Positions 1-64,000 of a stretch of DNA of 64,000 nucleotides are shown in pieces. This DNA is from Fimbriimonas sp. Its GTDB lineage: Bacteria > Armatimonadota > Fimbriimonadia > Fimbriimonadales > Fimbriimonadaceae. A program made the position numbers and the translations under genes. Location of the stretch: contig JARXAE010000016.1 of NCBI GenBank assembly GCA_029866005.1, positions 1 to 64,000 of the forward strand, given 5' to 3'. The notes beneath the pieces are model-generated. The model saw nothing but the letters and a program-made list of their open reading frames with translations, was not told the origin of the DNA and did no database searches. Numbering within the stretch: position 1 is the first letter of the stretch; every line of letters begins with the position of its first letter.

Positions 1-101
1 GCCCGATCTTGGTGCTTGCGGATCAGTTCATTGAGCGCCTCACGATCACCTCGTTGCGACTTCTCGATCAGAATATTGTCCGCCTGAAAATACTCGCTCA
101 A
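1..101 (-). CDS. Sigma-70 family (ECF-like) sigma factor, N-terminal fragment
   Basis: The frame read leftward from a TTG at 101-99 gives about 33 residues and runs off the window. It contains the stretch ILIEKSQRGDREALNELI, the usual start of sigma region 2 in ECF-type factors (L...A..GD..AF..L). The start is supported by an AGGTGA at 111-106, four bases upstream. An in-frame stop of the upstream DUF4446 gene at 146-144 limits how far the start could move. No ATG is available between that stop and the TTG. Its place 42 bp downstream of the DUF4446 gene on the same strand suggests co-transcription. The DNA-binding region 4 lies outside the window, so the sigma class cannot be decided. Confidence 0.6.
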   Translation of the reverse strand, partial: MSEYFQADNILIEKSQRGDREALNELIRKHQDR

Positions 102-143
102 TCGTTCACCTGGTACACAGTAGCCAACACAAGTTACCCGGTC

Positions 144-656
144 TCAACTTACCTTTGAGGGCGAGGTGACTGCCAGTTCGATTGCCTGTTGCTCTTCGTT
201 CGTCAAGTTTCTGTCTGACTTCCCTGCCATGAGTGGCTTGCCATAGACCCGCCCCGCCGCCCGACCGATGATGCTGCTGAGCACGACTCCGTCGCCATTA
301 TCATCGTAAACCGCCATGGCGAACGATTGAAGCCCACCGATGTCCTCAAAAGCATCGTAGCGTACGAGTCCTACATGACGTTTGGATCGCAGGAGTTTTC
401 GCTCGATCGTTTCGGTGCGACCTTCCAGGTTGATCACTTGCCGCTTCAGTTCCTCTCGCAACTTCCCATGCTGCACCAAAACGTCTTCAAGGTCGGCACC
501 CTCAACACCGGAAAGTAGAAGTCGCATTCGCGACTGTGCTTTTCGTACCCTCAGCATGAGGCTTACCAAAAACACACCAATAATGAAGTTGAGACCGAGA
601 AGAAAGGCGAGAACAAGACCTGAGTTATCGCGTAGAGAATCAAAGATTGTTGCCAT
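144..656 (-). CDS. DUF4446 family membrane-anchored protein
   Basis: This 170-residue protein has one N-terminal membrane helix (about residues 12-35), then a charged, probably coiled-coil stretch (about 55-90). A C-terminal domain carries the DUF4446 signature: VRYDAFEDIGGLQSFAMAVY, then DDNGDGVVLSSI, then a GR..GRVYGKPL segment. The function of the family is unknown; homologs are small membrane proteins in Firmicutes and related lineages, which is family knowledge rather than evidence here. It is transcribed divergently from lepB, with 50 bp between the starts, and runs toward the sigma-factor fragment. The start is the ATG at 656; no clear Shine-Dalgarno is visible. Confidence 0.8.
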   Translation of the reverse strand: MATIFDSLRDNSGLVLAFLLGLNFIIGVFLVSLMLRVRKAQSRMRLLLSGVEGADLEDVLVQHGKLREELKRQVINLEGRTETIERKLLRSKRHVGLVRYDAFEDIGGLQSFAMAVYDDNGDGVVLSSIIGRAAGRVYGKPLMAGKSDRNLTNEEQQAIELAVTSPSKVS

Positions 657-706
657 GACGCCAAGAACTTGAACAGCAGTATGCTAGAACATTAAGTATA
701 GCGGAC

Positions 707-1183
707 ATGGATGGCGACCTTATGGATAACGAATCGAACACAAAACCAAAAACGAAGCGAAGGGTTCGATTTTTCACGGTTTTTCTCTTGATCGTGCTCG
801 TTTTTGCTGCAGTCTTCGGGATCAATTTCAAAACTGCCGTCGTCGATGGCCAATCGATGAACCCAACTCTTACCAACGGTCAGAAGGTCTTGACCACCAA
901 AGCCTACTTTCTGGTCGGTTCAATCAAGAAAAACGATATTATTGTTTTGCGCGAAGAACGGGCTTCAGGCAAGTTCTTTATCAAGCGCGTTTACGGGCTC
1001 CCTGGTGATAAGATTCCGTGGGCACTCGCCCCCCAGGAATGGCCACTCGAAAACGGTCCCTACATCGTCCCAGAAGGTCGGATTTATGTCATTGGTGACA
1101 ACATCCTTCACAGTGACGACAGCCGAAAATTTGGGGCGTTTAAGCTGGAGAATGTGATCGGTAAGGTTGTTACATGGCGGTAA
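707..1183 (+). CDS. lepB: Signal peptidase I (S26)
   Basis: Signal peptidase I removes signal peptides from exported proteins at the outer face of the inner membrane. The 158-residue protein has a basic N-terminus, one membrane helix (about 21-42) and the S26 motifs: box B GQSMNPTL with catalytic Ser50, box D KRVYGLPGD with general-base Lys93, and box E GDNILHSDDSR. The size fits short single-helix Gram-positive-type enzymes. ATG 707 and ATG 722 are both possible starts; neither has a Shine-Dalgarno. A TATAGC hexamer at 697-702 sits four bases before ATG 707, which would fit a leaderless transcript. The last 10 bp overlap the Nudix gene, so the two are likely translated from one mRNA. Confidence 0.9.
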   Translation: MDGDLMDNESNTKPKTKRRVRFFTVFLLIVLVFAAVFGINFKTAVVDGQSMNPTLTNGQKVLTTKAYFLVGSIKKNDIIVLREERASGKFFIKRVYGLPGDKIPWALAPQEWPLENGPYIVPEGRIYVIGDNILHSDDSRKFGAFKLENVIGKVVTWR

Positions 1184-1653
1184 AGAAGTTCCCTTCCGGG
1201 AGTTATGGACGCCAGACGCTGCAGTTTTATCCAGCACCTTACAAGTCGCAGATTCGGGCATTTGCTGCACTTGTTTTTCCTTGGAAGGAAGAAGAAGTCC
1301 TGCTCTGCAATATCGAGGATCGAGGCTGGTGTATTCCGTCCGGTCGGGTTGAGGCTTACGAAACTTCCTTAGATGCCGTGAAGCGCGAGGCGCTTGAGGA
1401 AGCTGGGGCCCAACTTGAAGCGATTCAGTACATCGGTTGCTACCATATTCGTGAAAAGACGGAGGTGCGCTGGGCGGACGTTTACACTGCGAGAGTAACT
1501 GGTCTGCAGGAAATCACGGCCACGGAAGAGTCGTTGGGGCGTCAGTTCGTTACGATGGAGACCCTCCCGAATGTTTACTACCAGTGGGATCCCCAGACCG
1601 AAATGGTTTTCAATCACGCTTTGAACATCATGCGTCGTGCGGCAAACCTGTAA
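1174..1653 (+). CDS. Nudix hydrolase
   Basis: Nudix enzymes hydrolyse nucleoside diphosphates linked to another moiety, using Mg2+ or Mn2+. The 159-residue protein has a complete Nudix box at about residues 57-79: G, five residues, E, seven residues, then REALEEAG, matching the GX5EX7REUXEEXGU pattern. Nothing outside the box identifies the substrate; the PSGRVE and WADVYTARV segments are common to generic Nudix folds such as MutT-like or ADP-ribose pyrophosphatases. It starts inside the end of lepB in another frame (10-bp overlap), which indicates translational coupling. The substrate is unassigned. Confidence 0.85.
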   Translation: MAVKKFPSGSYGRQTLQFYPAPYKSQIRAFAALVFPWKEEEVLLCNIEDRGWCIPSGRVEAYETSLDAVKREALEEAGAQLEAIQYIGCYHIREKTEVRWADVYTARVTGLQEITATEESLGRQFVTMETLPNVYYQWDPQTEMVFNHALNIMRRAANL

Positions 1654-1672
1654 TCGTGCTAACATTCCATGC

Positions 1673-2479
1673 ATGGTCTCTAGCCTGATTCTCGCCGCCG
1701 CTCTCGCCAAGCCAATGCCTTTCAAACTCTGTGTCCAGGCCTGGACGTTCCACGAGTTCACAGCTTTTCAGGCCATCGAAAAAGCGGCGGCTGCCGGCGC
1801 GAAGTACATGGAGCTTTTCCCGGGACAAAAACTTAAGGATGGAGGAGATGCAAGTGTTGGACCTCAGATGTCGTCAGCAGACCAATCCGCGCTCAAGGCG
1901 CAGCTGGATAAGTACAAGATTCAGCCCGTAGCCTTTGGTGTAACCGGCATTGACACCGACATCAACAAAGCTCGTCCGCTCTTCGCTTGGGCAAAGTCGA
2001 TGGGAATTGAAATCCTCAATACAGAAAGCCATGATTCGATTGACACCATCGAAAAACTTGTCAAAGAGTTTGATATCAAGGTTGGGTTCCACAATCATCC
2101 GAAGCAACCTAACAACCCCAAGTACGTCATCTGGGACCCAAACTTTGTCTATAACCTTGTCAAGAATCGCGACAAGCGCATCGGCTCTTGTGCGGATACA
2201 GGTCACTGGGTACGCTCCGGGATCAAACCAACTGATGCTCTGAACATTCTCAAGGGTCGGGTTGTCAGTAGCCACCTGAAGGACCTCCACGAGTTCACTC
2301 CGGGCGGTCACGACATACCATACGGCCAGGGAGTTTCGGACGTCGCCGGAATCCTGGGCATCTACAACAAGATCAACATGACCGGTTCAGTCAGCGTTGA
2401 GTACGAATACAACTGGCAAACCAACGTCCCCGAGGTTGCCCAATGCCTTGGCTTCGTGCGCGGGCTCTACGCCAAGTAG
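1673..2479 (+). CDS. Sugar phosphate isomerase/epimerase (AP endonuclease 2-like TIM barrel)
   Basis: The protein (268 residues from ATG 1673) has the xylose-isomerase-like TIM-barrel pattern of PF01261: FKLCVQAWTFHEF at the first strand, GAKYMELFPG, VGFHNHPKQ (metal-ligand histidine), CADTGHWVRSG and SSHLKDLHEF. Such enzymes act on sugars or inositols in bacteria; the substrate cannot be read from sequence. The residues before KPMPFKLC look like a short signal peptide, so it may be exported. ATG 1673 is preferred over an in-frame ATG at 1637 inside the Nudix gene because a TAACAT hexamer sits at 1660-1665, seven bases upstream. The 3' end overlaps the convergent nuclease gene by 13 bp. A second member of this family is cut off at the right window edge. 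Confidence 0.82.
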   Translation: MVSSLILAAALAKPMPFKLCVQAWTFHEFTAFQAIEKAAAAGAKYMELFPGQKLKDGGDASVGPQMSSADQSALKAQLDKYKIQPVAFGVTGIDTDINKARPLFAWAKSMGIEILNTESHDSIDTIEKLVKEFDIKVGFHNHPKQPNNPKYVIWDPNFVYNLVKNRDKRIGSCADTGHWVRSGIKPTDALNILKGRVVSSHLKDLHEFTPGGHDIPYGQGVSDVAGILGIYNKINMTGSVSVEYEYNWQTNVPEVAQCLGFVRGLYAK

Positions 2480-3240
2480 TCGCTCGCAAACACCGCGTCA
2501 AACGTGGCGGATTTCTTCATCTCGTATGCGATTTCCGCCAACCGCTCCATGTTGACCACGTCCTCACGGTTATAGGCGACGAGGCGGTCCAAAGCGCCTT
2601 GGTTGCGGGTCATCTCCCATTTGCGCCAAAGAAGGATGGCATCGTATCCGTTCAGCCCATCAGTATCTCCACCGCGATCGATTCCAAAGAACTTCTCGAT
2701 CTTTTTCAAACCTCCACCAACGCCGACCGACTTCAGGGTCGGGCATAAATCAACATGAACTTGGTCTATAACCAATCGTGGAAATGCTTTGAGAATGATG
2801 GGCAAGTCAAAACTTGCTCCAAAAAAGGTGACGATCATCGAAAAGTGGCTGATTCGGTCCCGGAATGATTCTAGCGATTGCTTCCGGATGAAACACTCAA
2901 ACTCTTGACCATCGTAAAGACCGATCATCGTGATCGATTGTCCGCCCTTGCCACCATCAGTCTCAATGTCGACGTAGGCACAAGATTCTCGAAACGAGGG
3001 AAATGCCCGCCAGGCTTCTTTCAATCCAAGCAACGGGGTGAAAAACTGGTGCTCACCTTGGGCTAGTGCTTCAACCGAGCGATTGAGAACTCGTTCGACC
3101 TTGTCTACGTCAGCGGCTCCAAACGACAAATCCCCAAGATTGTCCAGCGCGTCTTGCCACGTTAGGCAACCGCGCTTCCATAGGGTCTGCTCCATCTGCG
3201 AGCCGACCCCTGGGATGTGGATAAACGTATTCTGCAGCAA
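2467..3240 (-). CDS. Ribonuclease H-like (YprB/DEDD-type) exonuclease domain protein
   Basis: The C-terminal two thirds form a ribonuclease H-like domain of the YprB type (PF13482). They contain AYVDIETDG with the DxE metal-binding pair, MIVTFFGASFDLPIIL, and YNREDVVNMERL with the late aspartates of DEDD exonucleases. The first ~60 residues (TFIHIPGVGSQMEQTLW) resemble a helix-hairpin-helix entry often seen before this domain. The open frame reaches 3324, but that part lies inside the upstream gene. The TTG at 3240, two bases after that gene's stop, is the more natural start and gives 257 residues. The substrate (RNA or DNA) is unknown. It is co-directional with the 3243-3776 gene and convergent with the isomerase. 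Confidence 0.72.
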   Translation of the reverse strand: MLQNTFIHIPGVGSQMEQTLWKRGCLTWQDALDNLGDLSFGAADVDKVERVLNRSVEALAQGEHQFFTPLLGLKEAWRAFPSFRESCAYVDIETDGGKGGQSITMIGLYDGQEFECFIRKQSLESFRDRISHFSMIVTFFGASFDLPIILKAFPRLVIDQVHVDLCPTLKSVGVGGGLKKIEKFFGIDRGGDTDGLNGYDAILLWRKWEMTRNQGALDRLVAYNREDVVNMERLAEIAYEMKKSATFDAVFASDYLA

Positions 3241-3242
3241 GG

Positions 3243-3776
3243 TTAGTCGATCTTGACCTTTGGCCTGGAAGCGGGAGCAAGATCTGGGCGAGGCACTGCA
3301 AACGTGGTGCCACCTGAGCCCCAATAGCGGAGCTTGTCGCCTGTGATCTGATAGGTTCCAGTCATTCCGGTCTTATCGAATTCGCCATAAAGTCGAAAGA
3401 TGCCCATTCCGTTATAGCGCGCAGTCAAGTCTCGCCCGAACCACTGGATTGCCTTGAACGTTCCGTCGACAACAATTCGCCCTTGACCGTGGTAGAGCAC
3501 TCGCTCCCGATCTTTATTGTCGTACTCTTTTCGGATATTGCCAGCAATCTGGATCGGTGCGTTGGGCTTGTATCCAACGAGCAAAACCGTTCCCTTAAAA
3601 TTCATTTCAAGTTTGCCGTATGCGTTTCGCTCCCCCGGGCTAACAATCTTGAAGCTACCTAGAGCAGCCTTCAAGACGATCTCGCCGGTGTCTCCCGCAG
3701 GCTTTGCGGCAGGAGTTTGTGGCGCTGCAAAAGCAGGAAGGATCAAGAGTGGGAGAATAGAAACTCGAAAATTCAT
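3243..3776 (-). CDS. Secreted protein of unknown function
   Basis: This 177-residue product starts with a plausible signal peptide (MNFRVSILPLLILPAFA, cleavage near AFA-AP). The mature part is rich in beta-strand patterns (GKLEMNFKGTVLLVGY, GRIVVDGTFKAIQWF, GIFRLYGEFDKTGMTGTYQI). It is reminiscent of the OstA-like or lipocalin-like exported proteins common in this kind of genome, but I do not recognise a named family. It is transcribed just ahead of the RNase H-like gene (2-bp gap) and diverges from ccmE with 75 bp between starts. Confidence 0.7.
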   Translation of the reverse strand: MNFRVSILPLLILPAFAAPQTPAAKPAGDTGEIVLKAALGSFKIVSPGERNAYGKLEMNFKGTVLLVGYKPNAPIQIAGNIRKEYDNKDRERVLYHGQGRIVVDGTFKAIQWFGRDLTARYNGMGIFRLYGEFDKTGMTGTYQITGDKLRYWGSGGTTFAVPRPDLAPASRPKVKID

Positions 3777-3851
3777 ATTGACTACCGATAGTATGGCAAA
3801 TTTGGTGCCACGGAGGGGAGATTCACTGACATCTCGGAGCGTAGAACCACT

Positions 3852-4259
3852 ATGTCGGACAAGTCTCCGGTACCATTAGTTCCAGCTATGCGCGGTTCCA
3901 CGATCCTTCCCGTCCTGATTTCGGTCGTCGCGATCGGAGTCGTTGTGGCTGTCTTCAGCCAAGGCGCGTCACCCTACATAACCGTCGCCGAAGCCCGCAA
4001 CCTCTCCTCAGATCGGCTGAACCTTGGTCTTGATCTCGACAAAAAGTCTATTTCAAAAAGCATCAAGTCGGGTGCCATCGAGTTCGATGGCAAGGATAAG
4101 AACGGGGAGAAGATTCACGTTATCTACAAAGGGGATCCCGTGAACAACCTAGACCAAGCAGATCGAGTAACCGCCATCGGTAAGCTTGACGGAGACAATT
4201 TTGTTGCTGAGCAACTGCTCACCAAGTGCCCAAGCAAGTACGAAGCCGAAAAGAAGTAA
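3852..4259 (+). CDS. ccmE: Cytochrome c maturation heme chaperone CcmE, CxxxY type
   Basis: CcmE carries heme covalently in the periplasm and hands it to the CcmF lyase in System I cytochrome c maturation. The 135-residue protein has an N-terminal membrane anchor (about 15-37) and the OB-fold pattern of the family (SGAIEFDGKDKNGEKIHVIY, GDPVNNLDQADRVTAIGKL, FVAEQLLTKCPSKYE). The classical heme-attaching histidine in the HxxxY motif is replaced by Cys126 in CPSKY, i.e. CxxxY as described for Desulfovibrio and some archaea. Only ccmF follows, after 3 bp; ccmA, B, C, D, G and H are not in the window. The start could also be the ATG at 3888, but the family length favours 3852. Confidence 0.88.
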   Translation: MSDKSPVPLVPAMRGSTILPVLISVVAIGVVVAVFSQGASPYITVAEARNLSSDRLNLGLDLDKKSISKSIKSGAIEFDGKDKNGEKIHVIYKGDPVNNLDQADRVTAIGKLDGDNFVAEQLLTKCPSKYEAEKK

Positions 4260-4262
4260 AAA

Positions 4263-6650
4263 ATGGACAAGGATGCCCAGTTAGCCCAGCTCGCCAACGC
4301 CCCCGTCTGGGGCAATATTCTCGGTGCAGTTGGACGCTACAGCATCATTCTTGCCCTGTTCGGTTTTGTCCTGGCGATTGTCTTTAGCATCAAGGATGTT
4401 GCAAAGCTGCGCAGACTCTCTTTCGGGACAGCATGCATATTTGTGATCGTCGCGTTCGGCACGCTGATCAGCCTCTTCCTCACCAACCAGTTTCAGTTCA
4501 AATACGTTGCCGAGCACAGCGAATCGATCAACCCTCTGATCTACAAAATCTCCGCCCTTTGGACTGGCCAGCAGGGCAGCTTTCTGCTCTGGGCGTTCTG
4601 GAGCGCAATCTGCGCAGGTCTCACCTTCCGTCGAGCTCAAGGGCTTGAGCGAGGCTACACCGCCATCTGGTCGGTCATCCTTGGCCTACTCGCCGGAATT
4701 CTCACTCGCGAAACTCCCTTCCAGCTGATAGAAGAAGTAATCACGACGAAAGGTGTCATCAAAATGCCTTTCGACGGAAACGGCATGGTGCCGACGCTCC
4801 AGAACTACTGGAACAACATCCACCCTCCCGTTGTCTTCTTCGGTTTTGCCTCGCTCGCGATCCCCTTCTGTTATGCCATGGCCGGAGTTCTCCACAAGGA
4901 CACAACTGAGTGGGTTAAGCTCACGCGCGGTCCGGTCATTTTTGGACTCACGATCCTGGGTGTTGGCATTTCCTTAGGCGGTTTATGGGCCTACGAGACG
5001 CTCAACTGGGGCGGTTTTTGGGGCTGGGATCCTGTCGAAAACGTTTCGCTTGTCCCATGGCTGTTCCTCGTTGTGCTAAGCCACGGCATCATCATGCAGA
5101 CGACTCGGAAGAAGTGGGTCAGCACGAATGTGTTTCTTGGCGGACTTCCTTTCATCAGCTTTGTCTATGGGACATTTCTGACCCGAAGCGGTCTCTTAGA
5201 CAAAGTCAGTAACCACAGCTTCGCCCAAATGGAGCGTGGGGCACTCCAAATTCTGCGAACTGGCATGTTCGCGATGATGATCGCCTTCGTGGCGGCGTAT
5301 ATCATCACCCTTCGTCGCCAGCCAAAGACGGAGAACCGCCAACCTGAACCCGGCGTCAATCGAGAAACCTTTTATCAAATGGGCATGCTCAGCCTCTGCC
5401 TTCTTGCTTCGGTGATCGCACTGGGAATGAGCTGGCCAGTCATTACTGCATTAAGGGGCGGCGAAGGCGCCCGGGTTGAGGAGGCTGTTTACCACCGAGC
5501 CCTAATTTGGTTTTTCGTGCCGATCATGATCGCGATTGCCGTTGGCCCTATCGCCAGTTGGAAGCGCGAGCAGATCAAGTCTCTGACCAGCCGCTTGGTT
5601 GTCCTCCTCAGCGTCAGCCTCGGCCTCGTCGGAGCTTTGCTGATCATCTTCAAGAACGAGAAGTTTGGGGTTCGGATCACCCCCGGCGCAACGCTCCACA
5701 CCCCGATTCAAGGCTTCGACATTCCACTCGTTCTGGGAATGGCGGGAATCATGTTCCTGGCCATCTTCCCCGCGCTCACCAACCTTTGGCGAGCGATCGA
5801 GCTATCGAAGCGCTCCAAGCTCGGAACCGGCCCATTCATCTCCCACTTCGGAATCTGCCTCCTACTCGGTGGGCTCCTTATCTCGCGTGGTTTCGAACGA
5901 GAGGCAGATATTACTGTCACCACCCAAACCCCTGGGGAGGGAATCGGTTACAAGGTTGCCTTCAAGGAATATGATTGGAACAAGCGAACCGATCGTAACA
6001 ACCGCGTCAAGTTCGAAGTGACGGATCCAGACGGTCATCAGTTCGAAATCGCCCCAACGCTCTTCTATCACCAAATGGGGGGTCCGGAGAGTCCTGAGAA
6101 CGCGCAAGTTTGGCCTTACATCGTCCAGACCTTTAGCCACGATCTGAACTTTGCGATGGGCGAGCCGGTCGTCGAATTCTTTAAGCCTGCAATGAACCTC
6201 AAAGAGGGAGAGACGAAGACCCAATCAAGCGTCACAATCAAGCACCTCAAGTCAACCAATAATGGCAAATTTGGTCAAGCCGGGGCTGAGTTTGGTGCAG
6301 TACTAGAAATTAGCTACGAGGACAGAGGGGAGTTGAAGAAGTTCAATGTCAATCCAACTCTTAAACTCACCGAAGGTGGGCTTCAGCCGTCACTTCATCC
6401 AGCAGGAGATTTCCAGGTCGCCTTAGAATCGATGAACGCAAACGACAAGTCAGTAAACGTTCAGTTGTACGTCAACCCACCGTTCTTCCCCATCAAGCTG
6501 TTCTACAAGCCTCTCACATCTTTGGTCTGGATCGGAACTGGTGTGTTCCTGATTGGCGGTCTGATGAGTGCGGCAAACCGAAGGCTTAAACGGTCTGCCA
6601 TAATAACAACCGAGAACACGAATGCGTCTGTCCCAGCTACTGAAGGCTAA
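4263..6650 (+). CDS. ccmF: Cytochrome c-type biogenesis heme lyase CcmF
   Basis: CcmF joins heme to apocytochrome c CxxCH motifs in the cytoplasmic membrane. The 795-residue protein is strongly hydrophobic with about 15 predicted helices. It contains the tryptophan-rich WWD domain (WGGFWGWDPVENVSLVPWL, residues ~247-265) that holds periplasmic heme, and FGFASLAIPFCYAMAG ahead of it. A large periplasmic segment (about 530-750) precedes the last helix, and the length is slightly above the usual 630-700. It follows ccmE by 3 bp and overlaps panD by 29 bp, so the three genes are probably one transcript. Pairing with a CxxxY CcmE suggests the alternative heme-transfer chemistry. Confidence 0.93.
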   Translation: MDKDAQLAQLANAPVWGNILGAVGRYSIILALFGFVLAIVFSIKDVAKLRRLSFGTACIFVIVAFGTLISLFLTNQFQFKYVAEHSESINPLIYKISALWTGQQGSFLLWAFWSAICAGLTFRRAQGLERGYTAIWSVILGLLAGILTRETPFQLIEEVITTKGVIKMPFDGNGMVPTLQNYWNNIHPPVVFFGFASLAIPFCYAMAGVLHKDTTEWVKLTRGPVIFGLTILGVGISLGGLWAYETLNWGGFWGWDPVENVSLVPWLFLVVLSHGIIMQTTRKKWVSTNVFLGGLPFISFVYGTFLTRSGLLDKVSNHSFAQMERGALQILRTGMFAMMIAFVAAYIITLRRQPKTENRQPEPGVNRETFYQMGMLSLCLLASVIALGMSWPVITALRGGEGARVEEAVYHRALIWFFVPIMIAIAVGPIASWKREQIKSLTSRLVVLLSVSLGLVGALLIIFKNEKFGVRITPGATLHTPIQGFDIPLVLGMAGIMFLAIFPALTNLWRAIELSKRSKLGTGPFISHFGICLLLGGLLISRGFEREADITVTTQTPGEGIGYKVAFKEYDWNKRTDRNNRVKFEVTDPDGHQFEIAPTLFYHQMGGPESPENAQVWPYIVQTFSHDLNFAMGEPVVEFFKPAMNLKEGETKTQSSVTIKHLKSTNNGKFGQAGAEFGAVLEISYEDRGELKKFNVNPTLKLTEGGLQPSLHPAGDFQVALESMNANDKSVNVQLYVNPPFFPIKLFYKPLTSLVWIGTGVFLIGGLMSAANRRLKRSAIITTENTNASVPATEG

Positions 6651-6984
6651 GCTCCACCACGCTAGAATCACCTACTGCAACCCGGATTACATCGGGTCAA
6701 TCGAGATCGGCGCCGAGCTGATGGAGGCTGTCGGCATCCAAGACGGTGAGCTGGTTCATATCTGGAGCGTCACCGGAACCTCGAGAATTACAACCTACGC
6801 CTTCGCGGGTCCTAAAGGAACCATCGGCATCAACGGCGGTGCCGCCCACTTCTTCAAGTCCGGCGAGAAAGTCATCATCGCGGCTTTCGACCTCTCGGAT
6901 GAACCGATCATCCCACGCGTCCTACTCTTGGACAAGAACAACGCAATCGAACGCGATATGACGCCGTTCTCCGTCATTGGATAG
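6622..6984 (+). CDS. panD: Aspartate 1-decarboxylase (pyruvoyl enzyme)
   Basis: PanD makes beta-alanine from L-aspartate for pantothenate and coenzyme A. The 120-residue proenzyme shows the family pattern: KAKLHHARITYCNPDY, then the self-cleavage site Gly25-Ser26 (YIGSIEI) that creates the pyruvoyl group on the alpha chain, then TTYAFAGPKG, GINGGAAHFF and KVIIAAFDL. The length fits the family (~115-127). The start lies 29 bp inside the end of ccmF in another frame, so translation is likely coupled; the metabolic link to heme maturation is not obvious. No other pan genes are present in the window. Confidence 0.93.
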   Translation: MRLSQLLKAKLHHARITYCNPDYIGSIEIGAELMEAVGIQDGELVHIWSVTGTSRITTYAFAGPKGTIGINGGAAHFFKSGEKVIIAAFDLSDEPIIPRVLLLDKNNAIERDMTPFSVIG

Positions 6985-7051
6985 CGTTACAGTCTCGGCA
7001 CAATTGATGGGTAGGTTCAAACGATTCCGTGGAATGCGTTGTACACTACAG

Positions 7052-7489
7052 ATGTTGAAGTTGCAAAGACTCATCCATTTGGTGCTCTTCCTTGCGCTGG
7101 CGATCTGCCAGGTGCCGGGGAGCGTGGTTGGGGGTCGATGCGAGATGGCTTGTTGCAAGCCGGAAATTACCGCCGAGAGACAACTTCAAGAGAAAAACAG
7201 TTGTTGTTGCGCATCGATCGTTGTCCACAAACATGTCGATAACGATGCGGCAAGTTCAACTCCCGTCAGCGGGGATGTTGAAAGCGTCGCAATCTCAGAG
7301 CCAATTCGAATCCTTCCATCTGGTGCGGTTCTTCGAAGCCAAGAGCCGATTCCTCACGCCCAGGGTCCACCTGGGCGAGGAGTTGTCTGGCTCCCGCCAA
7401 CTCGGGCCCCACCCGTTTCCTGGCGAACCGACTCGTCAACGGTGCCTTGTTGCACCCATTCCCAAAAAGGAAACAGAAATCATGCTTAA
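7052..7489 (+). CDS. Small exported Cys-rich protein, unknown function
   Basis: From ATG 7052 the frame encodes 145 residues with a clear signal peptide (MLKLQRLIHLVLFLALAICQ). Cysteine pairs and triplets follow (CEMACCKPE, NSCCCAS, VPCCTH), plus a proline-rich WLPPTRAPPV segment. Paired cysteines in an exported protein suggest metal or thiol chemistry, but no family is recognised. A TACACT hexamer at 7042-7047 lies four bases before the start and there is no Shine-Dalgarno, fitting a leaderless mRNA. The frame is open upstream to 6977, but those residues precede the signal peptide. Its stop overlaps the start of the next Cys-rich gene (cATGctTAA arrangement). The frame could also be fortuitous; the signal peptide argues against that. 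Confidence 0.55.
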   Translation: MLKLQRLIHLVLFLALAICQVPGSVVGGRCEMACCKPEITAERQLQEKNSCCCASIVVHKHVDNDAASSTPVSGDVESVAISEPIRILPSGAVLRSQEPIPHAQGPPGRGVVWLPPTRAPPVSWRTDSSTVPCCTHSQKGNRNHA

Positions 7490-7715
7490 CACAATCAAAC
7501 TGGGCGCTATCGCCCTCCTCCTCGTCGTCACCACCGCCGGTATCGCACAACACGCTCCTACCCAGAAGCCTGGCAAGCCAGCCTGCTGTGCAAAGGGATC
7601 CTGCTGCAAGGACAAGAAGTGCAAGAAATGCGCAAAGTGCAAGATGTGCAAGTCCGGAAAGTGCGATGCCAAGAACGGTAGCTGCTGCGCAAAGGGCGGC
7701 TGCTGCGCTAAGTAA
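7482..7715 (+). CDS. Small exported Cys/Lys-rich protein, possible metal-binding
   Basis: This 77-residue protein has a signal peptide (residues 1-22, TAGIAQ) and a 50-residue mature part. The mature part holds 13 cysteines spaced among lysines, in units such as CCAKGSCCKDKKC, KKCAKCKMCKSGKC, GSCCAKGGCCAK. The repeated CC and CxxC spacing resembles metallothionein-like metal binding; this is inference. The start ATG 7482 is backed by an AAGGAAA Shine-Dalgarno and lies within the last codons of the preceding Cys-rich gene, so the two are coupled. A strong terminator follows at 7739-7770. Confidence 0.75.
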   Translation: MLNTIKLGAIALLLVVTTAGIAQHAPTQKPGKPACCAKGSCCKDKKCKKCAKCKMCKSGKCDAKNGSCCAKGGCCAK

Positions 7716-7738
7716 CGGCTAATCGCTCAATCACAAAC

Positions 7739-7770
7739 GGCCCCAAGCGTTTCATCGCTTGGGGCCCTTA
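7739..7770 (+). terminator. Rho-independent-type terminator after the Cys-rich genes
   Basis: A perfect 11-bp stem GGCCCCAAGCG (7739-7749) / CGCTTGGGGCC (7756-7766) closes a six-base loop and is followed by CTTATCATT. It ends the plus-strand pair of Cys-rich genes just before the convergent pseudopilin gene (stop at 7780) and may serve both directions. The T-tract is weak. Confidence 0.75.
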
Positions 7771-7779
7771 TCATTAGAG

Positions 7780-8544
7780 CTAGATGCCTGGCGTTGGATC
7801 CGACAATGTGTTGAACCAGCCGTTATCCAAGACACCATCTCCGTTTCGATCATCTAGCTGCCCCGGAGTCTTTGTTGAAGCATGTCCATCGCACCAGGCA
7901 ATCGTCACCCGATTCACCGCCCACGCGGCGGGAAGTGATCTACAGCTCGTACCGCACTCTGAACCTTCACCATAAAAGCCACTGATCTTACCGCTCCCTC
8001 TTGGACTAGGTATCGGAGGATCGACCACGTACTCACCGGCGCTGAGGCTCCCGTTAGTTCTGCGAACTCCGCGGGTTCCCGTGAGGGCAATTGTTTCAGC
8101 AGGTGATCCCACTGCTGTATCGGAGATCGAAAACGGAAACGCTGAGTTCCCGGCAACGGCACGAGAGTTACCGAGATACTGATAATTGAATCCATAGCCT
8201 CCGTAGCGAACCGCTGGCGCGTGGGCGAACGCCTTTGTAAACATCTCCTTTGGAGCCAACGGCCCCACAAACATTTGCTCACTCTTAACGTAGGCATAGA
8301 TCGCATCCGGCCAACGAGTTCTAGGGACCTGGTTTGACGGGCTGCTCATCATCGGATACGCCTCGTTGTCGCTTACGTACATCGTGATCCCCTGTCCAAG
8401 CTGTTTCAGATTTGAAAGATCGACTGTTCTCTTTGCGCTCAGTTTTGCCTGAGCAAAAACTGGGAAGAGAATTGCAGCAAGGATCGCGATAATGGCAATC
8501 ACAACCAGGAGTTCAATCAGCGTGAAGGCTTTTTGATTAAGCAC
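7780..8544 (-). CDS. Type II secretion/type IV pilin-like pseudopilin (H-X9-DG type)
   Basis: The 254-residue protein starts with a class III prepilin leader: short, basic, then [19 protein letters not shown] with the conserved Glu5 of the mature pilin. This is followed by the [13 protein letters not shown] segment very common in Armatimonadota and Planctomycetes pseudopilins. Near the C-terminus, [11 protein letters not shown] matches the processing-associated H-X9-DG region. Such proteins are exported and inserted by type II/IV pilus machinery; no pilus assembly gene is nearby, so this is an orphan. The start is GTG 8544. A promoter-like site with an inverted repeat lies just upstream. Confidence 0.88.
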
Positions 8545-8559
8545 ATCAAAATGATACTT

Positions 8560-8600
8560 GACAGTTTTGTCTAGATAATCAATCTCGATAAAACTGTCGA
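8560..8600 (-). promoter_or_regulatory. Pseudopilin promoter with inverted-repeat operator
   Basis: On the minus strand TCGACA (8600-8595) and TATCTA (8577-8572) are separated by exactly 17 bp, a good sigma-70 arrangement 27 bp ahead of the GTG start. A perfect 9-bp inverted repeat, GACAGTTTT (8560-8568) / AAAACTGTC (8590-8598), overlaps the -35 box and the region just downstream of the -10 box. This is the usual position for a repressor operator. No regulator gene is adjacent. Confidence 0.45.
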
Positions 8601-8621
8601 GTTTTCGATGAACACTGCTGG

Positions 8622-9716
8622 TTAGTTCGCCGCTTCGTCCACGGGCTCGATGATCGGCGCGATGTGCTCTTCCCTTCGTTGCCGCTGATATTCTGCTAGC
8701 TCGGTGAGTTCTGGGTTTTCCACAAATTCAAACTGGTCGAATTCGTGCCGGCCAAAGGACTCTTCGAAGTGGGTTACCCTTGCGTGGAGCTGGGTGACCT
8801 TCTTCTCCACTAGACCGTAGTCCATTGAGTCGAGATAGGCTCCGCTTCGGAAGTCACCCTGGAAGTCAGGGATGTCGCGTGAGCGTCGAATTCCAGCTTC
8901 GAGGGCTTTGACACCTTCGATTCCGAATTGGCTCAAGACAACCTGAACGACGTCTCGACTGTGCTGTCGAAGACCAAAAACTCCCGCCTTGTGAAGAATC
9001 TTGGTGAACTCCTCGTAGTCAGGAATGATGTCGTGAGCGGGCATCATGAAGTGCTTCACGATGTCGTACATCGCCGCGACTCCTTCCTCTGGGAAGTAGT
9101 ACAGAATCAGTCGTGATAGTTCGAGGAAGAAGTTGTAGTGAGCGGCTTCGTCAATCGCGATCAGGCGGCAGGCCTGGGCGAGCACCGGGTCGGTGTCATC
9201 GGCTCCGTCGATCTGCTTGTCACCTTTAGCGACTAAACCTAGATTGAGGTAGTTGACCTGGGTAGCTCGCTCTTGGAAGACGGTGTAGAACACCATTCGG
9301 AAGGGTTCGTCCCACGGAAGGTGCCACTCTTGACCGCGGAGGCGGACGTTGTATTCGTGGAGCCACTTCTCGCTTCGGCGTCCGCTGAACAGCAGGACGT
9401 TGCGCCAAAGATCGGCATGACGCTCTTCTTCGCTGCCCCACCGAATGTAGAACTGTGAGCGGCCGTAGCTCTCGCGGATGACGTTGAGGACTTTGCTGAC
9501 GTAGTCGGGAATGAACTGCTCGACGGCGTAGTAGCCCTCGACGATGCGCATCGTGGAATCCGACAAATCGCCGCGGAGTTCGCGCCAATTGAGCGAGAGG
9601 TCAGCATTCCAGTTGCGTAGTTCTTGAGACCTCGCGATGTACCAGCGGTAGAAGCCAGTGACCGAGCGCTCAAAGGCGTACCAACGTTCTGCCTGAGAAA
9701 GCATTGCAGTTGCCAA
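8622..9716 (-). CDS. Acyl-ACP desaturase family di-iron enzyme
   Basis: The 364-residue protein matches the soluble acyl-ACP desaturase/ferritin-like family (PF03405). Helices carry di-iron ligands in [27 protein letters not shown] (EExxH), [11 protein letters not shown] and [11 protein letters not shown] (second ExxH type). Such enzymes insert a double bond into acyl chains, drawing electrons from ferredoxin; the exact substrate and position are not deducible. It stands alone on the minus strand between the pseudopilin promoter and the Ig-like lipoprotein. The ATG at 9716 is the likely start; MLSQAERW is a possible second one. Confidence 0.85.
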
Positions 9717-9758
9717 AGCTATTCAAGATAGCCGATTCTCCCGACAAATCACCCGCAA

Positions 9759-10115
9759 TCACGGAGTGATTGTGAGCGTTGCAGAATTGCTAGTTGTTGT
9801 TCCGCCGGCGTTCCTCACCTCAACTCGGTAAGTCCCTGCGTCACCGGTGATGGAGACAGTCTTGGAGTAAGTTGGGTTTGTTGCACCGGGAATCAAGTCG
9901 TAGGTGCTGGTCGTCGTATTGAGCTTGAACCATTGGTAGTTGAGGCCTGCGCCAGTGGCGAGGACGCCAAAACCGAATGCGCTTCCGACCTTTACGGTCT
10001 GATTCCCTGGCTGGCCCGAAATGACCGGCTTGATCAGCTCATCCAGTTTTCCTCCGCACGCAAAGATCGTCGCAATGAGCGGGAGGGCGGCGAGGATGGC
10101 GGTCTTTCGAGTCAT
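9759..10115 (-). CDS. Lipoprotein with one Ig-like domain
   Basis: The 118-residue product has a lipoprotein signal (MTRKTAILAALPLIATIFACGG, lipobox IFAC). One immunoglobulin-like domain follows: QPGNQTVKVGSAFGFGVLA, GLNYQWFKL, then AGTYRVEVRNAGG, a typical F-G strand pattern. Domains of this kind usually mediate adhesion or substrate contact at the cell surface; no specific role can be given. It lies 42 bp upstream of the desaturase gene on the same strand and diverges from the 10203 gene. Confidence 0.75.
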   Translation of the reverse strand: MTRKTAILAALPLIATIFACGGKLDELIKPVISGQPGNQTVKVGSAFGFGVLATGAGLNYQWFKLNTTTSTYDLIPGATNPTYSKTVSITGDAGTYRVEVRNAGGTTTSNSATLTITP

Positions 10116-10202
10116 GGGTTTATCTTACTGGGTTCGACGGATTGGCAGAGACTGGGTTTCGCCAATCTTGCGGGGAAATCTTGAGCAGGTAGCCTTCTGG
10201 AG

Positions 10203-10742
10203 ATGACTTTGATGGACACCTTGCAGCAACGATTGGCGGACGGGCGACCGTTTGGCTTTTGTCCCGCTGGAGATGCGGACGAAGTGCTTTGGGGCGTGGC
10301 TCTCGAAGTCAACGAGTCAAACTTTCAGGTTCAGCTGATTGGCACTTTGGGCGAGTCTAACGAGATTGAGTGGTACCAGTTTGATTCGGTGACAAATTTC
10401 GACTTCGGTGATCGGTACTCGGAGCGATTGAGTCGGCTCCGACAGTTCACTCCTTCTCTTCCTGAAGACTACGAATTTGTTCTTGACTCGGTCGAGATTG
10501 AGCGAATTCTGGGTGAGGCAGTGGTTTCTGGCGCAGTGGTTCAGGTTGAAGTGCTTCCAGACGACGCAACGTCGACGGTTCGAGTTCTCTCGATCGAAGG
10601 CGAATGGGTGACGATGCGGGACTATGATGATTTGATGCAGCCCTACGGGTTGTTGGTCCATCGGTTGAGCAATATCTCCGGGGTACGGGCGGGGACGGCT
10701 TATGAGGAAGCGGACGAGTTTGTAGAGCTCGCGGGTCGGTAG
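10203..10742 (+). CDS. Conserved-looking cytoplasmic protein of unknown function
   Basis: The frame encodes 179 residues, acidic, with alternating strand/helix patterns (VLWGVALEVNESNFQVQLIG, VVQVEVLPDDATSTVRVLSI, GEWVTMRDYDDLMQPYGLL). It has no signal peptide or membrane segment. I recognise no family. The start ATG 10203 has TAGCCT at 10190-10195, seven bases upstream; ATG 10212 is an alternative. A convincing terminator follows the stop codon, which supports it being a real single-gene transcript. Confidence 0.65.
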   Translation: MTLMDTLQQRLADGRPFGFCPAGDADEVLWGVALEVNESNFQVQLIGTLGESNEIEWYQFDSVTNFDFGDRYSERLSRLRQFTPSLPEDYEFVLDSVEIERILGEAVVSGAVVQVEVLPDDATSTVRVLSIEGEWVTMRDYDDLMQPYGLLVHRLSNISGVRAGTAYEEADEFVELAGR

Positions 10743-10759
10743 TTTGATAAGATTGGTTG

Positions 10760-10790
10760 CCCCGAGGGCTTTGCTCTTGGGGTGTTTTTT
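10760..10790 (+). terminator. Rho-independent terminator
   Basis: A ten-pair stem with two G-T pairs, CCCCGAGGGC (10760-10769) / GCTCTTGGGG (10773-10782), carries a TTT loop and is followed by TGTTTTTTG. It lies 18 bp after the stop codon of the 10203-10742 gene. Confidence 0.85.
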
Positions 10791-10977
10791 GGGTGCGTGT
10801 GTAGAGTTTGTGGGGCGCGTTAGGTTCAAAGTTGTTTGAATTTTGTCGAAAGATGGGCGTGAAAGGGCGCATTTCTGCGGTGCTTTGGAGCTTCTGGTCG
10901 GTGCTTGATCTGTAACTTGAATCATCACTTACTAGGCGACGAAAACGGGGAAAAGTCAACCAGGTTATAGCGAGTTT

Positions 10978-11062
10978 GGGGCGTGGCGGGGTGGTGATTG
11001 GTCGCTTGACCGTGCCTCCCAGGTTACAAGTCTTTACTTTGCCGAGTTAATGGGCTCGCCGC
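10978..11062 (+). repeat. Element copy A (~85 bp), possible structured RNA
   Basis: This stretch is related to 12158-12241. Both contain GGGCGTGG (10979-10986), then after a short variable gap GGGGTG, then TTGGTCGCTTGNCCGTGCC (10998-11016). After a 36-37 bp spacer both end in GGCTCGCCGC (11053-11062). Upstream GTCAA at 10955-10959 can pair with the loop TTGAC at 11006-11010, and GCGAG (10970-10974) can pair with CTCGC (11055-11059). It lies in the gap 10743-11147, which holds no credible gene. The strand and function are unknown. Confidence 0.5.
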
Positions 11063-11070
11063 TAAGTAAG

Positions 11071-11117
11071 TAAAAGAAAATGATCATGCTCCCCTTTTGA
11101 TTGGGTGTGCATGATCA
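11071..11117 (-). terminator. Terminator of the PEP-CTERM gene
   Basis: Read on the minus strand, TGATCATGC (11117-11109) pairs perfectly with GCATGATCA (11089-11081), and the stem is followed by TTTTCTTTTA (11080-11071). It lies 31 bp after the stop of the PEP-CTERM gene. Confidence 0.75.
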
Positions 11118-11147
11118 CTTACTGTCGTTCGCAATTAAGATGCGACT

Positions 11148-11852
11148 TTACTTTCGTCGTCGGCGAAGGATTGCGGCAATCCCCAGACCAATTGCTGCCA
11201 TCGAGGATGGTTCTGGAACTGGCTGTCCGAAGGCCTGGAAGGGCAGGTCTGCCCCGCCTGCGGTTCCGTTGACGACTGGAGCAAACGCGCCGCCAGAGGT
11301 TGATTGAACAGCATTTTTCCCGTTTACGGAGAGGCTGGTCGGATTTGGTGGAACCCAAGGGCCACTGGCGACAGTACCGGACATTTGGTAGCTTAGGAAG
11401 TAAGTCCCGGCGGTGAGCGTCTGGTTGAAGGCCACATCGACAAATTGAATACGTCGGTTGGTACTTGTGGTATCCCCCGAGGATGTTCGGTAGACGCCTT
11501 GACCGGAAACGTCATACCAGCCGGTTGACAGAATCGAAGCGGCGCTCAGCGTCGTCGACGCGGCATTACCAATTGCAAAGTTGACACCAGTAATCGAAGG
11601 TGCCGTCGCGCCGGTCTGATAGGCGAAGAGCCGGATATGGGTCATATTTGCGTCGGTCGCCAGCGTGAAGTCGTCTGCAACAACATTGTTATTTGTCGTC
11701 TGTGCTCCATAACCGAAACTAGTTTCATTCGATTCGATCATGCTGTTGTGTCCAGCCGCATGCGCACCGTTAATGAGATTGGCTTGGCTGTAGATTTGCG
11801 CATTGGCGAAGCCAGCGAGCGAAAGACTGCCGATTAAAAGAAAGTTCTTCAT
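11148..11852 (-). CDS. PEP-CTERM sorting domain exported protein
   Basis: The 234-residue protein has a signal peptide (MKNFLLIGSLSLAGFANA) and a beta-rich extracellular region with Asn/Ser/Thr-rich patterns. Its C-terminal sorting signal is VPEPSSMAAIGLGIAAILRRRRK: a PEP motif, one membrane helix and an arginine cluster. In other bacteria such proteins are processed by exosortase and placed on the surface or into biofilm matrix; no exosortase gene is in the window. The gene lies between the two related elements at 10978-11062 and 12158-12241 and has its own terminator. Confidence 0.9.
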   Translation of the reverse strand: MKNFLLIGSLSLAGFANAQIYSQANLINGAHAAGHNSMIESNETSFGYGAQTTNNNVVADDFTLATDANMTHIRLFAYQTGATAPSITGVNFAIGNAASTTLSAASILSTGWYDVSGQGVYRTSSGDTTSTNRRIQFVDVAFNQTLTAGTYFLSYQMSGTVASGPWVPPNPTSLSVNGKNAVQSTSGGAFAPVVNGTAGGADLPFQAFGQPVPEPSSMAAIGLGIAAILRRRRK

Positions 11853-12333
11853 TAGTTTGTTGCCCTAGAAAACATTGCTAGCTATAGCAGGATGTTAGGT
11901 TCACCAGCGCGAACCCTCACAGACGTTATACACCTCTGATCACTGCTTTACAAGCTCCAGATTGAAACCTGGTAATTGGTTCGGATATCCGCTGGAGTCC
12001 GCAGTTGGATCCAAGACTTCTTGATCAATCAGCCAACTTGCGATCATTTGTTACGAGACTTCTTTGTGGCGGAAAGGTATCACGGCCATTTATTGTTCGG
12101 GTCTCTCAAGAATGATCGGCTTGGAGGGAGGCTGTTTACGGACAAGCTGGGCTTTGCGGGCGTGGAAAGGGGTGTGGTTGGTCGCTTGTCCGTGCCACAC
12201 GGGCCCCTCTTTTTACCAAGCCCACGCATGTGGCTCGCCGCGACACTAACCAGCCTGGTCAACTACAGGGACGATTCATCCTTTGGCCCTTGGCACTGAA
12301 TCGCATCGAGCGAGCCAAAGATTTTCTCTGTGG
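11853..12333. other. 480-bp gap without a credible gene, upstream of the rplJ promoter
   Basis: No frame here has protein-like composition or a ribosome binding site. The only structure I can support is element copy B at 12158-12241 with its upstream complement at 12138-12147. The remainder (11853-12137 and 12242-12333) shows nothing I recognise; in particular no tRNA, rplK or rplA is present. Confidence 0.6.
12158..12241 (+). repeat. Element copy B (~84 bp), strongly structured
   Basis: This is the second copy of the element at 10978-11062, with the same order and spacing of conserved blocks: GGGCGTGG 12158-12165, TTGGTCGCTTGTCCGTGCC 12178-12196, GGCTCGCCGC 12232-12241. Nested stems are GCGTGG 12160-12165 / CCACGC 12222-12227 and GTGTGG 12172-12177 / CCACAC 12195-12200. 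The hairpin loop GCTTGTCCGT (12184-12193) is the exact reverse complement of ACGGACAAGC (12138-12147) upstream, so a 10-bp pseudoknot could form. It ends 92 bp before the rplJ promoter. No known RNA family is recognised. Confidence 0.55.
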
Positions 12334-12339
12334 TACACT
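12331..12339 (+). promoter_or_regulatory. Extended -10 promoter of the rplJ-rplL operon
   Basis: TGG followed by TACACT (12334-12339) forms an extended -10 element. Transcription would start at about 12346, immediately before the L10 leader. No good -35 box is seen at 17 bp, consistent with an extended -10 promoter. Confidence 0.5.
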
Positions 12340-12346
12340 CCGTCAG

Positions 12347-12451
12347 TTCTCTAAAGACAGCAGGTGGAAACATAATGTCTCGTGCAAGCGAGACGCCAGC
12401 CGAGGAAACTAAAAACGAGTGTGTTTCACCTCGTGTCCCCATTAAAGGGAC
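12347..12451 (+). ncRNA. Ribosomal protein L10 leader
   Basis: The leader ahead of rplJ matches the L10 leader pattern: the AAAGACAGCAGGTGG block, a hairpin GTCTCG (12377-12382) / CGAGAC (12389-12394), the GCCAGCCGAGG block, and the CCTCGTGTCCCC block. Two exclusive pairings are visible: GGTG...AAAC with GTTTCACC, or CGAGG (12401-12405) with CCTCG (12429-12433). Further down GTCCC (12435-12439) pairs with GGGAC (12447-12451). In known leaders of this family, L10 or the L10-L12 complex binds and represses the operon; here that is by homology of pattern. Confidence 0.8.
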
Positions 12452-12504
12452 GTCTCTTCTGCGCCGTTTTCCCTTCGAAACTTTTCGAGATCAGGTGCAA
12501 ATTA

Positions 12505-13032
12505 ATGCCCACAGAAGCAAAAGCACAAGTGATCGAGCAGGCGAAGGAGTGGTACTCCAAGTCGTCGGGCGTGATCTTTGCTGACTACCGCGGACTCAGT
12601 GTTAAGCAGATGCAGGGGCTTCGAGCCGACCTTCGCAAGAAGGGCGCCGAAATCCATGTTGTCAAGAACACGTTGTTCCGAGCGGCAGTTGGCGAGGATG
12701 TCAACACCCTTCCGGCTGAGTTCCACAACGGCACAACCGCATACGCTTACATCTTTGAAGATGAAGCGGGTTGTGCAAAGGCACTTCTCGATTTCGCTAA
12801 ATCCAGCAAGAAGCTCGTCGTAAAAGGCGGACTCTTTGGTGGCAAGGCGATGACTGCTGACCAGGTGAAGGCCCTTTCGGACCTTCCACCGCGCGATGTT
12901 CTCATCTCGCAGGTTATCGGAACCATCGCTGCTCCTCTCAGCAACCTCGTTGGAACTATCGAAGCCCTTTATGCGGAACCAATCCGCACGATTGGCGCGG
13001 TGGCCGACCAGGCAGCGGAGAAAGCCGCCTAA
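12505..13032 (+). CDS. rplJ: 50S ribosomal protein L10
   Basis: L10 anchors the L7/L12 stalk on the large subunit. The 175-residue protein starts MPTEAKAQVIEQAKEWYSK and continues with SGVIFADYRGLSVKQMQGLR, EIHVVKNTLFRAAV and VKGGLFGGKAMTADQVKALSDLP, all standard L10 segments. The helical tail IGTIAAPLSNLVGTIEALY is where L7/L12 binds. ATG 12505 has an AGGTG eight bases upstream; the frame is open further upstream but that part is the L10 leader. rplL follows after 61 bp. rplK and rplA, usual upstream partners, are missing. Confidence 0.97.
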   Translation: MPTEAKAQVIEQAKEWYSKSSGVIFADYRGLSVKQMQGLRADLRKKGAEIHVVKNTLFRAAVGEDVNTLPAEFHNGTTAYAYIFEDEAGCAKALLDFAKSSKKLVVKGGLFGGKAMTADQVKALSDLPPRDVLISQVIGTIAAPLSNLVGTIEALYAEPIRTIGAVADQAAEKAA

Positions 13033-13093
13033 GAAGATTCGTTTTGAGCCCCGTAAGGGCTCCAAGATTTAACACACACAGAAGAGAAAAGAA

Positions 13094-13483
<390 letters not shown>

Positions 13484-13491
13484 GCCTCGGC

Positions 13492-14013
13492 TTATTGATC
13501 TTTCAAAACTCGCCCCGATTCACTTTGAATCGGGGCGATTTTTTTGTTGTCTAGCTCGGTGGTGTCCTTCAGGACCAGCCAGAGTGGCACTATTCCGATG
13601 ATTCCGAAGAGGGAGTCGATGATTCGCCAGCCGAAGGGGATGCCCCTGATGGGGCCGCAGGTGAAGGCGAGGAGGGGGACGAGGGCGCAGGTCCACATGC
13701 CCCATTGGATGATGAATTTGTTCTTGACCGGATCCCGGTAGGGGCCGACGAAGGCTCCGGCAATGGCGAGGTGGCCGAACGCGAGCCAGTCGGTTCCGTA
13801 GGCGATGAACGGGTAGTTTTGGTCGTTGTTCTGGAGGCCGGCTTGGACGGTGCGGAGCCAGGTGGCAAGGCCGCCATCGCCTTGGCCGAACCACTGGACG
13901 AGAAGGTTGACTTCCCAAGTGAGCGGGAAGGCGGTGACACCGCTGATGACCACGCCGAAGATGAACCCACCGAGGAGGATTCGGATTCGGCGTAGGCGTT
14001 GGTCGGAAGTCAC
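13492..14013 (-). CDS. Small integral membrane protein of unknown function
   Basis: The 173-residue protein has four predicted helices: about 9-30, 70-90, 105-125 and 130-150. The segments GTDWLAFGHLAIAGAFVGPYRDPVKNKFIIQWGMW and CGPIRGIPFGWRIIDSLFGIIGIVPLW are distinctive. I recall similar hypothetical membrane proteins in Bacteroidota and Verrucomicrobiota but know no function. Its last 19 codons run through the rplL terminator on the opposite strand; an earlier natural C-terminus cannot be excluded. It stands alone, downstream of the hairpin at 14059-14088. Confidence 0.72.
   Translation of the reverse strand: MTSDQRLRRIRILLGGFIFGVVISGVTAFPLTWEVNLLVQWFGQGDGGLATWLRTVQAGLQNNDQNYPFIAYGTDWLAFGHLAIAGAFVGPYRDPVKNKFIIQWGMWTCALVPLLAFTCGPIRGIPFGWRIIDSLFGIIGIVPLWLVLKDTTELDNKKIAPIQSESGRVLKDQ
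13510..13545 (+). terminator. Rho-independent terminator of rplJ-rplL
   Basis: A perfect 13-bp stem TCGCCCCGATTCA (13510-13522) / TGAATCGGGGCGA (13526-13538) with a CTT loop is followed by seven T. The convergent membrane-protein gene reads through it on the other strand, so this terminator doubles as coding sequence for that protein's C-terminus. Confidence 0.95.
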
Positions 14014-14058
14014 TACTTTAGTTTAGCCTCGTTCGGTTATAAGTCGCGTGGGTAGAGC

Positions 14059-14088
14059 CTCCTTCCTCCCCTTCAACCTAGGAAGGAG
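14059..14088 (-). terminator. Hairpin after the M19-type peptidase gene
   Basis: A perfect 9-bp stem CTCCTTCCT (14059-14067) / AGGAAGGAG (14080-14088) closes a 12-base loop, 13 bp after the peptidase stop codon. There is no T-tract, so it may only stabilise the 3' end or act as a weak terminator. Confidence 0.4.
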
Positions 14089-14101
14089 AGGAAGAGCAAA
14101 C

Positions 14102-16543
14102 TTATCGTCTGCGCAGCGAATAAGCACGCTCCCAAGAGCGGACGAAGCCCTCGGCACCTCTAAAGATGCACATCATCTCCTGATCAGTTGCGCCGATATT
14201 GTAGAGGTCCTGCAGATAGTCGGGGATGAGGCCGTAGTGCGCAAGGCCGTCCTTGTTAATATCCCAATAACGGCGTCCTGATCCGCCCGGTGTTAGCAAA
14301 CGCTGCAACGACTGCGGTGATGTGCTGGGTCGATCCTGAACAAATCGGGCTCCTGTTGGAATTCGGGATGGTCCATTGAGGTAGGTCACTTTATTGGACC
14401 CAAATCGACGAGGATCGGCGTTGAGGTCACCGCCGTTCATATCAGTTCCTAGAGAAATTCCACCATCTGGGGAGACTTTGCGAATCTGACGGATCGTCGC
14501 AAGAAGCGCCTCTGTTCCGCCCGATGTACCAATACCGAATGTGCCGCCAGAGGCAATCATTCGGATCATCTGGGCAGGTTGCATCGAGCGCTCGGTCGAA
14601 CCCTCCGCACCCAGAGTTCTAATTCCGCCGTGCGTCCATACTGTCGGGAATGGTAACTCGCCGCGAGGAACGACATTTACGCATTCATTGAGGATTCCGG
14701 TAATCGTATCCTGCCCAGCGTGGGCGAGATCAATAATATCTCCAACCTGGGCGAGATATTGCACGGCCTGCACTCCTTCTCTTGTGAGCCTCTTGGCGTT
14801 CATATGCCCTCGGAGTGAGGCGTATTCGTCGTCGAACACCTTGTTTGTCTTGGAAGTTGGTTCTATACCTGTTGGAATGCTAGCCAGCTCCTTCAACTCA
14901 CCGAGTTCTGCCTTCTCAAAGCGATAAGTAACACCATCAGCGGGGGTCTTTCCTTCACGAAGTTGGAACAGACGGCCATTGTAGATGCCGTTCATTGAGT
15001 TGAAAAGGTTGCTGTATGCGGCGGCTCCGCCAATGAAGTTATCGATGAGATGAACCATAGTGAAAACGCGCACTCCATTGTCATGAAGTGTGCGGAGTTG
15101 GCTAACCGACGTAAGCCAGTCAGTTTCCACACTAAGTACAACGATCAACTTATTCTGAGAGGCGAGTTGACGGGCTTCTGCAGGAGTTGTTGCGATTCCC
15201 ATCCAGTCACTGTTTGCTCTCGCAAAATCCTTGATTGCGTTGGCTTGGCGAACGCAAGCACTTACCTCAGTTTCGGGGTTGATGTATCTTTGGATTGAAT
15301 CACCCCTGAAGCCGGTTTCGAGCAGGTACGTCGCAACCTGATTCTCCAAAACTGACGCGACCATGAGCCGCTGGCCACCTTCATAAGCACGTCGGATCCA
15401 GTTGACATGCATTTGCTGGTGGTTTGGCTCGTAACGGTGAGGCCAAGACCCAAATCCTGGGTAACCCTGCTTGTCATGCTGGTGTTTGTTACCATTGAAG
15501 TTACCGTAGACAATATCGCGTATGGTCTTACCTTTTTCTTTTTTTGATATCCAGTTCTCGGGACCGTTTGCGCCATGTCCACCACCATCGCAGGCGGGCA
15601 TGTCGCGCTCATATGCTTTTTCCTCGGCAGCGATACCTGCTTCATAACGGCCACCCAGCGAGCCCCAAACGTAATGACCGCCAGAAGACATGTGGGCGAC
15701 TGGATGGGCATGGAGATCAGCCCAGCCGTAGATCGGGGGGGCAGCGGCACTGAAACTCTTGGAAAATACACCTGGATCAATTCGGACGAACGGTGATGGT
15801 TCAGACGATTTGATCAGTTTAAATCCGTCAAAATTGAGGTGTCCGGTTCGAGAGTCATCGAGAATGAAGATCTTTGCGTTCTTACCTCGAAACGTAGCTG
15901 GGATATTCCAGACCTGCGATGTCATCTGCTCCGAACCCGTGCCAAGGAACCGGTGGACAAGACCGTAACCCGCGAGATTTGCCCCATGCCTACCGGCGGG
16001 CAGCATTGAAGTTACACCTTCCACCCAAACTTCGATTTGAAGGCCAGTGTCTTGCCGGGTTCCACCTAGAAGGACCGCGAGTGCATCGTTCTCTAGCGAG
16101 AAGACATCCGACGTGACCCAGGCAAGAAGTTTTTCATCCGGTGGCCTTTGGAGCGTAAAGTTAATTTTGCTAGACCAACCCGTCGAGTAAAAATTTTGAC
16201 CGTCAGCGCCAGACTTGAATCCCTGGGAGTTCAGATGCCTGAACCAAGAGTTCACCCAGTAGTCACCATTCAGCGTAATTGGATCGGGCGGAAGTGAGCC
16301 ACCCGCCGTTTTTGGGAGCGGATATGCGCTAGGGTTTACATGATCAGGGGTCGCTGAAAAGCGAAAAGGATCCCATCCCTTCGGTCTGCCCCCAGCGTCA
16401 AGCGCCTCGAAACCTCTCCAATCGGGAATTATTGCTGGTTGGTCTTGCTGGATCCCATTTATGCGGCGTGGATCAACAGGATCAAGTTGCTTGCCTATCC
16501 CTTGTTGGACAAGCACCGTAGCGAGAATTTCTTGAACAAACAT
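14102..16543 (-). CDS. Large membrane dipeptidase-like (M19, amidohydrolase-fold) protein
   Basis: The protein has 813 residues from ATG 16543. The C-terminal ~530 residues carry M19-type metal-site motifs in order: YGWADLHAHPVAH (about 273-285), VVLSVETDWL, IIDLAHAG, VWTHGGIRTLG and GTDMNGGD, ending with HYGLIPDYLQDL. Typical M19 enzymes are 350-450 residues, so there is an extra N-terminal ~270-residue region, partly carbohydrate-binding-like (LLAWVTSDVFSLENDALAVLLGGT, FILDDSRTGHLNFDGF). ATG 16543 is chosen because AGGAAG lies five bases upstream; ATG 16573 and TTG 16600 are in frame. No ordinary signal peptide is clear. It follows the lactonase gene on the same strand. Confidence 0.75.
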   Translation of the reverse strand: MFVQEILATVLVQQGIGKQLDPVDPRRINGIQQDQPAIIPDWRGFEALDAGGRPKGWDPFRFSATPDHVNPSAYPLPKTAGGSLPPDPITLNGDYWVNSWFRHLNSQGFKSGADGQNFYSTGWSSKINFTLQRPPDEKLLAWVTSDVFSLENDALAVLLGGTRQDTGLQIEVWVEGVTSMLPAGRHGANLAGYGLVHRFLGTGSEQMTSQVWNIPATFRGKNAKIFILDDSRTGHLNFDGFKLIKSSEPSPFVRIDPGVFSKSFSAAAPPIYGWADLHAHPVAHMSSGGHYVWGSLGGRYEAGIAAEEKAYERDMPACDGGGHGANGPENWISKKEKGKTIRDIVYGNFNGNKHQHDKQGYPGFGSWPHRYEPNHQQMHVNWIRRAYEGGQRLMVASVLENQVATYLLETGFRGDSIQRYINPETEVSACVRQANAIKDFARANSDWMGIATTPAEARQLASQNKLIVVLSVETDWLTSVSQLRTLHDNGVRVFTMVHLIDNFIGGAAAYSNLFNSMNGIYNGRLFQLREGKTPADGVTYRFEKAELGELKELASIPTGIEPTSKTNKVFDDEYASLRGHMNAKRLTREGVQAVQYLAQVGDIIDLAHAGQDTITGILNECVNVVPRGELPFPTVWTHGGIRTLGAEGSTERSMQPAQMIRMIASGGTFGIGTSGGTEALLATIRQIRKVSPDGGISLGTDMNGGDLNADPRRFGSNKVTYLNGPSRIPTGARFVQDRPSTSPQSLQRLLTPGGSGRRYWDINKDGLAHYGLIPDYLQDLYNIGATDQEMMCIFRGAEGFVRSWERAYSLRRR

Positions 16544-16548
16544 CTGAC

Positions 16549-16570
16549 TTCCTGACCAAATGGTCAGGAA
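16549..16570 (-). promoter_or_regulatory. 22-bp palindrome over the ribosome binding site of the M19-type gene
   Basis: TTCCTGACCA (16549-16558) and TGGTCAGGAA (16561-16570) form a perfect inverted repeat around AA. On the minus strand its second arm contains the AGGAA Shine-Dalgarno of ATG 16543. The TGACCA-NN-TGGTCA core looks like operators of TetR-type repressors; as RNA it would be a 10-bp hairpin with a two-base loop centre hiding the ribosome binding site. Confidence 0.5.
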
Positions 16571-16590
16571 CATCTTACTACCTAGCAATT

Positions 16591-17595
16591 CTAAAAGCAA
16601 ATATCAACGGGCTTGCTGACGGCGAGGGAGAAGCCGCTGGGGGTGAGTTTGCCCGTTTTGGTGTTGATGCGGAAGGATTTGATGATGTTGTCGTCCTGTC
16701 CGGCGACGAGGAGCCAGTTGCCACTGGGGTCGATGTTCATTCCTCGGGGGGTCTTGACTCCGGCGGGGGTGATTTCGATGAGTTTGAGCTTTCCGTCTTT
16801 TTGGATGGCGTAGCTGGCGATGGAGTGGTGTCCGCGATTGGAGACGTAGACGAATTTGTTTTGGAAGACGCGGATTTCGGCGGTGGACATGCCTTTGAGA
16901 TCGGTTCCAGCGGGGAGGGTTGAGAGAGTATTGAGCTCCTTCAGGGTTCCCTTGTTGTCATCGAACTTGAGGGCAGAAACGGTGCAGTTGAGCTCGTTGT
17001 TGACGAAAAGGACATTTCGGGTTGCGTCGAAGGCGGCGTGTCGGGGTCCGGCGCCAGGGGTGGTTTTGAACCGGGTTGGGTTGGCGAGGGAGCCTTTTTT
17101 GAAGATGAGGACTTCATCGGTGCCGAGGTCGCAGGCGAAGAGGTTCTTTTCGGTTTCGCCGATGTAATGGGCGTGGGATGCGTCTTGGCGTGACTTGTTG
17201 GAGCCGGAGCCTTTGTTGGTGAAGAATTCGGGGGTTTGGATTTCGCCTTTGGCGCTGAGGAAGTAGCGGGCGAAGACGCCTTTGTTGTAGTTGGCGACGA
17301 CGATTCCGTCTCCGTCGTGGTCGAGGTGGCAGGGGTAGTCACCGCCGGTGGGCTGGTGGTTGATCTCTTCCCCCTTCATGTCAAAGCCCCAGACTTCGCC
17401 ATTGGCTTTCTCGCTGACGGCGTAGAGGATTTCGCCTCTTCTTAGCAGGTAGCTAGGATTTTGGAGCTTGGCGAACAGCTTCTTTTGGGTGAGCTCACCG
17501 GTTTGGATATCGAGCAGGGCTTGATAGATTCCTTCGCTTCCACCCGGGGAAGTGTAGGTGCCAATAAAGATTGCGAGCAAGCGGGTGAGTTCCAT
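16591..17595 (-). CDS. Lactonase family (7-bladed beta-propeller, Pgl-like) protein
   Basis: The 334-residue protein opens with FIGTYTSPGGSEGIYQALLDIQTGEL and shows the YVSNRGHHSIASYAI, TPRGMNIDPSGNWLLVAGQDDNII and KPVDICF segments of the PF10282 lactonase/6-phosphogluconolactonase propeller. Members hydrolyse 6-phosphogluconolactone or other lactones; many are unassigned. The N-terminal MELTRLLAIFIGTY has no signal peptide, which points to the cytoplasm. It starts 9 bp after the stop of the GT39-like gene and precedes the M19-type gene, so the three may be co-transcribed. The substrate is not proven. Confidence 0.87.
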   Translation of the reverse strand: MELTRLLAIFIGTYTSPGGSEGIYQALLDIQTGELTQKKLFAKLQNPSYLLRRGEILYAVSEKANGEVWGFDMKGEEINHQPTGGDYPCHLDHDGDGIVVANYNKGVFARYFLSAKGEIQTPEFFTNKGSGSNKSRQDASHAHYIGETEKNLFACDLGTDEVLIFKKGSLANPTRFKTTPGAGPRHAAFDATRNVLFVNNELNCTVSALKFDDNKGTLKELNTLSTLPAGTDLKGMSTAEIRVFQNKFVYVSNRGHHSIASYAIQKDGKLKLIEITPAGVKTPRGMNIDPSGNWLLVAGQDDNIIKSFRINTKTGKLTPSGFSLAVSKPVDICF

Positions 17596-17604
17596 GGCGG
17601 GAGT

Positions 17605-19491
17605 TTACTGTGCGATTTCGTAGAGGGTTTTGGTTCGGCTAAGTTGTTGGGTGGGTTTCAGCTTTCCTTCATAGATGGCGTCTTGCACCAGTTGACGCCA
17701 CTTATTGCGGATGTCTTCGGCAAGGGGTTCCGAGCGGGGTTGGATCAGGCTCTGGTTCCACTTTTCGAGATCGGGGACGTACTGGTTGTTGAGATAGACG
17801 TGGGTGATGCCGAGCTGTTTGAAGTTGTCGATCATCTCTTGGGCGGATTGCATTTTTGCCCAGGTGACTTCGGTGGTGTGTCCGGGACCGGCCCAGAAGT
17901 AGGGTTTGTCGAGGTAGAAGCCGAAGACCTCGTCGAGAAGGGCGATTTTCTTGACGGCAGGGTCGTCTTTGGTGACCTTATTGAGGGTGGCGGTGGCGAC
18001 TTTACCGGAGACCCTTTGACCGTCGATGGTATCGAATCCTTCCAGGAACTCTTGTTCGGTGAGGCCGCCCGATAGGACAGGAAGGCGCTCTGTGACGATT
18101 GACGAGTTGTAGATGTAGATACTGGCGAGGAGCTGGAGTCCGGCGGCGGCGGGGATGAGGTGCTTGGTCGGCTTCCAGTCGATTACTCTTGCGCCAAGAG
18201 CGAGGAGGGGAATGGCGAGGGCGAGGATGTAGCGCGACTGCTGGCTGAGGACGGTCCAGGCGAGAAGCTGGATGCCGATCATCAGGGCGATGCTACGGTC
18301 AAACTTGTTGGCGAGCCCTTTTGCGATTCCCGCGGCACCGGTGGCGAGGAGGGCGAAGCCGAGGCTGACGAATGCGAAGCCACCGCCGGTCGTTTGTCCT
18401 GGGTTGGTGAAGTGGCCCGGGTTTCCGACGAGGCCAAAGATGCTCTTGCCGATGTTGGCGATCCCTTGGTAGCCGAAGGTCTTTTGCTCTTCGGTGTACA
18501 TGGCGGCGGCGGCGGCGTCCCAGTTTTTGCCGCCGAGGACGCTGGAGAAGAAGGGGTAGACAGGGTTTCCAACGACGATCCAGTTCTTGATGTACCAAGG
18601 GGCGCTGACGGCTACCGCGATGCCGATGGCTTGGGCGGCGAGCTTGCGGTCGCCCATGATGAGCATGAGAAGTCCGGCAATGCCGATGCTTTGGAGCCCG
18701 GTGTACTTGGATCCGGCGGCGAGGCCGAGCATGATTCCGGCGAAGATGGCATCTTCCCTTTTGCGGCTCTCGATGTGAAGGGCGGCGAAGTAGAAGCCGA
18801 ACCCGGCGAAGAGTCCGTGAGCGACGTCGATGTAGGCGGTGCCACTCTCCCAGATGACCATGGGGATGCTGGCGAAGATCAATGCGCTAATGGCTCCGGC
18901 TTTCTTGCCGAATCGATCGCCGAGGACGCCGTAGATGGCAAGGGTTCCGAAGGCGGTGAACCACCAGACAAACGCCTTGGCTCCGGCCTGGCCGCCGAAC
19001 TTTAGGCCGATGAGGAAGAGGCCGTCGACGGCGGCGGGAAAGTTGGAGTGGTGGATGTAGGAAACGCTGCTGACGTGGCCTTCTTGGAGCCAGATTTTGG
19101 GGACGGCGAGGTGGTACGCGACGCTGTCCCAGTCGAGGGCGGTGGATGGGGGGAGGACTCCGACGAGGGAGACGAGGAGGGGGATTAGGGCTAGCCAAAA
19201 GGCCAAAGGAGGTCGAGCTTCTGGCGGGGCTTTGTGTCGTTCTTTAGCGAACCAGTAGCCAGCTCCGAAAAGAGTCATCAATCCCAAGAAGACAAACCCG
19301 CCGCTGCCCAGAGATGTCAAATCTAGCATGCCGACAAAGTATGCGTATGTTCCCCAGCAGGCAAGCCCAATGAGTCCTCCTATGCCTTGGCGCGCAGGCC
19401 AGGAAAGGTGGCCGAGTAGCTTTCGGGCGAAGAAGACGATTGCGGCACTCGCCCCCAGCGATGAAATCGAAGCAAGTATTAGCCCGCGCAT
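17605..19491 (-). CDS. Glycosyltransferase family 39-like polytopic membrane protein
   Basis: The 628-residue protein has about 12 predicted helices and then a soluble C-terminal tail from about residue 480. The first large loop holds ALDWDSVAYHLAVPKIW, the acidic motif of GT-C fold PMT/ArnT-type transferases, followed by HHSNFPAAVDGLFLIGLKFGG and AGSKYTG. Such proteins move a sugar from polyprenyl-phosphate carriers to protein or lipid outside the membrane. Acceptor and donor are unknown. ATG 19491 gives MRGLILAS; TTG 19500 is the longer option. It lies downstream of lptD, separated by a structured 130-bp gap. Confidence 0.75.
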   Translation of the reverse strand: MRGLILASISSLGASAAIVFFARKLLGHLSWPARQGIGGLIGLACWGTYAYFVGMLDLTSLGSGGFVFLGLMTLFGAGYWFAKERHKAPPEARPPLAFWLALIPLLVSLVGVLPPSTALDWDSVAYHLAVPKIWLQEGHVSSVSYIHHSNFPAAVDGLFLIGLKFGGQAGAKAFVWWFTAFGTLAIYGVLGDRFGKKAGAISALIFASIPMVIWESGTAYIDVAHGLFAGFGFYFAALHIESRKREDAIFAGIMLGLAAGSKYTGLQSIGIAGLLMLIMGDRKLAAQAIGIAVAVSAPWYIKNWIVVGNPVYPFFSSVLGGKNWDAAAAAMYTEEQKTFGYQGIANIGKSIFGLVGNPGHFTNPGQTTGGGFAFVSLGFALLATGAAGIAKGLANKFDRSIALMIGIQLLAWTVLSQQSRYILALAIPLLALGARVIDWKPTKHLIPAAAGLQLLASIYIYNSSIVTERLPVLSGGLTEQEFLEGFDTIDGQRVSGKVATATLNKVTKDDPAVKKIALLDEVFGFYLDKPYFWAGPGHTTEVTWAKMQSAQEMIDNFKQLGITHVYLNNQYVPDLEKWNQSLIQPRSEPLAEDIRNKWRQLVQDAIYEGKLKPTQQLSRTKTLYEIAQ

Positions 19492-19564
19492 TTCGTTCAA
19501 GTATCCCCCAAAAATAAGAACCCTCGGGGGCGTTGGCCAAGTTAGGGAACTGTTGGAATCAGAT

Positions 19565-19584
19565 CTCCCTCGCGGGCGAGGGAG
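19565..19584 (-). other. Hairpin in the lptD-GT39 gap
   Basis: CTCCCTCG (19565-19572) and CGAGGGAG (19577-19584) form a perfect 8-bp stem with a CGGG loop. A second small inverted repeat, AGTTCA/TGAACT, lies right beside it (about 19583-19605). There is no T-tract on either strand, so this is a possible processing site or weak terminator for lptD. The rest of 19492-19629 shows nothing else. Confidence 0.35.
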
Positions 19585-19629
19585 TTCAGTGAACGTTAGT
19601 GAACTGGTGGGAGTGCGAAGACACCAGCT

Positions 19630-21852
19630 TTAGAAGTCTCTTCCCGTACCGGTTCCGAAACCTTGACCACGGCGACCGAATCCTTGGTTGGTGTCGAACG
19701 GAATGATCTTGAGGCGGATGTAGAAGGCGATTTCTCGGCCGCTACGGAAGCCGGAGCCGAAGTCGCTGACGGTGAGGATTGCCTCGGCGTCATGGAGATC
19801 GTAGACGAAGGAATACTGTTGAGTATCGAACTGTTTTGTATAACCATTGTAGGCTAAATTTGCACCGATCCGCGTTTTGCCGATTCTCAGACCATCGAGC
19901 ATGAGGTTGATGGCCGACCAAGTCGAGCGCTGGGCGTCGTAGCGCGCACCTAGCGAAGTCATAAGCGTTGGAGTCTGCCACTGCATGTCGAGGCGAACGT
20001 TGCTCCAGACGGTGTTGAAAGTGTCGTAACTCGAAAGCGTGCGAAGGGAAAAGGCTTGGCCAAGGCGATATTCGGAGCGGATTCCGACTTGCTGCCAGGG
20101 GACTTCGCTGCGCTCGGCGCGGGTGAAATCGTAGCCAGTTTGGATTCCGAAGCTGGACTTCTCATTCGTCATCCATGACAGGTCGAAGCTGGAGTAGTTG
20201 GTGATACCGGTGCGGTCTATGGCCAGCGGCGAGTACCCAAAAGGACGGAGATAGGAGTAGCGCAGGTTTGCGGTGAGGCGTTTTCCGAGGGAGTAGGTTC
20301 CGGCGGTGCCGAAGTTGAGGCGGTACTGGGCGGTGTCGTCCGAATACAGACCCTGTTGGAAGTTTCCGTTGAAGTCGAGTTTCCAAGGTCCCTTGTCGCG
20401 AGTCGCTCGGTTGAAGCCGAGTTGGAAGTTGGTGCGGGTGATTCGGCTCTGGGTGATCGGGTCGAGGTACTCACCGAGAGACATTTCGGTGGTGAACGGG
20501 AGGGTTTTGTTTGCCTTGCTTCCCATCAGCCGATTGGAATCGGACCGGAGAGTCAGGACAGGAGTGCGGTCGGAGCCGGGGAAGAAGTTGGCGACTTCTC
20601 CGATTGGGATCGTTCGCTGGTACTCGAGGGTTGCGGAAGCAGTTTTCAGGTCGGTTTGCCCCTGGAATCGGACGTCGATGGTTTGTCGCTCGGACCCGGA
20701 GGATCCACCGGAGCGGTTCCAGGTGGCATCGAGGGAGGTGCTAGATTTGCCGAACTGGCGACGGTCGCCAAGGGTGAAGGTCTGGTTCTCGTTGCTGAAC
20801 GTGCCGGTTTCTTGGGCTTGTCTTGAGAAAGATAGGGTGGTGGTTCGGCCGATGTTGGCTTGGATTCGAGTGTTGCTGGTGGTTGCCGACGGGGTCGTCA
20901 GGTAGTTGTTTCGCTGAATATCCTGGTCGATGAGAAGGTTGCCCCATTTGAGCTTTTGCTCGTGCTGGAGGTTTGCGTTGAAAGTGTTGGTGTTCCCGAA
21001 GACACCGTATAGCCGGGCGATTCCGTTGATGTCTTTGTTTCGGTAGTAGTAGTTGGTGCCGAGGCCGGTTCCGAGTTTGGACATGTAGTCGGTGCGGACG
21101 GCGGCGCGGTCTTCACCTTTCATTGGGAAGCCGTAGGTGTTTTTGATGTAGAACCCTTCGTCCTCAGTTTGGCCGATTTGGGGGAGGTATTTGAAGCTAC
21201 GATCGCCCAGCGGAATCCAGAGGATTGGGAGGGAGATGACGTTTTTGCCGAGGATGTTGAGCTTGACCTTCTTAAAGATGATTTGCTTTCCGGGCTCGAT
21301 GGTGGCGGTTTCGGAGTCGAGGTGAAAATGGGGGGCTTTGTATTCGCAGGAGGTGAAGACGCAGTCGGTGGCGTCGATGCGCTGGCTGTTGCCTTGCGCG
21401 GTTTTCCCGGTAAGGTAGGCGTCCCCCTCAATCTTGTTTCCGACGGTGTTCGGTGAAATCTTGACCTGGGAGTAGTTGGCGAGGAATGTGCGACTTTTGA
21501 AATCGACGGTGACGGCGTCACCGACGACGGTTTCGTCTTTACCGATGAGCCTGACATTGCCAGAGAACCGGAATACCTGAGACTCGCGGTCGCCTTCGAT
21601 TTCATCAGCAAGGCAGCGATAGCCCCTGTACAGGATTTCTGCTCCGCCGGTGAGTTTGACATTCTTTCCTGAGTTTGCCGAGTTTCCGAAGTTGACGATT
21701 TCCAGTAGCTTTTCGTCCGGGGTGAGGAGTGGCTTCTGCTTGGTGGGCGGTAGTTTTTTAAGAGGGATTTGACGTGCAAAATCCTTGATCGCCAGTCCTT
21801 GAGAGTGGGCGATGATGGGTGATAGCGCCAGGAGAAAAGCCGCGTATCTCAC
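19630..21852 (-). CDS. lptD: LPS-assembly outer membrane protein LptD (OstA)
   Basis: LptD forms the outer-membrane beta-barrel that places LPS on the cell surface. The 740-residue protein has a signal peptide (MRYAAFLLALSPIIAHSQG). An OstA jellyroll follows (about 60-190; GAEILYRGYRCLADEIEGD, GNVRLIGKDETVVGDAVTVDFKSRT), with Cys at DCVFTSCEY. A long barrel region full of alternating strands (YRLNFGTAGTYSLGKRL, LRTLSSYDTFNTVWSNVRLDMQW) completes it. The length matches 700-800-residue LptD. It is the last gene of the plsY-ORF-lptF-lptD chain and its ATG overlaps the lptF stop by 4 bp, which supports a role in LPS export. Confidence 0.9.
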   Translation of the reverse strand: MRYAAFLLALSPIIAHSQGLAIKDFARQIPLKKLPPTKQKPLLTPDEKLLEIVNFGNSANSGKNVKLTGGAEILYRGYRCLADEIEGDRESQVFRFSGNVRLIGKDETVVGDAVTVDFKSRTFLANYSQVKISPNTVGNKIEGDAYLTGKTAQGNSQRIDATDCVFTSCEYKAPHFHLDSETATIEPGKQIIFKKVKLNILGKNVISLPILWIPLGDRSFKYLPQIGQTEDEGFYIKNTYGFPMKGEDRAAVRTDYMSKLGTGLGTNYYYRNKDINGIARLYGVFGNTNTFNANLQHEQKLKWGNLLIDQDIQRNNYLTTPSATTSNTRIQANIGRTTTLSFSRQAQETGTFSNENQTFTLGDRRQFGKSSTSLDATWNRSGGSSGSERQTIDVRFQGQTDLKTASATLEYQRTIPIGEVANFFPGSDRTPVLTLRSDSNRLMGSKANKTLPFTTEMSLGEYLDPITQSRITRTNFQLGFNRATRDKGPWKLDFNGNFQQGLYSDDTAQYRLNFGTAGTYSLGKRLTANLRYSYLRPFGYSPLAIDRTGITNYSSFDLSWMTNEKSSFGIQTGYDFTRAERSEVPWQQVGIRSEYRLGQAFSLRTLSSYDTFNTVWSNVRLDMQWQTPTLMTSLGARYDAQRSTWSAINLMLDGLRIGKTRIGANLAYNGYTKQFDTQQYSFVYDLHDAEAILTVSDFGSGFRSGREIAFYIRLKIIPFDTNQGFGRRGQGFGTGTGRDF

Positions 21853-22934
21853 TCCAGCTTCCTCATGAACACCAGACCGATCGCGAGGAAGATCATGTCA
21901 GGTAGCCAGGTGATGAGGGCAGGGTTCACCGTCGCGGACTTAGCAGCGATTTCGGTGCAGATCACCAGGATATTGTAGTAACCCATCACGATGACCATGC
22001 TGATCATGACGCCGGCGAAGCCGCCGAACTTCGCTAGTTTGATGCTAAAGAACGGGGTGACAAGGGCGAAGATGACGCACATCATGGGGATGCTGAACAT
22101 CTTGTGGAGAGTGATTTCGTCGCGCACCGAGGACGCGCCCATCGTTCGCTTGAGCTTGATTTGTTCGACGAGTTCGGGGATAGTGAGTTCAGGCTGATCT
22201 TTGTCTTGTCCAGAGCCCATCATTTCGCGAAGGCTGATCTTTCCGTTGATCACGAATTCTTTGGACTTTGAAACGATCGCATTGTCGCGTCCAGGCTTGA
22301 CGATGACGGAAGAGGCGTTTGAGAATCGCCAGACTCCGCGCTGGTAGGTGCCTTCCTGAGCTGAAATAACAGATAGGTTTGATTCGTCGGTTCGATCAAC
22401 CAGAAGCGTGTCGCGAAGTTTGAGAGTGTCCTCGTCAAGCTTGGTGATTGAGCCTATGGAAACGGTGTAGCTTCCGATCTTGACGGGTCGGTTCGAGACA
22501 AAGGTGCCCATCCCGGCTAGGACGTTGGAGGACATCTGGAGGTCCTGAGAGCGTTTGGTCGCGTAGGGTGTGAGCTTGGTAATGCTCCAGAAATTGAGAA
22601 GTCCGGCGGCAACGCCGAACCAGAGCACTGGCCAGACGACCCTTGAGACCTTTCCACCCGCGGCGCGGATCGCGGTGATTTCGCTTTCGCGAGAGATGCG
22701 CGAGAGGGCGAGGGAGCTTCCCAGGGCGACGGCGATTGGGAAGACGAGGTTGAGACGCTCGGGCGTGCCCCAGAGGATGAGTTGGACAGTGGCGAGGAGC
22801 GGGACGTTTCTTGTGAGCTCGTTTTTGGCGAGGAACAGATAGGCGTCAGCCTGGAACAGGACGGTAACGATCAGGAACGATAGTAGGAAGATCGGGAAGA
22901 TCTCGCGGTAGACATAGCGGTCGACTCGTCTCAT
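21849..22934 (-). CDS. LptF/LptG family LPS-export permease (YjgP/YjgQ)
   Basis: This 361-residue inner-membrane permease of the LptB2FG exporter pulls LPS from the membrane toward LptA/LptD. It begins MRRVDRYVYREIFPIFLLSFL, with the family features YLFLAKNE, LIFWGTPERLNLVFPIAVALGSSLALSRISRESEITAIRAAG in outline, a periplasmic beta-jellyroll in the middle (about 120-250), and three C-terminal helices, six in all. F and G subunits cannot be told apart here; only one is present in the window, so the partner and lptB are elsewhere. It overlaps both neighbours by 4 bp. Confidence 0.88.
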   Translation of the reverse strand: MRRVDRYVYREIFPIFLLSFLIVTVLFQADAYLFLAKNELTRNVPLLATVQLILWGTPERLNLVFPIAVALGSSLALSRISRESEITAIRAAGGKVSRVVWPVLWFGVAAGLLNFWSITKLTPYATKRSQDLQMSSNVLAGMGTFVSNRPVKIGSYTVSIGSITKLDEDTLKLRDTLLVDRTDESNLSVISAQEGTYQRGVWRFSNASSVIVKPGRDNAIVSKSKEFVINGKISLREMMGSGQDKDQPELTIPELVEQIKLKRTMGASSVRDEITLHKMFSIPMMCVIFALVTPFFSIKLAKFGGFAGVMISMVIVMGYYNILVICTEIAAKSATVNPALITWLPDMIFLAIGLVFMRKLE

Positions 22935-23734
22935 TTGGCCTCTCCGGTGACAACGAAGGCACTTACAACCGCCCAGACTGCGACTCCGAGAAGGACGATG
23001 ACGGTGGGAATGGTAACACCGGGAGGAAATTGGCCCATCATAGGGACCAGGAACAGAACTAGCAAAAGCGATGACCAGATGGTGATGATCTTTTGAGTTT
23101 TCCGGTTATACAGCACCGACGAGCTTCTTGCTCGGTCGAGGTGAACAGACCCAAGACAACGAGGGCAGATGAGCGCGCTTGGAGGAACAGTCGCACCACA
23201 CGCAGCGCAGTGGATATCTTTGACGGTGGTTATGTCCACCTTTGAGAGCCAAAAGTGATACATTCTATGTTCTTCTCGGAATGCGCTTGCAGGGAGGTGC
23301 GGAATCGCCTGGGATGCGATGGAAGCGCCGACTTCTTTGTCTCCCCGATCCCAAAGGATCTTGGCGAGGCGGAAAGCCGCCATCGCATTCTGGGGATTCA
23401 TACGGATTTGCTGGTAGCAAATCGAAATTTGCTCGCCCTCCATCGCCCTTGCGTCGAGTTTGTCAAGAGCCCTCTCCAAAACGGGAAGGGCGACGAAGAG
23501 CGTCAGAATCCCTCCAACAGCAAGATAGTGGAGCCGGGTGTCTTCAATCTTCCAGATGACGAAGAGGAGGTAACAAACCGTGAATGCCATGAGAATGGCG
23601 GTGAAGCAACCGATCTCGCCCATCACGGAGCGGTTCATCAGATAGATAAAGAAAACCGGAAAACCCAGGAACAGGAGACAAGGGAAAAACGACCCAAGCG
23701 GGGCGTGAATGTCAGCGAGGAGGATCGCGCCCAT
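22931..23734 (-). CDS. Membrane protein with cytoplasmic zinc ribbon, unknown function
   Basis: The 267-residue protein has three to four N-terminal helices (about 13-105). A helical repeat-like stretch follows (MNPQNAMAAFRLAKILWDRGDKEVGASIASQAI, a TPR-like pair). A zinc-ribbon CAACGATVPPSALICPRC sits at about 182-199, and two more helices complete the C-terminus. No known family is recognised. It lies between plsY (23-bp overlap) and lptF (4-bp overlap), so a role in envelope lipid assembly or its control is a fair guess from context only. Confidence 0.72.
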   Translation of the reverse strand: MGAILLADIHAPLGSFFPCLLFLGFPVFFIYLMNRSVMGEIGCFTAILMAFTVCYLLFVIWKIEDTRLHYLAVGGILTLFVALPVLERALDKLDARAMEGEQISICYQQIRMNPQNAMAAFRLAKILWDRGDKEVGASIASQAIPHLPASAFREEHRMYHFWLSKVDITTVKDIHCAACGATVPPSALICPRCLGSVHLDRARSSSVLYNRKTQKIITIWSSLLLVLFLVPMMGQFPPGVTIPTVIVLLGVAVWAVVSAFVVTGEAK

Positions 23735-24368
23735 CGTCTTCCTCCTTGTCAGGAATCTGCTTCTTGAATGCGAACTTGGACTCGGTACCGTTGCGGAGCC
23801 GCTCGATGTTTGCTCGATGCTTCCAGATGATAAAGGCGGCCATGACTACCAGAATCGGAAGTAACTGGAGAGAATCTCGGAAAACCAGCATCGAAACGAT
23901 CGGAACAGAGATGGCGGCGAGAATGCTGCCAAGCGAGACATACCGAGTGAGAGCCACAGTGAGCGAGATAACCGCCAGGCCGACCAGAGCGGCTCCCGGA
24001 ATTGCACCTAGAGCGGCTCCGAATCCTGTGGCTACTCCCTTTCCACCTTTGAATCCAATAAAGGGCGAGAACATGTGGCCGAGAATTGCAATGACACCCA
24101 TCAACATGCTGATGGTTTGGATTTGGACCCCGCCGACAGGATCTTGCACCACCTGTGTAGCGATGAGCGCGGGGATGGTTCCTTTGAGCACGTCGAGCAC
24201 GAAAACTGCCAATCCGACCTTGGGGCCGAGTGCGCGAACGACATTCGTAGCACCAATGTTTCCCGAGCCAACAGTGCGGATATCAACTCCTTTTGCACGG
24301 GCTAGCAGCATCCCAAAGGGGATGGAACCGAGGAGAAACGCGAAGATGGCAAGCCCGACCAAGATCAT
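23712..24368 (-). CDS. plsY: Glycerol-3-phosphate acyltransferase PlsY
   Basis: PlsY transfers acyl from acyl-phosphate to glycerol-3-phosphate, the first step of phospholipid synthesis in most bacteria. The 218-residue membrane protein has the family motifs GSIPFG (14-19), RTVGSGNIGATNVVRALG (31-48), FKGGKGVATGFG, and a five-helix pattern. It is the first gene of an overlapping chain with the zinc-ribbon ORF, lptF and lptD. A GATATT hexamer lies five bases before ATG 24368 on the minus strand with no Shine-Dalgarno. plsX is not in the window. Confidence 0.93.
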   Translation of the reverse strand: MILVGLAIFAFLLGSIPFGMLLARAKGVDIRTVGSGNIGATNVVRALGPKVGLAVFVLDVLKGTIPALIATQVVQDPVGGVQIQTISMLMGVIAILGHMFSPFIGFKGGKGVATGFGAALGAIPGAALVGLAVISLTVALTRYVSLGSILAAISVPIVSMLVFRDSLQLLPILVVMAAFIIWKHRANIERLRNGTESKFAFKKQIPDKEEDDGRDPPR

Positions 24369-24425
24369 GGGGAAATATCGTTCCTAGAGTTATGACGTAT
24401 TCCCCAGCGATTTTGCCGTGATTGG

Positions 24426-25544
24426 TTACAGCTTTCCGGTCTTGAACGGGCGGCAGAGGGGGTCACCGATGACCATGTCCTTCCACTTCACCATAGGCGA
24501 AGCGGCGTAGAATGCTTCGGCAAGGTTGAATCCCCCGTAGTACCGATCGAATAGGATTTCACCTGGGCAAAGGGCAAAGGTGAACGGCTCGCTGACATAG
24601 CCCTTTGCTCCTGTCACGCCCTGCTGGATTAGGTCGCCGATGAGCGACTGTCCTGCGCGGTTAGAGCCGAACGTTCGGGCACTTGTTGAGACGTAAGTCT
24701 CGGCGATAGCTCCCGGCTTGAATCTCAAGCGGTGATAGGCGGCGGCATCAAAGCTCTTATCGTTGCTTCCCCAGCTAATGTAACCCATCAGGGGTTCTCG
24801 ACCGTCCGAGAAGTTTTCGGTTTGTTCGTAGTAGACGTCGAGACCTTTGAGGGGAAGCGCCTGGTTCGCACGCGTCATTGACTGTTCCATCGGAAAGTAG
24901 CCGGATCCTGGACCGTAGGCGGGCTGAGAATCGAGGAGGAACGGACCCTTTGAGGCAGAGGCATTAAGGCTGTTGTCGACCAGTTTGAGGCAGTCTTGAA
25001 CTGTGTAGCCGATGAGACGGGTGACGAGATACATACCACCGAATTTCTTGCTGCTGAACCGTTGGGTGGACGCAAAATACGGACTCTGGGCTTCTCGGAC
25101 GGCCATGTCCATATCTAGTTCGTCGGGCATGAACTGTCCGACTTTTTGCTTGATTTGGCGGGTTTTGAGGTTCATCGCGGCAAGTGCGCCGTCTACGGAG
25201 TAGCCGCCTTGATCACCAATTCGGATCGGAGTTCCCTTTGTCAGAACGATGAAGTCGATTCCAGATAGCTTTGAAAGTGCCCTTCTCACCGGGGCTTCAA
25301 TCTCGAGGCCATAAGCCTCGGTCGAAATTTCTTCGCTATGCGATGTGCTGATTCGGATGATGTTAGCGGTAGGAATCCTGCGTTTGGTGGCGTAGTATTG
25401 GCCAATTCTGACGCTGTCGGTATTGGTTGAGTTCACCACGATTGCAACTCGATTCGCCTCGGAGCTAGGCTGACTTTTGGGCGCTGAGACTTTTGGGGGA
25501 GCAGTCTGAGCACAGCCAAGGAGAAGAAATCCAAGCATCATCAT
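24426..25544 (-). CDS. TIGR03790 family putative lipoprotein
   Basis: From ATG 25544 the product has 372 residues with a lipoprotein signal (MMMLGFLLLGC). The body matches the TIGR03790 pattern: RVAIVVNSTNTDSVRIGQYYATKRRIP near the start, GIDFIVLTKGTPIRIGDQGG, YISWGSNDKSFD, and the C-terminal GVTGAKGYVSEPF and NLAEAFYAASPMVKWKDMVIGDPLCRPF. Family members occur in Planctomycetes, Verrucomicrobia and Acidobacteria; the function is unknown. GTG 25571 is a longer alternative start. The gene diverges from manC with about 90 bp between starts, and its stop lies 57 bp from plsY. Confidence 0.83.
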   Translation of the reverse strand: MMMLGFLLLGCAQTAPPKVSAPKSQPSSEANRVAIVVNSTNTDSVRIGQYYATKRRIPTANIIRISTSHSEEISTEAYGLEIEAPVRRALSKLSGIDFIVLTKGTPIRIGDQGGYSVDGALAAMNLKTRQIKQKVGQFMPDELDMDMAVREAQSPYFASTQRFSSKKFGGMYLVTRLIGYTVQDCLKLVDNSLNASASKGPFLLDSQPAYGPGSGYFPMEQSMTRANQALPLKGLDVYYEQTENFSDGREPLMGYISWGSNDKSFDAAAYHRLRFKPGAIAETYVSTSARTFGSNRAGQSLIGDLIQQGVTGAKGYVSEPFTFALCPGEILFDRYYGGFNLAEAFYAASPMVKWKDMVIGDPLCRPFKTGKL

Positions 25545-25635
25545 TCTATTAGACCCATTAACCCTTCTCACGATGTCTTAGATTATTGGTTAAAACCCGA
25601 GCTTTTGGATTCTGCACTGCCAATAATAAGGAGAT

Positions 25636-26703
25636 ATGCGTTTTGCGGTCATCATGGCGGGCGGTTCTGGCGAGAGATTCTGGCCGCTTTCTCGTAAGCT
25701 TCGTCCCAAGCAGCTCCTTCGTCTGACGGATCCAGACGTCACAATGCTTGAAGAGGCGGTGAATCGTATTGCTCCGCTGCTTGGCCGAGACAACGTCTTC
25801 ATTGCGACGTCGGCTCACCTGGCGGCACCAATTCGAAAAGCGGCGATCGTCGCCCCTGAGAATGTTCTGGCTGAGCCAGACAAACGGAACACCCTAGGAT
25901 GTTTGGCATGGGTCGCGGCTTCAATTTTGGCCCGCTACGGCGAGACTGGTCGGCACGCCACGCTTTCGATTCTCACTGCCGATCACAAGATCGACGACCC
26001 AGATCAGTTTCGAGACGACCATACTCTCGCGATCACGATTGCCGAGGAGACTGACTCTCTCGTTACCTTGGGAGTCAAGCCGAACCGCCCTGACACTGGG
26101 TTCGGCTATATTGAGTTCGGCGAACAAGTTGATTCGCACACCTCCCGAGTGAAAATGTTCCGGGAGAAGCCTGATTTGGCGACCGCTAAGTCGTTTTTGG
26201 AGCAAGGCAACTTTCTTTGGAACAGTGGCATGTTCACTTGGAAAGTTTCGACGTTTTGTGATGAGCTTGCGGCAGTGGACCCGGCTTCGGCTGCGCTTGT
26301 TCTTAGCATGGCGGAAGCGTTAGAGAAGGCGCACGAAGACCACGCGATCACTCTATTCCGTCAGCTACCGAACATCTCGATCGACTACGCATTGATGGAA
26401 AAGTCATCGAAGGTGTTCTGCGTCCGAGCTTCATTCCCATGGGATGATGTCGGGTCGTTTGATAGTCTGCTGCGAACGATGCCGTTGGACGAACAAGGAA
26501 ACGTTTCGATAGGTCACGTTGTGGCGAAGGATTGCTCAGGTTGCGTGTTATACAACGACACCGAGGATCGAGTTTTGACCGCCGTTGGTCTGCGGGACAT
26601 GATCTTGGTACAGACAGGCGATGCCGTACTGATGGCAGCAATTTCGGACGCGCAGCGCGTCAAGGAAATTGTCCAAATGCTCGGATTCTCAAGTTACTTG
26701 TAA
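25636..26703 (+). CDS. manC: Mannose-1-phosphate guanylyltransferase
   Basis: This enzyme makes GDP-mannose from mannose-1-phosphate and GTP for glycan synthesis. The 355-residue protein opens with the nucleotidyltransferase signature MAGGSGERFWPLSRKLRPKQ (8-27). It continues with NVLAEPDKRNTLGCLAW, LTADHKI, TLGVKPNRPDTGFGYIEFG, FREKPD, FLWNSGMFTWK and the C-terminal FPWDDVGSFDSL. It lacks the C-terminal phosphomannose-isomerase domain of bifunctional ManC/AlgA (usual length ~470). The start has a strong TAAGGAGATATG. It is convergent with the GH20-like gene, overlapping by 10 bp. Confidence 0.93.
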   Translation: MRFAVIMAGGSGERFWPLSRKLRPKQLLRLTDPDVTMLEEAVNRIAPLLGRDNVFIATSAHLAAPIRKAAIVAPENVLAEPDKRNTLGCLAWVAASILARYGETGRHATLSILTADHKIDDPDQFRDDHTLAITIAEETDSLVTLGVKPNRPDTGFGYIEFGEQVDSHTSRVKMFREKPDLATAKSFLEQGNFLWNSGMFTWKVSTFCDELAAVDPASAALVLSMAEALEKAHEDHAITLFRQLPNISIDYALMEKSSKVFCVRASFPWDDVGSFDSLLRTMPLDEQGNVSIGHVVAKDCSGCVLYNDTEDRVLTAVGLRDMILVQTGDAVLMAAISDAQRVKEIVQMLGFSSYL

Positions 26704-29186
26704 GTCACTCCGTAGACGCGAAGACCCAAGTTCAGGTCGGTTTCTCGGATCGTGAGTCTTTTGATCGCAGTCGCTTTTGTCGGTATCCGGAGGTTTGTAT
26801 AGCCGCTCTGGCGGGGGCCGAAGAGGGTGGCCTTAGTGTCATCCGTTGCCCGGACATGGGCGCCGTAAAGAAGTGGGGTGCTGGCAGTTGTACCGTCTGA
26901 ATACTCTATTTCAACTATTCCAACCGCGGATCCATCCTCCACTGCTACGGCTGTTGAGAGGGCAAGGAAGAGTTTGTTTATGACCTTACCGAGAGGGATT
27001 TGGAGGAGAGATGGGGCGCGGAATTGGTCCTCCGTCACTCCTGCCAGCTGACCATTTTTGAGGCTGCGGAACCTCGCTCCGCCGATCAAGAGGGTAGCGC
27101 CGTCACCAAGCGTAGTTGCCTTTTGCACGCTCAGAACGCTTTGTCGAGTGGCGTACATACGAGCAAAGACTTCGTCGGCTCGATAATCCAGGTCTTCGAT
27201 CAGTTCTGTGCGACCGCTCCAGCCATAGTCGGCGGCAAGGACCATTGCTTCGAACTGTTTGAGATTTTTCAACATGCTCATCTCATGGCTCTCGTAACCT
27301 GCCCAAGTGGTGATGAGGGTTCCGACTTGCTCAATGTCGGCGGCGACACTGAAGCCACGGATGTTTTCTGGGCGGTACCAAGTGCTGGCAATGGGTTGCA
27401 GTTCTTCGAGTTTCCAGGTTTGCAGAGACCTGATGAAAGGTCGGTGGTTTTGGTCGGCTTTGTAGTGCCAGTCGGCGATCATCGCGCCTTGGGGTATGGC
27501 CTTACGGCGCTTGCGGGCATTTTCGAGGTCATAGCCGTTGGTTGCGTCGACGGCATCACTGGGCGAGAGGCCCTCGTCTCCCCAGAGCATCATCTTGGCG
27601 TTGTTTCGCTTGGCGATTTCGCCAAGGGCGGGGATCATCAACTCCCAGAGTTCGGTGACATGGGCTGGGTCCTTCTTTGCGAAGCCTCGCATATCGATCT
27701 CATCGAGACCGAAATGGAAGGTTTTGGGCTTGAGAACCGTTGCGACTTCATCCCAGAGCTTGCCGATGAGTTGCTTTGATTCTGGCTTTCGAGGATCGAT
27801 CGTGTATGGGATTTCTGGATTGTAAGCAAGATCGAGATTTGCTCCCCGGGCGAAGAACCACTCCATGTGGCCAAGGCTCTGGATCAGAGGAATCGGCTCA
27901 ACGCTTTGCTTTCGGTACCAGCCGAACAAACTGACGAGGTCAGCTTGCTTCATTGTCATGTTGTCGCTGACTTTGGGGAGAGTCTTCCATTCAGTGCGCT
28001 CACACTGGAGTACGACCTTGTTCATGCCAAGGGGAAGCAGCACGTTCTCCCAGAGTCGCTCTTGGAACTCAGGCGCTTTCGGCCCGACGAAGAGGTGAAC
28101 CCCACGAAAGTCGTGGCGGGGTTCGTCTTCAATGGTTCCCGTGGGAACAACGACTTTGCCCCTTTTGATGAACGCCATGTGAGCAAGGCGATACATTGCG
28201 TTACGAAGGCCGGCTTCACCTTCGCCATACATGCTGATGCTGTCGGGGCGAATGACGAGCCGGTAACCGCCGTTACGCTTCTGGAGTTCGCTCATGCCGC
28301 CATCAATCTTCATTTTTTCGCCAGTCGGCTTTGCAGGGAATTCGAAGCGCTCGTTAAGAATCTTGTTCAGGAGATCGAAAAACTTGGGGCGTCCTGCAGG
28401 GAAATCCCAAAGTCCAGTAATGTTCGCCGTGTTCTTCCAGTCGATGAGGGAGTTTTTGGGTTGCGGGATCAGTGGTGGCTGGGTCTCGTCTGGAAAGAGG
28501 GCGTCCTCGGTTTGGGGGAGTTCCGAGACGGTTGCGGCTTTAACGTTCTCTCTGGGAGTGGGTTTGAATTGATATTCGTAACTAACCTTTGCCGGAACCC
28601 CTTTTTGGACGGGGATCCCCAAGAAGCCTTGCCACAGGAGGGGTTGCGCTTCGGCCCAGTCTTGGTTGTAACCTCGGGCATCAAAGCAGGTCGCGGCTTG
28701 GTCGGCGAAAAATCGAAGGTTGAGTGCCGCACCAGCGAGATTCTGGGTGGAATCAACTCCGAGGGTGCGCTGCACTTGAGAACTTTTGGGATTGGGATTA
28801 GGTAGCGACTGAGCGCCTTGACCGCCAAATTGAAAGATGCCGCCTTGAAAGGGTGGTTGCCAGAGCAGTCCAGCGCACAGTTCGACGAGGGCGGGATCTG
28901 GTCCGTCCCAGTTGAGGGTGTGATCGACGATGAGGCGGTCGCCTTCTCGGCGATAGGTCGTCGCTCCGTAGGCAAGGCCGTTGTCGGACTTAAAGGTGAC
29001 TTCAATCGTGTTCGAGTCAAGTTTTTTGATTTGTTGACCGTTCCAACGGGAACTGTAGTACCCCTTTGTCCAACCCGGTGCGTAGTACTGAAGACTTGAG
29101 GAGCGAATGACCGGAATCCCCTCTGCGCTCACGGTTAGTCCGCCACCCGAGGTGACATCAAACACAAACGCATCGCCGAAGAGCAT
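26694..29186 (-). CDS. GH20-type (beta-N-acetylhexosaminidase-like) glycoside hydrolase
   Basis: This is an 830-residue protein. The first ~250 residues form a beta-rich unknown region. A GH20b-like domain (about 260-345: LIPQPKNSLIDWKNT...YRLVIRPDSISMYGEGEAGLRNAMYRL) precedes the GH20 barrel (about 350-650; EPRHDFRGVHLFVGP, IPLIQSLGHMEWFF). The catalytic Asp-Glu pair sits in FHFGLDEIDMRG near residue 497. The C-terminal ~150 residues look like a beta-sandwich. Substrates of GH20 are terminal GlcNAc or GalNAc. No signal peptide is seen, so the location is uncertain. It starts 10 bp after the ppk1 stop codon, with TAAACT seven bases before its ATG. Confidence 0.82.
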   Translation of the reverse strand: MLFGDAFVFDVTSGGGLTVSAEGIPVIRSSSLQYYAPGWTKGYYSSRWNGQQIKKLDSNTIEVTFKSDNGLAYGATTYRREGDRLIVDHTLNWDGPDPALVELCAGLLWQPPFQGGIFQFGGQGAQSLPNPNPKSSQVQRTLGVDSTQNLAGAALNLRFFADQAATCFDARGYNQDWAEAQPLLWQGFLGIPVQKGVPAKVSYEYQFKPTPRENVKAATVSELPQTEDALFPDETQPPLIPQPKNSLIDWKNTANITGLWDFPAGRPKFFDLLNKILNERFEFPAKPTGEKMKIDGGMSELQKRNGGYRLVIRPDSISMYGEGEAGLRNAMYRLAHMAFIKRGKVVVPTGTIEDEPRHDFRGVHLFVGPKAPEFQERLWENVLLPLGMNKVVLQCERTEWKTLPKVSDNMTMKQADLVSLFGWYRKQSVEPIPLIQSLGHMEWFFARGANLDLAYNPEIPYTIDPRKPESKQLIGKLWDEVATVLKPKTFHFGLDEIDMRGFAKKDPAHVTELWELMIPALGEIAKRNNAKMMLWGDEGLSPSDAVDATNGYDLENARKRRKAIPQGAMIADWHYKADQNHRPFIRSLQTWKLEELQPIASTWYRPENIRGFSVAADIEQVGTLITTWAGYESHEMSMLKNLKQFEAMVLAADYGWSGRTELIEDLDYRADEVFARMYATRQSVLSVQKATTLGDGATLLIGGARFRSLKNGQLAGVTEDQFRAPSLLQIPLGKVINKLFLALSTAVAVEDGSAVGIVEIEYSDGTTASTPLLYGAHVRATDDTKATLFGPRQSGYTNLRIPTKATAIKRLTIRETDLNLGLRVYGVTYK

Positions 29187-29196
29187 GAGTTAAAGT

Positions 29197-31263
29197 TTAC
29201 GACGAAAACTGGGTTTTCGTCGTTGGCCTGGCCATGAACCAGTTTTGGGAGTGATGGGCTTTATCCTTCGGTGCCTTCCGGCGGGTGTACTTTCCGTTAG
29301 CGTCCAGCGTCCAGGCCTGGACGTTGTCATTTAGACAAGTCTCCAGGATATGGGTTTTGATGTGTTGTTGAAGCTTCCGGTTTTCAACCGGAACAAGAAC
29401 TTCCACACGTCGATCAAGATTTCGTCGCATGGCATCCGCACTCCCAATGTAGGCATCCGGCTTCCCAGCATTTTCAAAGTAGTAGATACGACTATGTTCC
29501 AAGAACCGCCCAACGATGGAGATGACGGAGATGTTCTCGCTCATCTTTTTGACCCCTGGTCGAAGACAGCAGATTCCTCGGACGATGAGATCGATCTTCA
29601 CTCCGGCTTGGGAGGCGATGTAGAGTTCTTCGATGACTTCGGGGTCGACGAGTGAGTTTAGTTTCCAGATGATTCTTGACGGCTTTCCGGCCTTCTGGTT
29701 GGTAACTTCTCTTCGGATTCGCTCCAATATGCCTTCTCGAAGGTTCACCGGAGCAACCAGGAGCTTGCGGTAGCTACGCTGCTGGCTTATTCCGGTGAGG
29801 TAATTGAACAGTTCCGAAATATCCTGGGTGATGTCGGGATCAGTGGTTAGGAGACCAAGGTCGGTATACATGCGACTCGTAACCGGGTTGTAGTTACCGG
29901 TTCCGATGTGTGCATAAGAAGTGAGTCCTTGCTTTTCTCGCCTGACAACGAGACAAAGCTTGGCATGAGTCTTCATTTCGGTGAAGCCGTAGGTGACGTG
30001 GGCTCCGGCTCGCTCAAGGGCTCTTGCCCAAACCAGGTTGTTGCTCTCGTCAAATCTGGCCTTCAGCTCGACCATCGCGGCAACTTGCTTTCCGTTCTCG
30101 GCGGCAGCCAGAAGACTTTCGACCACTGGCGATTCCGAACCGACGCGATACAGAGTCTGCTTGATCCCGAAAACAAGAGGATCAGTGCCAGCAGAGTCGA
30201 TCAGCGTTTCGACCGGTCGGAAAGAGTCGTAGGGGTGATGAAGAAGGATATCTCTTTGGGAAACCGTCTCGAAGAGACTGGCGGCGGATGAAAGTTGCTC
30301 GTGAACGTACGGGACGTGGGCTTCGAACCTCAGCCCAGGCTTGTCAATCTTTGCAAGTTCCCAGAAGACGTCCATCGCAATAATCCCATCGATTTGGAGA
30401 ACATCATCTTCGTCGAGCCTGAGAAGACTCATGAGAGTGTTTCTCAGCAGCGATGGCATCGATGTGGGCACTTCGAGGAGCACCGGATCGCCGAAACGGC
30501 GCAGTCGGATCGTCTCCTCGATCGTGGCGATGAGATCGGCTGCTTCGATTTCTCTGATCTCAACGTCTGCATCGCGAACAACTCGGAACAGATGCGCTTG
30601 CACCACCTTCACTCCAGGGAAGAAGGCGTCGAGATTATTGAGAATCAGATCTTCGAGGAGAATGAAATCGTTCCGTTTTGGCGTCAATCGGATTGCACGA
30701 GGGATGACCGTAGGAATCTTGATACGGGCTAGGTGCAGCTCTCCATCGCCGATATCGAGTTGGATAACAATATTGAGTGAGCGGTTGCTAATGAACGGAA
30801 CGGACACCGCGGGGAAAAGGACGAGGGGAGTGCAGAGCGGAAAAACTTGCGAGCGGAAGTAGCCGACAAGTTCCTCTTGCTTTGATTCGGCGAGCTCGGT
30901 GTACTGCTTAATGTGGATCGCGTTCCGATGAAGGGCGGGCTCAAGCTCTTCTGAGAACAGGGCGCTCGCTTTTGCCCTGAGAGGAGCGACTCGCTTTGAT
31001 ATTTGCTCAAGCTGCTCATTTGGACTCAGTCCGTCGACCGTGATTGTCAAAACACCGGCATCAAACTGTTCGATGAGACCACTCACTCGAACCATGTAGA
31101 ACTCGTCAAGATTGGACTCAAAAATGGCCAGGAATTTCAGCCTTTCGAGCAGAGGATTTGCTGAGTTCTCGGCTTCTGCCAGTACGCGCTCGTTGAAGGC
31201 AAGCCAGGAAAGCTCGCGGTTAATGTATCTACCGAGGGTTTCTTCCGGAGTCTTTCTCGTCAT
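29197..31263 (-). CDS. ppk1: Polyphosphate kinase 1
   Basis: PPK1 makes inorganic polyphosphate from ATP, reversibly. The 688-residue protein has the N-terminal domain (RYINRELSWLAFNERVLAEAENSANPLLERLKFLAIFESNLDEFYMVRV) and the two phospholipase-D-like catalytic domains. The autophosphorylated histidine is in MKTHAKLCLVVRRE (about residue 433), with SYAHIGTGNYNPVTSRMYTDLGLLT after it. A second conserved histidine lies in FLEHSRIYYF (about 587). The length is normal. Its start overlaps the end of ppx by 4 bp, so both polyphosphate enzymes are made from one mRNA. Confidence 0.96.
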   Translation of the reverse strand: MTRKTPEETLGRYINRELSWLAFNERVLAEAENSANPLLERLKFLAIFESNLDEFYMVRVSGLIEQFDAGVLTITVDGLSPNEQLEQISKRVAPLRAKASALFSEELEPALHRNAIHIKQYTELAESKQEELVGYFRSQVFPLCTPLVLFPAVSVPFISNRSLNIVIQLDIGDGELHLARIKIPTVIPRAIRLTPKRNDFILLEDLILNNLDAFFPGVKVVQAHLFRVVRDADVEIREIEAADLIATIEETIRLRRFGDPVLLEVPTSMPSLLRNTLMSLLRLDEDDVLQIDGIIAMDVFWELAKIDKPGLRFEAHVPYVHEQLSSAASLFETVSQRDILLHHPYDSFRPVETLIDSAGTDPLVFGIKQTLYRVGSESPVVESLLAAAENGKQVAAMVELKARFDESNNLVWARALERAGAHVTYGFTEMKTHAKLCLVVRREKQGLTSYAHIGTGNYNPVTSRMYTDLGLLTTDPDITQDISELFNYLTGISQQRSYRKLLVAPVNLREGILERIRREVTNQKAGKPSRIIWKLNSLVDPEVIEELYIASQAGVKIDLIVRGICCLRPGVKKMSENISVISIVGRFLEHSRIYYFENAGKPDAYIGSADAMRRNLDRRVEVLVPVENRKLQQHIKTHILETCLNDNVQAWTLDANGKYTRRKAPKDKAHHSQNWFMARPTTKTQFSS

Positions 31264-32144
31264 CGAGCCATCTCCAAAACTGCGCCTTCTCGCACGCCGA
31301 ACTCACTAATGACCAAGTTTTCGACTCCAAAGTGTCTCATTAACTCTAGGTAAATCAACGATCCTACCAACAAGGTTCCCGCCCTCTTTTGTTTTACCGA
31401 AAAGCGTGAGCTGACTCGGTCAGTCGGCAAAACTTTAACACTTTTGAATAAATAGTCAAGTTCAAATTGAGCGATCACCTTTTCGCCATCGGGGTGCAGA
31501 GCACGCCAGAGACCGCGCCCCACGCCACCACTCACGACGGCAGTTTCTGCTTTGCGACCCACACTGCACTTGGACATCTGAGTGCGGATGTACTGCTGAG
31601 CCACCTTCAGGGCGAGTTCGGTTCCGGGATTCGTCAGATTGGACTCAGCGAGAACCTTTCCAGTTCCGATTTTGAGCGAGCATTTGTCTCCCATCTCGCC
31701 GTCATTGAGTTCTGCGATCTGCGCGCTACCCCCACCCACCTCGAACAAAAGCTCAGCTCCATAATGACGAGTATCGAGCTGCACTCCTAAGAAGCTGAGT
31801 TCTGCCTCGCGCTCAGGAGAAATGATCTCAACCCTGACGCCAGTTTCCTTTTGGATTCGACGTATAACCTCTTCATGGTTTGGCGCCGCACGCATCGCCT
31901 CGGTGGCAAACACGTACAGTTTCCGAACTCTCTTTGCTTCCGACACCCGCTTGAACTCAAAAACAGAGAGGACAAGCTGATCTGCCACGTCTTTGGGAAT
32001 CTCTCCTCGCCGGGCAACAACTTCGCCGAGTCCGATCCACTCGTTGACGTTGTCAACACGCATGACAATTTCGCCGTCAGACGCTGCGACAAGGAGGTGA
32101 GCGGTGTTACTTCCAATGTCGGCGGCGGCATAAAGCTGTGTCAT
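31260..32144 (-). CDS. ppx: Ppx/GppA phosphatase family protein (exopolyphosphatase-like)
   Basis: The family degrades polyphosphate from chain ends (Ppx) or converts pppGpp to ppGpp (GppA). This short version (294 residues from ATG 32144) has the sugar-kinase/actin-fold motifs LYAAADIGSNTAHLLVA, YVFATEAMRAAPN, SPEREAELSFLG, LLFEVGGGSAQIA and VVSGGVGRGLWRAL. It lacks the C-terminal HD and tail domains of long E. coli-type enzymes, so only the catalytic pair of domains is present. ATG 32162 is an alternative start. It is coupled to ppk1 and diverges from the small HD hydrolase gene with 26 bp between start codons. Confidence 0.88.
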   Translation of the reverse strand: MTQLYAAADIGSNTAHLLVAASDGEIVMRVDNVNEWIGLGEVVARRGEIPKDVADQLVLSVFEFKRVSEAKRVRKLYVFATEAMRAAPNHEEVIRRIQKETGVRVEIISPEREAELSFLGVQLDTRHYGAELLFEVGGGSAQIAELNDGEMGDKCSLKIGTGKVLAESNLTNPGTELALKVAQQYIRTQMSKCSVGRKAETAVVSGGVGRGLWRALHPDGEKVIAQFELDYLFKSVKVLPTDRVSSRFSVKQKRAGTLLVGSLIYLELMRHFGVENLVISEFGVREGAVLEMAR

Positions 32145-32170
32145 CTCCCTATATGCTTGCATAATCGGGT

Positions 32171-32707
32171 GTGCCAAAAGGAACGTTAGAGCTTGCGATT
32201 GAGTTTGCGATGAGTGCTCATGCTGGGGATTTCCGCGACGGGGATGCACCACTACCCTACGTTACGCATCCCGTTGAAGTAATGTCTTTGCTTCGGTATG
32301 TTGGCGGAGTCACGGACGAAGATCTCTTGGTAATCGCTTGCCTTCACGACGTGGTGGAGGAATCTTCCTGCACAATTCAGTCAATAGAAACTGCTTTTGG
32401 ACCTCGGGTAGCAGCAGGCGTGGCATCCCTGACTCGGTACGAACCAACCGCAGAGGAGCGAACTGACCTTACTGAAGAGCAAGTTTGGGAACTCCGTTCT
32501 TCAATCCTTATCGCAGAGATTGCTCAAATGTCAGAAGAAATCCAAACGATCAAACTTGCGGATCGACTTGCTAACATTCGCCAATACAAAGTAACGCGAA
32601 AACCGAAGAAATTAGTGCGATACAAACGGCAAACCGAAGAAATTCTACGTTTAATACCAAAGTCAGTCAACCCAACGCTTTGGCAGGCAGTTTTCGACGA
32701 ATTATGA
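32171..32707 (+). CDS. Small HD-domain (p)ppGpp hydrolase-like protein (MESH1/SpoT-HD type)
   Basis: The 178-residue protein is a single HD domain like the hydrolase part of SpoT/Rel and the stand-alone MESH1-type hydrolases. It contains LELAIEFAMSAHAGDFRDGD, YVTHPVEVMSLL (His33), CLHDVVEES (His59-Asp60) and TIKLADRLANI. There is no synthetase, TGS or ACT domain. It probably removes the 3' pyrophosphate of (p)ppGpp or a related nucleotide. The GTG start at 32171 has no Shine-Dalgarno but has CATAAT at 32160-32165, so a leaderless mRNA is likely. It diverges from ppx, an enzyme class inhibited by (p)ppGpp in E. coli. Confidence 0.82.
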   Translation: MPKGTLELAIEFAMSAHAGDFRDGDAPLPYVTHPVEVMSLLRYVGGVTDEDLLVIACLHDVVEESSCTIQSIETAFGPRVAAGVASLTRYEPTAEERTDLTEEQVWELRSSILIAEIAQMSEEIQTIKLADRLANIRQYKVTRKPKKLVRYKRQTEEILRLIPKSVNPTLWQAVFDEL

Positions 32708-32720
32708 CGATTCCTTGTAT

Positions 32721-32842
32721 TGTTCCTTCTTCTGCCTGCCAGAATATAGATCACGTCCCGTCAAGAGGGATACACCCAATGGAACCAAGTCGTACCAACT
32801 AGACGCCGCCTCATTTCTGGCGGCCCGACCGAAGAAGGAGCA
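32721..32842 (+). promoter_or_regulatory. mgtE leader with anti-Shine-Dalgarno helix
   Basis: TGTTCCTTCTTC (32721-32732) can pair with GAAGAAGGAGCA (32831-32842) over 12 bp with one G-U pair, covering the whole ribosome binding site of mgtE (ATG 32847). Between them a perfect 6-bp hairpin GCCGCC (32805-32810) / GGCGGC (32819-32824) and a TCCC/GGGA hairpin can form. The arrangement fits translational control by a metal or other signal. It does not match the M-box consensus that I know. Confidence 0.5.
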
Positions 32843-32846
32843 CGCC

Positions 32847-34262
32847 ATGAGAACGGATGAGAACGCCTTAGTTGACCGCCTTTCCTATCTAGCTACCGAG
32901 CCGGATAAGTACATTGTTCGGGGCGAGCTAGAAAATCAACGTCCAGAAGACCTTGCAGACGCTTTGCAGCGTTGCGATTTTGAGATTTCTCTCTCGATAT
33001 TACAAAAGCTGGATGCCGAGTCAGCGGCTTATCTTCTGATTGAGCTCCCCGACGAGACAGCTCGAGACATTGTTACCCAGCTGCCAGATGCGACGGTTGC
33101 GCACTACCTTGATATCCTTCCGATGGATGACGCACTCGCCCTGCGCGAATACTTGGAAGACGAACGTTTTGAAGCTCTTCTCAACGTCATTCCTGACCAG
33201 GACGCCCAGGAGATTCGGCGGCTCCTAAGCTACCCAGAGTTCTCAGCCGGGCAAATGATGACGGAAGACTTCGTTGAAGTTCGTCCGACAGAATCAATGT
33301 CTGACGTCCTTGATTTGATTCGGAATACAAACGATGAGGAATTTGAAACTGTCAACTATATTTACGTTCTGTCCGAAGATCGGCACTTATTAGGACTTCT
33401 GACCTTGAAGCGGGTCATCCGTTCCAAGCCTTCCTCGCTTGCTCGTGATGTGATGGTCGAGGATGTCATCACAGTGCCGGTGACGATGGAAGAGGAGGAA
33501 GTTGCACGAACGCTGGCTCGCTACGGATTCTCTGCCATCCCAGTCCTGGATGACCGGGGGCGGATGCTGGGCATCGTCACGGCTGACGATGCCCAGGAGA
33601 TCTTGGACGAGGCCCACACCGAAGACGTTCTCATGCTTGGAGGTGTTTCGGGTGATGCCGAGAATTACCTTTCACTCAGCGTGCTTGAGCTCATCAAGCG
33701 GCGCATCCCGTGGCTTTTGGTTCTCTTCGTTGCGGAGTTTTTGACGGGTAATGTGCTTCGTTTCTACCTTGGATCAAGAGCTGATGCAAACCCAACGGAC
33801 TCGTTGGCGGTGTTGGCAAAACTTCAGTTGGTCGTCCCGTTGCTGATTGGCGCGGGTGGGAATGCGGGATCTCAGGTAACCACGACGATTACGCGCGCGC
33901 TTGCGTTGGGCGAGATTCGATCCTCGGATTGGTTCAGAGTATTACGCCGGGAGTTTACAGTAGCCATCTGTATCGGCCTTATTCTCGGAACCTTAGGATT
34001 TATTCGTTCAGTCTCGAAGATTCCAGTCATTGGCTGGGGTTCACCGTTGCCACTAGCGTTGGTGGTTGGTTTTGCCCTCCCTGCCATTGTCGTATGGGCA
34101 GCAACAATCGGATCTCTGCTTCCGATAGGAGCAAAGAGGGTCGGAGTCGATCCGGCGGTTATGAGCGCTCCGTTTATCTCGACTTTCGTTGATGCTACGG
34201 GACTCATCATTTACTTTGAGATCGCCCACAAAGTGCTAGCTCTGAACGGGATTTCGTTCTAA
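32847..34262 (+). CDS. mgtE: Magnesium transporter MgtE
   Basis: MgtE is a Mg2+ channel gated by cytoplasmic Mg2+. The 471-residue protein has the N domain (about 1-130, LADALQRCDFEISLSILQKL and similar helical repeats) and a CBS pair (about 145-265; MTEDFVEVRPTESMSDVL, MVEDVITVPVTMEEEEVARTLARYGFSAIPVLD). Five membrane helices follow (about 290-470), with the pore motif LLIGAGGNAGSQVTTTITRALALGEI. ATG 32847 follows AAGGAG; upstream in-frame codons to 32715 belong to the leader. The end overlaps the convergent membrane ORF by 4 bp. Confidence 0.94.
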   Translation: MRTDENALVDRLSYLATEPDKYIVRGELENQRPEDLADALQRCDFEISLSILQKLDAESAAYLLIELPDETARDIVTQLPDATVAHYLDILPMDDALALREYLEDERFEALLNVIPDQDAQEIRRLLSYPEFSAGQMMTEDFVEVRPTESMSDVLDLIRNTNDEEFETVNYIYVLSEDRHLLGLLTLKRVIRSKPSSLARDVMVEDVITVPVTMEEEEVARTLARYGFSAIPVLDDRGRMLGIVTADDAQEILDEAHTEDVLMLGGVSGDAENYLSLSVLELIKRRIPWLLVLFVAEFLTGNVLRFYLGSRADANPTDSLAVLAKLQLVVPLLIGAGGNAGSQVTTTITRALALGEIRSSDWFRVLRREFTVAICIGLILGTLGFIRSVSKIPVIGWGSPLPLALVVGFALPAIVVWAATIGSLLPIGAKRVGVDPAVMSAPFISTFVDATGLIIYFEIAHKVLALNGISF

Positions 34263-34813
34263 AAGACTGGAATAGGACAGGGACTCGGAAAGTGAGTGTT
34301 GTCGTAAACCGGCAGTCCAAGTGACTGACCGTACTTGACCGCCTTTGCAACCATTCCTCGCCCGTCCATTTGAAGGTGACCCGATGATAACATCGTCTGC
34401 TTTTCTATCACCATCAACGGTGCTCGCTGCTGTTTCCAATGAAGAACTACATAGTAGTTGACACTACTTCGATTCAACACGCTTGGCTCTGCAATGACAA
34501 CAATCGCATCAAGATCGGTCGTTGGGCCCGTCCAAAGTCGGGGGATGAACCCGGGTCCTTGTCTACGGCGATATTGCCTTGTCTTTGTATCGAACCGGAT
34601 GCGAGGCACGGAAAGATGCGCCCAGATTCCCGCAAGACACACTGCGCCCCAAAGGATTGCTGCCTGATAAGAACCTCCTATTACTGCCGAGAGTGCGAAA
34701 AAGCCGCCTGCGTACACGCATCCATAGACGAGCGCCATGTACGGTAAAGCAGGCTCAAAGGTCAGATATCTCTCTTCTCGTGCATAACGGCCGGAGATCG
34801 GAGTTTCGAGCAT
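34259..34813 (-). CDS. Two-helix membrane protein of unknown function
   Basis: The 184-residue protein has two adjacent helices (about 24-42 and 48-66). A cytoplasmic beta-rich region follows, with a PH-like strand pattern (IRFDTKTRQYRRRQG, TDLDAIVVIAEPS, YYVVLHWKQQRAPLMVIEKQ). I do not recognise a named family. It lies just upstream of nothing obvious: its stop overlaps mgtE on the other strand by 4 bp, and its start is 3 bp from the lon stop codon, so it is probably the last gene of the MFS-hsp20-lon transcript. Confidence 0.68.
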   Translation of the reverse strand: MLETPISGRYAREERYLTFEPALPYMALVYGCVYAGGFFALSAVIGGSYQAAILWGAVCLAGIWAHLSVPRIRFDTKTRQYRRRQGPGFIPRLWTGPTTDLDAIVVIAEPSVLNRSSVNYYVVLHWKQQRAPLMVIEKQTMLSSGHLQMDGRGMVAKAVKYGQSLGLPVYDNTHFPSPCPIPVF

Positions 34814-34816
34814 GGC

Positions 34817-37255
34817 TTACTTCTCGAGAGCTAGTTTGAGAACCTCATCGCCCGTTCGCACGAAGTACGTTTTGAGCTGCTTTTGAACGTCTGCCGGAAC
34901 CTCTTCAAAGTAGTCCTTGCGGTTTGCCTCCGGAAGTATCAGCGTGGTCACTCCGGCGCGGAGAGCAGCTAAGACCTTTTCCTTGATCCCACCTACTGGA
35001 AGCACGTTTCCACTCAGCGTAAACTCGCCTGTCATTGCAAGTCGATCTTTCACTTTCCTTCCCGTCAAGAGGGAAACCAATGCCGTGAGCATCGTGACTC
35101 CTGCGCTGGGACCATCTTTGGGAACGGCACCGGCAGGAACATGGACATGGATTTCGTTCTTTTCAAATTGTTCGTTATCCAAATTAAATTGAGATGCGCG
35201 GGATCGTATGTAGGTGAGAGCTGCACTTACAGACTCTTTCATTACATCGCCTAATTGCCCGGTAACCATCATGCCTTTTGAACCTGGCATCTTGGATGTC
35301 TCGATGAATAGGACATCTCCACCTACTGGTGTCCAGGCAAGTCCAATCGCAACCCCAGGAACCATTTCTCGTTCGGATACCAAATCATGTAAGTAACGTG
35401 GCGCTCCGAGCGACTTCTCTATAAAGCCTGGGCTTACAACGACCTTTGCGCCACGACCTTCGGCAAACATTCTTGTCGCCTTTCGAGTCACCGACCCAAT
35501 TTCACGCTCCAAATTTCGAACCCCTGCCTCTCGCGTATAGTGCTGAACCAGAGCAATGACCGCTTCGCGACTCCATTGCAACCGGGATGGCTTCAGGCCA
35601 TGCTCTTCGGTCTGCTTAGGTATTAGGTGCCTAATCGCAATCTCAATCTTTTCGGCTTCGGTATAGCCACCAAGTTCGATGATCTCCATTCGATCGCGAA
35701 GAGCAGCCGGAATCGTATCAAGCCGGTTTGCGGTGGCGATGAACATCACATTCGATAGGTCGAACGGAACGTCCACATAATGATCTCGAAACGTTGAATT
35801 TTGCTCCGGATCGAGAACCTCCAACAAAGCCGACGAGGGATCGCCTCGGTGATCCGAACCAATCTTGTCGATTTCGTCTAAGACAAGCACCGGGTTATTT
35901 GACTCGATTCTTCGAAGCGCTTGGACGACCTGCCCTGGCATCGCCCCGATATAGGTGCGACGATGTCCTCGGATCTCAGCTTCATCGCGCATTCCACCGA
36001 GCGAAATGCGAGCGTACTTGCGCCCAAGTGCATCTGCCACTGAGCGGCCGAGGGAGGTCTTCCCTACGCCCGGAGGTCCTACCAAACAGAGAATCGGTTG
36101 CCTTAAACGGCCATCAGTCTTAACCTTCCTCACCGCAAGGAACTCGATAATCCGATCCTTCACTTTTTCGAGTCCGAAGTGATCGCCATCCAGAACCGAC
36201 TGAGAGTGCCGCAAATCGAGATTATCTACCGTTGACTGGTGCCAAGGCAACGCCAAAACTGTGTCCACATAAGTTCGAGCCACCGAGTACTCAGGCGAAC
36301 CCGGGTTCATGCGCTTCATGCGGTCATAGTCACGTCGAACCTCTTTGTCTGCCTCTTCCGGCAGTCGGGCTGTCTGAATTTTTTCCCAAAGCTCGTCGAG
36401 TTCTTCCGCCCGGTCATCGTATTCTCCGAGCTCCTTCTGAATCGCTTTGAGTTGCTCTCGCAAGTAATAGTCACGCTGAGACTTGCTCAATTCGTGGTTA
36501 ACTTCTGTCTGAACTTTGGACGCAAGCTCGAGGACTCGTACCTCTTTGGAAAGCATTGCGAGAAGCTTTTTTAGCCGCTCCTCAAGGTCTGCCGTCTCCA
36601 AGATTTCCTGCTTGTTCGCGACGCTTAGCGACATATGTGCCGCCACAAGATCGGCCATGACGTTAGGTTCGGTAACGGCTTGAGTTAGCGAGCGTAGCTC
36701 GTCTGGTAAACCTGGTGACAGCCGAATCGCCTGATCAAACAGTGCTGACACCGAGCGCTTGAGAGCCTCAAGTTCTTCTTCACTGTGCCCTTCCGTAGCC
36801 GGTTCATCGATTAACTCAATACGAGCACGAAGATAGGGTTCCTCGGAGAGTCGCTCCACGATCCGAAAGCGCTGAACACCCTGAACGATGAGGCGTACGG
36901 TATCGTTCATCTTCACCAGAGTTCGAATAATGACCGCACACCCGTACTCGTAAACCCCGTCAAATCCTGGTTCGTTGAGCGATGGGTCTCTTTGGGCGAC
37001 GACCCCGATCACCCGGTTTGAGGTGGAAACCGACTCATCAATCAGCTGAATTCCGTTCTCCCGTGACACCGAGAGTGGCGCGATGAGCATCGGGTAGACC
37101 ACGCTATCACGAAGCGGAAGAATGCTGATCTCTTCGGGAACTACCGGCTTAGGCTGATCATCTTCAGCTGCATCCAGTGCGGCAATCGCCAGTGACGCCT
37201 CGAGTTCCAGCTCAACAGCAATATCTTCTTCGATTGGGAGTTTTACTTCTGACAT
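34817..37255 (-). CDS. lon: ATP-dependent protease Lon
   Basis: Lon degrades damaged and regulatory proteins in the cytoplasm. The 812-residue protein has the substrate-binding N domain (ISILPLRDSVVYPMLIAPLSV), a coiled middle (SKSQRDYYLREQLKAIQKELG) and an AAA+ module. That module has Walker A GPPGVGKTS (about 391), Walker B VLVLDEIDKIG and the GHRRTYIGAMPG loop. The Ser-Lys protease domain has VPKDGPSAGVTM (Ser near 715) and GGIKEKVLAA (Lys near 757). Its ATG overlaps the hsp20 stop in a TAATG junction, so chaperone and protease are co-translated. Confidence 0.97.
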   Translation of the reverse strand: MSEVKLPIEEDIAVELELEASLAIAALDAAEDDQPKPVVPEEISILPLRDSVVYPMLIAPLSVSRENGIQLIDESVSTSNRVIGVVAQRDPSLNEPGFDGVYEYGCAVIIRTLVKMNDTVRLIVQGVQRFRIVERLSEEPYLRARIELIDEPATEGHSEEELEALKRSVSALFDQAIRLSPGLPDELRSLTQAVTEPNVMADLVAAHMSLSVANKQEILETADLEERLKKLLAMLSKEVRVLELASKVQTEVNHELSKSQRDYYLREQLKAIQKELGEYDDRAEELDELWEKIQTARLPEEADKEVRRDYDRMKRMNPGSPEYSVARTYVDTVLALPWHQSTVDNLDLRHSQSVLDGDHFGLEKVKDRIIEFLAVRKVKTDGRLRQPILCLVGPPGVGKTSLGRSVADALGRKYARISLGGMRDEAEIRGHRRTYIGAMPGQVVQALRRIESNNPVLVLDEIDKIGSDHRGDPSSALLEVLDPEQNSTFRDHYVDVPFDLSNVMFIATANRLDTIPAALRDRMEIIELGGYTEAEKIEIAIRHLIPKQTEEHGLKPSRLQWSREAVIALVQHYTREAGVRNLEREIGSVTRKATRMFAEGRGAKVVVSPGFIEKSLGAPRYLHDLVSEREMVPGVAIGLAWTPVGGDVLFIETSKMPGSKGMMVTGQLGDVMKESVSAALTYIRSRASQFNLDNEQFEKNEIHVHVPAGAVPKDGPSAGVTMLTALVSLLTGRKVKDRLAMTGEFTLSGNVLPVGGIKEKVLAALRAGVTTLILPEANRKDYFEEVPADVQKQLKTYFVRTGDEVLKLALEK

Positions 37256-37701
37256 TAGTTTTCGCGTACGACCACTTTCATAGCCCGCGCGCCCGCTTTG
37301 GGAATCAGTACGATGAGGAGCCCGTGGCGGAAGATCGCCCGCATCTCACTCGTATTGAGTTCGACTTGAGGCAACTTAATCTCGCGCTCGAATTCGCCGT
37401 AAAGAATCTCTAATTGATATACGCCAACTCGTGACTGCTCGGAGTCAGTATCTTCATCTCTTCGTCCCCGAATCATGACGGAGTTTCGCTCTTGGATGTA
37501 AATGACATCAACTCCAGCCGTTGAAACTCCCGCAATTTCAGCTTTCAAAACAAGTCGATCTGTCTCTTCGGTGAGATCGACAAGGGGTTCCCACACTCGC
37601 TTCGCTGCGACCCGCGGTCGCAACCCTCCGAGTTCCTCGCTTAGCTTCGCGAGGTCTCCACCACCTTGCCAAAACAGCTCTTCTGATTCGCGTCTTGCCA
37701 T
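37255..37701 (-). CDS. Hsp20/alpha-crystallin family small heat-shock protein
   Basis: Small heat-shock proteins hold unfolded proteins until refolding or degradation. The 148-residue protein has the alpha-crystallin domain: PLVDLTEETDRLVLKAEIAGV, GVDVIYIQERNSVMIRGRR, GVYQLEILYGEFEREIKLP, and the late GLLIVLIPKA strand in place of the usual NGVLxIxxPK. It sits 10 bp downstream of an MFS gene and is coupled to lon by a TAATG overlap, a sensible proteostasis pair. No CIRCE-type repeat is visible in the short gap before it. Confidence 0.88.
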   Translation of the reverse strand: MARRESEELFWQGGGDLAKLSEELGGLRPRVAAKRVWEPLVDLTEETDRLVLKAEIAGVSTAGVDVIYIQERNSVMIRGRRDEDTDSEQSRVGVYQLEILYGEFEREIKLPQVELNTSEMRAIFRHGLLIVLIPKAGARAMKVVVREN

Positions 37702-37711
37702 TTCTGTCTCT

Positions 37712-38980
37712 CTATTCTGACTCCAATCGGAGCCGCAATGACCAGGCGGCGATTGCCAATGCGCCGGTTAACCCCGCAGACCAACCCAACGCATACGTGA
37801 GTCCAAAGTGCTCCGCGAGGAGGCCAAAGGGGTACACGCCAAGGGGTCCGACGCCACTGAGCGCCCAAATGTGCATGGAAAGAACCCGACCTCGGAGCCT
37901 TTCAGGAGCGATGAGCTGGAAGAGAGAGTTGCAGGTATTGAACAGCGTTACACTTGCCATTCCAAGCATCACAAGGATTCCAAAGACGGCGATCCGATTT
38001 TCGAGCAGGGCTAGCCCTGCGAGTCCGAGCGCCATCGCCGTGATGGCACCTCTTACGAGCAGGCCCTTGATGTGGAGATCGGCGGTTTTGGCCGTGAGCG
38101 TGAGCGCGAGAATTGAGCCCACTCCAACCGCAGTGTAGACATCGCCAACCCCCCGAGTGCCCAAATGCAAGATATCCTTTGCCAAGGCAGGAAGCTGAAC
38201 CAAGTAGAAAAGCGCAAAGAGCGACACCCCAGTCTCAAGGTAGAACAGCACCTTCAGACGGGGCTCGTGCATGGTGTAGAGGTAACCCTCTTTGAGCAGA
38301 TCGCCGATTGGTTCGATCTGACGCTTTTGCGACGAGAGATTTGTTCTGATCGCCAATGTCGCAAGGACTAAGGCAGCGAACGACAGGCCATTCACAAGAT
38401 AGCAGGCTTGCACCCCGACCTTGGCGAGCAGGATTCCACCAATAGCTGGTCCTACAACTCGTGCGAGATTAAACGTCAAACCTTGAAACGGAATTGCAAC
38501 TGGAAGATCTTCGCGGGGAATCGTATCTGCGATAACGAGTTGCCTTGCTGGCATCTCAAGACAGGAGACCGTGCCGCCGAGCAGGGCAACGACAACCAGA
38601 ATTTCGATGGGCATTTTTCGACCCATGTAAAGGTAAGAAAAGAAGACTACGAACGCTCCTAGAGCAAGAAGAACTTGCGTCCAGATCAGCAGTTTGCGCC
38701 TATCTAACCGATCTACGATTGAACCACCGAACGGGCCGAGAAAGGTGACGGGAACCATTCCGCAAAACGAGATCAGGGCCAGTTTTTCCTTGCTCTGAGT
38801 GATGTCGTAAACCAAGAACCCTTGGCCAACATTCTGAACCCAGGACCCGACGAAGGAGAGAAATGCTCCCATCCACATGATCCGAAAATCGCGATGGCGG
38901 AATACTCGGACGAACTTGGAATCAGGGGCGAAAAAGAAGTCAAAAACGCGGCGATTCAACGGACCGGATTCGGACTCCAT
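37712..38980 (-). CDS. MFS transporter (MFS_3/EntS-like exporter)
   Basis: The 422-residue protein has 12 predicted helices. Motif-A-like loops are GGSIVDRLDRRKLLIWTQ and APERLRGRVLSMHIWALSGVGPLG, with the RVVGPAIGGILLAKVG helix typical of the MFS_3 (enterobactin-exporter-like) group. The substrate is unknown. ATG 38980 is preferred over an upstream in-frame start at 39031, because CATACT lies six bases before it on the minus strand and the 17 extra residues are not hydrophobic. It heads the transcript running into hsp20 and lon and diverges from the GT4 gene. Confidence 0.83.
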   Translation of the reverse strand: MESESGPLNRRVFDFFFAPDSKFVRVFRHRDFRIMWMGAFLSFVGSWVQNVGQGFLVYDITQSKEKLALISFCGMVPVTFLGPFGGSIVDRLDRRKLLIWTQVLLALGAFVVFFSYLYMGRKMPIEILVVVALLGGTVSCLEMPARQLVIADTIPREDLPVAIPFQGLTFNLARVVGPAIGGILLAKVGVQACYLVNGLSFAALVLATLAIRTNLSSQKRQIEPIGDLLKEGYLYTMHEPRLKVLFYLETGVSLFALFYLVQLPALAKDILHLGTRGVGDVYTAVGVGSILALTLTAKTADLHIKGLLVRGAITAMALGLAGLALLENRIAVFGILVMLGMASVTLFNTCNSLFQLIAPERLRGRVLSMHIWALSGVGPLGVYPFGLLAEHFGLTYALGWSAGLTGALAIAAWSLRLRLESE

Positions 38981-39044
38981 CCTATCAGTATGACCCCTAT
39001 CGGTAGAACCCCTGCGGGGGTACAATTTCACGGGGCGAGGGGCT

Positions 39045-40139
39045 TTGTCAGCTGATTCAAATCTTAGGATTCTGCAAATGTGCTCGAGCAGTGCCGTTTC
39101 CGGTGCTGAGCGCCACGTCTTCGCGCTTTCAACTAATCTGCGACAGCGCGGACACTATGTCCAAGTCATCACACCGGGCCCTGGTTGGCTGCCAACTGCG
39201 CTGTTTGAAGAAGAAATTCCTCACCATCAGATAACGATGCGAGGTAAAGGCTGGCTCAATACGCTGGGCTACACCGTAAAGCAGATTCGCCGACAGAAGA
39301 TTGACGTCGTACACACGCACCTTACTCGAACTGCCTACATCGGACACGCGGCAGGACTCATTACTCGGGTTCCCATTGTCACATCGGTTCACATTGCAAA
39401 CAACGATAATATCTACCGCCGATTGGCGCGGAAGCACAACCGACTGATCGCGGTGAGCGACTTTGTGCGCGGAATGCTTCACGGACGCGGCATCCCGGAT
39501 CGATTTATTGACACCGTCTACAACGGCACAGACCTTCTTGACGTTCCGCACACCGACCCAAGAATCACCAAAGACAGCCTCAGCATTGACCAAGACAAAA
39601 AGGTTGTCTCGATTATTGGACGAATTTGTCGTGAGAAAGGACATGTTGAGATGATCCGTGCGATGCGCGAAGTGACGGAGCAGCACCAGGATGCGCACTT
39701 AATGTTCGTTGGGCGGGTTGTTCCTGGATTCGAAAAGGAACTTGAAAGCGAACTGACGAACGCTAAGTTGCATCAGCGAGTGACTCTCACCGGCGAGCGA
39801 CAAGATATTCCTGCATTGTTGGATGCGGTTTCGATTTCCGCAATGCCTTCCTACATCGAGACGTTCGGAGTTGCCGCCGTTGAGGCGATGGCTCGATCGA
39901 AGCCAGTTGTCGCTTCAAGAGTCGGTGGACTCCCGGAAGTGGTCAAAGATGGTCACACGGGGATCTTGGTCGATTTGGAACCAGGTGATATCGCCAAAGC
40001 CGTCTCCTACCTTCTCACAAATGATAACGAGCGCGAAGCCATGGGCGTTCGCGCTCGAAAAACCGTCAAGGAGCTATTCACCACCCATAGGATGGTGGAT
40101 CGCTTCGAGACAATCTACGCCAAAGCTGCTAGAAGTTAG
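39045..40139 (+). CDS. Glycosyltransferase family 4 (GT-B fold)
   Basis: The 364-residue protein begins (TTG 39045) SADSNLRILQMCSSSAVSGAERHVFALS, the usual GT4 N-terminal glycine loop. It has the VVHTHLTRTAYIG, LIAVSDFVRGML, VSIIGRICREKGHVEMIRAM and ETFGVAAVEAMARSKPVVASRVGGLPEVVKDGHTGILVD segments, i.e. the EX7E nucleotide-sugar site. Such enzymes build LPS or polysaccharide; with kdsA, manC and lptD in the window an LPS or exopolysaccharide role is likely but unproven. The TTG start follows GAGGGG closely. The end overlaps the fasciclin gene by 4 bp, convergently. Confidence 0.9.
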   Translation: MSADSNLRILQMCSSSAVSGAERHVFALSTNLRQRGHYVQVITPGPGWLPTALFEEEIPHHQITMRGKGWLNTLGYTVKQIRRQKIDVVHTHLTRTAYIGHAAGLITRVPIVTSVHIANNDNIYRRLARKHNRLIAVSDFVRGMLHGRGIPDRFIDTVYNGTDLLDVPHTDPRITKDSLSIDQDKKVVSIIGRICREKGHVEMIRAMREVTEQHQDAHLMFVGRVVPGFEKELESELTNAKLHQRVTLTGERQDIPALLDAVSISAMPSYIETFGVAAVEAMARSKPVVASRVGGLPEVVKDGHTGILVDLEPGDIAKAVSYLLTNDNEREAMGVRARKTVKELFTTHRMVDRFETIYAKAARS

Positions 40140-40624
40140 AGCTTTGCGGCGACGGTTGGAGGGAGAAGAACCGAGTCAATGACGTGAATGACGCCGTTGC
40201 TGGTCATGATGTCTGCCTTAACAACCTTCGACTTGTTGAAGAATGCTCCGCCGTGGAGGTTGATCTTGACCTTCTCGCCCTGAACAGTTGCGACGGAACC
40301 TTCTTTGAGGTCGGTTGAGAGAACCTTTCCGCTGATAACGTGATAGGTCAAAACGCTCTTGAGAAGAGCTTTGTTTCCAGCAAGCTTCTTGAGGACAGCC
40401 TTTGGAACCTTTGCGAAAGCTTCGTCGGTTGGGGCGAGAACGGTGAATGGTCCTTCGCTCTTGAGGGTCTCAACGAGGCCAGCATCCTTCACGAGTTTGA
40501 CGAGGGTCTTGAAAGAACCTGCAGCAACTGCGGTGTCAACGATGTCCTTTTCGTTGGTTCGAGCCGGGATGGCTGCAACCAAAAGGATTGCAGAAAGTGA
40601 TAGAATGGAAGTGCGAATCTTCAT
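40136..40624 (-). CDS. Secreted fasciclin-domain protein
   Basis: The 162-residue protein has a signal peptide (MKIRTSILSLSAILLVAAIPA) and one FAS1 domain. It contains DIVDTAVAAGSFKTLVKLVKDAGLVETL, the H1 motif FTVLAPTDEAFAKVP, the YH pair in LLKSVLTYHVISGKV, and the H2-type NGVIHVIDSVLLPP. FAS1 domains mediate adhesion or matrix contact. A long G-rich Shine-Dalgarno (GGGGGGAG) precedes ATG 40624 at about ten bases. It is a single gene between the GT4 gene and the efflux-operon terminator. Confidence 0.92.
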   Translation of the reverse strand: MKIRTSILSLSAILLVAAIPARTNEKDIVDTAVAAGSFKTLVKLVKDAGLVETLKSEGPFTVLAPTDEAFAKVPKAVLKKLAGNKALLKSVLTYHVISGKVLSTDLKEGSVATVQGEKVKINLHGGAFFNKSKVVKADIMTSNGVIHVIDSVLLPPTVAAKL

Positions 40625-40674
40625 TGTTTTGTTTCTCCCCCCGGTTCTCCGGAGTGGTAAAAAACTCTACGATT

Positions 40675-40708
40675 GCCCAGGATGATAAGTTAGCCTTATC
40701 TCCTGGGC
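40675..40708 (-). terminator. Terminator hairpin of the RND efflux operon
   Basis: GCCCAGGA (40675-40682) / TCCTGGGC (40701-40708) plus inner GATAAG (40684-40689) / CTTATC (40695-40700) form a 14-bp stem with one bulged base and a five-base loop. On the minus strand a run of six T follows about ten bases later (40664-40659). It lies 9 bp after the RND gene stop. Confidence 0.7.
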
Positions 40709-40717
40709 ATTTTACTG

Positions 40718-43700
40718 TCAGATTGTTTCGACTTCAGTTTCCACGTTTTCGATATCTCCGGCCTCATCGGTGATGGCTCCAGATTGATATCCTTGAGGGC
40801 CACCAAAGCTCAACGGCTTCTTCATCCACTTGGCAAACAAGTTCGACAGATCGTCGAAAATTGTGTACGAGCAAGGGATTACTACCAAGGTCAGCACTGT
40901 TGATAGGATGATTCCACCGAGAACGATGGTTCCGATACTCTGTCGGAATTCCGAGCCCCGACCAAGAGCAGCAGCGACCGGGAGAAGACCCAGAATGAGC
41001 GCTAGCGTCGTCATGAGAATTGGTCGAAGTCGAATTGGCCCCGCTTCAACAATCGCATCGTGCCGGCTTCTTCCCCGCTCTCGAAGGGTGTTGGTATAGT
41101 CCACAAGCAGGATCGCGTTCTTGCCGACAAGTCCGACAAGGGCAACAATTCCGATAAATCCGATGACGCTGAATGCTTGGTCGGTGATAACCAGCGCAAG
41201 AAGCGCACCCACCATAGCTTGCGGCTGGGCAAGCTGAATGATGAACGGGTAGAGGTAGTTGTTGTAGAGCGACGCCAGAACCGCGTAGACCAGGAAGATT
41301 CCGAGGAATAGCGCCGTGAAGAGGAAAACACCTTCCCTAGCCTGTGCGTCGGCTTCGCCTAGCTGGCGGAGCTGCACGCCTTCGGGAAGGAGCTTCTTCT
41401 CTTTGATCCATGTCTGGATCTTTCCGCCCACAACTCCGTTGGAGAAGCCAGGTAGGAGGTTCGCGGTGACCTGAATCTCTTCGGCTCGGTCACGACGGTT
41501 GATCGCGGTAAATCCAGGAGCTTCATCGAAGGTGGCCACCGAACCGGCATAGACCGGGCGACCCTGGTTGAACCTGATCGGCACCGTCGCGAGGGTATCG
41601 CGATTATTGCGATCATCCAGGTCAAGCATGACCCGAACACCGTATTCGCGGCCCTCGATTCGCATTTTGCTGTCGTCGTTGCCTTGGTACATAGTTCGCA
41701 CGACTCCGCCCAATTGGGTGGCGTCGATTCCGAGGTCGGCGGCTTTTCGATAGTCGGGGATGAGTCGGATTTCTGGCTTTCCAGACTTGACGCTGACGTC
41801 GGGTCCGATGACGCCCTCGATTTCACCCGCCGCAAGGCGGTCGCGAATGTCGGCAGCGGTCTTGGTCAGGAGGGCTCGATTATCTGAGATCAGCGCCAGC
41901 TGAATTGGTGCACCAAAGTTGAAACCAGATACGCCCGAGATCCGAACTTCCGCTCCCGCAATCTTGCCGACGCCCTTTGTGAGGTCAGCGACAATGGAAG
42001 GAGCCTTGCGGGTTCGGAGCTTTTCGTGAGACCCCATGACGCGGTCAATGAAGGACTCCCGGTCGTAGAGAGTGCCGGTGACTTCCGCGAAGTTAGTCGC
42101 ATTGCTGTCTGTCGTTCGCGCGCCGCTCTGCTTTCCAACCTCGGTGATCGTGAACTTGATGTCCGGGTTTTTGACAAAGACTCTCTCTACCATCCGAGCG
42201 ACTTCGTCCGTCTTCTCGAGCGAGGAGCCAACCGGTAACTCGATCGCCGCTTTAACTTGAATTGGATCCGTACTCGGGACAAAGGAGAACTTGAAGACCG
42301 ACTCCTTTTTCCACTGACCGTAGATATGACCTCCGGCGGCGAAAACTGGGAAGATAAGCCCGAAAAGAACCGCGCCCCAAAGTGGTCTGAAGGTGAGTCG
42401 CTTGTGAATGACTTTGCCGAGGACAACAGCGAGCAATCCTCCAACGACATAAACCATTTGAAGCGGACGCGCCATTCCGATTGCAGCCTTGATATCGGGA
42501 GCACTGCCGCCAGCGATCAGCATGATCACACCCAGCAATAACGAGTTGCCAGCGATGAACGTGAACCAACGGTGGTTAAGACACCACTCAAGCGTTCGTC
42601 GGTAGCCATCCTCGAGACGCGCGAAGCGCTTCTCGAACCAGATCGCGAACCAGCCCTTCGGGTGTTCGATATCCTCGCCGCGCTTGTACCACCTCGCCGC
42701 CAAGAGTGGGGTGAGGGTAAACGAGACAAACAGGGAGAACAGAACAGCGAAGACGTAGGTCAAGGACAGTGATTTGAAGAACTGCCCGGCAATGCCACCC
42801 GCAAATGCTATCGGCAAGAAGACAACAACGTCGGCAAGGGTGATCGCGAGTGCGGCCACGCCGATTTCGTTGCGACCATTCACCGCCGCATCGCGCGGAT
42901 CTTCACCCATCTTAAGGTGGCGGAAGATGTTTTCGAGGACAACGATTGCGTCGTCAACGAGCACACCAATCGCCAGCGAGAGTCCGAGCATCGAAAGAGT
43001 GTTGACCGTAAAGCCAACCGCTCGCATGACGATGAACGCACCGAAGATACAAGTCGGAATCGCCAGCGCGACGATCAGCATTCCTCGGAAGTTGTGGAGG
43101 AAAACATAAACGATACCGGCGACAAGGAAGACGCCGAAGAAGAGCGAGAACTGGACATCCTTGAGGGCTTCATCGACAACCTTTGATTCGTCAAACGCTG
43201 CCGTAAACTTGAGCGGATACTGCTTTTCCAGCTTGGTAATCAAAGCCTTTGCCGCGGTGTTAACCTCGACGGTGTTCCCTTCTTTGGTCTTCTGGATTGA
43301 AACGACGACGGTATCGTCGCCGTTGAGCCGAGCCATTCTCGACCGCTCCTGAACGGAGTCAACGATCTCAGCGACTGCGCCGAGCGGAATTTGCTTTGCT
43401 TTTGCCTGCGGGTTGTTCGGGTCGCTGACCTTGATGACAACGTTTTCGATGTCCTCAACCTTGGTGAAATCACCTTTGACTCGGACCGAGACGTCTTGCC
43501 CGCCGGTCACAAATTTTCCACCGGGAACGTTGGCGTTCGCACTCTGAACGGCTGTCAGGACCTCTGAGATTCCAACGCCGTACTGAAGAAGCTTATCCTT
43601 CTTGATTCGAACCTGAATCTCGCGAAGATCGCCGCCACTTAGCTGGGCTTGGGCTACGCCACTCACCTGGCTAAACTTGTCGATGATCTTGTCTTCCAGC

Positions 43701-44161
43701 AAGTCGCGCAGATCGCGGCTGCTGAGCTTATCGGAGCTGACGGCGAGCGTCAGAACCGGAGTCGAGCTGTTATCAAACTTTGCAACGACTGGCTTTCGGG
43801 CGTCCTTTGGAATCGAGTTGAGGATCCCGTCGACCTTGGTGCGAATATCATTGACCGCGCTCTCGGTGTCAACTCCCAGCTCAAGCTGGATCGTAACAAC
43901 CGAAATGCCTTCCTGCGACTGACCCTGAACTTCGCGAATTCCGCTGACGCCAGATACCGCCTGCTCAACCTTTCGGGTGATCAGCTGGTTCACGTCCTCG
44001 GGACCCGCACCGGGGTATGCAGTGGTGACGACAACCGTCCCAAAGTTGACCTCGGGGTTATTCTCCTTTCTCATGCCGGCATACGACATGAGACCAATTA
44101 GAATTGTCGTGATGACGAGGACGAAGATAAAGATCGGCCTTGCAAGTGCCAGTTTTGTCAT
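40718..44161 (-). CDS. RND multidrug efflux permease (AcrB/HAE1 type)
   Basis: This is the inner-membrane pump of a tripartite exporter driven by the proton gradient. The 1147-residue protein has the HAE1 features: MTKLALARPIFIFVLVI start, VVVTTAYPGAGPEDV, porter repeats, LSLAIGVLVDDAIVVLENIFRH (with the Asp pair of TM4) and VALVGLVGKNAILLVDYTN (with the Lys of TM10). It is about 100 residues longer than AcrB. Part of the excess is an insertion at about 537-624, between TM7 and the second porter region, that adds two hydrophobic segments. It overlaps the adaptor gene by one base (TAATG). Confidence 0.94.
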   Translation of the reverse strand: MTKLALARPIFIFVLVITTILIGLMSYAGMRKENNPEVNFGTVVVTTAYPGAGPEDVNQLITRKVEQAVSGVSGIREVQGQSQEGISVVTIQLELGVDTESAVNDIRTKVDGILNSIPKDARKPVVAKFDNSSTPVLTLAVSSDKLSSRDLRDLLEDKIIDKFSQVSGVAQAQLSGGDLREIQVRIKKDKLLQYGVGISEVLTAVQSANANVPGGKFVTGGQDVSVRVKGDFTKVEDIENVVIKVSDPNNPQAKAKQIPLGAVAEIVDSVQERSRMARLNGDDTVVVSIQKTKEGNTVEVNTAAKALITKLEKQYPLKFTAAFDESKVVDEALKDVQFSLFFGVFLVAGIVYVFLHNFRGMLIVALAIPTCIFGAFIVMRAVGFTVNTLSMLGLSLAIGVLVDDAIVVLENIFRHLKMGEDPRDAAVNGRNEIGVAALAITLADVVVFLPIAFAGGIAGQFFKSLSLTYVFAVLFSLFVSFTLTPLLAARWYKRGEDIEHPKGWFAIWFEKRFARLEDGYRRTLEWCLNHRWFTFIAGNSLLLGVIMLIAGGSAPDIKAAIGMARPLQMVYVVGGLLAVVLGKVIHKRLTFRPLWGAVLFGLIFPVFAAGGHIYGQWKKESVFKFSFVPSTDPIQVKAAIELPVGSSLEKTDEVARMVERVFVKNPDIKFTITEVGKQSGARTTDSNATNFAEVTGTLYDRESFIDRVMGSHEKLRTRKAPSIVADLTKGVGKIAGAEVRISGVSGFNFGAPIQLALISDNRALLTKTAADIRDRLAAGEIEGVIGPDVSVKSGKPEIRLIPDYRKAADLGIDATQLGGVVRTMYQGNDDSKMRIEGREYGVRVMLDLDDRNNRDTLATVPIRFNQGRPVYAGSVATFDEAPGFTAINRRDRAEEIQVTANLLPGFSNGVVGGKIQTWIKEKKLLPEGVQLRQLGEADAQAREGVFLFTALFLGIFLVYAVLASLYNNYLYPFIIQLAQPQAMVGALLALVITDQAFSVIGFIGIVALVGLVGKNAILLVDYTNTLRERGRSRHDAIVEAGPIRLRPILMTTLALILGLLPVAAALGRGSEFRQSIGTIVLGGIILSTVLTLVVIPCSYTIFDDLSNLFAKWMKKPLSFGGPQGYQSGAITDEAGDIENVETEVETI

Positions 44162-45594
44162 TACTTCACAACCTTGATGGCAGAGCCATCGACCAACCCT
44201 TCTTGTCCCCTCGTGATCAGCTGAGCAGTGCTGGAGAGCCCAGTCACTTGAACATTGTCGCCAAGCCGAAGACCAACGGTAACAAAAACTCGCTTTGCCT
44301 TCGAGCCTTCCGCGATGACCACGTATCGCTTGCCGTCCTTCGTAAGAACTGCAGAATCGGGAACGACGGTTGCGCCTTGGATTCGGCTGATAATGACTGA
44401 GCCTTTGGCGAACATTCCGGGACGGATTTGGCCGCTACCGTTAGTAAACACCACGCGGGCATTGAATAGCCGTCCAACCGAATCTCCTTGCGGGCTGATT
44501 GAAGCGACCTTTCCGATATAGGTTCCATCGCCAGCGTCGGTTTTGATGTTGACCTGGGTGCCGATTTGGACCTTGCCGATCTTATCCGAAGGGACTTGAC
44601 CTTCAAAGTAGATTCCTTGCCCACCGACGATCTTCGCGATCGGGGTTCCCGGAGCGACTACGGTTCCAGTTTGAACCGGTTTGCCGTAAATCCGACCGCT
44701 GAACGGAGCGCGGATGGAGGCTTCGCGGAGGTTCTTCTCGGCGACCGCAACTTGCGCTCGTGCCGACTGAACTTGAGCTTCTGCGGTTCTCACCTGGTCC
44801 ATCAGCGTTACATCAAGGCTCTTGGTAGCTTTTGCTGAAGCGACACCCTGCTCGGCTTGCCGAACTGCCTCGCGAGCGGTTTCGATGTCTTCTGGGCGAA
44901 TCGCACTCTTACTGATCGAACTTGCAGCGATGGCGTTTTCGTACTGGGCAAGAGCTGATTCGTAGCTGTTCTTCGCGGTGTCCAGCTGAGCTTCAGCCAG
45001 AGCGCCCTCTTTGACCAGTGTTCGCACTCGCTCAAGGTTCTTCTTCGCCGTTTCAAGGTTGCTCTTCGCCGCCCTCAGATTATTCTGGGCCTGTTCTTGC
45101 TCCTCAGGTCTCGCGCCGCTGAGAGCCTTTGAGAGCTGGGCCTTTGCTGACTTGAGCGCCGCTTCGGCCTGTCTCACCGCGGCTGTTGAACGGCTAGGGG
45201 AGAGTCTTGCGCTTGACTTTGCTTGCGAGAGTTGAGAAATCGCTGAAGCGAGTCCAGCGCGAGCCTGGGAAGAAGCCGCCTGCAAGTTTTCGCTGTCCAA
45301 GAGTGCAACTACCTGCCCGGCAGATACTGAGTCACCATCATTGACATACACGGCAGCAAGCTTTCCGCTTCCCACTGCCGAGATCGTTCCCTCATCACTG
45401 GTGACGACATCACCGTTGATGTTGATGATGTCCTCAACGTCTTGAACTTTCGGGGCAGAAACAATCACCGATTTCGAGGGATCGGCGAGAACCTTTCCAG
45501 TTTCTGCTGCATCCTTTTGCGCCTGACGATCTACGCAGCCAGAGGCTCCGAGGACAAACGCCATTGCCAAACCAAACAAACTCCCCTTTCTCAC
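44161..45594 (-). CDS. RND efflux periplasmic adaptor (HlyD/MFP family), lipoprotein
   Basis: The adaptor links the RND pump to the outer-membrane channel. The 477-residue protein has a lipoprotein signal (LAMAFVLGASGC) and a biotinyl-lipoyl half (GKLAAVYVNDGDSVSAGQVVALLD). A very long coiled-coil hairpin spans about 95-290, with Ala/Gln/Lys heptads. The second lipoyl half (IRAPFSGRIYGKPVQTGTVVAPGTPIAKI) and beta-barrel and membrane-proximal domains follow (VFVTVGLRLGDNVQVTGLS). The coiled coil is about twice that of AcrA. It is coupled to TolC upstream (4-bp overlap) and the pump downstream. Confidence 0.93.
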   Translation of the reverse strand: MRKGSLFGLAMAFVLGASGCVDRQAQKDAAETGKVLADPSKSVIVSAPKVQDVEDIININGDVVTSDEGTISAVGSGKLAAVYVNDGDSVSAGQVVALLDSENLQAASSQARAGLASAISQLSQAKSSARLSPSRSTAAVRQAEAALKSAKAQLSKALSGARPEEQEQAQNNLRAAKSNLETAKKNLERVRTLVKEGALAEAQLDTAKNSYESALAQYENAIAASSISKSAIRPEDIETAREAVRQAEQGVASAKATKSLDVTLMDQVRTAEAQVQSARAQVAVAEKNLREASIRAPFSGRIYGKPVQTGTVVAPGTPIAKIVGGQGIYFEGQVPSDKIGKVQIGTQVNIKTDAGDGTYIGKVASISPQGDSVGRLFNARVVFTNGSGQIRPGMFAKGSVIISRIQGATVVPDSAVLTKDGKRYVVIAEGSKAKRVFVTVGLRLGDNVQVTGLSSTAQLITRGQEGLVDGSAIKVVK

Positions 45595-46937
45595 TTATTC
45601 TTCTTCGCTCCCTTTGTAGATTTTTCTTGTGCAAGTTTTGCTTCGTAAGCCCGAAGCGCGGCATCGATATCGTCGGCGCCAATCGCGTGCTGTAGGTCTG
45701 CATGCGCGGCGTAAAAGTCGAATTCGGCGTTAATCACCGCGTTTCTCGCGTTCACCAGTGTGGTTTCGGCATCAATGATTTCGAGAACAGTTCCTTCAGC
45801 CGCATCACGGCGAACCCGCGCGATTCGCACAACTTCCAGGGCCAACCTCAACTGTTCCGTCGCCGCAGTTTTTCGAAAACTAGCGTTCTCCATCGTGGTA
45901 AGAGCCGTGCGAACTTCCTGAGAAATCCCAAGTCGGATCTGAGCCAGCTGTTGCGTCGTTTGGAAAATCTGCTCTTCCGTCTGAGCCCTCTTCGCCCGGG
46001 CGATTCCTGAATCGTAAAGGGGAATCGACAATGCGAGCGAGGTGGTATTGACTTCGCGAACCGGGTTGAAGCCTTCTGGGTCGAGGGCTTGCTGATTTTG
46101 AATTGCCAAGTTCAAACTCGGCAAAAGTCCTTGTCCTGCGACGGTCTTTGCAGCGTCAAGTGCTTTCACCGTGTTACCGAATGAATAGACTTCCGGGCGA
46201 GTTTGTTGACCAAGGTTCACCAGTTTCTCCAGCCCAGTTTCGGGCTTGCCAGGTGCTTTCACTTCGACAACTTCGAATTCAGTCTCGATTGGCCGCGCCA
46301 GTTGTAAGTTCAAAACCTGTTTGGCAACCGCATAGTTGTTTTGTGCGTTCAGCACATCAGAATCTGCTGAGGCTTTTTGTGCTTTCAGGCGCTCAAGATC
46401 AATTCGGGCGATCGCACCCTCGCGGAGTTTCTTCTCGGCAACGTCTACCTGCGCCTGAATATTCAGCTGACCTTGCTCGGCAACCTTGACGAGGTTCTTG
46501 GTTCGGAGAGCCTGAAGGTACGCCTTGCGGACAGCTTGACGGAGATCGTTTTCGGCAGCAGTTCTGGTATTCCGTGAAGCTTCGACTCCCGCCTCGGCTC
46601 CCTTCTTATTCTTGGACCAGAACCCAATAATGTCGATTGGCATTGTCAGCTGGGTTGTCCATGTGTTGGTGTCAATCGGAACGAAAGTGATCTCCTGACC
46701 GCCGAGGTTTCCTCGCTGTGGCTGACCAAAACGGACATAGTTGTAGTTCGTCGCGATTCTCGGTCCGGTGGCTCCTCTGGCCTCCTTCACCTTTTGCTGG
46801 TTGCTTCGTACCGTTGCATCGGCATTCTTGATGGCAAACGAGTTTTGTGCCGCAATCAAGATCGCTTGGTCTATCGTGAGCGCATCCGCAGGAGTGAAAA
46901 TCACCCCGAGAGCCATGCCTAATCCTGTCAATGTCAT
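45591..46937 (-). CDS. TolC family outer-membrane efflux protein
   Basis: The 448-residue outer-membrane channel has a signal peptide (MTLTGLGMALGVIFTPADA) and two OEP repeats. These are rich in long helices with the family pattern: IDQAILIAAQNSFAIKNADA, EAGVEASRNTRTAAENDLRQAVRKAYLQALRTKNL, and LVNLGQQTRPEVYSFGNTVKALDAAK. A late ETTLVNARNAVINAEFDFYAAHADLQHAIG segment ends the second repeat. The AbrB-like gene upstream overlaps its start by 4 bp. Together the four genes form one efflux operon with its own first-gene regulator. Confidence 0.92.
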   Translation of the reverse strand: MTLTGLGMALGVIFTPADALTIDQAILIAAQNSFAIKNADATVRSNQQKVKEARGATGPRIATNYNYVRFGQPQRGNLGGQEITFVPIDTNTWTTQLTMPIDIIGFWSKNKKGAEAGVEASRNTRTAAENDLRQAVRKAYLQALRTKNLVKVAEQGQLNIQAQVDVAEKKLREGAIARIDLERLKAQKASADSDVLNAQNNYAVAKQVLNLQLARPIETEFEVVEVKAPGKPETGLEKLVNLGQQTRPEVYSFGNTVKALDAAKTVAGQGLLPSLNLAIQNQQALDPEGFNPVREVNTTSLALSIPLYDSGIARAKRAQTEEQIFQTTQQLAQIRLGISQEVRTALTTMENASFRKTAATEQLRLALEVVRIARVRRDAAEGTVLEIIDAETTLVNARNAVINAEFDFYAAHADLQHAIGADDIDAALRAYEAKLAQEKSTKGAKKNK

Positions 46938-47188
46938 TCTTGATCCCCCTGTTTCATGCTTGTTTCTACTCGCTGGATGCCTGCGGTGAACTCATCCAAA
47001 AACTCGCGAACAGCGTCGAGCTGGAACATCATCAGCCCCTTGTGGATTGGGTGCCGCATGATCAGCAACTTATCCCCGGGATTGATTCCCAACTCATGGC
47101 GCGCTTCCGCCGGAATCACGATCTGGCCGCGGTCCCCGACTGTGGCGGAGCCGTAGAACGCTTCGTCGAAATTTAGTCCACACTTCAT
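46934..47188 (-). CDS. AbrB/MazE/SpoVT-type DNA-binding protein, first gene of the efflux operon
   Basis: The 84-residue protein (from ATG 47188) has an N-terminal swapped-hairpin AbrB domain: SATVGDRGQIVIPAEARHELGINPGDKLLIMRH. A helical tail (REFLDEFTAGIQRVETSMKQ) probably dimerises it. Such proteins bind AT-rich promoters as transition-state regulators or antitoxins; no toxin gene is adjacent, so a regulator of the operon it heads is more likely. Upstream in-frame codons to 47224 overlap the promoter and are not needed. The stop overlaps the tolC-like start by 4 bp. Confidence 0.87.
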   Translation of the reverse strand: MKCGLNFDEAFYGSATVGDRGQIVIPAEARHELGINPGDKLLIMRHPIHKGLMMFQLDAVREFLDEFTAGIQRVETSMKQGDQE

Positions 47189-47200
47189 TTTGCTCAAATA

Positions 47201-47221
47201 TGTATGAAATGTATGATAGCA
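47201..47221 (-). promoter_or_regulatory. Efflux operon promoter with tandem repeats
   Basis: On the minus strand TGCTATCAT (47221-47213) is an extended -10 element, placing the start of transcription about 18 bases before ATG 47188. Two direct repeats TGTATGA (47201-47207 and 47210-47216, plus-strand reading) spaced nine bases overlap the -10 box. This is a candidate operator for the AbrB-like product. Confidence 0.4.
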
Positions 47222-47280
47222 CACACCTGTACGAGTTGACTGATTTTATGTACGGGATTTATCAGTGAGAGGTTGCAAAC

Positions 47281-47315
47281 AAAAAAATGCCTTTCCGAAT
47301 TCGGAAAGGCATTTT
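47281..47315 (-). terminator. Rho-independent terminator of rplU-rpmA
   Basis: A perfect 14-bp stem AAAATGCCTTTCCG (47284-47297) / CGGAAAGGCATTTT (47302-47315) with an AATT loop is followed on the minus strand by seven T. It lies about 19 bp after the rpmA stop codon. Confidence 0.93.
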
Positions 47316-47333
47316 GGTTACGAAACTTTAGGC

Positions 47334-47594
47334 TTACGCTACTTGAGCTTCGTAAACTGCGATGCGTCGCTTGTTCTTTGGGCCTTCGAACTTGACTTGA
47401 CCGTCGATGAGTGCGAAGATGGTGAAGTCTCGACCGATTCCCACGCCAGGGCCTGGGTGGAACTTGGTGCCGCACTGTCGGACGATGATTGCGCCCGGCT
47501 TCACGATTTCTCCGCCGTACTTCTTAATTCCGCGTCGCTTGCTGTTACTGTCGCGACCGTTTCGAGTTGATCCTTGACCTTTCTTATGTGCCAT
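47334..47594 (-). CDS. rpmA: 50S ribosomal protein L27
   Basis: L27 reaches the peptidyl-transferase centre. The 86-residue protein begins directly [29 protein letters not shown], with no cleavable N-terminal extension of the kind seen in Firmicutes. It continues [32 protein letters not shown]. It follows rplU by 21 bp on the same strand and is closed by a strong terminator. The obg GTPase gene that often follows is not here; the next minus-strand gene is the AbrB-like regulator. Confidence 0.98.
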
Positions 47595-47615
47595 AAATTG
47601 CTCCCTTAAATCCTT

Positions 47616-47930
47616 TTACTTGGCGACGACCTCGGTCACCTTGATGTGGGTCTCCGGCTGTCGGTGGCCCCATCGCTTTCGCTCGTTCTTCTTTGGCTTG
47701 TAGTTGAACGCGTTGATCTTCTTGGCTTTGCCTTGTCGAACGATCTCTGCAACAACCTTAGCACCTTTGATGAATGGGCTACCAACCAACGTATTGTCGC
47801 CGTCGACGACTGCGACTACTTCGGTCAGTTCAACTGACGTTCCAGCTTCGCCTTCGAGCTTATCAACGATGATCACGTCGCCCTTTGAAGCTACATATTG
47901 CTTCCCACCGGTCTTCACAATGACTTGCAT
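47616..47930 (-). CDS. rplU: 50S ribosomal protein L21
   Basis: The 104-residue protein has the full L21 pattern: MQVIVKTGGKQYVASKGDVIIVDKL, DGDNTLVGSPFIKGAKVVAEI, and KINAFNYKPKKNERKRWGHRQPETHIKV with the C-terminal basic RNA-binding loop. It is the first gene of rplU-rpmA. The leader upstream contains a hairpin and a plausible promoter. flhB ends only 98 bp upstream on the same strand. Confidence 0.98.
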   Translation of the reverse strand: MQVIVKTGGKQYVASKGDVIIVDKLEGEAGTSVELTEVVAVVDGDNTLVGSPFIKGAKVVAEIVRQGKAKKINAFNYKPKKNERKRWGHRQPETHIKVTEVVAK

Positions 47931-47947
47931 AATCCTAAATCTCCGTA

Positions 47948-48021
47948 CTCGTCTCGACGCAGGAAATCCGTCGGCGAGGGCGCGAACATCTATTATGTCT
48001 CAAGGTTGCACGGGTTTGCAA
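47948..48021 (-). promoter_or_regulatory. rplU promoter and hairpin leader
   Basis: On the minus strand TTGCAA (48021-48016) and CATAAT (47997-47992) are 18 bp apart, giving a leader of about 55 bases. The leader holds a hairpin: CTCG (47948-47951) with CGAG (47975-47978) and CGACG (47955-47959) with CGTCG (47969-47973), enclosing an internal loop. It may be an autoregulatory L21 leader; I cannot match it to a known family. Confidence 0.45.
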
Positions 48022-48028
48022 GGGGAAT

Positions 48029-49093
48029 CTACCGTCTGACCTTCTTGACACTTCGATAAACATACGCCAGGACTTCGGCAACTCCGCCAAACAGCTCACG
48101 CGGAACGTAGTCACCGATCTCGCATTGTTTGTACAGAGCGCGAGCCAGAGGCACGTTTTCCACCACCGGAACCTTTGCTTCCGCCGCCATCTCTCGGATT
48201 CTCAGAGCGAGATGGTCGACACCTTTGGCAACGACGATCGGAGCGTGGTGCTTGTTCTGCTGGTATTGAATTGCGATTGCAAAGTGAGTTGGGTTCGTGA
48301 TGATGACGTCGGCAGACTTCACAGCTTCCGAGGTTCGCATCTTCATAATCTGGCGTCTCTTTCGTGCGATTGCGCCCTTTAACTCGGGAGAAGTTTCCGC
48401 ATCTTTGTACTCTTGCTTCACCTCTTCCTTGGTCATTTTGAGCTGCTTCATCACCTGCTGTCGCTGGAACATGTAGTCCGCAGCGGCAAGGACGAGCCAG
48501 GCGACCCCGATCCGGAGGCTAACGGTTCGGGCGACCTCGCCAATGATTCCAAACGATCCCGAAGGAGGCAGAGTCCAGAGCATCCCCAGCTTCTCCCAGT
48601 GTGCGAGTAACGAGGTCCAGACTAGGAACGAAAAAAGGAATAGCTTGACGATTCCCTTAAATGCATCGAAAATTGCAGGCTTGCCGAAAAGCCTTTTGAA
48701 TCCGTTCATCGGGTTCAACTTTTGGAAGCTCGGTTTCATTGCCTCGGGCGAGAAGGCAAAGCCAACCTGGGCAACATTGCCCGCGACGCCGACGATCATC
48801 GCCACGCTCATCAGCATTGCGAGTGCAGGCAAGATTGGGAACATCGCGGCTTTGGTTACTCGCTGAATTCCTCCAACGGTCAGCTCGGTTGAGCTTGTCG
48901 TGACGGCGGCTTTGAACCCCTCAATGAAGCCGAGGTAGCCCATCCTGAAAATTGCGGGAATTGCGATCAGGAGTGCCAGCCAAACCAGAGCCCCAACCAA
49001 GTCCATTGACTTGGTGACAGTGCCTTTTTTGCGCGCCTCGCGCTTCCTACGGTCTGTTGGCTGTTCTGTCCTTTCTCCCGCTGATTCCGCCAT
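48029..49093 (-). CDS. flhB: Flagellar export switch protein FlhB
   Basis: FlhB is the export-gate protein that switches from hook to filament substrates by self-cleavage. The 354-residue protein starts MAESAGERTEQPTDRRKREARKKG and has four membrane helices (about 28-210). The cytoplasmic domain has the cleavage motif NPTH (about 266-269; ITNPTHFAIAIQY), followed by PIVVAKGVDHLALRIREMA and ENVPLARALYKQCEIG. It is the last gene of the fli operon, 3 bp after fliR. Confidence 0.96.
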   Translation of the reverse strand: MAESAGERTEQPTDRRKREARKKGTVTKSMDLVGALVWLALLIAIPAIFRMGYLGFIEGFKAAVTTSSTELTVGGIQRVTKAAMFPILPALAMLMSVAMIVGVAGNVAQVGFAFSPEAMKPSFQKLNPMNGFKRLFGKPAIFDAFKGIVKLFLFSFLVWTSLLAHWEKLGMLWTLPPSGSFGIIGEVARTVSLRIGVAWLVLAAADYMFQRQQVMKQLKMTKEEVKQEYKDAETSPELKGAIARKRRQIMKMRTSEAVKSADVIITNPTHFAIAIQYQQNKHHAPIVVAKGVDHLALRIREMAAEAKVPVVENVPLARALYKQCEIGDYVPRELFGGVAEVLAYVYRSVKKVRR

Positions 49094-49096
49094 CGT

Positions 49097-49867
49097 TTAG
49101 CCTCCAAAAATCCTTCCGATCAGCTCGGAGGAGCGAGATACTCCGGCGTTTGTTGCAGCAACAAGCGCGGGCAGCGTCATCGAGACGGCGGCAATACCGA
49201 GGCCGAGCTTTGCTGGCGTTCCGATCTGAATTGGCTGAAGTTGGGGGAGTGCCTTCGACATGAGGCCAAGGGCGGCATCGATGATCATCGAGACTCCGAG
49301 TACGGGCGCAGCAATTTGAACCGAAATCATCATTCCTTGGGCGATGAGTTGCATGATGCCGTTGTGGATCAGGCCCATGTGGTTTGCCGTCAGCGTTGGG
49401 GCGGTTTGATAGCTCTTGACAATCGCCTGAATAACAATGTGGTGTCCGTTCATTGCAAGGAAACACATGATCGCGAGCATGGTTTTGAACTGGCCCATCA
49501 CGGAAACTTGGATTCCGAGTACTGGGTTGAGGGTTTGGCTCATTCCAAGACCGATTTGCATATCGAGGAATGAACCCGCCATGGTGGCAAAGTGGATCGT
49601 CAGCTGCAGGAGCAATCCGATCAGTAGCCCTGCGCCTACTTCGTTGAGAAGGGCCATCAGCATTCCGCCCAGGTCAGATGGTGCCGGTCCGATTTTTGCC
49701 TGGACGACCATGCTAAGCGCTGCGCTCAGCGCGAGTGAAGTGAAAACCCGAATCTGAACCGGAGTGTTTTGCGCTCCGAAAAGAGGGGACGACAGGACCG
49801 CTGCGCTGCATCGTACGAAAACGATGAAGAACGCGTAAAGGGCTTGAAAGTCGTTGAGTGGAGGCAT
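49097..49867 (-). CDS. fliR: Flagellar export gate protein FliR
   Basis: FliR forms the export channel with FliP and FliQ. The 256-residue protein has six predicted helices and the family segments FIVFVRCSAAVLSSPLFGAQNTP, LSMVVQAKIGP, LNEVGAGLLIGLLLQLTIHFATMAGSFLDMQIG and APVLGVSMIIDAALGLMSKALPQLQPIQIG. The length is typical. It is separated from fliQ by a small ORF (49889-50047) that is not part of the usual fliPQR arrangement, and is followed by flhB after 3 bp. Confidence 0.95.
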   Translation of the reverse strand: MPPLNDFQALYAFFIVFVRCSAAVLSSPLFGAQNTPVQIRVFTSLALSAALSMVVQAKIGPAPSDLGGMLMALLNEVGAGLLIGLLLQLTIHFATMAGSFLDMQIGLGMSQTLNPVLGIQVSVMGQFKTMLAIMCFLAMNGHHIVIQAIVKSYQTAPTLTANHMGLIHNGIMQLIAQGMMISVQIAAPVLGVSMIIDAALGLMSKALPQLQPIQIGTPAKLGLGIAAVSMTLPALVAATNAGVSRSSELIGRIFGG

Positions 49868-49888
49868 CGATCTGTGAGCAGTGCGCGG

Positions 49889-50047
49889 TTAGCGCTCGGA
49901 GGGGGACATCTGGTCGGTTTCGTTCATGAGGATTTTGAAAAAGTTCTTGAGGTCGAAAGCGTACGGCAACTCGGATTCGCCGACTTCGCGAAGACCGCCT
50001 TCAACGACGGTCAGCCGAAGCGGCTGATCTGCGGTTTGGGTGTTCAT
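49889..50047 (-). CDS. Small unknown protein between fliQ and fliR
   Basis: A 52-residue frame starts at ATG 50047, whose ATGA overlaps the fliQ stop, and ends 21 bp before fliR. It fills what would otherwise be a 176-bp hole in a tightly packed operon. The product is acidic: a strand-like MNTQTADQPLRLTVVEGG part, then an amphipathic helix FFKILMNETDQMSP. The helix has the spacing of the N-terminal FlgD motif (FLKLLvtQLqnQDPLxP), although the Gln residues are not conserved. An ATG six bases upstream (50053) is also possible. The function is unknown; export-apparatus assembly or a FlgD-like export signal is speculation. Confidence 0.65.
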   Translation of the reverse strand: MNTQTADQPLRLTVVEGGLREVGESELPYAFDLKNFFKILMNETDQMSPSER

Positions 50048-50316
50048 TGCCATCCGATATTCGCTGCGCGTTGGAAGCAAAGATGGACGAACTGGACCAG
50101 CGTGGTCAGCATCCAGTTGCCCATAAACGCCGTTGCCACTCCGACTCCGATGAGCTTGGGGACGAAAGCGAGAGTTGCTTCTTGAATCTGGGTCACCGCC
50201 TGAAAGACGGAGACGATAAGGCCGAGGAAGAGGGCGGTGGCGAGCACCGGAAGCGAGACAAGGAGTCCGGTCTGGAGTCCGAGTCGCGCGGTATCGAGGG
50301 CGAGGGTTTGGTTCAT
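50044..50316 (-). CDS. fliQ: Flagellar export gate protein FliQ
   Basis: FliQ is the two-helix component of the FliPQR export gate. The 90-residue protein shows the family pattern LARLGLQTGLLVSLPVLATALFLGLIVSVFQAVTQIQEATLAFVPKLIGV in outline, with helices at about 15-42 and 50-75. The QAVTQIQEATLAFVPK loop is diagnostic. It follows fliP by 41 bp and its stop overlaps the start of the small ORF. Confidence 0.95.
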   Translation of the reverse strand: MNQTLALDTARLGLQTGLLVSLPVLATALFLGLIVSVFQAVTQIQEATLAFVPKLIGVGVATAFMGNWMLTTLVQFVHLCFQRAANIGWQ

Positions 50317-50357
50317 TTTGAAAGTCTTTAGTCTTCAGTCCTGGATCTTGAGTCGAG

Positions 50358-51125
50358 CTACCTGTAGCCGGCAAGAATCGCTGAGACGAGGGTTCCCCAA
50401 CCATCAGCCAATACAAATACAAGCAGCTTGGCGGGGAGGGAGACAATTGAGGGCGGGAGCATCATCATTCCCATACTCATCAGGCCACTGGCCACGACGA
50501 GGTCGATGATGAGGAACGGGATGAAGATGTAGAAGCCGACGATAAAGGCAGTCTTCAGTTCAGAGATGACAAAGGCGGGGACGAGAGAGGTCAAGGAGAC
50601 TTCCTTCTTGGTCGCGGGTTTCTCCTTTCGAATGTCGAGGAAGAGCTTAAGATCCTTCTCGTAGGTGTTCTTGAGCATGAAGTCTCGGACCGGACCGCTG
50701 GCTCGCTCGAGGGCCTCCTTTTGAGACATCTTTCCTTTGCTGGCGAAGTACGGTTGAACAGCCGTGTCGTTCACCTTGGTCCAGGTTGGACCCATGACGT
50801 AGAACGTTAGGAAGAGAGAAAGACCAATGACCACCTGGTTCGGCGGAATCGTTGGAGTGCCAAGTGCGGTGCGGATGAAGCTGAAGATGATGACGATGCG
50901 AGTAAATGCAGTTGTAAGAATCATCAATGCTGGAGCCAGCGAGAGCACTGTGAGCATCGCGAGAATCTGCAATGAAGTGGCAACTTCATTATTGTTTCCG
51001 CTTGGGTTAATTTTTGCTCCAGACTGAGGAGCGCCCAAGCCGATACTAATGGAGGGAATCCCTGCTTGTGCGGATGCGATCCCCACGAGGCCAAGTACCA
51101 GAATGATCCAAAGAAGCTTCTTCAT
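50358..51125 (-). CDS. fliP: Flagellar export gate protein FliP
   Basis: FliP is the core subunit of the export gate. The 255-residue protein has a cleavable signal peptide (MKKLLWIILVLGLVGIASAQ), the RIVIIFSFIRTALGTPTIPPNQVVIGLSLFLTFYVMGP region, then SLTSLVPAFVISELKTAFIVGFYIFIPFLIIDLVVASGLMSMGMMMLPP, and four helices. All are diagnostic. It starts 3 bp after fliO. Confidence 0.96.
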   Translation of the reverse strand: MKKLLWIILVLGLVGIASAQAGIPSISIGLGAPQSGAKINPSGNNNEVATSLQILAMLTVLSLAPALMILTTAFTRIVIIFSFIRTALGTPTIPPNQVVIGLSLFLTFYVMGPTWTKVNDTAVQPYFASKGKMSQKEALERASGPVRDFMLKNTYEKDLKLFLDIRKEKPATKKEVSLTSLVPAFVISELKTAFIVGFYIFIPFLIIDLVVASGLMSMGMMMLPPSIVSLPAKLLVFVLADGWGTLVSAILAGYR

Positions 51126-51128
51126 GGG

Positions 51129-51659
51129 TTATCTCATCAATTGATTAAGTCTCTGAAGTGCAATTGCAGCTTCGTTTTCTTCAGCGACGCTAATTGCCGC
51201 TCGCATTTGATCCATCGACGGCGGCGTTGGAAACTCGCGCTCAGGGGCGGCTTCGACCATCTCCATAAACGTGGGTCCTGGATCGTTCTTGGGTGCCTCG
51301 CCGAGATCGGCAAGGGTCGAAATTGTCGTCGGGGTTGAACCAAGTAGCAACGTTCGACCACGAACGGTGACCAGGTGGATCGAGCCTCCCGCAAAGGAAG
51401 CTGACTCTTCGACTTTGATTGCTGAGTTCAAACCGGTCGAGAGCTTAGAGCCATACTTTGCCATCATTTTTGGCAAGAACAGCTTCATCAGAACCATTAC
51501 CACGATCACGGCGAGAACCATTTGGAGCAGCCCACCGCCGGAACTAGCCGACGGCGTGAACTGGGTAGCCGATTCACCTTTGGTGCCGAGCATTCCGTTC
51601 TGAGCAACCGCAAGGGTTGCAAAGAAGGCAAGGCTCAGCGTGGAGATGGAGCGTAACAT
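51129..51659 (-). CDS. fliO: Flagellar biosynthetic protein FliO
   Basis: FliO helps assemble the FliP ring. The 176-residue protein (ATG 51659) has a signal-like N-terminus (LSLAFFATLAVAQ). One further helix (LLQMVLAVIVVMVLMKLFL) follows, and the short soluble domain IKVEESASFAGGSIHLVTVRGRTLLLGSTPTTISTLADLG matches the FliO/SpoA-like pattern. The C-terminal tail is acidic and variable. Upstream in-frame residues overlap fliN and are not needed. Context between fliN and fliP strengthens the call, since the family is weakly conserved. Confidence 0.82.
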   Translation of the reverse strand: MLRSISTLSLAFFATLAVAQNGMLGTKGESATQFTPSASSGGGLLQMVLAVIVVMVLMKLFLPKMMAKYGSKLSTGLNSAIKVEESASFAGGSIHLVTVRGRTLLLGSTPTTISTLADLGEAPKNDPGPTFMEMVEAAPEREFPTPPSMDQMRAAISVAEENEAAIALQRLNQLMR

Positions 51660-51669
51660 GAAAATCCTC

Positions 51670-52581
51670 TTAGGCGGCATCAAGCCGGAATCGCTCTGCA
51701 GGGTTGAGAATCTCGGTGATTCGAACTCCAAAGTTATCTTCGATGACGACGACTTCGCCTTTGGCGACGAGGCGTCCGTTTACCATGACATCCACCGGCT
51801 CACCGGCGGCCTTGTCGACTTCGACGATCGAGCCGGTTCCGAGGTCAAGGACGTCGCGAACGACCATCTTAACACGACCCAGCTCAACAGAAATTTCTAG
51901 CGGTACGTCAAGCAGCACGTCAATGGACGAGTCGTGCTCGAATCCTGGTTTACCTGCCCCACCAAACCCCGGCATTCCACCCACTTTCATGGCGGGAATT
52001 CCAGGAACCCCTTCAGATCCTTCATCTCCGTCTTCCTCGGCTCCGATAATCAGCTTTGCCGTGTCGTCGTCCATGAGCCAGAGGACAACCCCTGTCTCTT
52101 CGCCGATTTGCATTGCGATATTGCAACGAAGAACCGAGGGAGCGTGGGCGAGGTTATCCGCGAGCTGAATCATCTGGTATCTGATGCTCATTCCCGTTGC
52201 GACAACCGTATCCAAAAGCGCGTTGCCTAACCCAAGGCAGAGGCCCTGAACAATGGACTCTGCAAACGGCCGTACCTCGGCAATCACATCATCATCGACC
52301 TGTTCCCAAGACATTCCTGTAACAGCCCTGGCAACTACGAGAACCGTATCTGGGCGAACCAGAATCATCTGCATCGCTTCTGGGTTGTTTGCCATAGCAA
52401 ACTGAATCGCGAGAATGTTTCCACCAAGCTCTGCCGAAAGTTCGGAGACGTTTGCCCGCATGGCAAGCGGCGAGGAGAACTTCGCCGGTACCGGCGAGTT
52501 AGAACTCACTGTTTCGCCAACGGTTTCCCAGATCGACGGTAGCAGTTCGCTAAATTGTTGAATGAGTTGTAAGTTATTCAT
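51670..52581 (-). CDS. fliN: Flagellar motor switch protein FliN/FliY type
   Basis: The C-terminal ~75 residues are a SpoA domain (IDVLLDVPLEISVELGRVKMVVRDVLDLGTGSIVEVDKAAGEPVDVMVNGRLVAKGEVVVI in outline), the FliN C-ring module that contacts FliM and FliH. The N-terminal ~215 residues carry a CheC/FliY-like part (ELGGNILAIQFAM, RPFAESIVQGLCLGLGNALLDTVVAT), so this is a long FliY-like form of 303 residues, against about 140 in E. coli. A Gly/Pro-rich linker (VPGIPAMKVGGMPGFGG) separates the halves. ATG 52581 lies 4 bp after fliM. Confidence 0.9.
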   Translation of the reverse strand: MNNLQLIQQFSELLPSIWETVGETVSSNSPVPAKFSSPLAMRANVSELSAELGGNILAIQFAMANNPEAMQMILVRPDTVLVVARAVTGMSWEQVDDDVIAEVRPFAESIVQGLCLGLGNALLDTVVATGMSIRYQMIQLADNLAHAPSVLRCNIAMQIGEETGVVLWLMDDDTAKLIIGAEEDGDEGSEGVPGIPAMKVGGMPGFGGAGKPGFEHDSSIDVLLDVPLEISVELGRVKMVVRDVLDLGTGSIVEVDKAAGEPVDVMVNGRLVAKGEVVVIEDNFGVRITEILNPAERFRLDAA

Positions 52582-52585
52582 GTTC

Positions 52586-53608
52586 TTACTGCTGGATAGG
52601 TTCGGTAATGGAGAAAACGTAGCGCTTGCCATTCATCATCGGTCGCCCTTTGAATTTCGGCACGTTGGCAATCATAAATGTGAGATCCTTTTCGGTCATC
52701 TGGTCGAGTTTGATAACGTCACCAACTTTGACCTCTAGAAATTCTTCGAACGGAACCGTTGTCTTTCCCAGCAGAACCTGGCAAGGGACTTCGGTGGCGG
52801 AGACCTGGTTAGAAACGAGTCGTCGAACCGCTGGGCTCTGTCGCTTTCCGCTTGATGCGAACCACTTTTGAGCGCTGAGCTTGATCGTGATCGGCTTCAA
52901 AACCAGATAGGGGATGCAAATGCTCATTGCCGTCCGCATTTCGCCGATCTTAACTTCGAAGAGGATAACGAGAACAATGTCGTTTGGGGGTGCAACGCTG
53001 ACGAACTGACTGGAAGTCTCGAGGCCGTCAACACTCGGCGAAACAACCACCACGCCTTCCCAAGACTGCTTAAGTGCACCTAACATTCGCTCAAGAACCG
53101 AACGAACGAGCGGTTTTTCGATATCGGTGAGAACGTTGCGCTCCATCGGTCTGCCGGGACCGCCAAGCATCTTGTCAATAAGGGCAAAGATGAGTCCCAT
53201 CTCGCACTCGACAACGATTTGTCCGTTGAGTGGCGGAAGCGAGACGATGCCAAACACGGAGGCGCTAATCGAACGCAGATACTCATCGTAAGGAATCTGC
53301 TCCATCGAGATCATTTCGATGTTGATTTGCGATCTTGTTTGCGCCGAGAGGGCCGAACCAGCTGTTCGAGCAAACGTGTCATGAAGCATGGAAAGCGTTC
53401 TGAGCTGATCCTTCGAGAGTTTGTCCGGCCGTCGAAAATCGTAAACCTCGTAAGAGTAGTTTTGAGTCTTGGTAGTGCGAGGGCTGCTTCCTTTCTGCTT
53501 CGGTGCTGCTCCGGCCTTCGGCGTGCTACTTCCCGCTCCGCCGCCTGAATCGGCGCCAAGTGTGCTCAGGAGAGCTTCTATTTCGGCTTGTGATAGGATG
53601 TCTGACAA
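52586..53608 (-). CDS. fliM: Flagellar motor switch protein FliM
   Basis: FliM builds the C-ring and binds CheY-P. The 340-residue protein opens with the CheY-binding motif LSQAEIEALLSTL. A Gly/Ala/Pro linker follows, then the CheC-like middle domain (YDFRRPDKLSKDQLRTLSMLHDTFARTAGSALS, LNGQIVVECEMGLIFALIDKMLGG) and the C-terminal SpoA domain (VGDVIKLDQMTEKDLTFMIANVPKFKGRPM). The length is normal. A hairpin lies between it and fliL upstream. Confidence 0.96.
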   Translation of the reverse strand: MSDILSQAEIEALLSTLGADSGGGAGSSTPKAGAAPKQKGSSPRTTKTQNYSYEVYDFRRPDKLSKDQLRTLSMLHDTFARTAGSALSAQTRSQINIEMISMEQIPYDEYLRSISASVFGIVSLPPLNGQIVVECEMGLIFALIDKMLGGPGRPMERNVLTDIEKPLVRSVLERMLGALKQSWEGVVVVSPSVDGLETSSQFVSVAPPNDIVLVILFEVKIGEMRTAMSICIPYLVLKPITIKLSAQKWFASSGKRQSPAVRRLVSNQVSATEVPCQVLLGKTTVPFEEFLEVKVGDVIKLDQMTEKDLTFMIANVPKFKGRPMMNGKRYVFSITEPIQQ

Positions 53609-53670
53609 CTGCGTTTCCCCAAAAGGTCTACAGTTGATTTCGGCACAACCCCTGAATTCTTAAGGGGAAA

Positions 53671-53707
53671 CGGCAAAAAACCTAGAGAATTGCTCTAGGT
53701 TTTGCCG
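53671..53707 (-). terminator. Intra-operon hairpin between fliL and fliM
   Basis: CGGCAAAA (53671-53678) pairs with TTTTGCCG (53700-53707), and CCTAGAG (53681-53687) with CTCTAGG (53693-53699), giving a 15-bp stem with a two-base bulge and a five-base loop. On the minus strand the 3' arm contains TTTTTT, as in intrinsic terminators. It may attenuate transcription from fliL into fliM. Confidence 0.6.
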
Positions 53708-53725
53708 CACTCTGTGGTTTGGTCT

Positions 53726-54352
53726 TTACTGAGTTGCAAACGCTTTGAAGAATACTTTCAGGATTGGACCCTTTGCGGAGTGCCAGCCCTCAGGAATCTC
53801 TTCCTCTTCGACCGGTTCCTCGTCATGGCTTGGCTTCTTTTTCTTGCCATGACTGTCCACTTCTTCTTCGTCGACCTTTTTCTTTTTCTTCTTGTCTTTG
53901 TCGGACTCTGGTTCCTCTTCCTTGTGTTCCTCTTCCTTAAATATCTTGTTCAGCTTGGCTGCTATTTTGAGCTTCATAGCTGTAAGGTGAGCTTCGGTCA
54001 GGGTTTCCTCTTTCTTAGTCGACTTGATGACGGTGATCACCGCATCAGCTACTTCGCCGGCATGAGCATCAAACGTTGCAGTCTGAAATCCCTCTTTGGG
54101 GAGGAAGGCAACTTTAAAGCGTGCATATGTCAGGCCATCGGAAAGATTGATCGTGAACTCATCCTTCAATTCAAGTTCAGCTTTTGCGAGCTTAATCTCA
54201 GGCTCTTTTTTCTTATCCTTCCCTTTGCCTTTCATCATGAAGAAGCCGCCTCCCCCAAGGACTAGCACCAGGGCCAGGATAATTGGTAGCTTCCCGCCTT
54301 TCTTCTTTCCGCCCTCTGCGCCTTCTTCTTTTTTCTCTGCTTTCGCCGACAT
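53726..54352 (-). CDS. fliL: Flagellar basal-body-associated protein FliL
   Basis: FliL surrounds the stator units of the motor. The 208-residue protein has a lysine-rich cytoplasmic start, one membrane helix (about 22-42) and a periplasmic domain (about 55-135; LKDEFTINLSDGLTYARFKVAFL, DAVITVIKSTKKEETLT) resembling the stomatin-like FliL fold. The end GPILKVFFKAFATQ matches the family's C-terminal strand. Between them lies an unusual ~47-residue stretch of almost only Lys, Glu and Asp (about 143-190). It is the first flagellar gene of this strand run, 48 bp after the GNAT gene. Confidence 0.8.
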   Translation of the reverse strand: MSAKAEKKEEGAEGGKKKGGKLPIILALVLVLGGGGFFMMKGKGKDKKKEPEIKLAKAELELKDEFTINLSDGLTYARFKVAFLPKEGFQTATFDAHAGEVADAVITVIKSTKKEETLTEAHLTAMKLKIAAKLNKIFKEEEHKEEEPESDKDKKKKKKVDEEEVDSHGKKKKPSHDEEPVEEEEIPEGWHSAKGPILKVFFKAFATQ

Positions 54353-54400
54353 ATTCCCTCTCCGTGCCTAGTAGGTTCCACAGCAGGTAATCGTGCTGAC

Positions 54401-54883
54401 CTAGTGTTTTTGCGAGAGTTGTTTTTCGTAGCGGTGGACGGTGCCGTCTTCGGGGTCTTCAAAGACACCAACAAACTCGAATCCGTTCTTCTGAAGCACT
54501 CTCTGGGATGCGGGTGCTACGGGGAGGGTGTTGGCTCGGACAGTGGTTGCGCCTTTTGAGGCGGCGTACTCGCAAAGCCAGGTGGTGATTTGGGTGGCAA
54601 CTCCTTGGCCTTCGGCCTCGGGGGCGACTCCATAGCCGATTTCTGTCCAACCGTCGACGGGCGGATCTTTGAACGCCCCCGAACCGACGATTTGACCGTC
54701 ACGGATTGCGAGAAAACCTAGCCAATCAGGTTGTTTGGTGTATTTCTCGACGATGTCTCTCAGGAACTCTTCGGGGAGAAGGGCGCCTTCCGCCGTGGTC
54801 AAACCGGTGGTGTTGAGAAACTCTTGGTGCGATCTCGCCATCATTTGAAAGTCTTCAACTGAGATCCATCGCTTTGTCAGCAC
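54401..54883 (-). CDS. GNAT family N-acetyltransferase
   Basis: The 160-residue protein (GTG 54883) has the GNAT core: FLAIRDGQIVGSGAFKDPP (strands 2-4), IGYGVAPEAEGQGVATQITTWLCEYA (acetyl-CoA-binding V..xxQGxGxA loop) and NTLPVAPASQRVLQKNGFEFVG. The substrate is unknown; a RimJ/RimL-like role is possible. TACACT at 54894-54889 on the minus strand lies five bases before the start codon, and no Shine-Dalgarno is seen. It is upstream of fliL on the same strand but is probably not part of flagellar function. Confidence 0.85.
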   Translation of the reverse strand: MLTKRWISVEDFQMMARSHQEFLNTTGLTTAEGALLPEEFLRDIVEKYTKQPDWLGFLAIRDGQIVGSGAFKDPPVDGWTEIGYGVAPEAEGQGVATQITTWLCEYAASKGATTVRANTLPVAPASQRVLQKNGFEFVGVFEDPEDGTVHRYEKQLSQKH

Positions 54884-54926
54884 GCCTCAGTGTAACTCCG
54901 GGCAAGGTACAACCTAGGGGTCTCTC

Positions 54927-55955
54927 ATGCAAGAAGTTCTCGATCTGCAAGCTCAAGCCCTGACCGAAATTGCTTCGGCAGGTTCCACCGCCGAACTGCG
55001 GGATTTGAAGATCAAGTTTTTAGGCAATAACGGATTGATTAGCGGGAAGCTCCGGGAAGTTGGCTCCTATCAAGGCGACAAGCGGGCGTTTGGTCAGGCG
55101 GTGAATGCCGCCAAAGGTGCTGTTGAAGAGGCGCTTGCAGTTCGGGAAGAGGATTTGAAGGGGGGTGAGCTTGCCGCCCAGTTCGAGGAGGAACGGATTG
55201 ATGTGACCATGCCGGCACGTCCGACCCAAGTCGGCTACGAGCACGTTCTTCAGCAGACGATGAACCGCATTAAGCGGGTTCTTGGTGGACTTGGCTTCGA
55301 GTACCTCGAAAGCCCGGAACTCGAGCATTTCCGCTACAACTTTGATGCTCTGAACTACCCGCCGGATCACCCGGCGATGGACGATCAGGACACGTTCTAC
55401 ATTGATGACAACCATGTCCTGCGGACTCAGTGCACTGCTCTCCAAGGGCGAGTTTTTGAGGAAGTCCAGCAAGGTAAGCGCTCCTTACCTCTGCGGGCGT
55501 TTACGATTGGGCGCACGTATCGTAATGAGGCGGTTGACCGCACCCACAGTCACACCTTCCATCAAGTCGACTGTTTCATGATCGACGAAAAGGTCTCGAT
55601 GGCGAACCTAAAGGGCACCCTCGGACTCTTCGCCCGCGAGATGTTTGGCAGCGAAGTCACGGTCCGCTTCCGCCCCGACTTCTTCCCCTTCGTCGAGCCC
55701 GGCGTTGATTACGCCATCTCGACTCCTCGATTGTTCAATGGCAAGTGGGTCGAACTCGGCGGGGCTGGCCTCATTCACCCGAATATCTTGGAGAACTACG
55801 GCATCGATACTGAGCGCTACTCTGGGTTCGCATTTGGCTTGGGTGTTGAGCGGATCCCGATGATGAGTTACGGAGTCGACGATTTACGGCACTTCATGGA
55901 GAATGACCTGCGATTCTTGGAGCAGTTCCGTGCCGAGCCGATTGAGTTGAAGTAA
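54927..55955 (+). CDS. pheS: Phenylalanyl-tRNA synthetase alpha subunit
   Basis: PheS carries the catalytic class II core of PheRS and works as (alpha-beta)2 with PheT. The 342-residue protein has the N-terminal coiled coil (about 1-90), HPAMDDQDTFYID, motif 2 IGRTYRNEAVDRTHSHTFHQ and motif 3 GFAFGLGVERIPMMSYGVDDLR. The length is typical. AGGGG lies eight bases before ATG 54927. The next gene is convergent, so pheT is not downstream as it is in most bacteria. Confidence 0.97.
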   Translation: MQEVLDLQAQALTEIASAGSTAELRDLKIKFLGNNGLISGKLREVGSYQGDKRAFGQAVNAAKGAVEEALAVREEDLKGGELAAQFEEERIDVTMPARPTQVGYEHVLQQTMNRIKRVLGGLGFEYLESPELEHFRYNFDALNYPPDHPAMDDQDTFYIDDNHVLRTQCTALQGRVFEEVQQGKRSLPLRAFTIGRTYRNEAVDRTHSHTFHQVDCFMIDEKVSMANLKGTLGLFAREMFGSEVTVRFRPDFFPFVEPGVDYAISTPRLFNGKWVELGGAGLIHPNILENYGIDTERYSGFAFGLGVERIPMMSYGVDDLRHFMENDLRFLEQFRAEPIELK

Positions 55956-56005
55956 CGTCCAACCTTCGCCCACGGAGTACCTACCGAGTTTCCACCAGCA
56001 TGTGG

Positions 56006-57310
56006 TCAGACTTGTCGTTGCCTAGAGCCTTGGCTCAGCAATGTCGCCAACACCCCCGCAATAAAGATACATCCGGCCAAGAACCACAGCCCGCTCTCGA
56101 ACGATCCTGAGCGGGTTTTTAGCTCGCCGACGATTTTCGGCCCGAAGAAGCCCCCGAGGTTGCCAACCGAGTTGATGAGTCCGACGGCGAAAGCAGCTGA
56201 GGAGGCTGTGAGCGTCGAAGTCGGATGGGTCCAGAAAGCAGGCAAGTACGAGTAAAGCGTCAGACCCAAGAGGCACATGAACACGGTGGCCAGCACCGTT
56301 GAGGATGCAAACAGTGCGGCAAGACCCATCGCGCCTGATGCCAGGAGCAGAGGAACCGCGGTGTGCCAGCGACGCTCTCGAGTACGGTCCGAGTGGGCCC
56401 CGGCCCAGAGCATTCCTCCGAAGCCGAGAACGTAGGGCGCTGTGGAAATCAGCGTCTGGACAACGACTGAGGTGCCCTTGAACTTGTCGACAATTGCGGG
56501 CAGGAAGAACGTGAAACCATACATGCCAGTGACGGCAAACAGGTAGATCAACGCAAGGAGCCAAACCTGCGGGTTCCGAAGACCTGCCTTGATCTGGTCG
56601 CCACCTAGCGACATCTTTGCCGACTTCTCGTTGGCAAGTTCGGTGGTGATCCATGCCTTCTCGTCGTCATCCAGCCAAGTCGCCTGTTCGGGTCGATCAG
56701 TCAGGTAGTACCACGTCACGACTCCCATGATCACTGACGGAATACCCTCAAGGAAGAACACCCAGCGCCAGCCGGCGAGGCCCATCCAATCAACACTGTG
56801 CATGATGAACTGGGACAACGGAGTCGAAATGATTGTGGCAAGCGGAATTCCGATCAAGAAGAGCGATTTCGTCTTTGCCCGATCCTCAGCCCGGAACCAG
56901 TGGGAGAGGTAGACGATAACTCCAGGAAAGAACCCAGCCTCGGCGAGGCCCAGGATGAAGCGAAGCCCATAGAACTGCTCTTTCAAACCGAAAGCCTCGA
57001 AAAGCGGGAGACCGATGAAGCCCATCAGGGTTGCAATGATGCCCCAAGAGACCATGATGCGGGCGATCCACTTTCGTGCACTCCAACGCTCGACGATTAA
57101 TGTGCCTGGAATCTCCAGCAGGAAATACCCGAGGAAAAAAATCCCGGCTCCGGTGCCGATAATCGCCTCGGTGAAGCCAAGGTCCTTCTTCATCCCAAGC
57201 GCGGCAATCGAAACGTTCGTGCGATCCAGAAACGCCAGCAAGAACAGAACCAACAAGAATGGGATCAGCCGCTTCGTAATCTTCGCCCGAGTTCTTGTCG
57301 CGATATCCAT
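56006..57310 (-). CDS. MFS transporter, anion:cation symporter type
   Basis: The 434-residue protein has 12 predicted helices. Family segments are FLLAFLDRTNVSIAALGMKKDLGFTEAIIGTGAGIFFLGYFLLEIPG, GLAEAGFFPGVIVYLSHWF and EGIPSVIMGVVTWYYLTDRP. This pattern is typical of the ACS group (hexuronate, phthalate, tartrate or aromatic-acid symporters such as ExuT/MhpT). The substrate cannot be fixed. ATG 57310 is used; the longer frame to 57364 crosses the terminator hairpin. It is convergent with pheS. Confidence 0.88.
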   Translation of the reverse strand: MDIATRTRAKITKRLIPFLLVLFLLAFLDRTNVSIAALGMKKDLGFTEAIIGTGAGIFFLGYFLLEIPGTLIVERWSARKWIARIMVSWGIIATLMGFIGLPLFEAFGLKEQFYGLRFILGLAEAGFFPGVIVYLSHWFRAEDRAKTKSLFLIGIPLATIISTPLSQFIMHSVDWMGLAGWRWVFFLEGIPSVIMGVVTWYYLTDRPEQATWLDDDEKAWITTELANEKSAKMSLGGDQIKAGLRNPQVWLLALIYLFAVTGMYGFTFFLPAIVDKFKGTSVVVQTLISTAPYVLGFGGMLWAGAHSDRTRERRWHTAVPLLLASGAMGLAALFASSTVLATVFMCLLGLTLYSYLPAFWTHPTSTLTASSAAFAVGLINSVGNLGGFFGPKIVGELKTRSGSFESGLWFLAGCIFIAGVLATLLSQGSRQRQV

Positions 57311-57328
57311 TGGGCGGATTATAGCCAC

Positions 57329-57362
57329 AAAAAAGCCCCCGTGTCGGCAAAAACACGAGGGC
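57329..57362 (-). terminator. Terminator after sepF
   Basis: GCCCCCGTGT (57335-57344) pairs with ACACGAGGGC (57353-57362) with one mismatch around an eight-base loop. On the minus strand six T follow (57334-57329). It separates yggS-sepF from the MFS gene. Confidence 0.85.
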
Positions 57363-57387
57363 AATGGAGGAAGGCGACGCTCTTCTT

Positions 57388-57798
57388 TTAGTTCTTGAGA
57401 GCGTTCATCCGCGGGGTTGCAGGAGCAACCTCTACTAAGGCTTGTTTAGGAGCTACGAGAAAAACGTCTGGGCCAATCTCTTCCCAGGTTCCTTCTTGCA
57501 CGTAGTTGACACCGCAAAGGAAGTTGAGAACCTTTTCCTTGACCTCTGGGGCCAGAAGGCTTAGGTTTAAAATCTGTTGTTCACCGTGCTTGAGGCCGTT
57601 TGCGGCCGCCATGGCGTCGTCGAAGTGCTGCATTTCGCGACGAATGGTCACCGTGTAGCGGTGGCTCGGTCGCATTGGGCTGTGCACAACGGCTTGCTCC
57701 ATGACTTCGGGCTCGAAATCATCGATTTCCTCGGTGCGTGTGAATAAGTTGGCAATTTTGCCAAATACGGACGGTTTGTCCATTACCATCTCTTCCAT
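57388..57798 (-). CDS. sepF: Cell division protein SepF
   Basis: SepF tethers and bundles FtsZ at the membrane. The 136-residue protein has an amphipathic N-terminus (FGKIANLF) and an acidic linker. The SepF core has FDDAMAAANGLKHGEQQILNLSLLAPEVKEKVLNFLCGVNYVQEG in outline, and TWEEIGPDVFLVAPKQALVEV. It lies 20 bp downstream of yggS, the common yggS-sepF arrangement. ATG 57783 (MDKPSVF) has a GGAAGAG upstream and may be the true start. Confidence 0.9.
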   Translation of the reverse strand: MEEMVMDKPSVFGKIANLFTRTEEIDDFEPEVMEQAVVHSPMRPSHRYTVTIRREMQHFDDAMAAANGLKHGEQQILNLSLLAPEVKEKVLNFLCGVNYVQEGTWEEIGPDVFLVAPKQALVEVAPATPRMNALKN

Positions 57799-57818
57799 GA
57801 GTTCTTATTGATTCCTTA

Positions 57819-58463
57819 TTAGTCTCTTGCTCCGAAAAGCAGGGTTCCAACTCTGATATGGGTTGCTCCTTCCTGGATTCCCACTTCAAAATCGAGGCTC
57901 ATTCCCATGCTGAGATTCTTGGTTCCAATCGATTCTCCAAGATGCCGAAGCTTCCTGAAGTAAGGTCTTGATTGCTCGGGATCCTGTACGACTGGGCCAA
58001 TTGTCATCAGACCTGACAAATTTGCCTGCTCACATCTTATGACATCCTGTACAAAGGTGTCAAGCGAATTTTGTAAAATTCCGCTCTTTTGTTCTTCCTC
58101 GGCAACGTTGACCTCGATAAAGACATCGACGGATTTTTCAGATTTGTTCAACTCTTTTAGTTGCGAACTTGTTTCAATCGTATGTATTGCGTGGCAAATC
58201 TCGGCCGCTCTTCTTGTTTTGTTTGACTGCAGTTTTCCAATGAAATGCCACCGAATGTCTTTGGGTAGTTCTTCGACCTTGGGAACCAGCTCTTGCAGCC
58301 GGCTCTCGCCAAAGTCACGGTGACCAAGATCGTAGAGTTCTTGGATCGCCGAGGCGGGATAGGTCTTAGAGACTGCTATGAGCGTTACCGAGGAGGCGTC
58401 TCTACCGACGGAGTCGCAAGCACGCGCAATGCGATCCTGAATATTTCGGTAACGTTCGATCAT
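57819..58463 (-). CDS. yggS: YggS/PLPBP family PLP-binding protein
   Basis: This is a PLP-homeostasis protein of the alanine-racemase-like fold. The 214-residue protein has VTLIAVSKTYPASAIQELYDLGHRDFGESRLQEL (the PLP lysine is in AVSKTYP), IRWHFIGKLQSNKTRRA, VDVFIEVNVAEEEQKSGI, LSGLMTIGP and the end LSMGMSLDFEVGIQEGATHIRVGTLLFG. It is co-transcribed with sepF. The start at 58463 lies 21 bp from the start of the divergent DUF1801 gene. Confidence 0.94.
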   Translation of the reverse strand: MIERYRNIQDRIARACDSVGRDASSVTLIAVSKTYPASAIQELYDLGHRDFGESRLQELVPKVEELPKDIRWHFIGKLQSNKTRRAAEICHAIHTIETSSQLKELNKSEKSVDVFIEVNVAEEEQKSGILQNSLDTFVQDVIRCEQANLSGLMTIGPVVQDPEQSRPYFRKLRHLGESIGTKNLSMGMSLDFEVGIQEGATHIRVGTLLFGARD

Positions 58464-58484
58464 CCTTCCATTTTCCTGATCAAC

Positions 58485-58955
58485 ATGGCAAACTGGTCGA
58501 GTATGGCGTCAACGCCCGAAGAATTCATCGCCGAACTGCCCGCAGAACGCGTCGTAATCGTTACGGCATTGCGAGAAGTAATCAGAAAGAATCTGCAACC
58601 CGGCTTTGATGAGGGCATTCAATATGGCGGGATCGGCTACTACGTCCCCCACAGTTTGTTTCCAAATGGCTACCACTGTGACCCGAAACAACCCCTACCT
58701 TTCCTGACTTTGACCAACAAAAAGGGGCACGTCGCTCTCCATGCCTTTGGCCTGTATTGCTTGCCAACGCTCAAGGAAAAGTTTGTGGAGGCATTCAATG
58801 CAACGGGCAAGAAGTTGGACATGGGTGCCGGATGCATTCGCTTCAAGAAACTTGAAAACATCCCGCTCGAAGTCATCGGCGATATGGTCAAGGGAATCCG
58901 CGCCGAAGAGTTTGTCCGGCAATACCAATCAATGGTGCCGGACAAGAAGAAGTAG
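58485..58955 (+). CDS. DUF1801 (YdhG-like) domain protein
   Basis: The 156-residue protein has the DUF1801 fold pattern: PEEFIAELPAERVVIVTALREVIRKNL, QYGGIGYYVPHSLFPNGYHCDPKQPLPFLTLTNKKGHVALHAFGLY in outline, then MGAGCIRFKKLENIPLEVIGDMVKGI. The family is small and cytoplasmic with no defined function. ATG 58485 or ATG 58503 could be the start; the longer frame to 58293 runs antisense into yggS and is rejected. It ends 6 bp from the convergent vanW gene. Confidence 0.85.
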   Translation: MANWSSMASTPEEFIAELPAERVVIVTALREVIRKNLQPGFDEGIQYGGIGYYVPHSLFPNGYHCDPKQPLPFLTLTNKKGHVALHAFGLYCLPTLKEKFVEAFNATGKKLDMGAGCIRFKKLENIPLEVIGDMVKGIRAEEFVRQYQSMVPDKKK

Positions 58956-58961
58956 CAGACC

Positions 58962-60338
58962 TTACTCTTGACCGCCACCATTGACTGGCGACACGGTTGA
59001 GGTCCCGGAAATGGACTGCTTTGGAGTCGATGCAGGTCGAGAAGGACCGTACGAGACAATGCGGGGCGACCCGGCATAGTAACTTCGGCCCAGTGGTTCC
59101 TTCTTGATCTCGACGCCGTTTTTCAGAATGTGGCGAAATGTGTAGATCGACCTGGTCGAAGCGCCTTTTTCGGTTACACGAACTGCACCTGGTGGAAGTG
59201 AGGGATCAAAGCTTCGCTTTTCGCCTCTGCTAGATGACCGCAACCCGCTCGAACTGATTTTAACACTGATTGTTGGATCCTTCTTCCCAAGGATTCTCCA
59301 GCAAAGCGTTCCGGGTTTGTATTCGGCAGCCAGAACGATTGGGGTTTCCATATTGTTCTCAATGACCAAATCTTGCGCCCCCCAGTTGACAGTCGCGTCG
59401 CGACCGACCGGAACGTACGGAACGGGAAGCGAGTGGTTCGTCCTTTCCACAATCTTCAGGTTGGCAAACAAAGATGCATTGTAGAGGGTTGTTGAAACCT
59501 GACAGATTCCGCCTCCAACACCCGTTTCGTGCCGTCCATTCACGAACACCGGAGCTTCGCGGAAGCCACCCTTAACTGTGCGCTGTCCAACGGTCTGGTT
59601 GAAGCTGAATCGTTCACCCGGAAGAAGCACGACTCCATCGATTTTCCCAGTAGCCAGACGGATATTGTTCGAGCGATCCCGGACTCCGGCATTGAAGTTC
59701 GTCTTGAACTCGGAAACGACATCCGTTATCTGAGCAAGAACTTCGTCGGACAACTTCTTGGGTGCCTGCTTGATCGGGACTTCGACAACTTGATCATCCT
59801 GCACAGCGGCGATGACGGCGGACGCAAGGTTCGACTCGTCGACGGTCAGCACCGGTGTTTCTGGCGTTCGTTGAATTTGTCCCCCAATAAACTTCACCTT
59901 TGCGGGGGCTGGAGGGCCGAAGATTTTGGAAACAACAGATTTTAGAGGCCCCAAGTCAACCCTGTTCGGCTTGAAGATGGGATTGAAAACTTGCTTGTCG
60001 TCGGAGCCCATCACTTGTCCAACCACCCCTTCGACGGGGACTTGGGCAACCGAAGCGACATCGTCGATGACAACTCCAAGTTGGGTGGCGCTAAAGGTTT
60101 CTTTTGCCGTTTTGTCCTGAATTTTCAGGTTGAGTGGTCTTGGGCGAACCGCATCCCACCAAATACGAACCTTCTTTTGAGCCTCGCTTACAGTTAGACC
60201 GCCAACATCAACGATTCCAATTTGGCTTCCCTTTTTGAGTTTCGGCTCAACAGTTTGAGACACACCTGCTAGGACGATCGATACAATCGCGACACTCGAC
60301 AAAGCAACAACGCCAGCGCGTTTCATAAAGGCATTCAT
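58962..60338 (-). CDS. VanW family protein with peptidoglycan-binding-like domain
   Basis: From ATG 60338 the product has 458 residues. An N-terminal membrane anchor or signal (about 8-28) comes first. Two PG_binding_4-like repeats follow (about 40-190; VGGLTVSEAQKKVRIWWD and FSATQLGVVID). The VanW domain (about 225-345) has LLPGERFSFNQTVGQRT, GGGICQVSTTLYNASLFANLKIVERTNHSLPVPYVPVGRDATV in outline, and a G5-like C-terminus ends in a Ser/Pro-rich tail. VanW proteins are exported and of unknown biochemical role. TTG 60347 is the longer start. TAGATT (60351-60346, minus strand) lies seven bases before ATG 60338. Confidence 0.9.
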   Translation of the reverse strand: MNAFMKRAGVVALSSVAIVSIVLAGVSQTVEPKLKKGSQIGIVDVGGLTVSEAQKKVRIWWDAVRPRPLNLKIQDKTAKETFSATQLGVVIDDVASVAQVPVEGVVGQVMGSDDKQVFNPIFKPNRVDLGPLKSVVSKIFGPPAPAKVKFIGGQIQRTPETPVLTVDESNLASAVIAAVQDDQVVEVPIKQAPKKLSDEVLAQITDVVSEFKTNFNAGVRDRSNNIRLATGKIDGVVLLPGERFSFNQTVGQRTVKGGFREAPVFVNGRHETGVGGGICQVSTTLYNASLFANLKIVERTNHSLPVPYVPVGRDATVNWGAQDLVIENNMETPIVLAAEYKPGTLCWRILGKKDPTISVKISSSGLRSSSRGEKRSFDPSLPPGAVRVTEKGASTRSIYTFRHILKNGVEIKKEPLGRSYYAGSPRIVSYGPSRPASTPKQSISGTSTVSPVNGGGQE

Positions 60339-60418
60339 ATACGCCAATCTACAGCGACATGAGTATGACGAACTTCCGACCTCAAATGATTCAATTTTCG
60401 GCGGTCATAATAGATGAT

Positions 60419-61291
60419 GTGCAAAAGCTAGTTTGGTTCAATGGCACCGTTGGTCCGCTCGAAACGGCGATGATTCCCGCGGCTGATCACTGTCACCTTT
60501 ATGGAGACGGACTTTTCGAAGGAATTCGGATCTACCATCACAAGGTCTTCAAACTTGATGAGCACCTCGACCGGCTTTACCACGGCATCAAATATCTCAA
60601 CTTCAAAATGTCGATCTCACAACCCGAGCTGAGGGCGATCATCCTAGACACTTGCACCAAATCGGATATGGAAGCCGGCTATATTCGCCTGAACGTGACT
60701 CGCGGCACTGGACTCGGACTTGACCCAAGCAAAATTGATACCGAGCCGAACGTCATGGTGATGATCAACACTCTTGCTCTGTATCCGCCCGAGGCGTACG
60801 AAACTGGGCTTGATGTTGTCACAACTAGCTTCAAGACAATTCCTGCAGACGCGCTGGATCCACGCCTTAAGTGCATCGGTAAGTACGCTTCAAACATCTT
60901 GGCTAAGCAAGAGGCGAACTTCCGCGGAGCTGGAGAAGGTTTGATGCTGAATCATCAGGGCAACGTCGCCGAGTGTACGGGCGATAACATTTTCGTGATC
61001 CAGAATGGAGTCATCCGAACCCCTGACCCTGCCAGCGGAATCCTGAAGGGCGTGACTAGAGATGCGGTGATGGGCTTGGCTCGAGCCGCGGGCCACCCGG
61101 TTGAGGAGTGCAAACTCACTCCATTTGACCTTTACGCCGCCGATGAGTGTTTCCTCACAGGGACCGCGGCCGAGGTCATCCCGATGGTAACCCTTGATAG
61201 CCGGCCAATCGGAGACGGCAAACCTGGTCCGATCACTAAGCAACTGGTCGAGCTCTACCGCGAAGAGACCAAGAACGGCGTCCCGTTCTGA
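60419..61291 (+). CDS. ilvE: Branched-chain amino acid aminotransferase (fold IV)
   Basis: IlvE interconverts branched-chain 2-oxoacids and amino acids. The 290-residue protein (from GTG 60419) has VWFNGTVGPLETAMIPAADHCHLYGDGLFEGIRIY, YIRLNVTRGTGLGLDP and the PLP lysine in DPRLKCIGKYASNI. It continues with NHQGNVAECTGDNIFVI and ECFLTGTAAEVIPMV; the EGIRxY and GTAAEV motifs fit IlvE rather than D-amino-acid transaminase. GTG 60419 is preferred to ATG 60359 because VQKLVWFNG aligns with the family start and CATAAT (60406-60411) lies seven bases upstream. The longer start gives 310 residues. Confidence 0.88.
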   Translation: MQKLVWFNGTVGPLETAMIPAADHCHLYGDGLFEGIRIYHHKVFKLDEHLDRLYHGIKYLNFKMSISQPELRAIILDTCTKSDMEAGYIRLNVTRGTGLGLDPSKIDTEPNVMVMINTLALYPPEAYETGLDVVTTSFKTIPADALDPRLKCIGKYASNILAKQEANFRGAGEGLMLNHQGNVAECTGDNIFVIQNGVIRTPDPASGILKGVTRDAVMGLARAAGHPVEECKLTPFDLYAADECFLTGTAAEVIPMVTLDSRPIGDGKPGPITKQLVELYREETKNGVPF

Positions 61292-61296
61292 GCCTG

Positions 61297-61554
61297 ATGA
61301 CCTGCGCTGAATGCCTCCGTCCGAAGACTCTCCAAGTCACGGAAGGGGGCATTTCCTTTGCGGTTTGCTCGGCATGCGAACGGTTACGACCGATTAACCG
61401 GTTACTCCAATTGCAACAACCACAACAGCCTCTCGACGCTTGCCCCGTGTGTAAAACCAAGCGAGCGACAGTGAAAAAGACCGGTTTAGTAGGTTGTCCG
61501 GTGTGTTACGAGATATTTGATGAGAATATCCGTGAGATTCTAGGTCAAAATTAG
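61297..61554 (+). CDS. McsA-like double zinc-ribbon protein
   Basis: The 85-residue protein has two four-cysteine modules: CAEC-17-CSAC near the start, and CPVC...GLVGCPVCYEIFDENI at the end (about 49-78). The second is the signature of the McsA zinc finger (CxxC...tGrlGCxxCY). The UVR helix of full McsA is absent. McsA activates the McsB arginine kinase in Firmicutes; no mcsB or clpC is in the window, so the role here is open. It starts 5 bp after ilvE and ends 6 bp before the DUF4397-type gene, indicating one transcript. Confidence 0.78.
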   Translation: MTCAECLRPKTLQVTEGGISFAVCSACERLRPINRLLQLQQPQQPLDACPVCKTKRATVKKTGLVGCPVCYEIFDENIREILGQN

Positions 61555-61560
61555 ATTCAA

Positions 61561-62262
61561 ATGAAATGTGCTCGAATTGTCGGTTTGGGGGCGTTGGCGA
61601 TCACGATTCTCGCCTGCGGTGGAGGAGGCGGAACTCCGGCTGAGCTACCTGATCCGAATTTTAGATTAGTCAACCTGGCACCGGGAGTTTCATTAGATTT
61701 TTATGTCAACGATGCCGTGGCGGTTTCTAATGTTGGCTTCGGAGCGACTTCTACCTCCTTCAGATCAACCAAGAGCGAGGAACAAGACTTTTCAGTTAAT
61801 GAGAATGCGAGCAGTATCGTCATTGATTCCCAAGCAAAGACTCTTAACAAGAATTCCAACCACCTCGCGATTGCATTTGGTCTCAAGGACTTCGGCACAG
61901 AGAACCTCAAGCGACTTCGATTTGATTTCTTTGAAGTGAACCGCTTGGTTCCGAATGGCAATAAATCACGGGTTTACGCGTTTAACTCGTTTGTCCGATC
62001 AACTGGAGAAGACTCCTATGCGGTGACGTTCAAGAATCCTGGACTCAACCCAGTCATTCAGTTCAACGCCATCGACTTTGGTCAAATAACATCCAACGAA
62101 ATTGACGCCGGCCCGACCACTCTCACTGCGCAACGTCAGTTCACGGAGAGTGAGGTTGTCACCGTGACGCAGAACTTTGAAGCAGGAAAGATCTATCTGA
62201 TGGTTTTCGGAGGCCAAGAACCTTCTCCAACGATCACATTTTTTGAGATTCAGCCGAAATAG
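61561..62262 (+). CDS. Lipoprotein, DUF4397-like
   Basis: The 233-residue protein has a lipoprotein signal (MKCARIVGLGALAITILACGG). A beta-rich part resembles DUF4397 domains (FRLVNLAPGVSLDFYVNDAVAVSNVGFGATSTSF, SEVVTVTQNFEAGKIYLMVFGG). The match is by pattern, not motif-exact. Such domains occur in surface proteins with no known activity. It follows the McsA-like gene by 6 bp. The C-terminal IQPK ends at 62262. Confidence 0.72.
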   Translation: MKCARIVGLGALAITILACGGGGGTPAELPDPNFRLVNLAPGVSLDFYVNDAVAVSNVGFGATSTSFRSTKSEEQDFSVNENASSIVIDSQAKTLNKNSNHLAIAFGLKDFGTENLKRLRFDFFEVNRLVPNGNKSRVYAFNSFVRSTGEDSYAVTFKNPGLNPVIQFNAIDFGQITSNEIDAGPTTLTAQRQFTESEVVTVTQNFEAGKIYLMVFGGQEPSPTITFFEIQPK

Positions 62263-62297
62263 CGGAACGTGTTTGGCGTTCAATCATAATGATGGTT

Positions 62298-62735
62298 ATG
62301 ATCGCGTCATCTTTGGTCGCTCTCTCGATGGTTGCAGCTCCGGTACTGGAGTTCAAGGTTTCCGCTACGCCAGGCAAGGACGGCTTGGTCACTGGTAGCT
62401 TGACCGTAAAGATTCCGGAGGGTTGGCATGCGTATCAGAACCCGCCGAAGAGTGAGTACGAAAACCCAGTCACCCTGACCACCAAAACCAAGAAATTTAA
62501 GCTCACGAAGGTGACTTATCCAAAAGGGATCGCGATGATGTCTTCCGGTAACGACTCTCTTGTGTATGAGGGCTCAATCAAAATCGACTTCGTTGGAGGC
62601 TTCGAAAAGGGCTTCAAGCCTAGCAAGAAGGGCTACGAAGCGGTTCTTGATTTTGGATATCAGCTCTGCGACGCTTCCACATGCATCCCGCCAACATCAG
62701 CTGCAGTGAAACTCGTTTGGAAGCCAAAGAAGTGA
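62298..62735 (+). CDS. Exported stand-alone DsbD alpha-domain (PF11412-type) protein
   Basis: The 145-residue protein (ATG 62298) has a signal peptide (MIASSLVALSMVAAPVLEF). One domain resembles the N-terminal periplasmic domain of DsbD: GSLTVKIPEGWHAYQNPPKSE, then YEAVLDFGYQLCDASTCIPPTSA with a Cys pair spaced CxxxxxC. It lacks the membrane DsbD-beta and thioredoxin domains, so it would depend on another electron source. CATAAT (62285-62290) lies seven bases before ATG 62298; the ATGs at 62289 and 62292 overlap that box. Its stop overlaps the GTG of kdsA. Confidence 0.75.
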   Translation: MIASSLVALSMVAAPVLEFKVSATPGKDGLVTGSLTVKIPEGWHAYQNPPKSEYENPVTLTTKTKKFKLTKVTYPKGIAMMSSGNDSLVYEGSIKIDFVGGFEKGFKPSKKGYEAVLDFGYQLCDASTCIPPTSAAVKLVWKPKK

Positions 62736-63553
62736 ATTCCTTTTCGGTTGGCTCATTTGCAATCGGCGACGGCTCTCTGACGATTATCGGTGGCCCGTGC
62801 CTCGCTGAGTCGCAGGGACTTTGCGAAGATGTCTGTGGCACGTTGCAATCTGTTTGTGCCGAGCTTGGGCTGAACTACATCTTCAAGGCGTCGTTCGATA
62901 AGGCAAATCGAACCTCCGCTGGTTCGGTTCGTGGGGCTGGTCAAGCGGCTGGTCTTGGGATTATCGACTCGGTTGGAAAGAAGTTTGGAGTTCCGACGAC
63001 TACGGACATTCATCTCCCCGCTCAGGCGGCCGAAGTCGCTGCGGTCGTGGACATCCTCCAGATTCCGGCGTTTTTGTGCCGACAGTCCGATTTGCTAGAA
63101 GCGGCCGCGTTGACTGGTAAGCCGGTGAACGTTAAGAAGGGACAGTTTTTGGCTCCGGGCGACACGCTTAATATCGTCCAAAAGATGCAGTCGTTTGGCG
63201 CAAAAGGGACGATGCTTTGCGAACGGGGAACGACGTTTGGTTACAACACGCTGATCGTCGATATGCCAGGTCTTGAGACAATGCGGTCGTTTGGGGTTCC
63301 GGTTTGCTTCGACGCCACCCACTCGGCCCAGCGACCAGGCGGTGCAGGCACGACAACTGGCGGGGTTCGGGAGTCGATTCCGGCGATGGTTCGGGCTGCA
63401 GTTGCGGTCGGGATTGATGCACTTTTCTTAGAGTGTCATCCGGATCCCGCAAACGCTTTGAGCGACGCGGCCACTCAGTGGCCACTGCATCGCATCCGCG
63501 AGATTTTGGAACCCGCCGTTGCAATTCGAGCAGCTCTAGCCGCCAAAGGCTAG
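62732..63553 (+). CDS. kdsA: 3-deoxy-8-phosphooctulonate (KDO-8-P) synthase
   Basis: KdsA condenses PEP with arabinose-5-phosphate to make KDO-8-P for LPS. The 273-residue protein has LTIIGGPCLAESQGL, FKASFDKANRTSAGSVRG, PTTTDIHLPAQA, FLCRQSDLLEAAA, KKGQFLAPGD, LCERGTTFGYNTLIVDM, CFDATHSAQRPGGAGTTTGG and LFLECHPDPANALSDA. The Cys in GGPCLAE marks the metal-dependent class. GTG 62732 overlaps the previous stop (GTGA) with GGAAG upstream; longer residues to 62681 are antisense-like. The other kds genes are not in the window. Confidence 0.95.
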   Translation: MNSFSVGSFAIGDGSLTIIGGPCLAESQGLCEDVCGTLQSVCAELGLNYIFKASFDKANRTSAGSVRGAGQAAGLGIIDSVGKKFGVPTTTDIHLPAQAAEVAAVVDILQIPAFLCRQSDLLEAAALTGKPVNVKKGQFLAPGDTLNIVQKMQSFGAKGTMLCERGTTFGYNTLIVDMPGLETMRSFGVPVCFDATHSAQRPGGAGTTTGGVRESIPAMVRAAVAVGIDALFLECHPDPANALSDAATQWPLHRIREILEPAVAIRAALAAKG

Positions 63554-64000
63554 GCACCCATCGCGAGACGCATTGAATCAGCGACTAGTTGGAGTCGCTC
63601 TTCCTCCGGAAGCTCCTTCAATGTGTCATCAAAGGGTTCTGCTTCAACCGGGCCGCAGTAGCCTATCTCTCGCAGAGCCGCCATGAAATCTTTCAGCGGC
63701 AATACACCGGTTGTGCCGGGCAGGCCCCGTTTGTTATCGACTAATTGATCTCGCTCTAAGCCTAGCGGGGCGTCGTTGATATGGACGAGGACAATCTTCG
63801 ACTCGGGCACTTTCAGGACGTCTTCAACCGAACCACCTGAGGTGTACAAATGCCACAGATCGAGCAGAATTCCCACGTTAGGTCCGATCTCCGATCCGAC
63901 TCGCATCATCTCTTTCATGGTGTACACCCAAGGGAATCGGAAGGAGTCGCGGAGTGTCTTGGGGCCAATGAACTCCATTCCGAAGCTCATGCCGTGGTCA
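63550..64000 (-). CDS. Sugar phosphate isomerase/epimerase, C-terminal part
   Basis: The gene runs beyond the right edge; the visible ~150 residues (from DHGMSFGMEFIGPKTLRDSF) are the C-terminal half of a TIM-barrel isomerase of the PF01261 type. Metal-ligand segments are LDLWHLYTSGG (Asp-His), VLVHINDAPLG and the closing EAEPFDDTL. The closest families are hydroxypyruvate isomerase or inositol-type epimerases; the substrate is unknown. Its stop overlaps the end of kdsA by 4 bp, convergently. It is related in fold to the isomerase at 1673-2479 but clearly a different subfamily. Confidence 0.8.
   Translation of the reverse strand, partial: DHGMSFGMEFIGPKTLRDSFRFPWVYTMKEMMRVGSEIGPNVGILLDLWHLYTSGGSVEDVLKVPESKIVLVHINDAPLGLERDQLVDNKRGLPGTTGVLPLKDFMAALREIGYCGPVEAEPFDDTLKELPEEERLQLVADSMRLAMGA

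Follow-up and report, generated by a model that had tools for sequence, protein, structure and literature searches.

A cysteine-type CcmE and the System I* cytochrome c maturation genes of a Fimbriimonas genome

Introduction

Near the start of the 64,000-nucleotide stretch of Fimbriimonas sp. DNA that we analyzed (the window), a gene resembling ccmE encodes cysteine where textbook CcmE proteins have the histidine of the HxxxY heme-attachment motif. Is this protein a working heme chaperone, and which cytochrome c maturation pathway does it serve?

A pathway with a cysteine-type CcmE has already been described. This variant, named System I*, is reviewed in a 2011 article that cites Allen et al. 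2006 and Goddard et al. 2010 (PMC3601427). The review reports System I* from delta-proteobacteria, Chloroflexi, and Firmicutes and names CPSKY as the motif in most bacterial genomes with the variant (25 of 36). It also describes holocytochrome production in E. coli from a Desulfovibrio operon that lacks both CcmH and CcmG (PMC3601427). Within the open-licence literature, we found no published work on Ccm proteins in the phylum to which Fimbriimonas belongs, Armatimonadota.

Results

CcmE has cysteine at the heme-attachment position

The ccmE reading frame (Table 1) is open from its ATG start to a TAA stop, and its protein ends in LLTKCPSKYEAEKK. The match to PF03100 scored 44.7 bits, above the curated cut-off of 24.6, while the score against the stricter NCBIfam CcmE equivalog model fell below its cut-off (32.2 versus 126 bits). 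The only cysteine of the protein is residue 126, the only histidine is residue 89, and the three tyrosines are residues 42, 92, and 130. The original prediction of a CcmE with CxxxY replacing HxxxY was thus correct, the motif being C126-PSK-Y130.

Table 1. Features of the window and related genes elsewhere in the genome
Feature	Position	Strand	Basis or description
ccmE	3852..4259	+	Cys-type OB-fold heme chaperone, 135 aa, membrane-anchored; PF03100 E 1.8e-11
Predicted N-terminal membrane helix of CcmE, residues 15-38	codons 3894..3965	+	secondary structure of predicted model
Heme-attachment motif C126-P-S-K-Y130	codons 4227..4241	+	sequence, alignment to E. coli His130, model
ccmF, synthetase subunit	4263..6650	+	795 aa; PF01578 E 1.9e-21, PF16327 E 1.3e-20
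Frame upstream of ccmE	3243-3776	-	177 aa
Cysteine-rich frame	7092-7715		
ccmA, ccmB, ccmC	L006:6221-8209		contig C1
ccmC	L006:6221-6964		contig C1
Second PF03100 protein	C11:114889-115125 (L002:1417-1827)		136 aa

In the predicted model of CcmE (mean pLDDT 82.5), a helix (residues 15-38) precedes a beta barrel, and the C-terminal tail is loose. Judging from CcmE biology, the helix would be the membrane anchor, so that helix and barrel together would form a membrane-anchored OB-fold domain. CPSKY sits in the tail, right behind the last barrel strand (residues 116-124). When the model was compared with solved structures using Foldseek, the best match was CcmE from the E. coli CcmABCDE complex (8ce8_E), and the top six rows (E 1.5e-4 to 5.6e-3) include 8ce8_E, 1sr3, 1j6q, 1lm0, and 2kct. 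In alignments made with a profile of 14 CcmE proteins of the phylum, the counterpart of Cys126 in E. coli CcmE is His130 (8ce8_E, E 8.2e-12); in D. vulgaris CcmE (2kct, E 1.6e-9), the KCP stretch lies at this position. His130 is named as the heme ligand of the E. coli protein (PMC9084895). The fold and the position of the heme residue are therefore those of canonical E. coli CcmE (8ce8, 1sr3), but cysteine stands where E. coli has histidine.

By analogy with characterized relatives, Cys126 would bind heme, probably by forming a thioether with a vinyl group, and Tyr130 would be the likely ligand of the heme iron. Alternatively, Cys126 could be a non-covalent thiolate ligand only, in which case heme would be passed on without bond breaking. 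Such binding via cysteine is reported for the CcmE of D. vulgaris (2KCT), a solved relative of the window protein, in a 2013 review (PMC3884852). However, covalent binding is reported for D. desulfuricans CcmE (PMC3601427), and a 2022 paper describes a Methanosarcina CcmE that is positive on heme staining and requires its cysteine for heme attachment (PMC9084895). Whether cysteine-type CcmE binds heme covalently is thus disputed in papers on different Desulfovibrio species, and we consider the non-covalent reading improbable for the window protein.

The cysteine is kept across the phylum

All five motif residues are invariant in two alignments of CcmE proteins (14 of 14 and 39 of 39 rows), so CPSKY is neither a chance occurrence nor a sequencing error. 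As the 39 rows were found with a pattern containing KCPSKY and the 14 rows were likewise chosen by motif, the fair test of cysteine conservation is a third set of 90, found with the Pfam model. PF03100 matched in 198 of the 291 genomes of the phylum, the window's own included. From the matches listed, we examined the motif at one locus in each of 90 other genomes, taking the 30 best-scoring and 60 hand-picked across families. Cysteine was present in all 90 and histidine in none: 79 read CPSKY, seven CPSRY, three CPTKY, and one CPSKE. The last of these (locus L097, genome G215) is the sole CcmE of the 90 that has lost the motif tyrosine.

A further 18 CcmE rows, comprising seven new genomes, six second copies from genomes in the set of 90, and five repeats, all read CPSKY. 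Altogether, the cysteine was found in 103 of 103 CcmE copies and the tyrosine in 102, from 97 other genomes; these make up about half of the 198, with the weakest-scoring matches outside this half. The second copies come from six genomes of one family (L188, L189, L190, L191, L192, and L193). Four of the six have no ccmF directly downstream, as counted with a narrow distance.

Beyond the phylum, the pattern [LQ]xKCPSKY[EQ] matched at least 594 stretches in 84,980 species genomes, and 508 of these encode a relative. Because the pattern itself contains the motif, this search demonstrates spread and cannot reveal exceptions. Among the best 80 of the 508, Armatimonadetes and Fimbriimonadaceae are on top, and lower rows include Selenomonadales, Zixibacteria, Eisenbacteria, Calditrichota, Bacteroidota, Acidobacteria, Herpetosiphon, and a Desulfovibrio. 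The original prediction that this lineage uses a variant is supported, with the qualification that the variant is not special to the lineage, being the rule across the phylum and found beyond it. The ccmE gene is ordinary for its phylum.

ccmF is next door, and ccmABC are on another contig

The ccmF gene begins 3 bp downstream of ccmE. Its product carries WGGFWGWDPVEN starting at residue 249, and residues 21-609 match Thermus CcmF (6zmq_A, E 3.8e-42). Four histidines, in HPPVV, LSHG, SNHSF, and ISHF, align with histidines of the Thermus protein; we take these to be heme ligands. In other genomes of the phylum, ccmF lies directly downstream of ccmE in at least 64 of the 90 loci, a lower bound because the count relied on frames taken from stop to stop and allowed little distance between the two genes. 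A tblastn search of plasmids with CcmF returned 218 distant records, every one below 60% identity.

Two neighboring frames are without Pfam or NCBIfam matches. One, upstream of ccmE and divergent from it, has a signal-like start. The other has a very cysteine-rich C-terminal part (CC and CxxC repeats) and is possibly metal-binding.

The original prediction left the completeness of the pathway to genes outside the window. We found ccmA, ccmB, and ccmC adjacent and on the same strand of a separate contig, so the genome encodes CcmA, CcmB, and CcmC as well as CcmF. Its CcmE, CcmB, CcmC, and CcmF score below the curated cut-offs of the corresponding NCBIfam models, and CcmA falls just under its own (124.7 versus 131.6). 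Thus, all Ccm parts of this genome are divergent. CcmC retains the histidine that in alignment corresponds to E. coli CcmC residue 60 and reads WGAWWQNDPRQ, in which N replaces the second W of the WWD motif, just before D. CcmC relatives with a readable motif mostly have NWD or similar, and some Bacteroidota rows read TNDPKL.

No match to CcmD was above cut-off in this one genome. A candidate within a 555-aa frame (E 0.19) was dismissed as noise, since 13 of 14 control genomes also match at the same loose limit. For CcmG (TIGR00385), there were nine thioredoxin-like matches, none above a cut-off that just 2 of 14 controls exceed. The genome also encodes a 621-aa DsbD (contig C23) and has ten frames with a match to PF13442, a family of cytochromes; nine of them contain CXXCH.

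Neither an HxxxY CcmE nor System II is found

Either a second CcmE with HxxxY or the presence of System II would have counted against the variant pathway; we looked for both and found neither. The genome has no HxxxY CcmE. Its second PF03100 protein has a signal-like N-terminus, passes the PF03100 cut-off, and has a weak PF01336 match; ending in KLKILGK, without cysteine, histidine motif, or tyrosine, it was rejected as a heme chaperone. We regard it as an OB-fold relative, one that an automated pipeline might wrongly name CcmE. A search with PF05140 for ResB, the System II component, gave no match in the genome (5 of 14 controls were positive), and System II was rejected as the route of cytochrome c maturation here.

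These results bear on the possibility that ccmE is degenerate or repurposed and that another system matures the cytochromes c. Loss of the textbook histidine and the low scores against NCBIfam models would fit this reading. However, the frames are intact, the motif cysteine is kept in every copy read across the phylum, and the neighboring ccmF encodes the four conserved histidines; moreover, CXXCH proteins are present in a genome that has no ResB and no other CcmE. We consider a degenerate CcmE very unlikely.

In the phylum as a whole, ResB was matched in 59 of 291 genomes, many of the matches being weak. Most of the strong matches come from genomes in which no CcmE was matched, G059 and G230 being among the exceptions. 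The phylum thus seems to be split into users of System I* and users of System II.

CcmH is absent from the assembly

Canonical System I combines an HxxxY CcmE with CcmH, which is essential in E. coli (PMC3601427). A search with PF03918 gave no CcmH match in the window's genome, which is 97.19% complete, and gave matches in four control genomes. CcmH is also absent in the original description of System I*; according to the 2011 review, its absence is not required, as about one third of bacteria with a cysteine-type CcmE possess CcmH (PMC3601427). The original prediction counted missing ccmH as support for the variant. The gene is indeed missing, but its absence is weak evidence because of that one third and because both proteins co-occur in three genomes of the phylum.

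At 97.19% completeness, a CcmH or CcmD gene may be hidden in an assembly gap. Could the pathway be a System I whose CcmH was overlooked, through divergence or such a gap? In three other genomes of the phylum (G003, G004, and G006), a single contig does carry both CcmH and a cysteine-type CcmE. Nevertheless, the model silent here was positive in four control genomes, and it detected CcmH in just 4 of the 291 genomes of the phylum. An overlooked CcmH is therefore unlikely, though a little less so than a degenerate CcmE. In the fourth genome (G136), whose CcmE is cysteine-type, the CcmH (L194, contig C7; E 3.1e-49) lies on a contig of just 3,044 bases and is possibly a contaminant or part of a second Ccm system.

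Discussion

Our data support assignment to System I*. The proposal that this lineage uses the variant pathway is borne out by ccmABC on another contig and by the absence from the assembly of CcmH, ResB, and an HxxxY CcmE. We are confident that the window CcmE serves as heme chaperone in a complete System I* pathway. Points that weigh against this reading are the divergence of all parts, the N in the WWD motif of CcmC, the report of non-covalent binding in D. vulgaris, and the 97.19% completeness of the genome.

Drawing on characterized relatives for every chemical step, we infer that CcmABC would deliver heme to CcmE at the outer face of the cytoplasmic membrane. Holo-CcmE would then pass heme to CcmF, which would attach it to the CXXCH motifs of apocytochromes that DsbD and thioredoxin-like proteins would keep reduced.

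With described System I* pathways, that of this genome shares cysteine in place of the heme histidine, the commonest motif (CPSKY), the CcmABCEF set, and, as in some members, the absence of CcmH. It differs in that ccmABC and ccmEF sit on separate contigs, and D. desulfuricans is reported to have and need ccmD (PMC9084895), whereas no CcmD was above cut-off here. The Methanosarcina CcmABCEF set likewise has a CxxxY CcmE, no CcmH, no detectable CcmD, and genes outside a single operon (PMC9084895). However, that archaeon has CcmF1 and CcmF2, while this bacterium has one full-length CcmF (795 aa). A 2015 study of archaea (PMC4429474) reports CcmH from one archaeon only.

A single aspect stands out: how widely the minimal CcmABCEF set is spread among bacteria. 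The 2022 paper labels this set Archaea-specific and places CxxxY in archaea and "a few bacteria" (PMC9084895). Set against that phrase, the presence of the cysteine in every copy read in one phylum has modest comparative value, and matches to the KCPSKY pattern reach many further phyla. Much of a bacterial phylum may mature its cytochromes c with CcmABC, a cysteine-type CcmE, and a stand-alone CcmF, with no CcmH and perhaps no CcmD; we judge the case for this evenly balanced, and its CcmD part draws on one genome, the window's own. If true, the minimal machine titled Archaea-specific would be an established solution in bacteria as well, where CcmF could serve as the synthetase on its own. Culturable members could be used to study heme attachment by CcmF in the absence of CcmH and the release of cysteine-bound heme.
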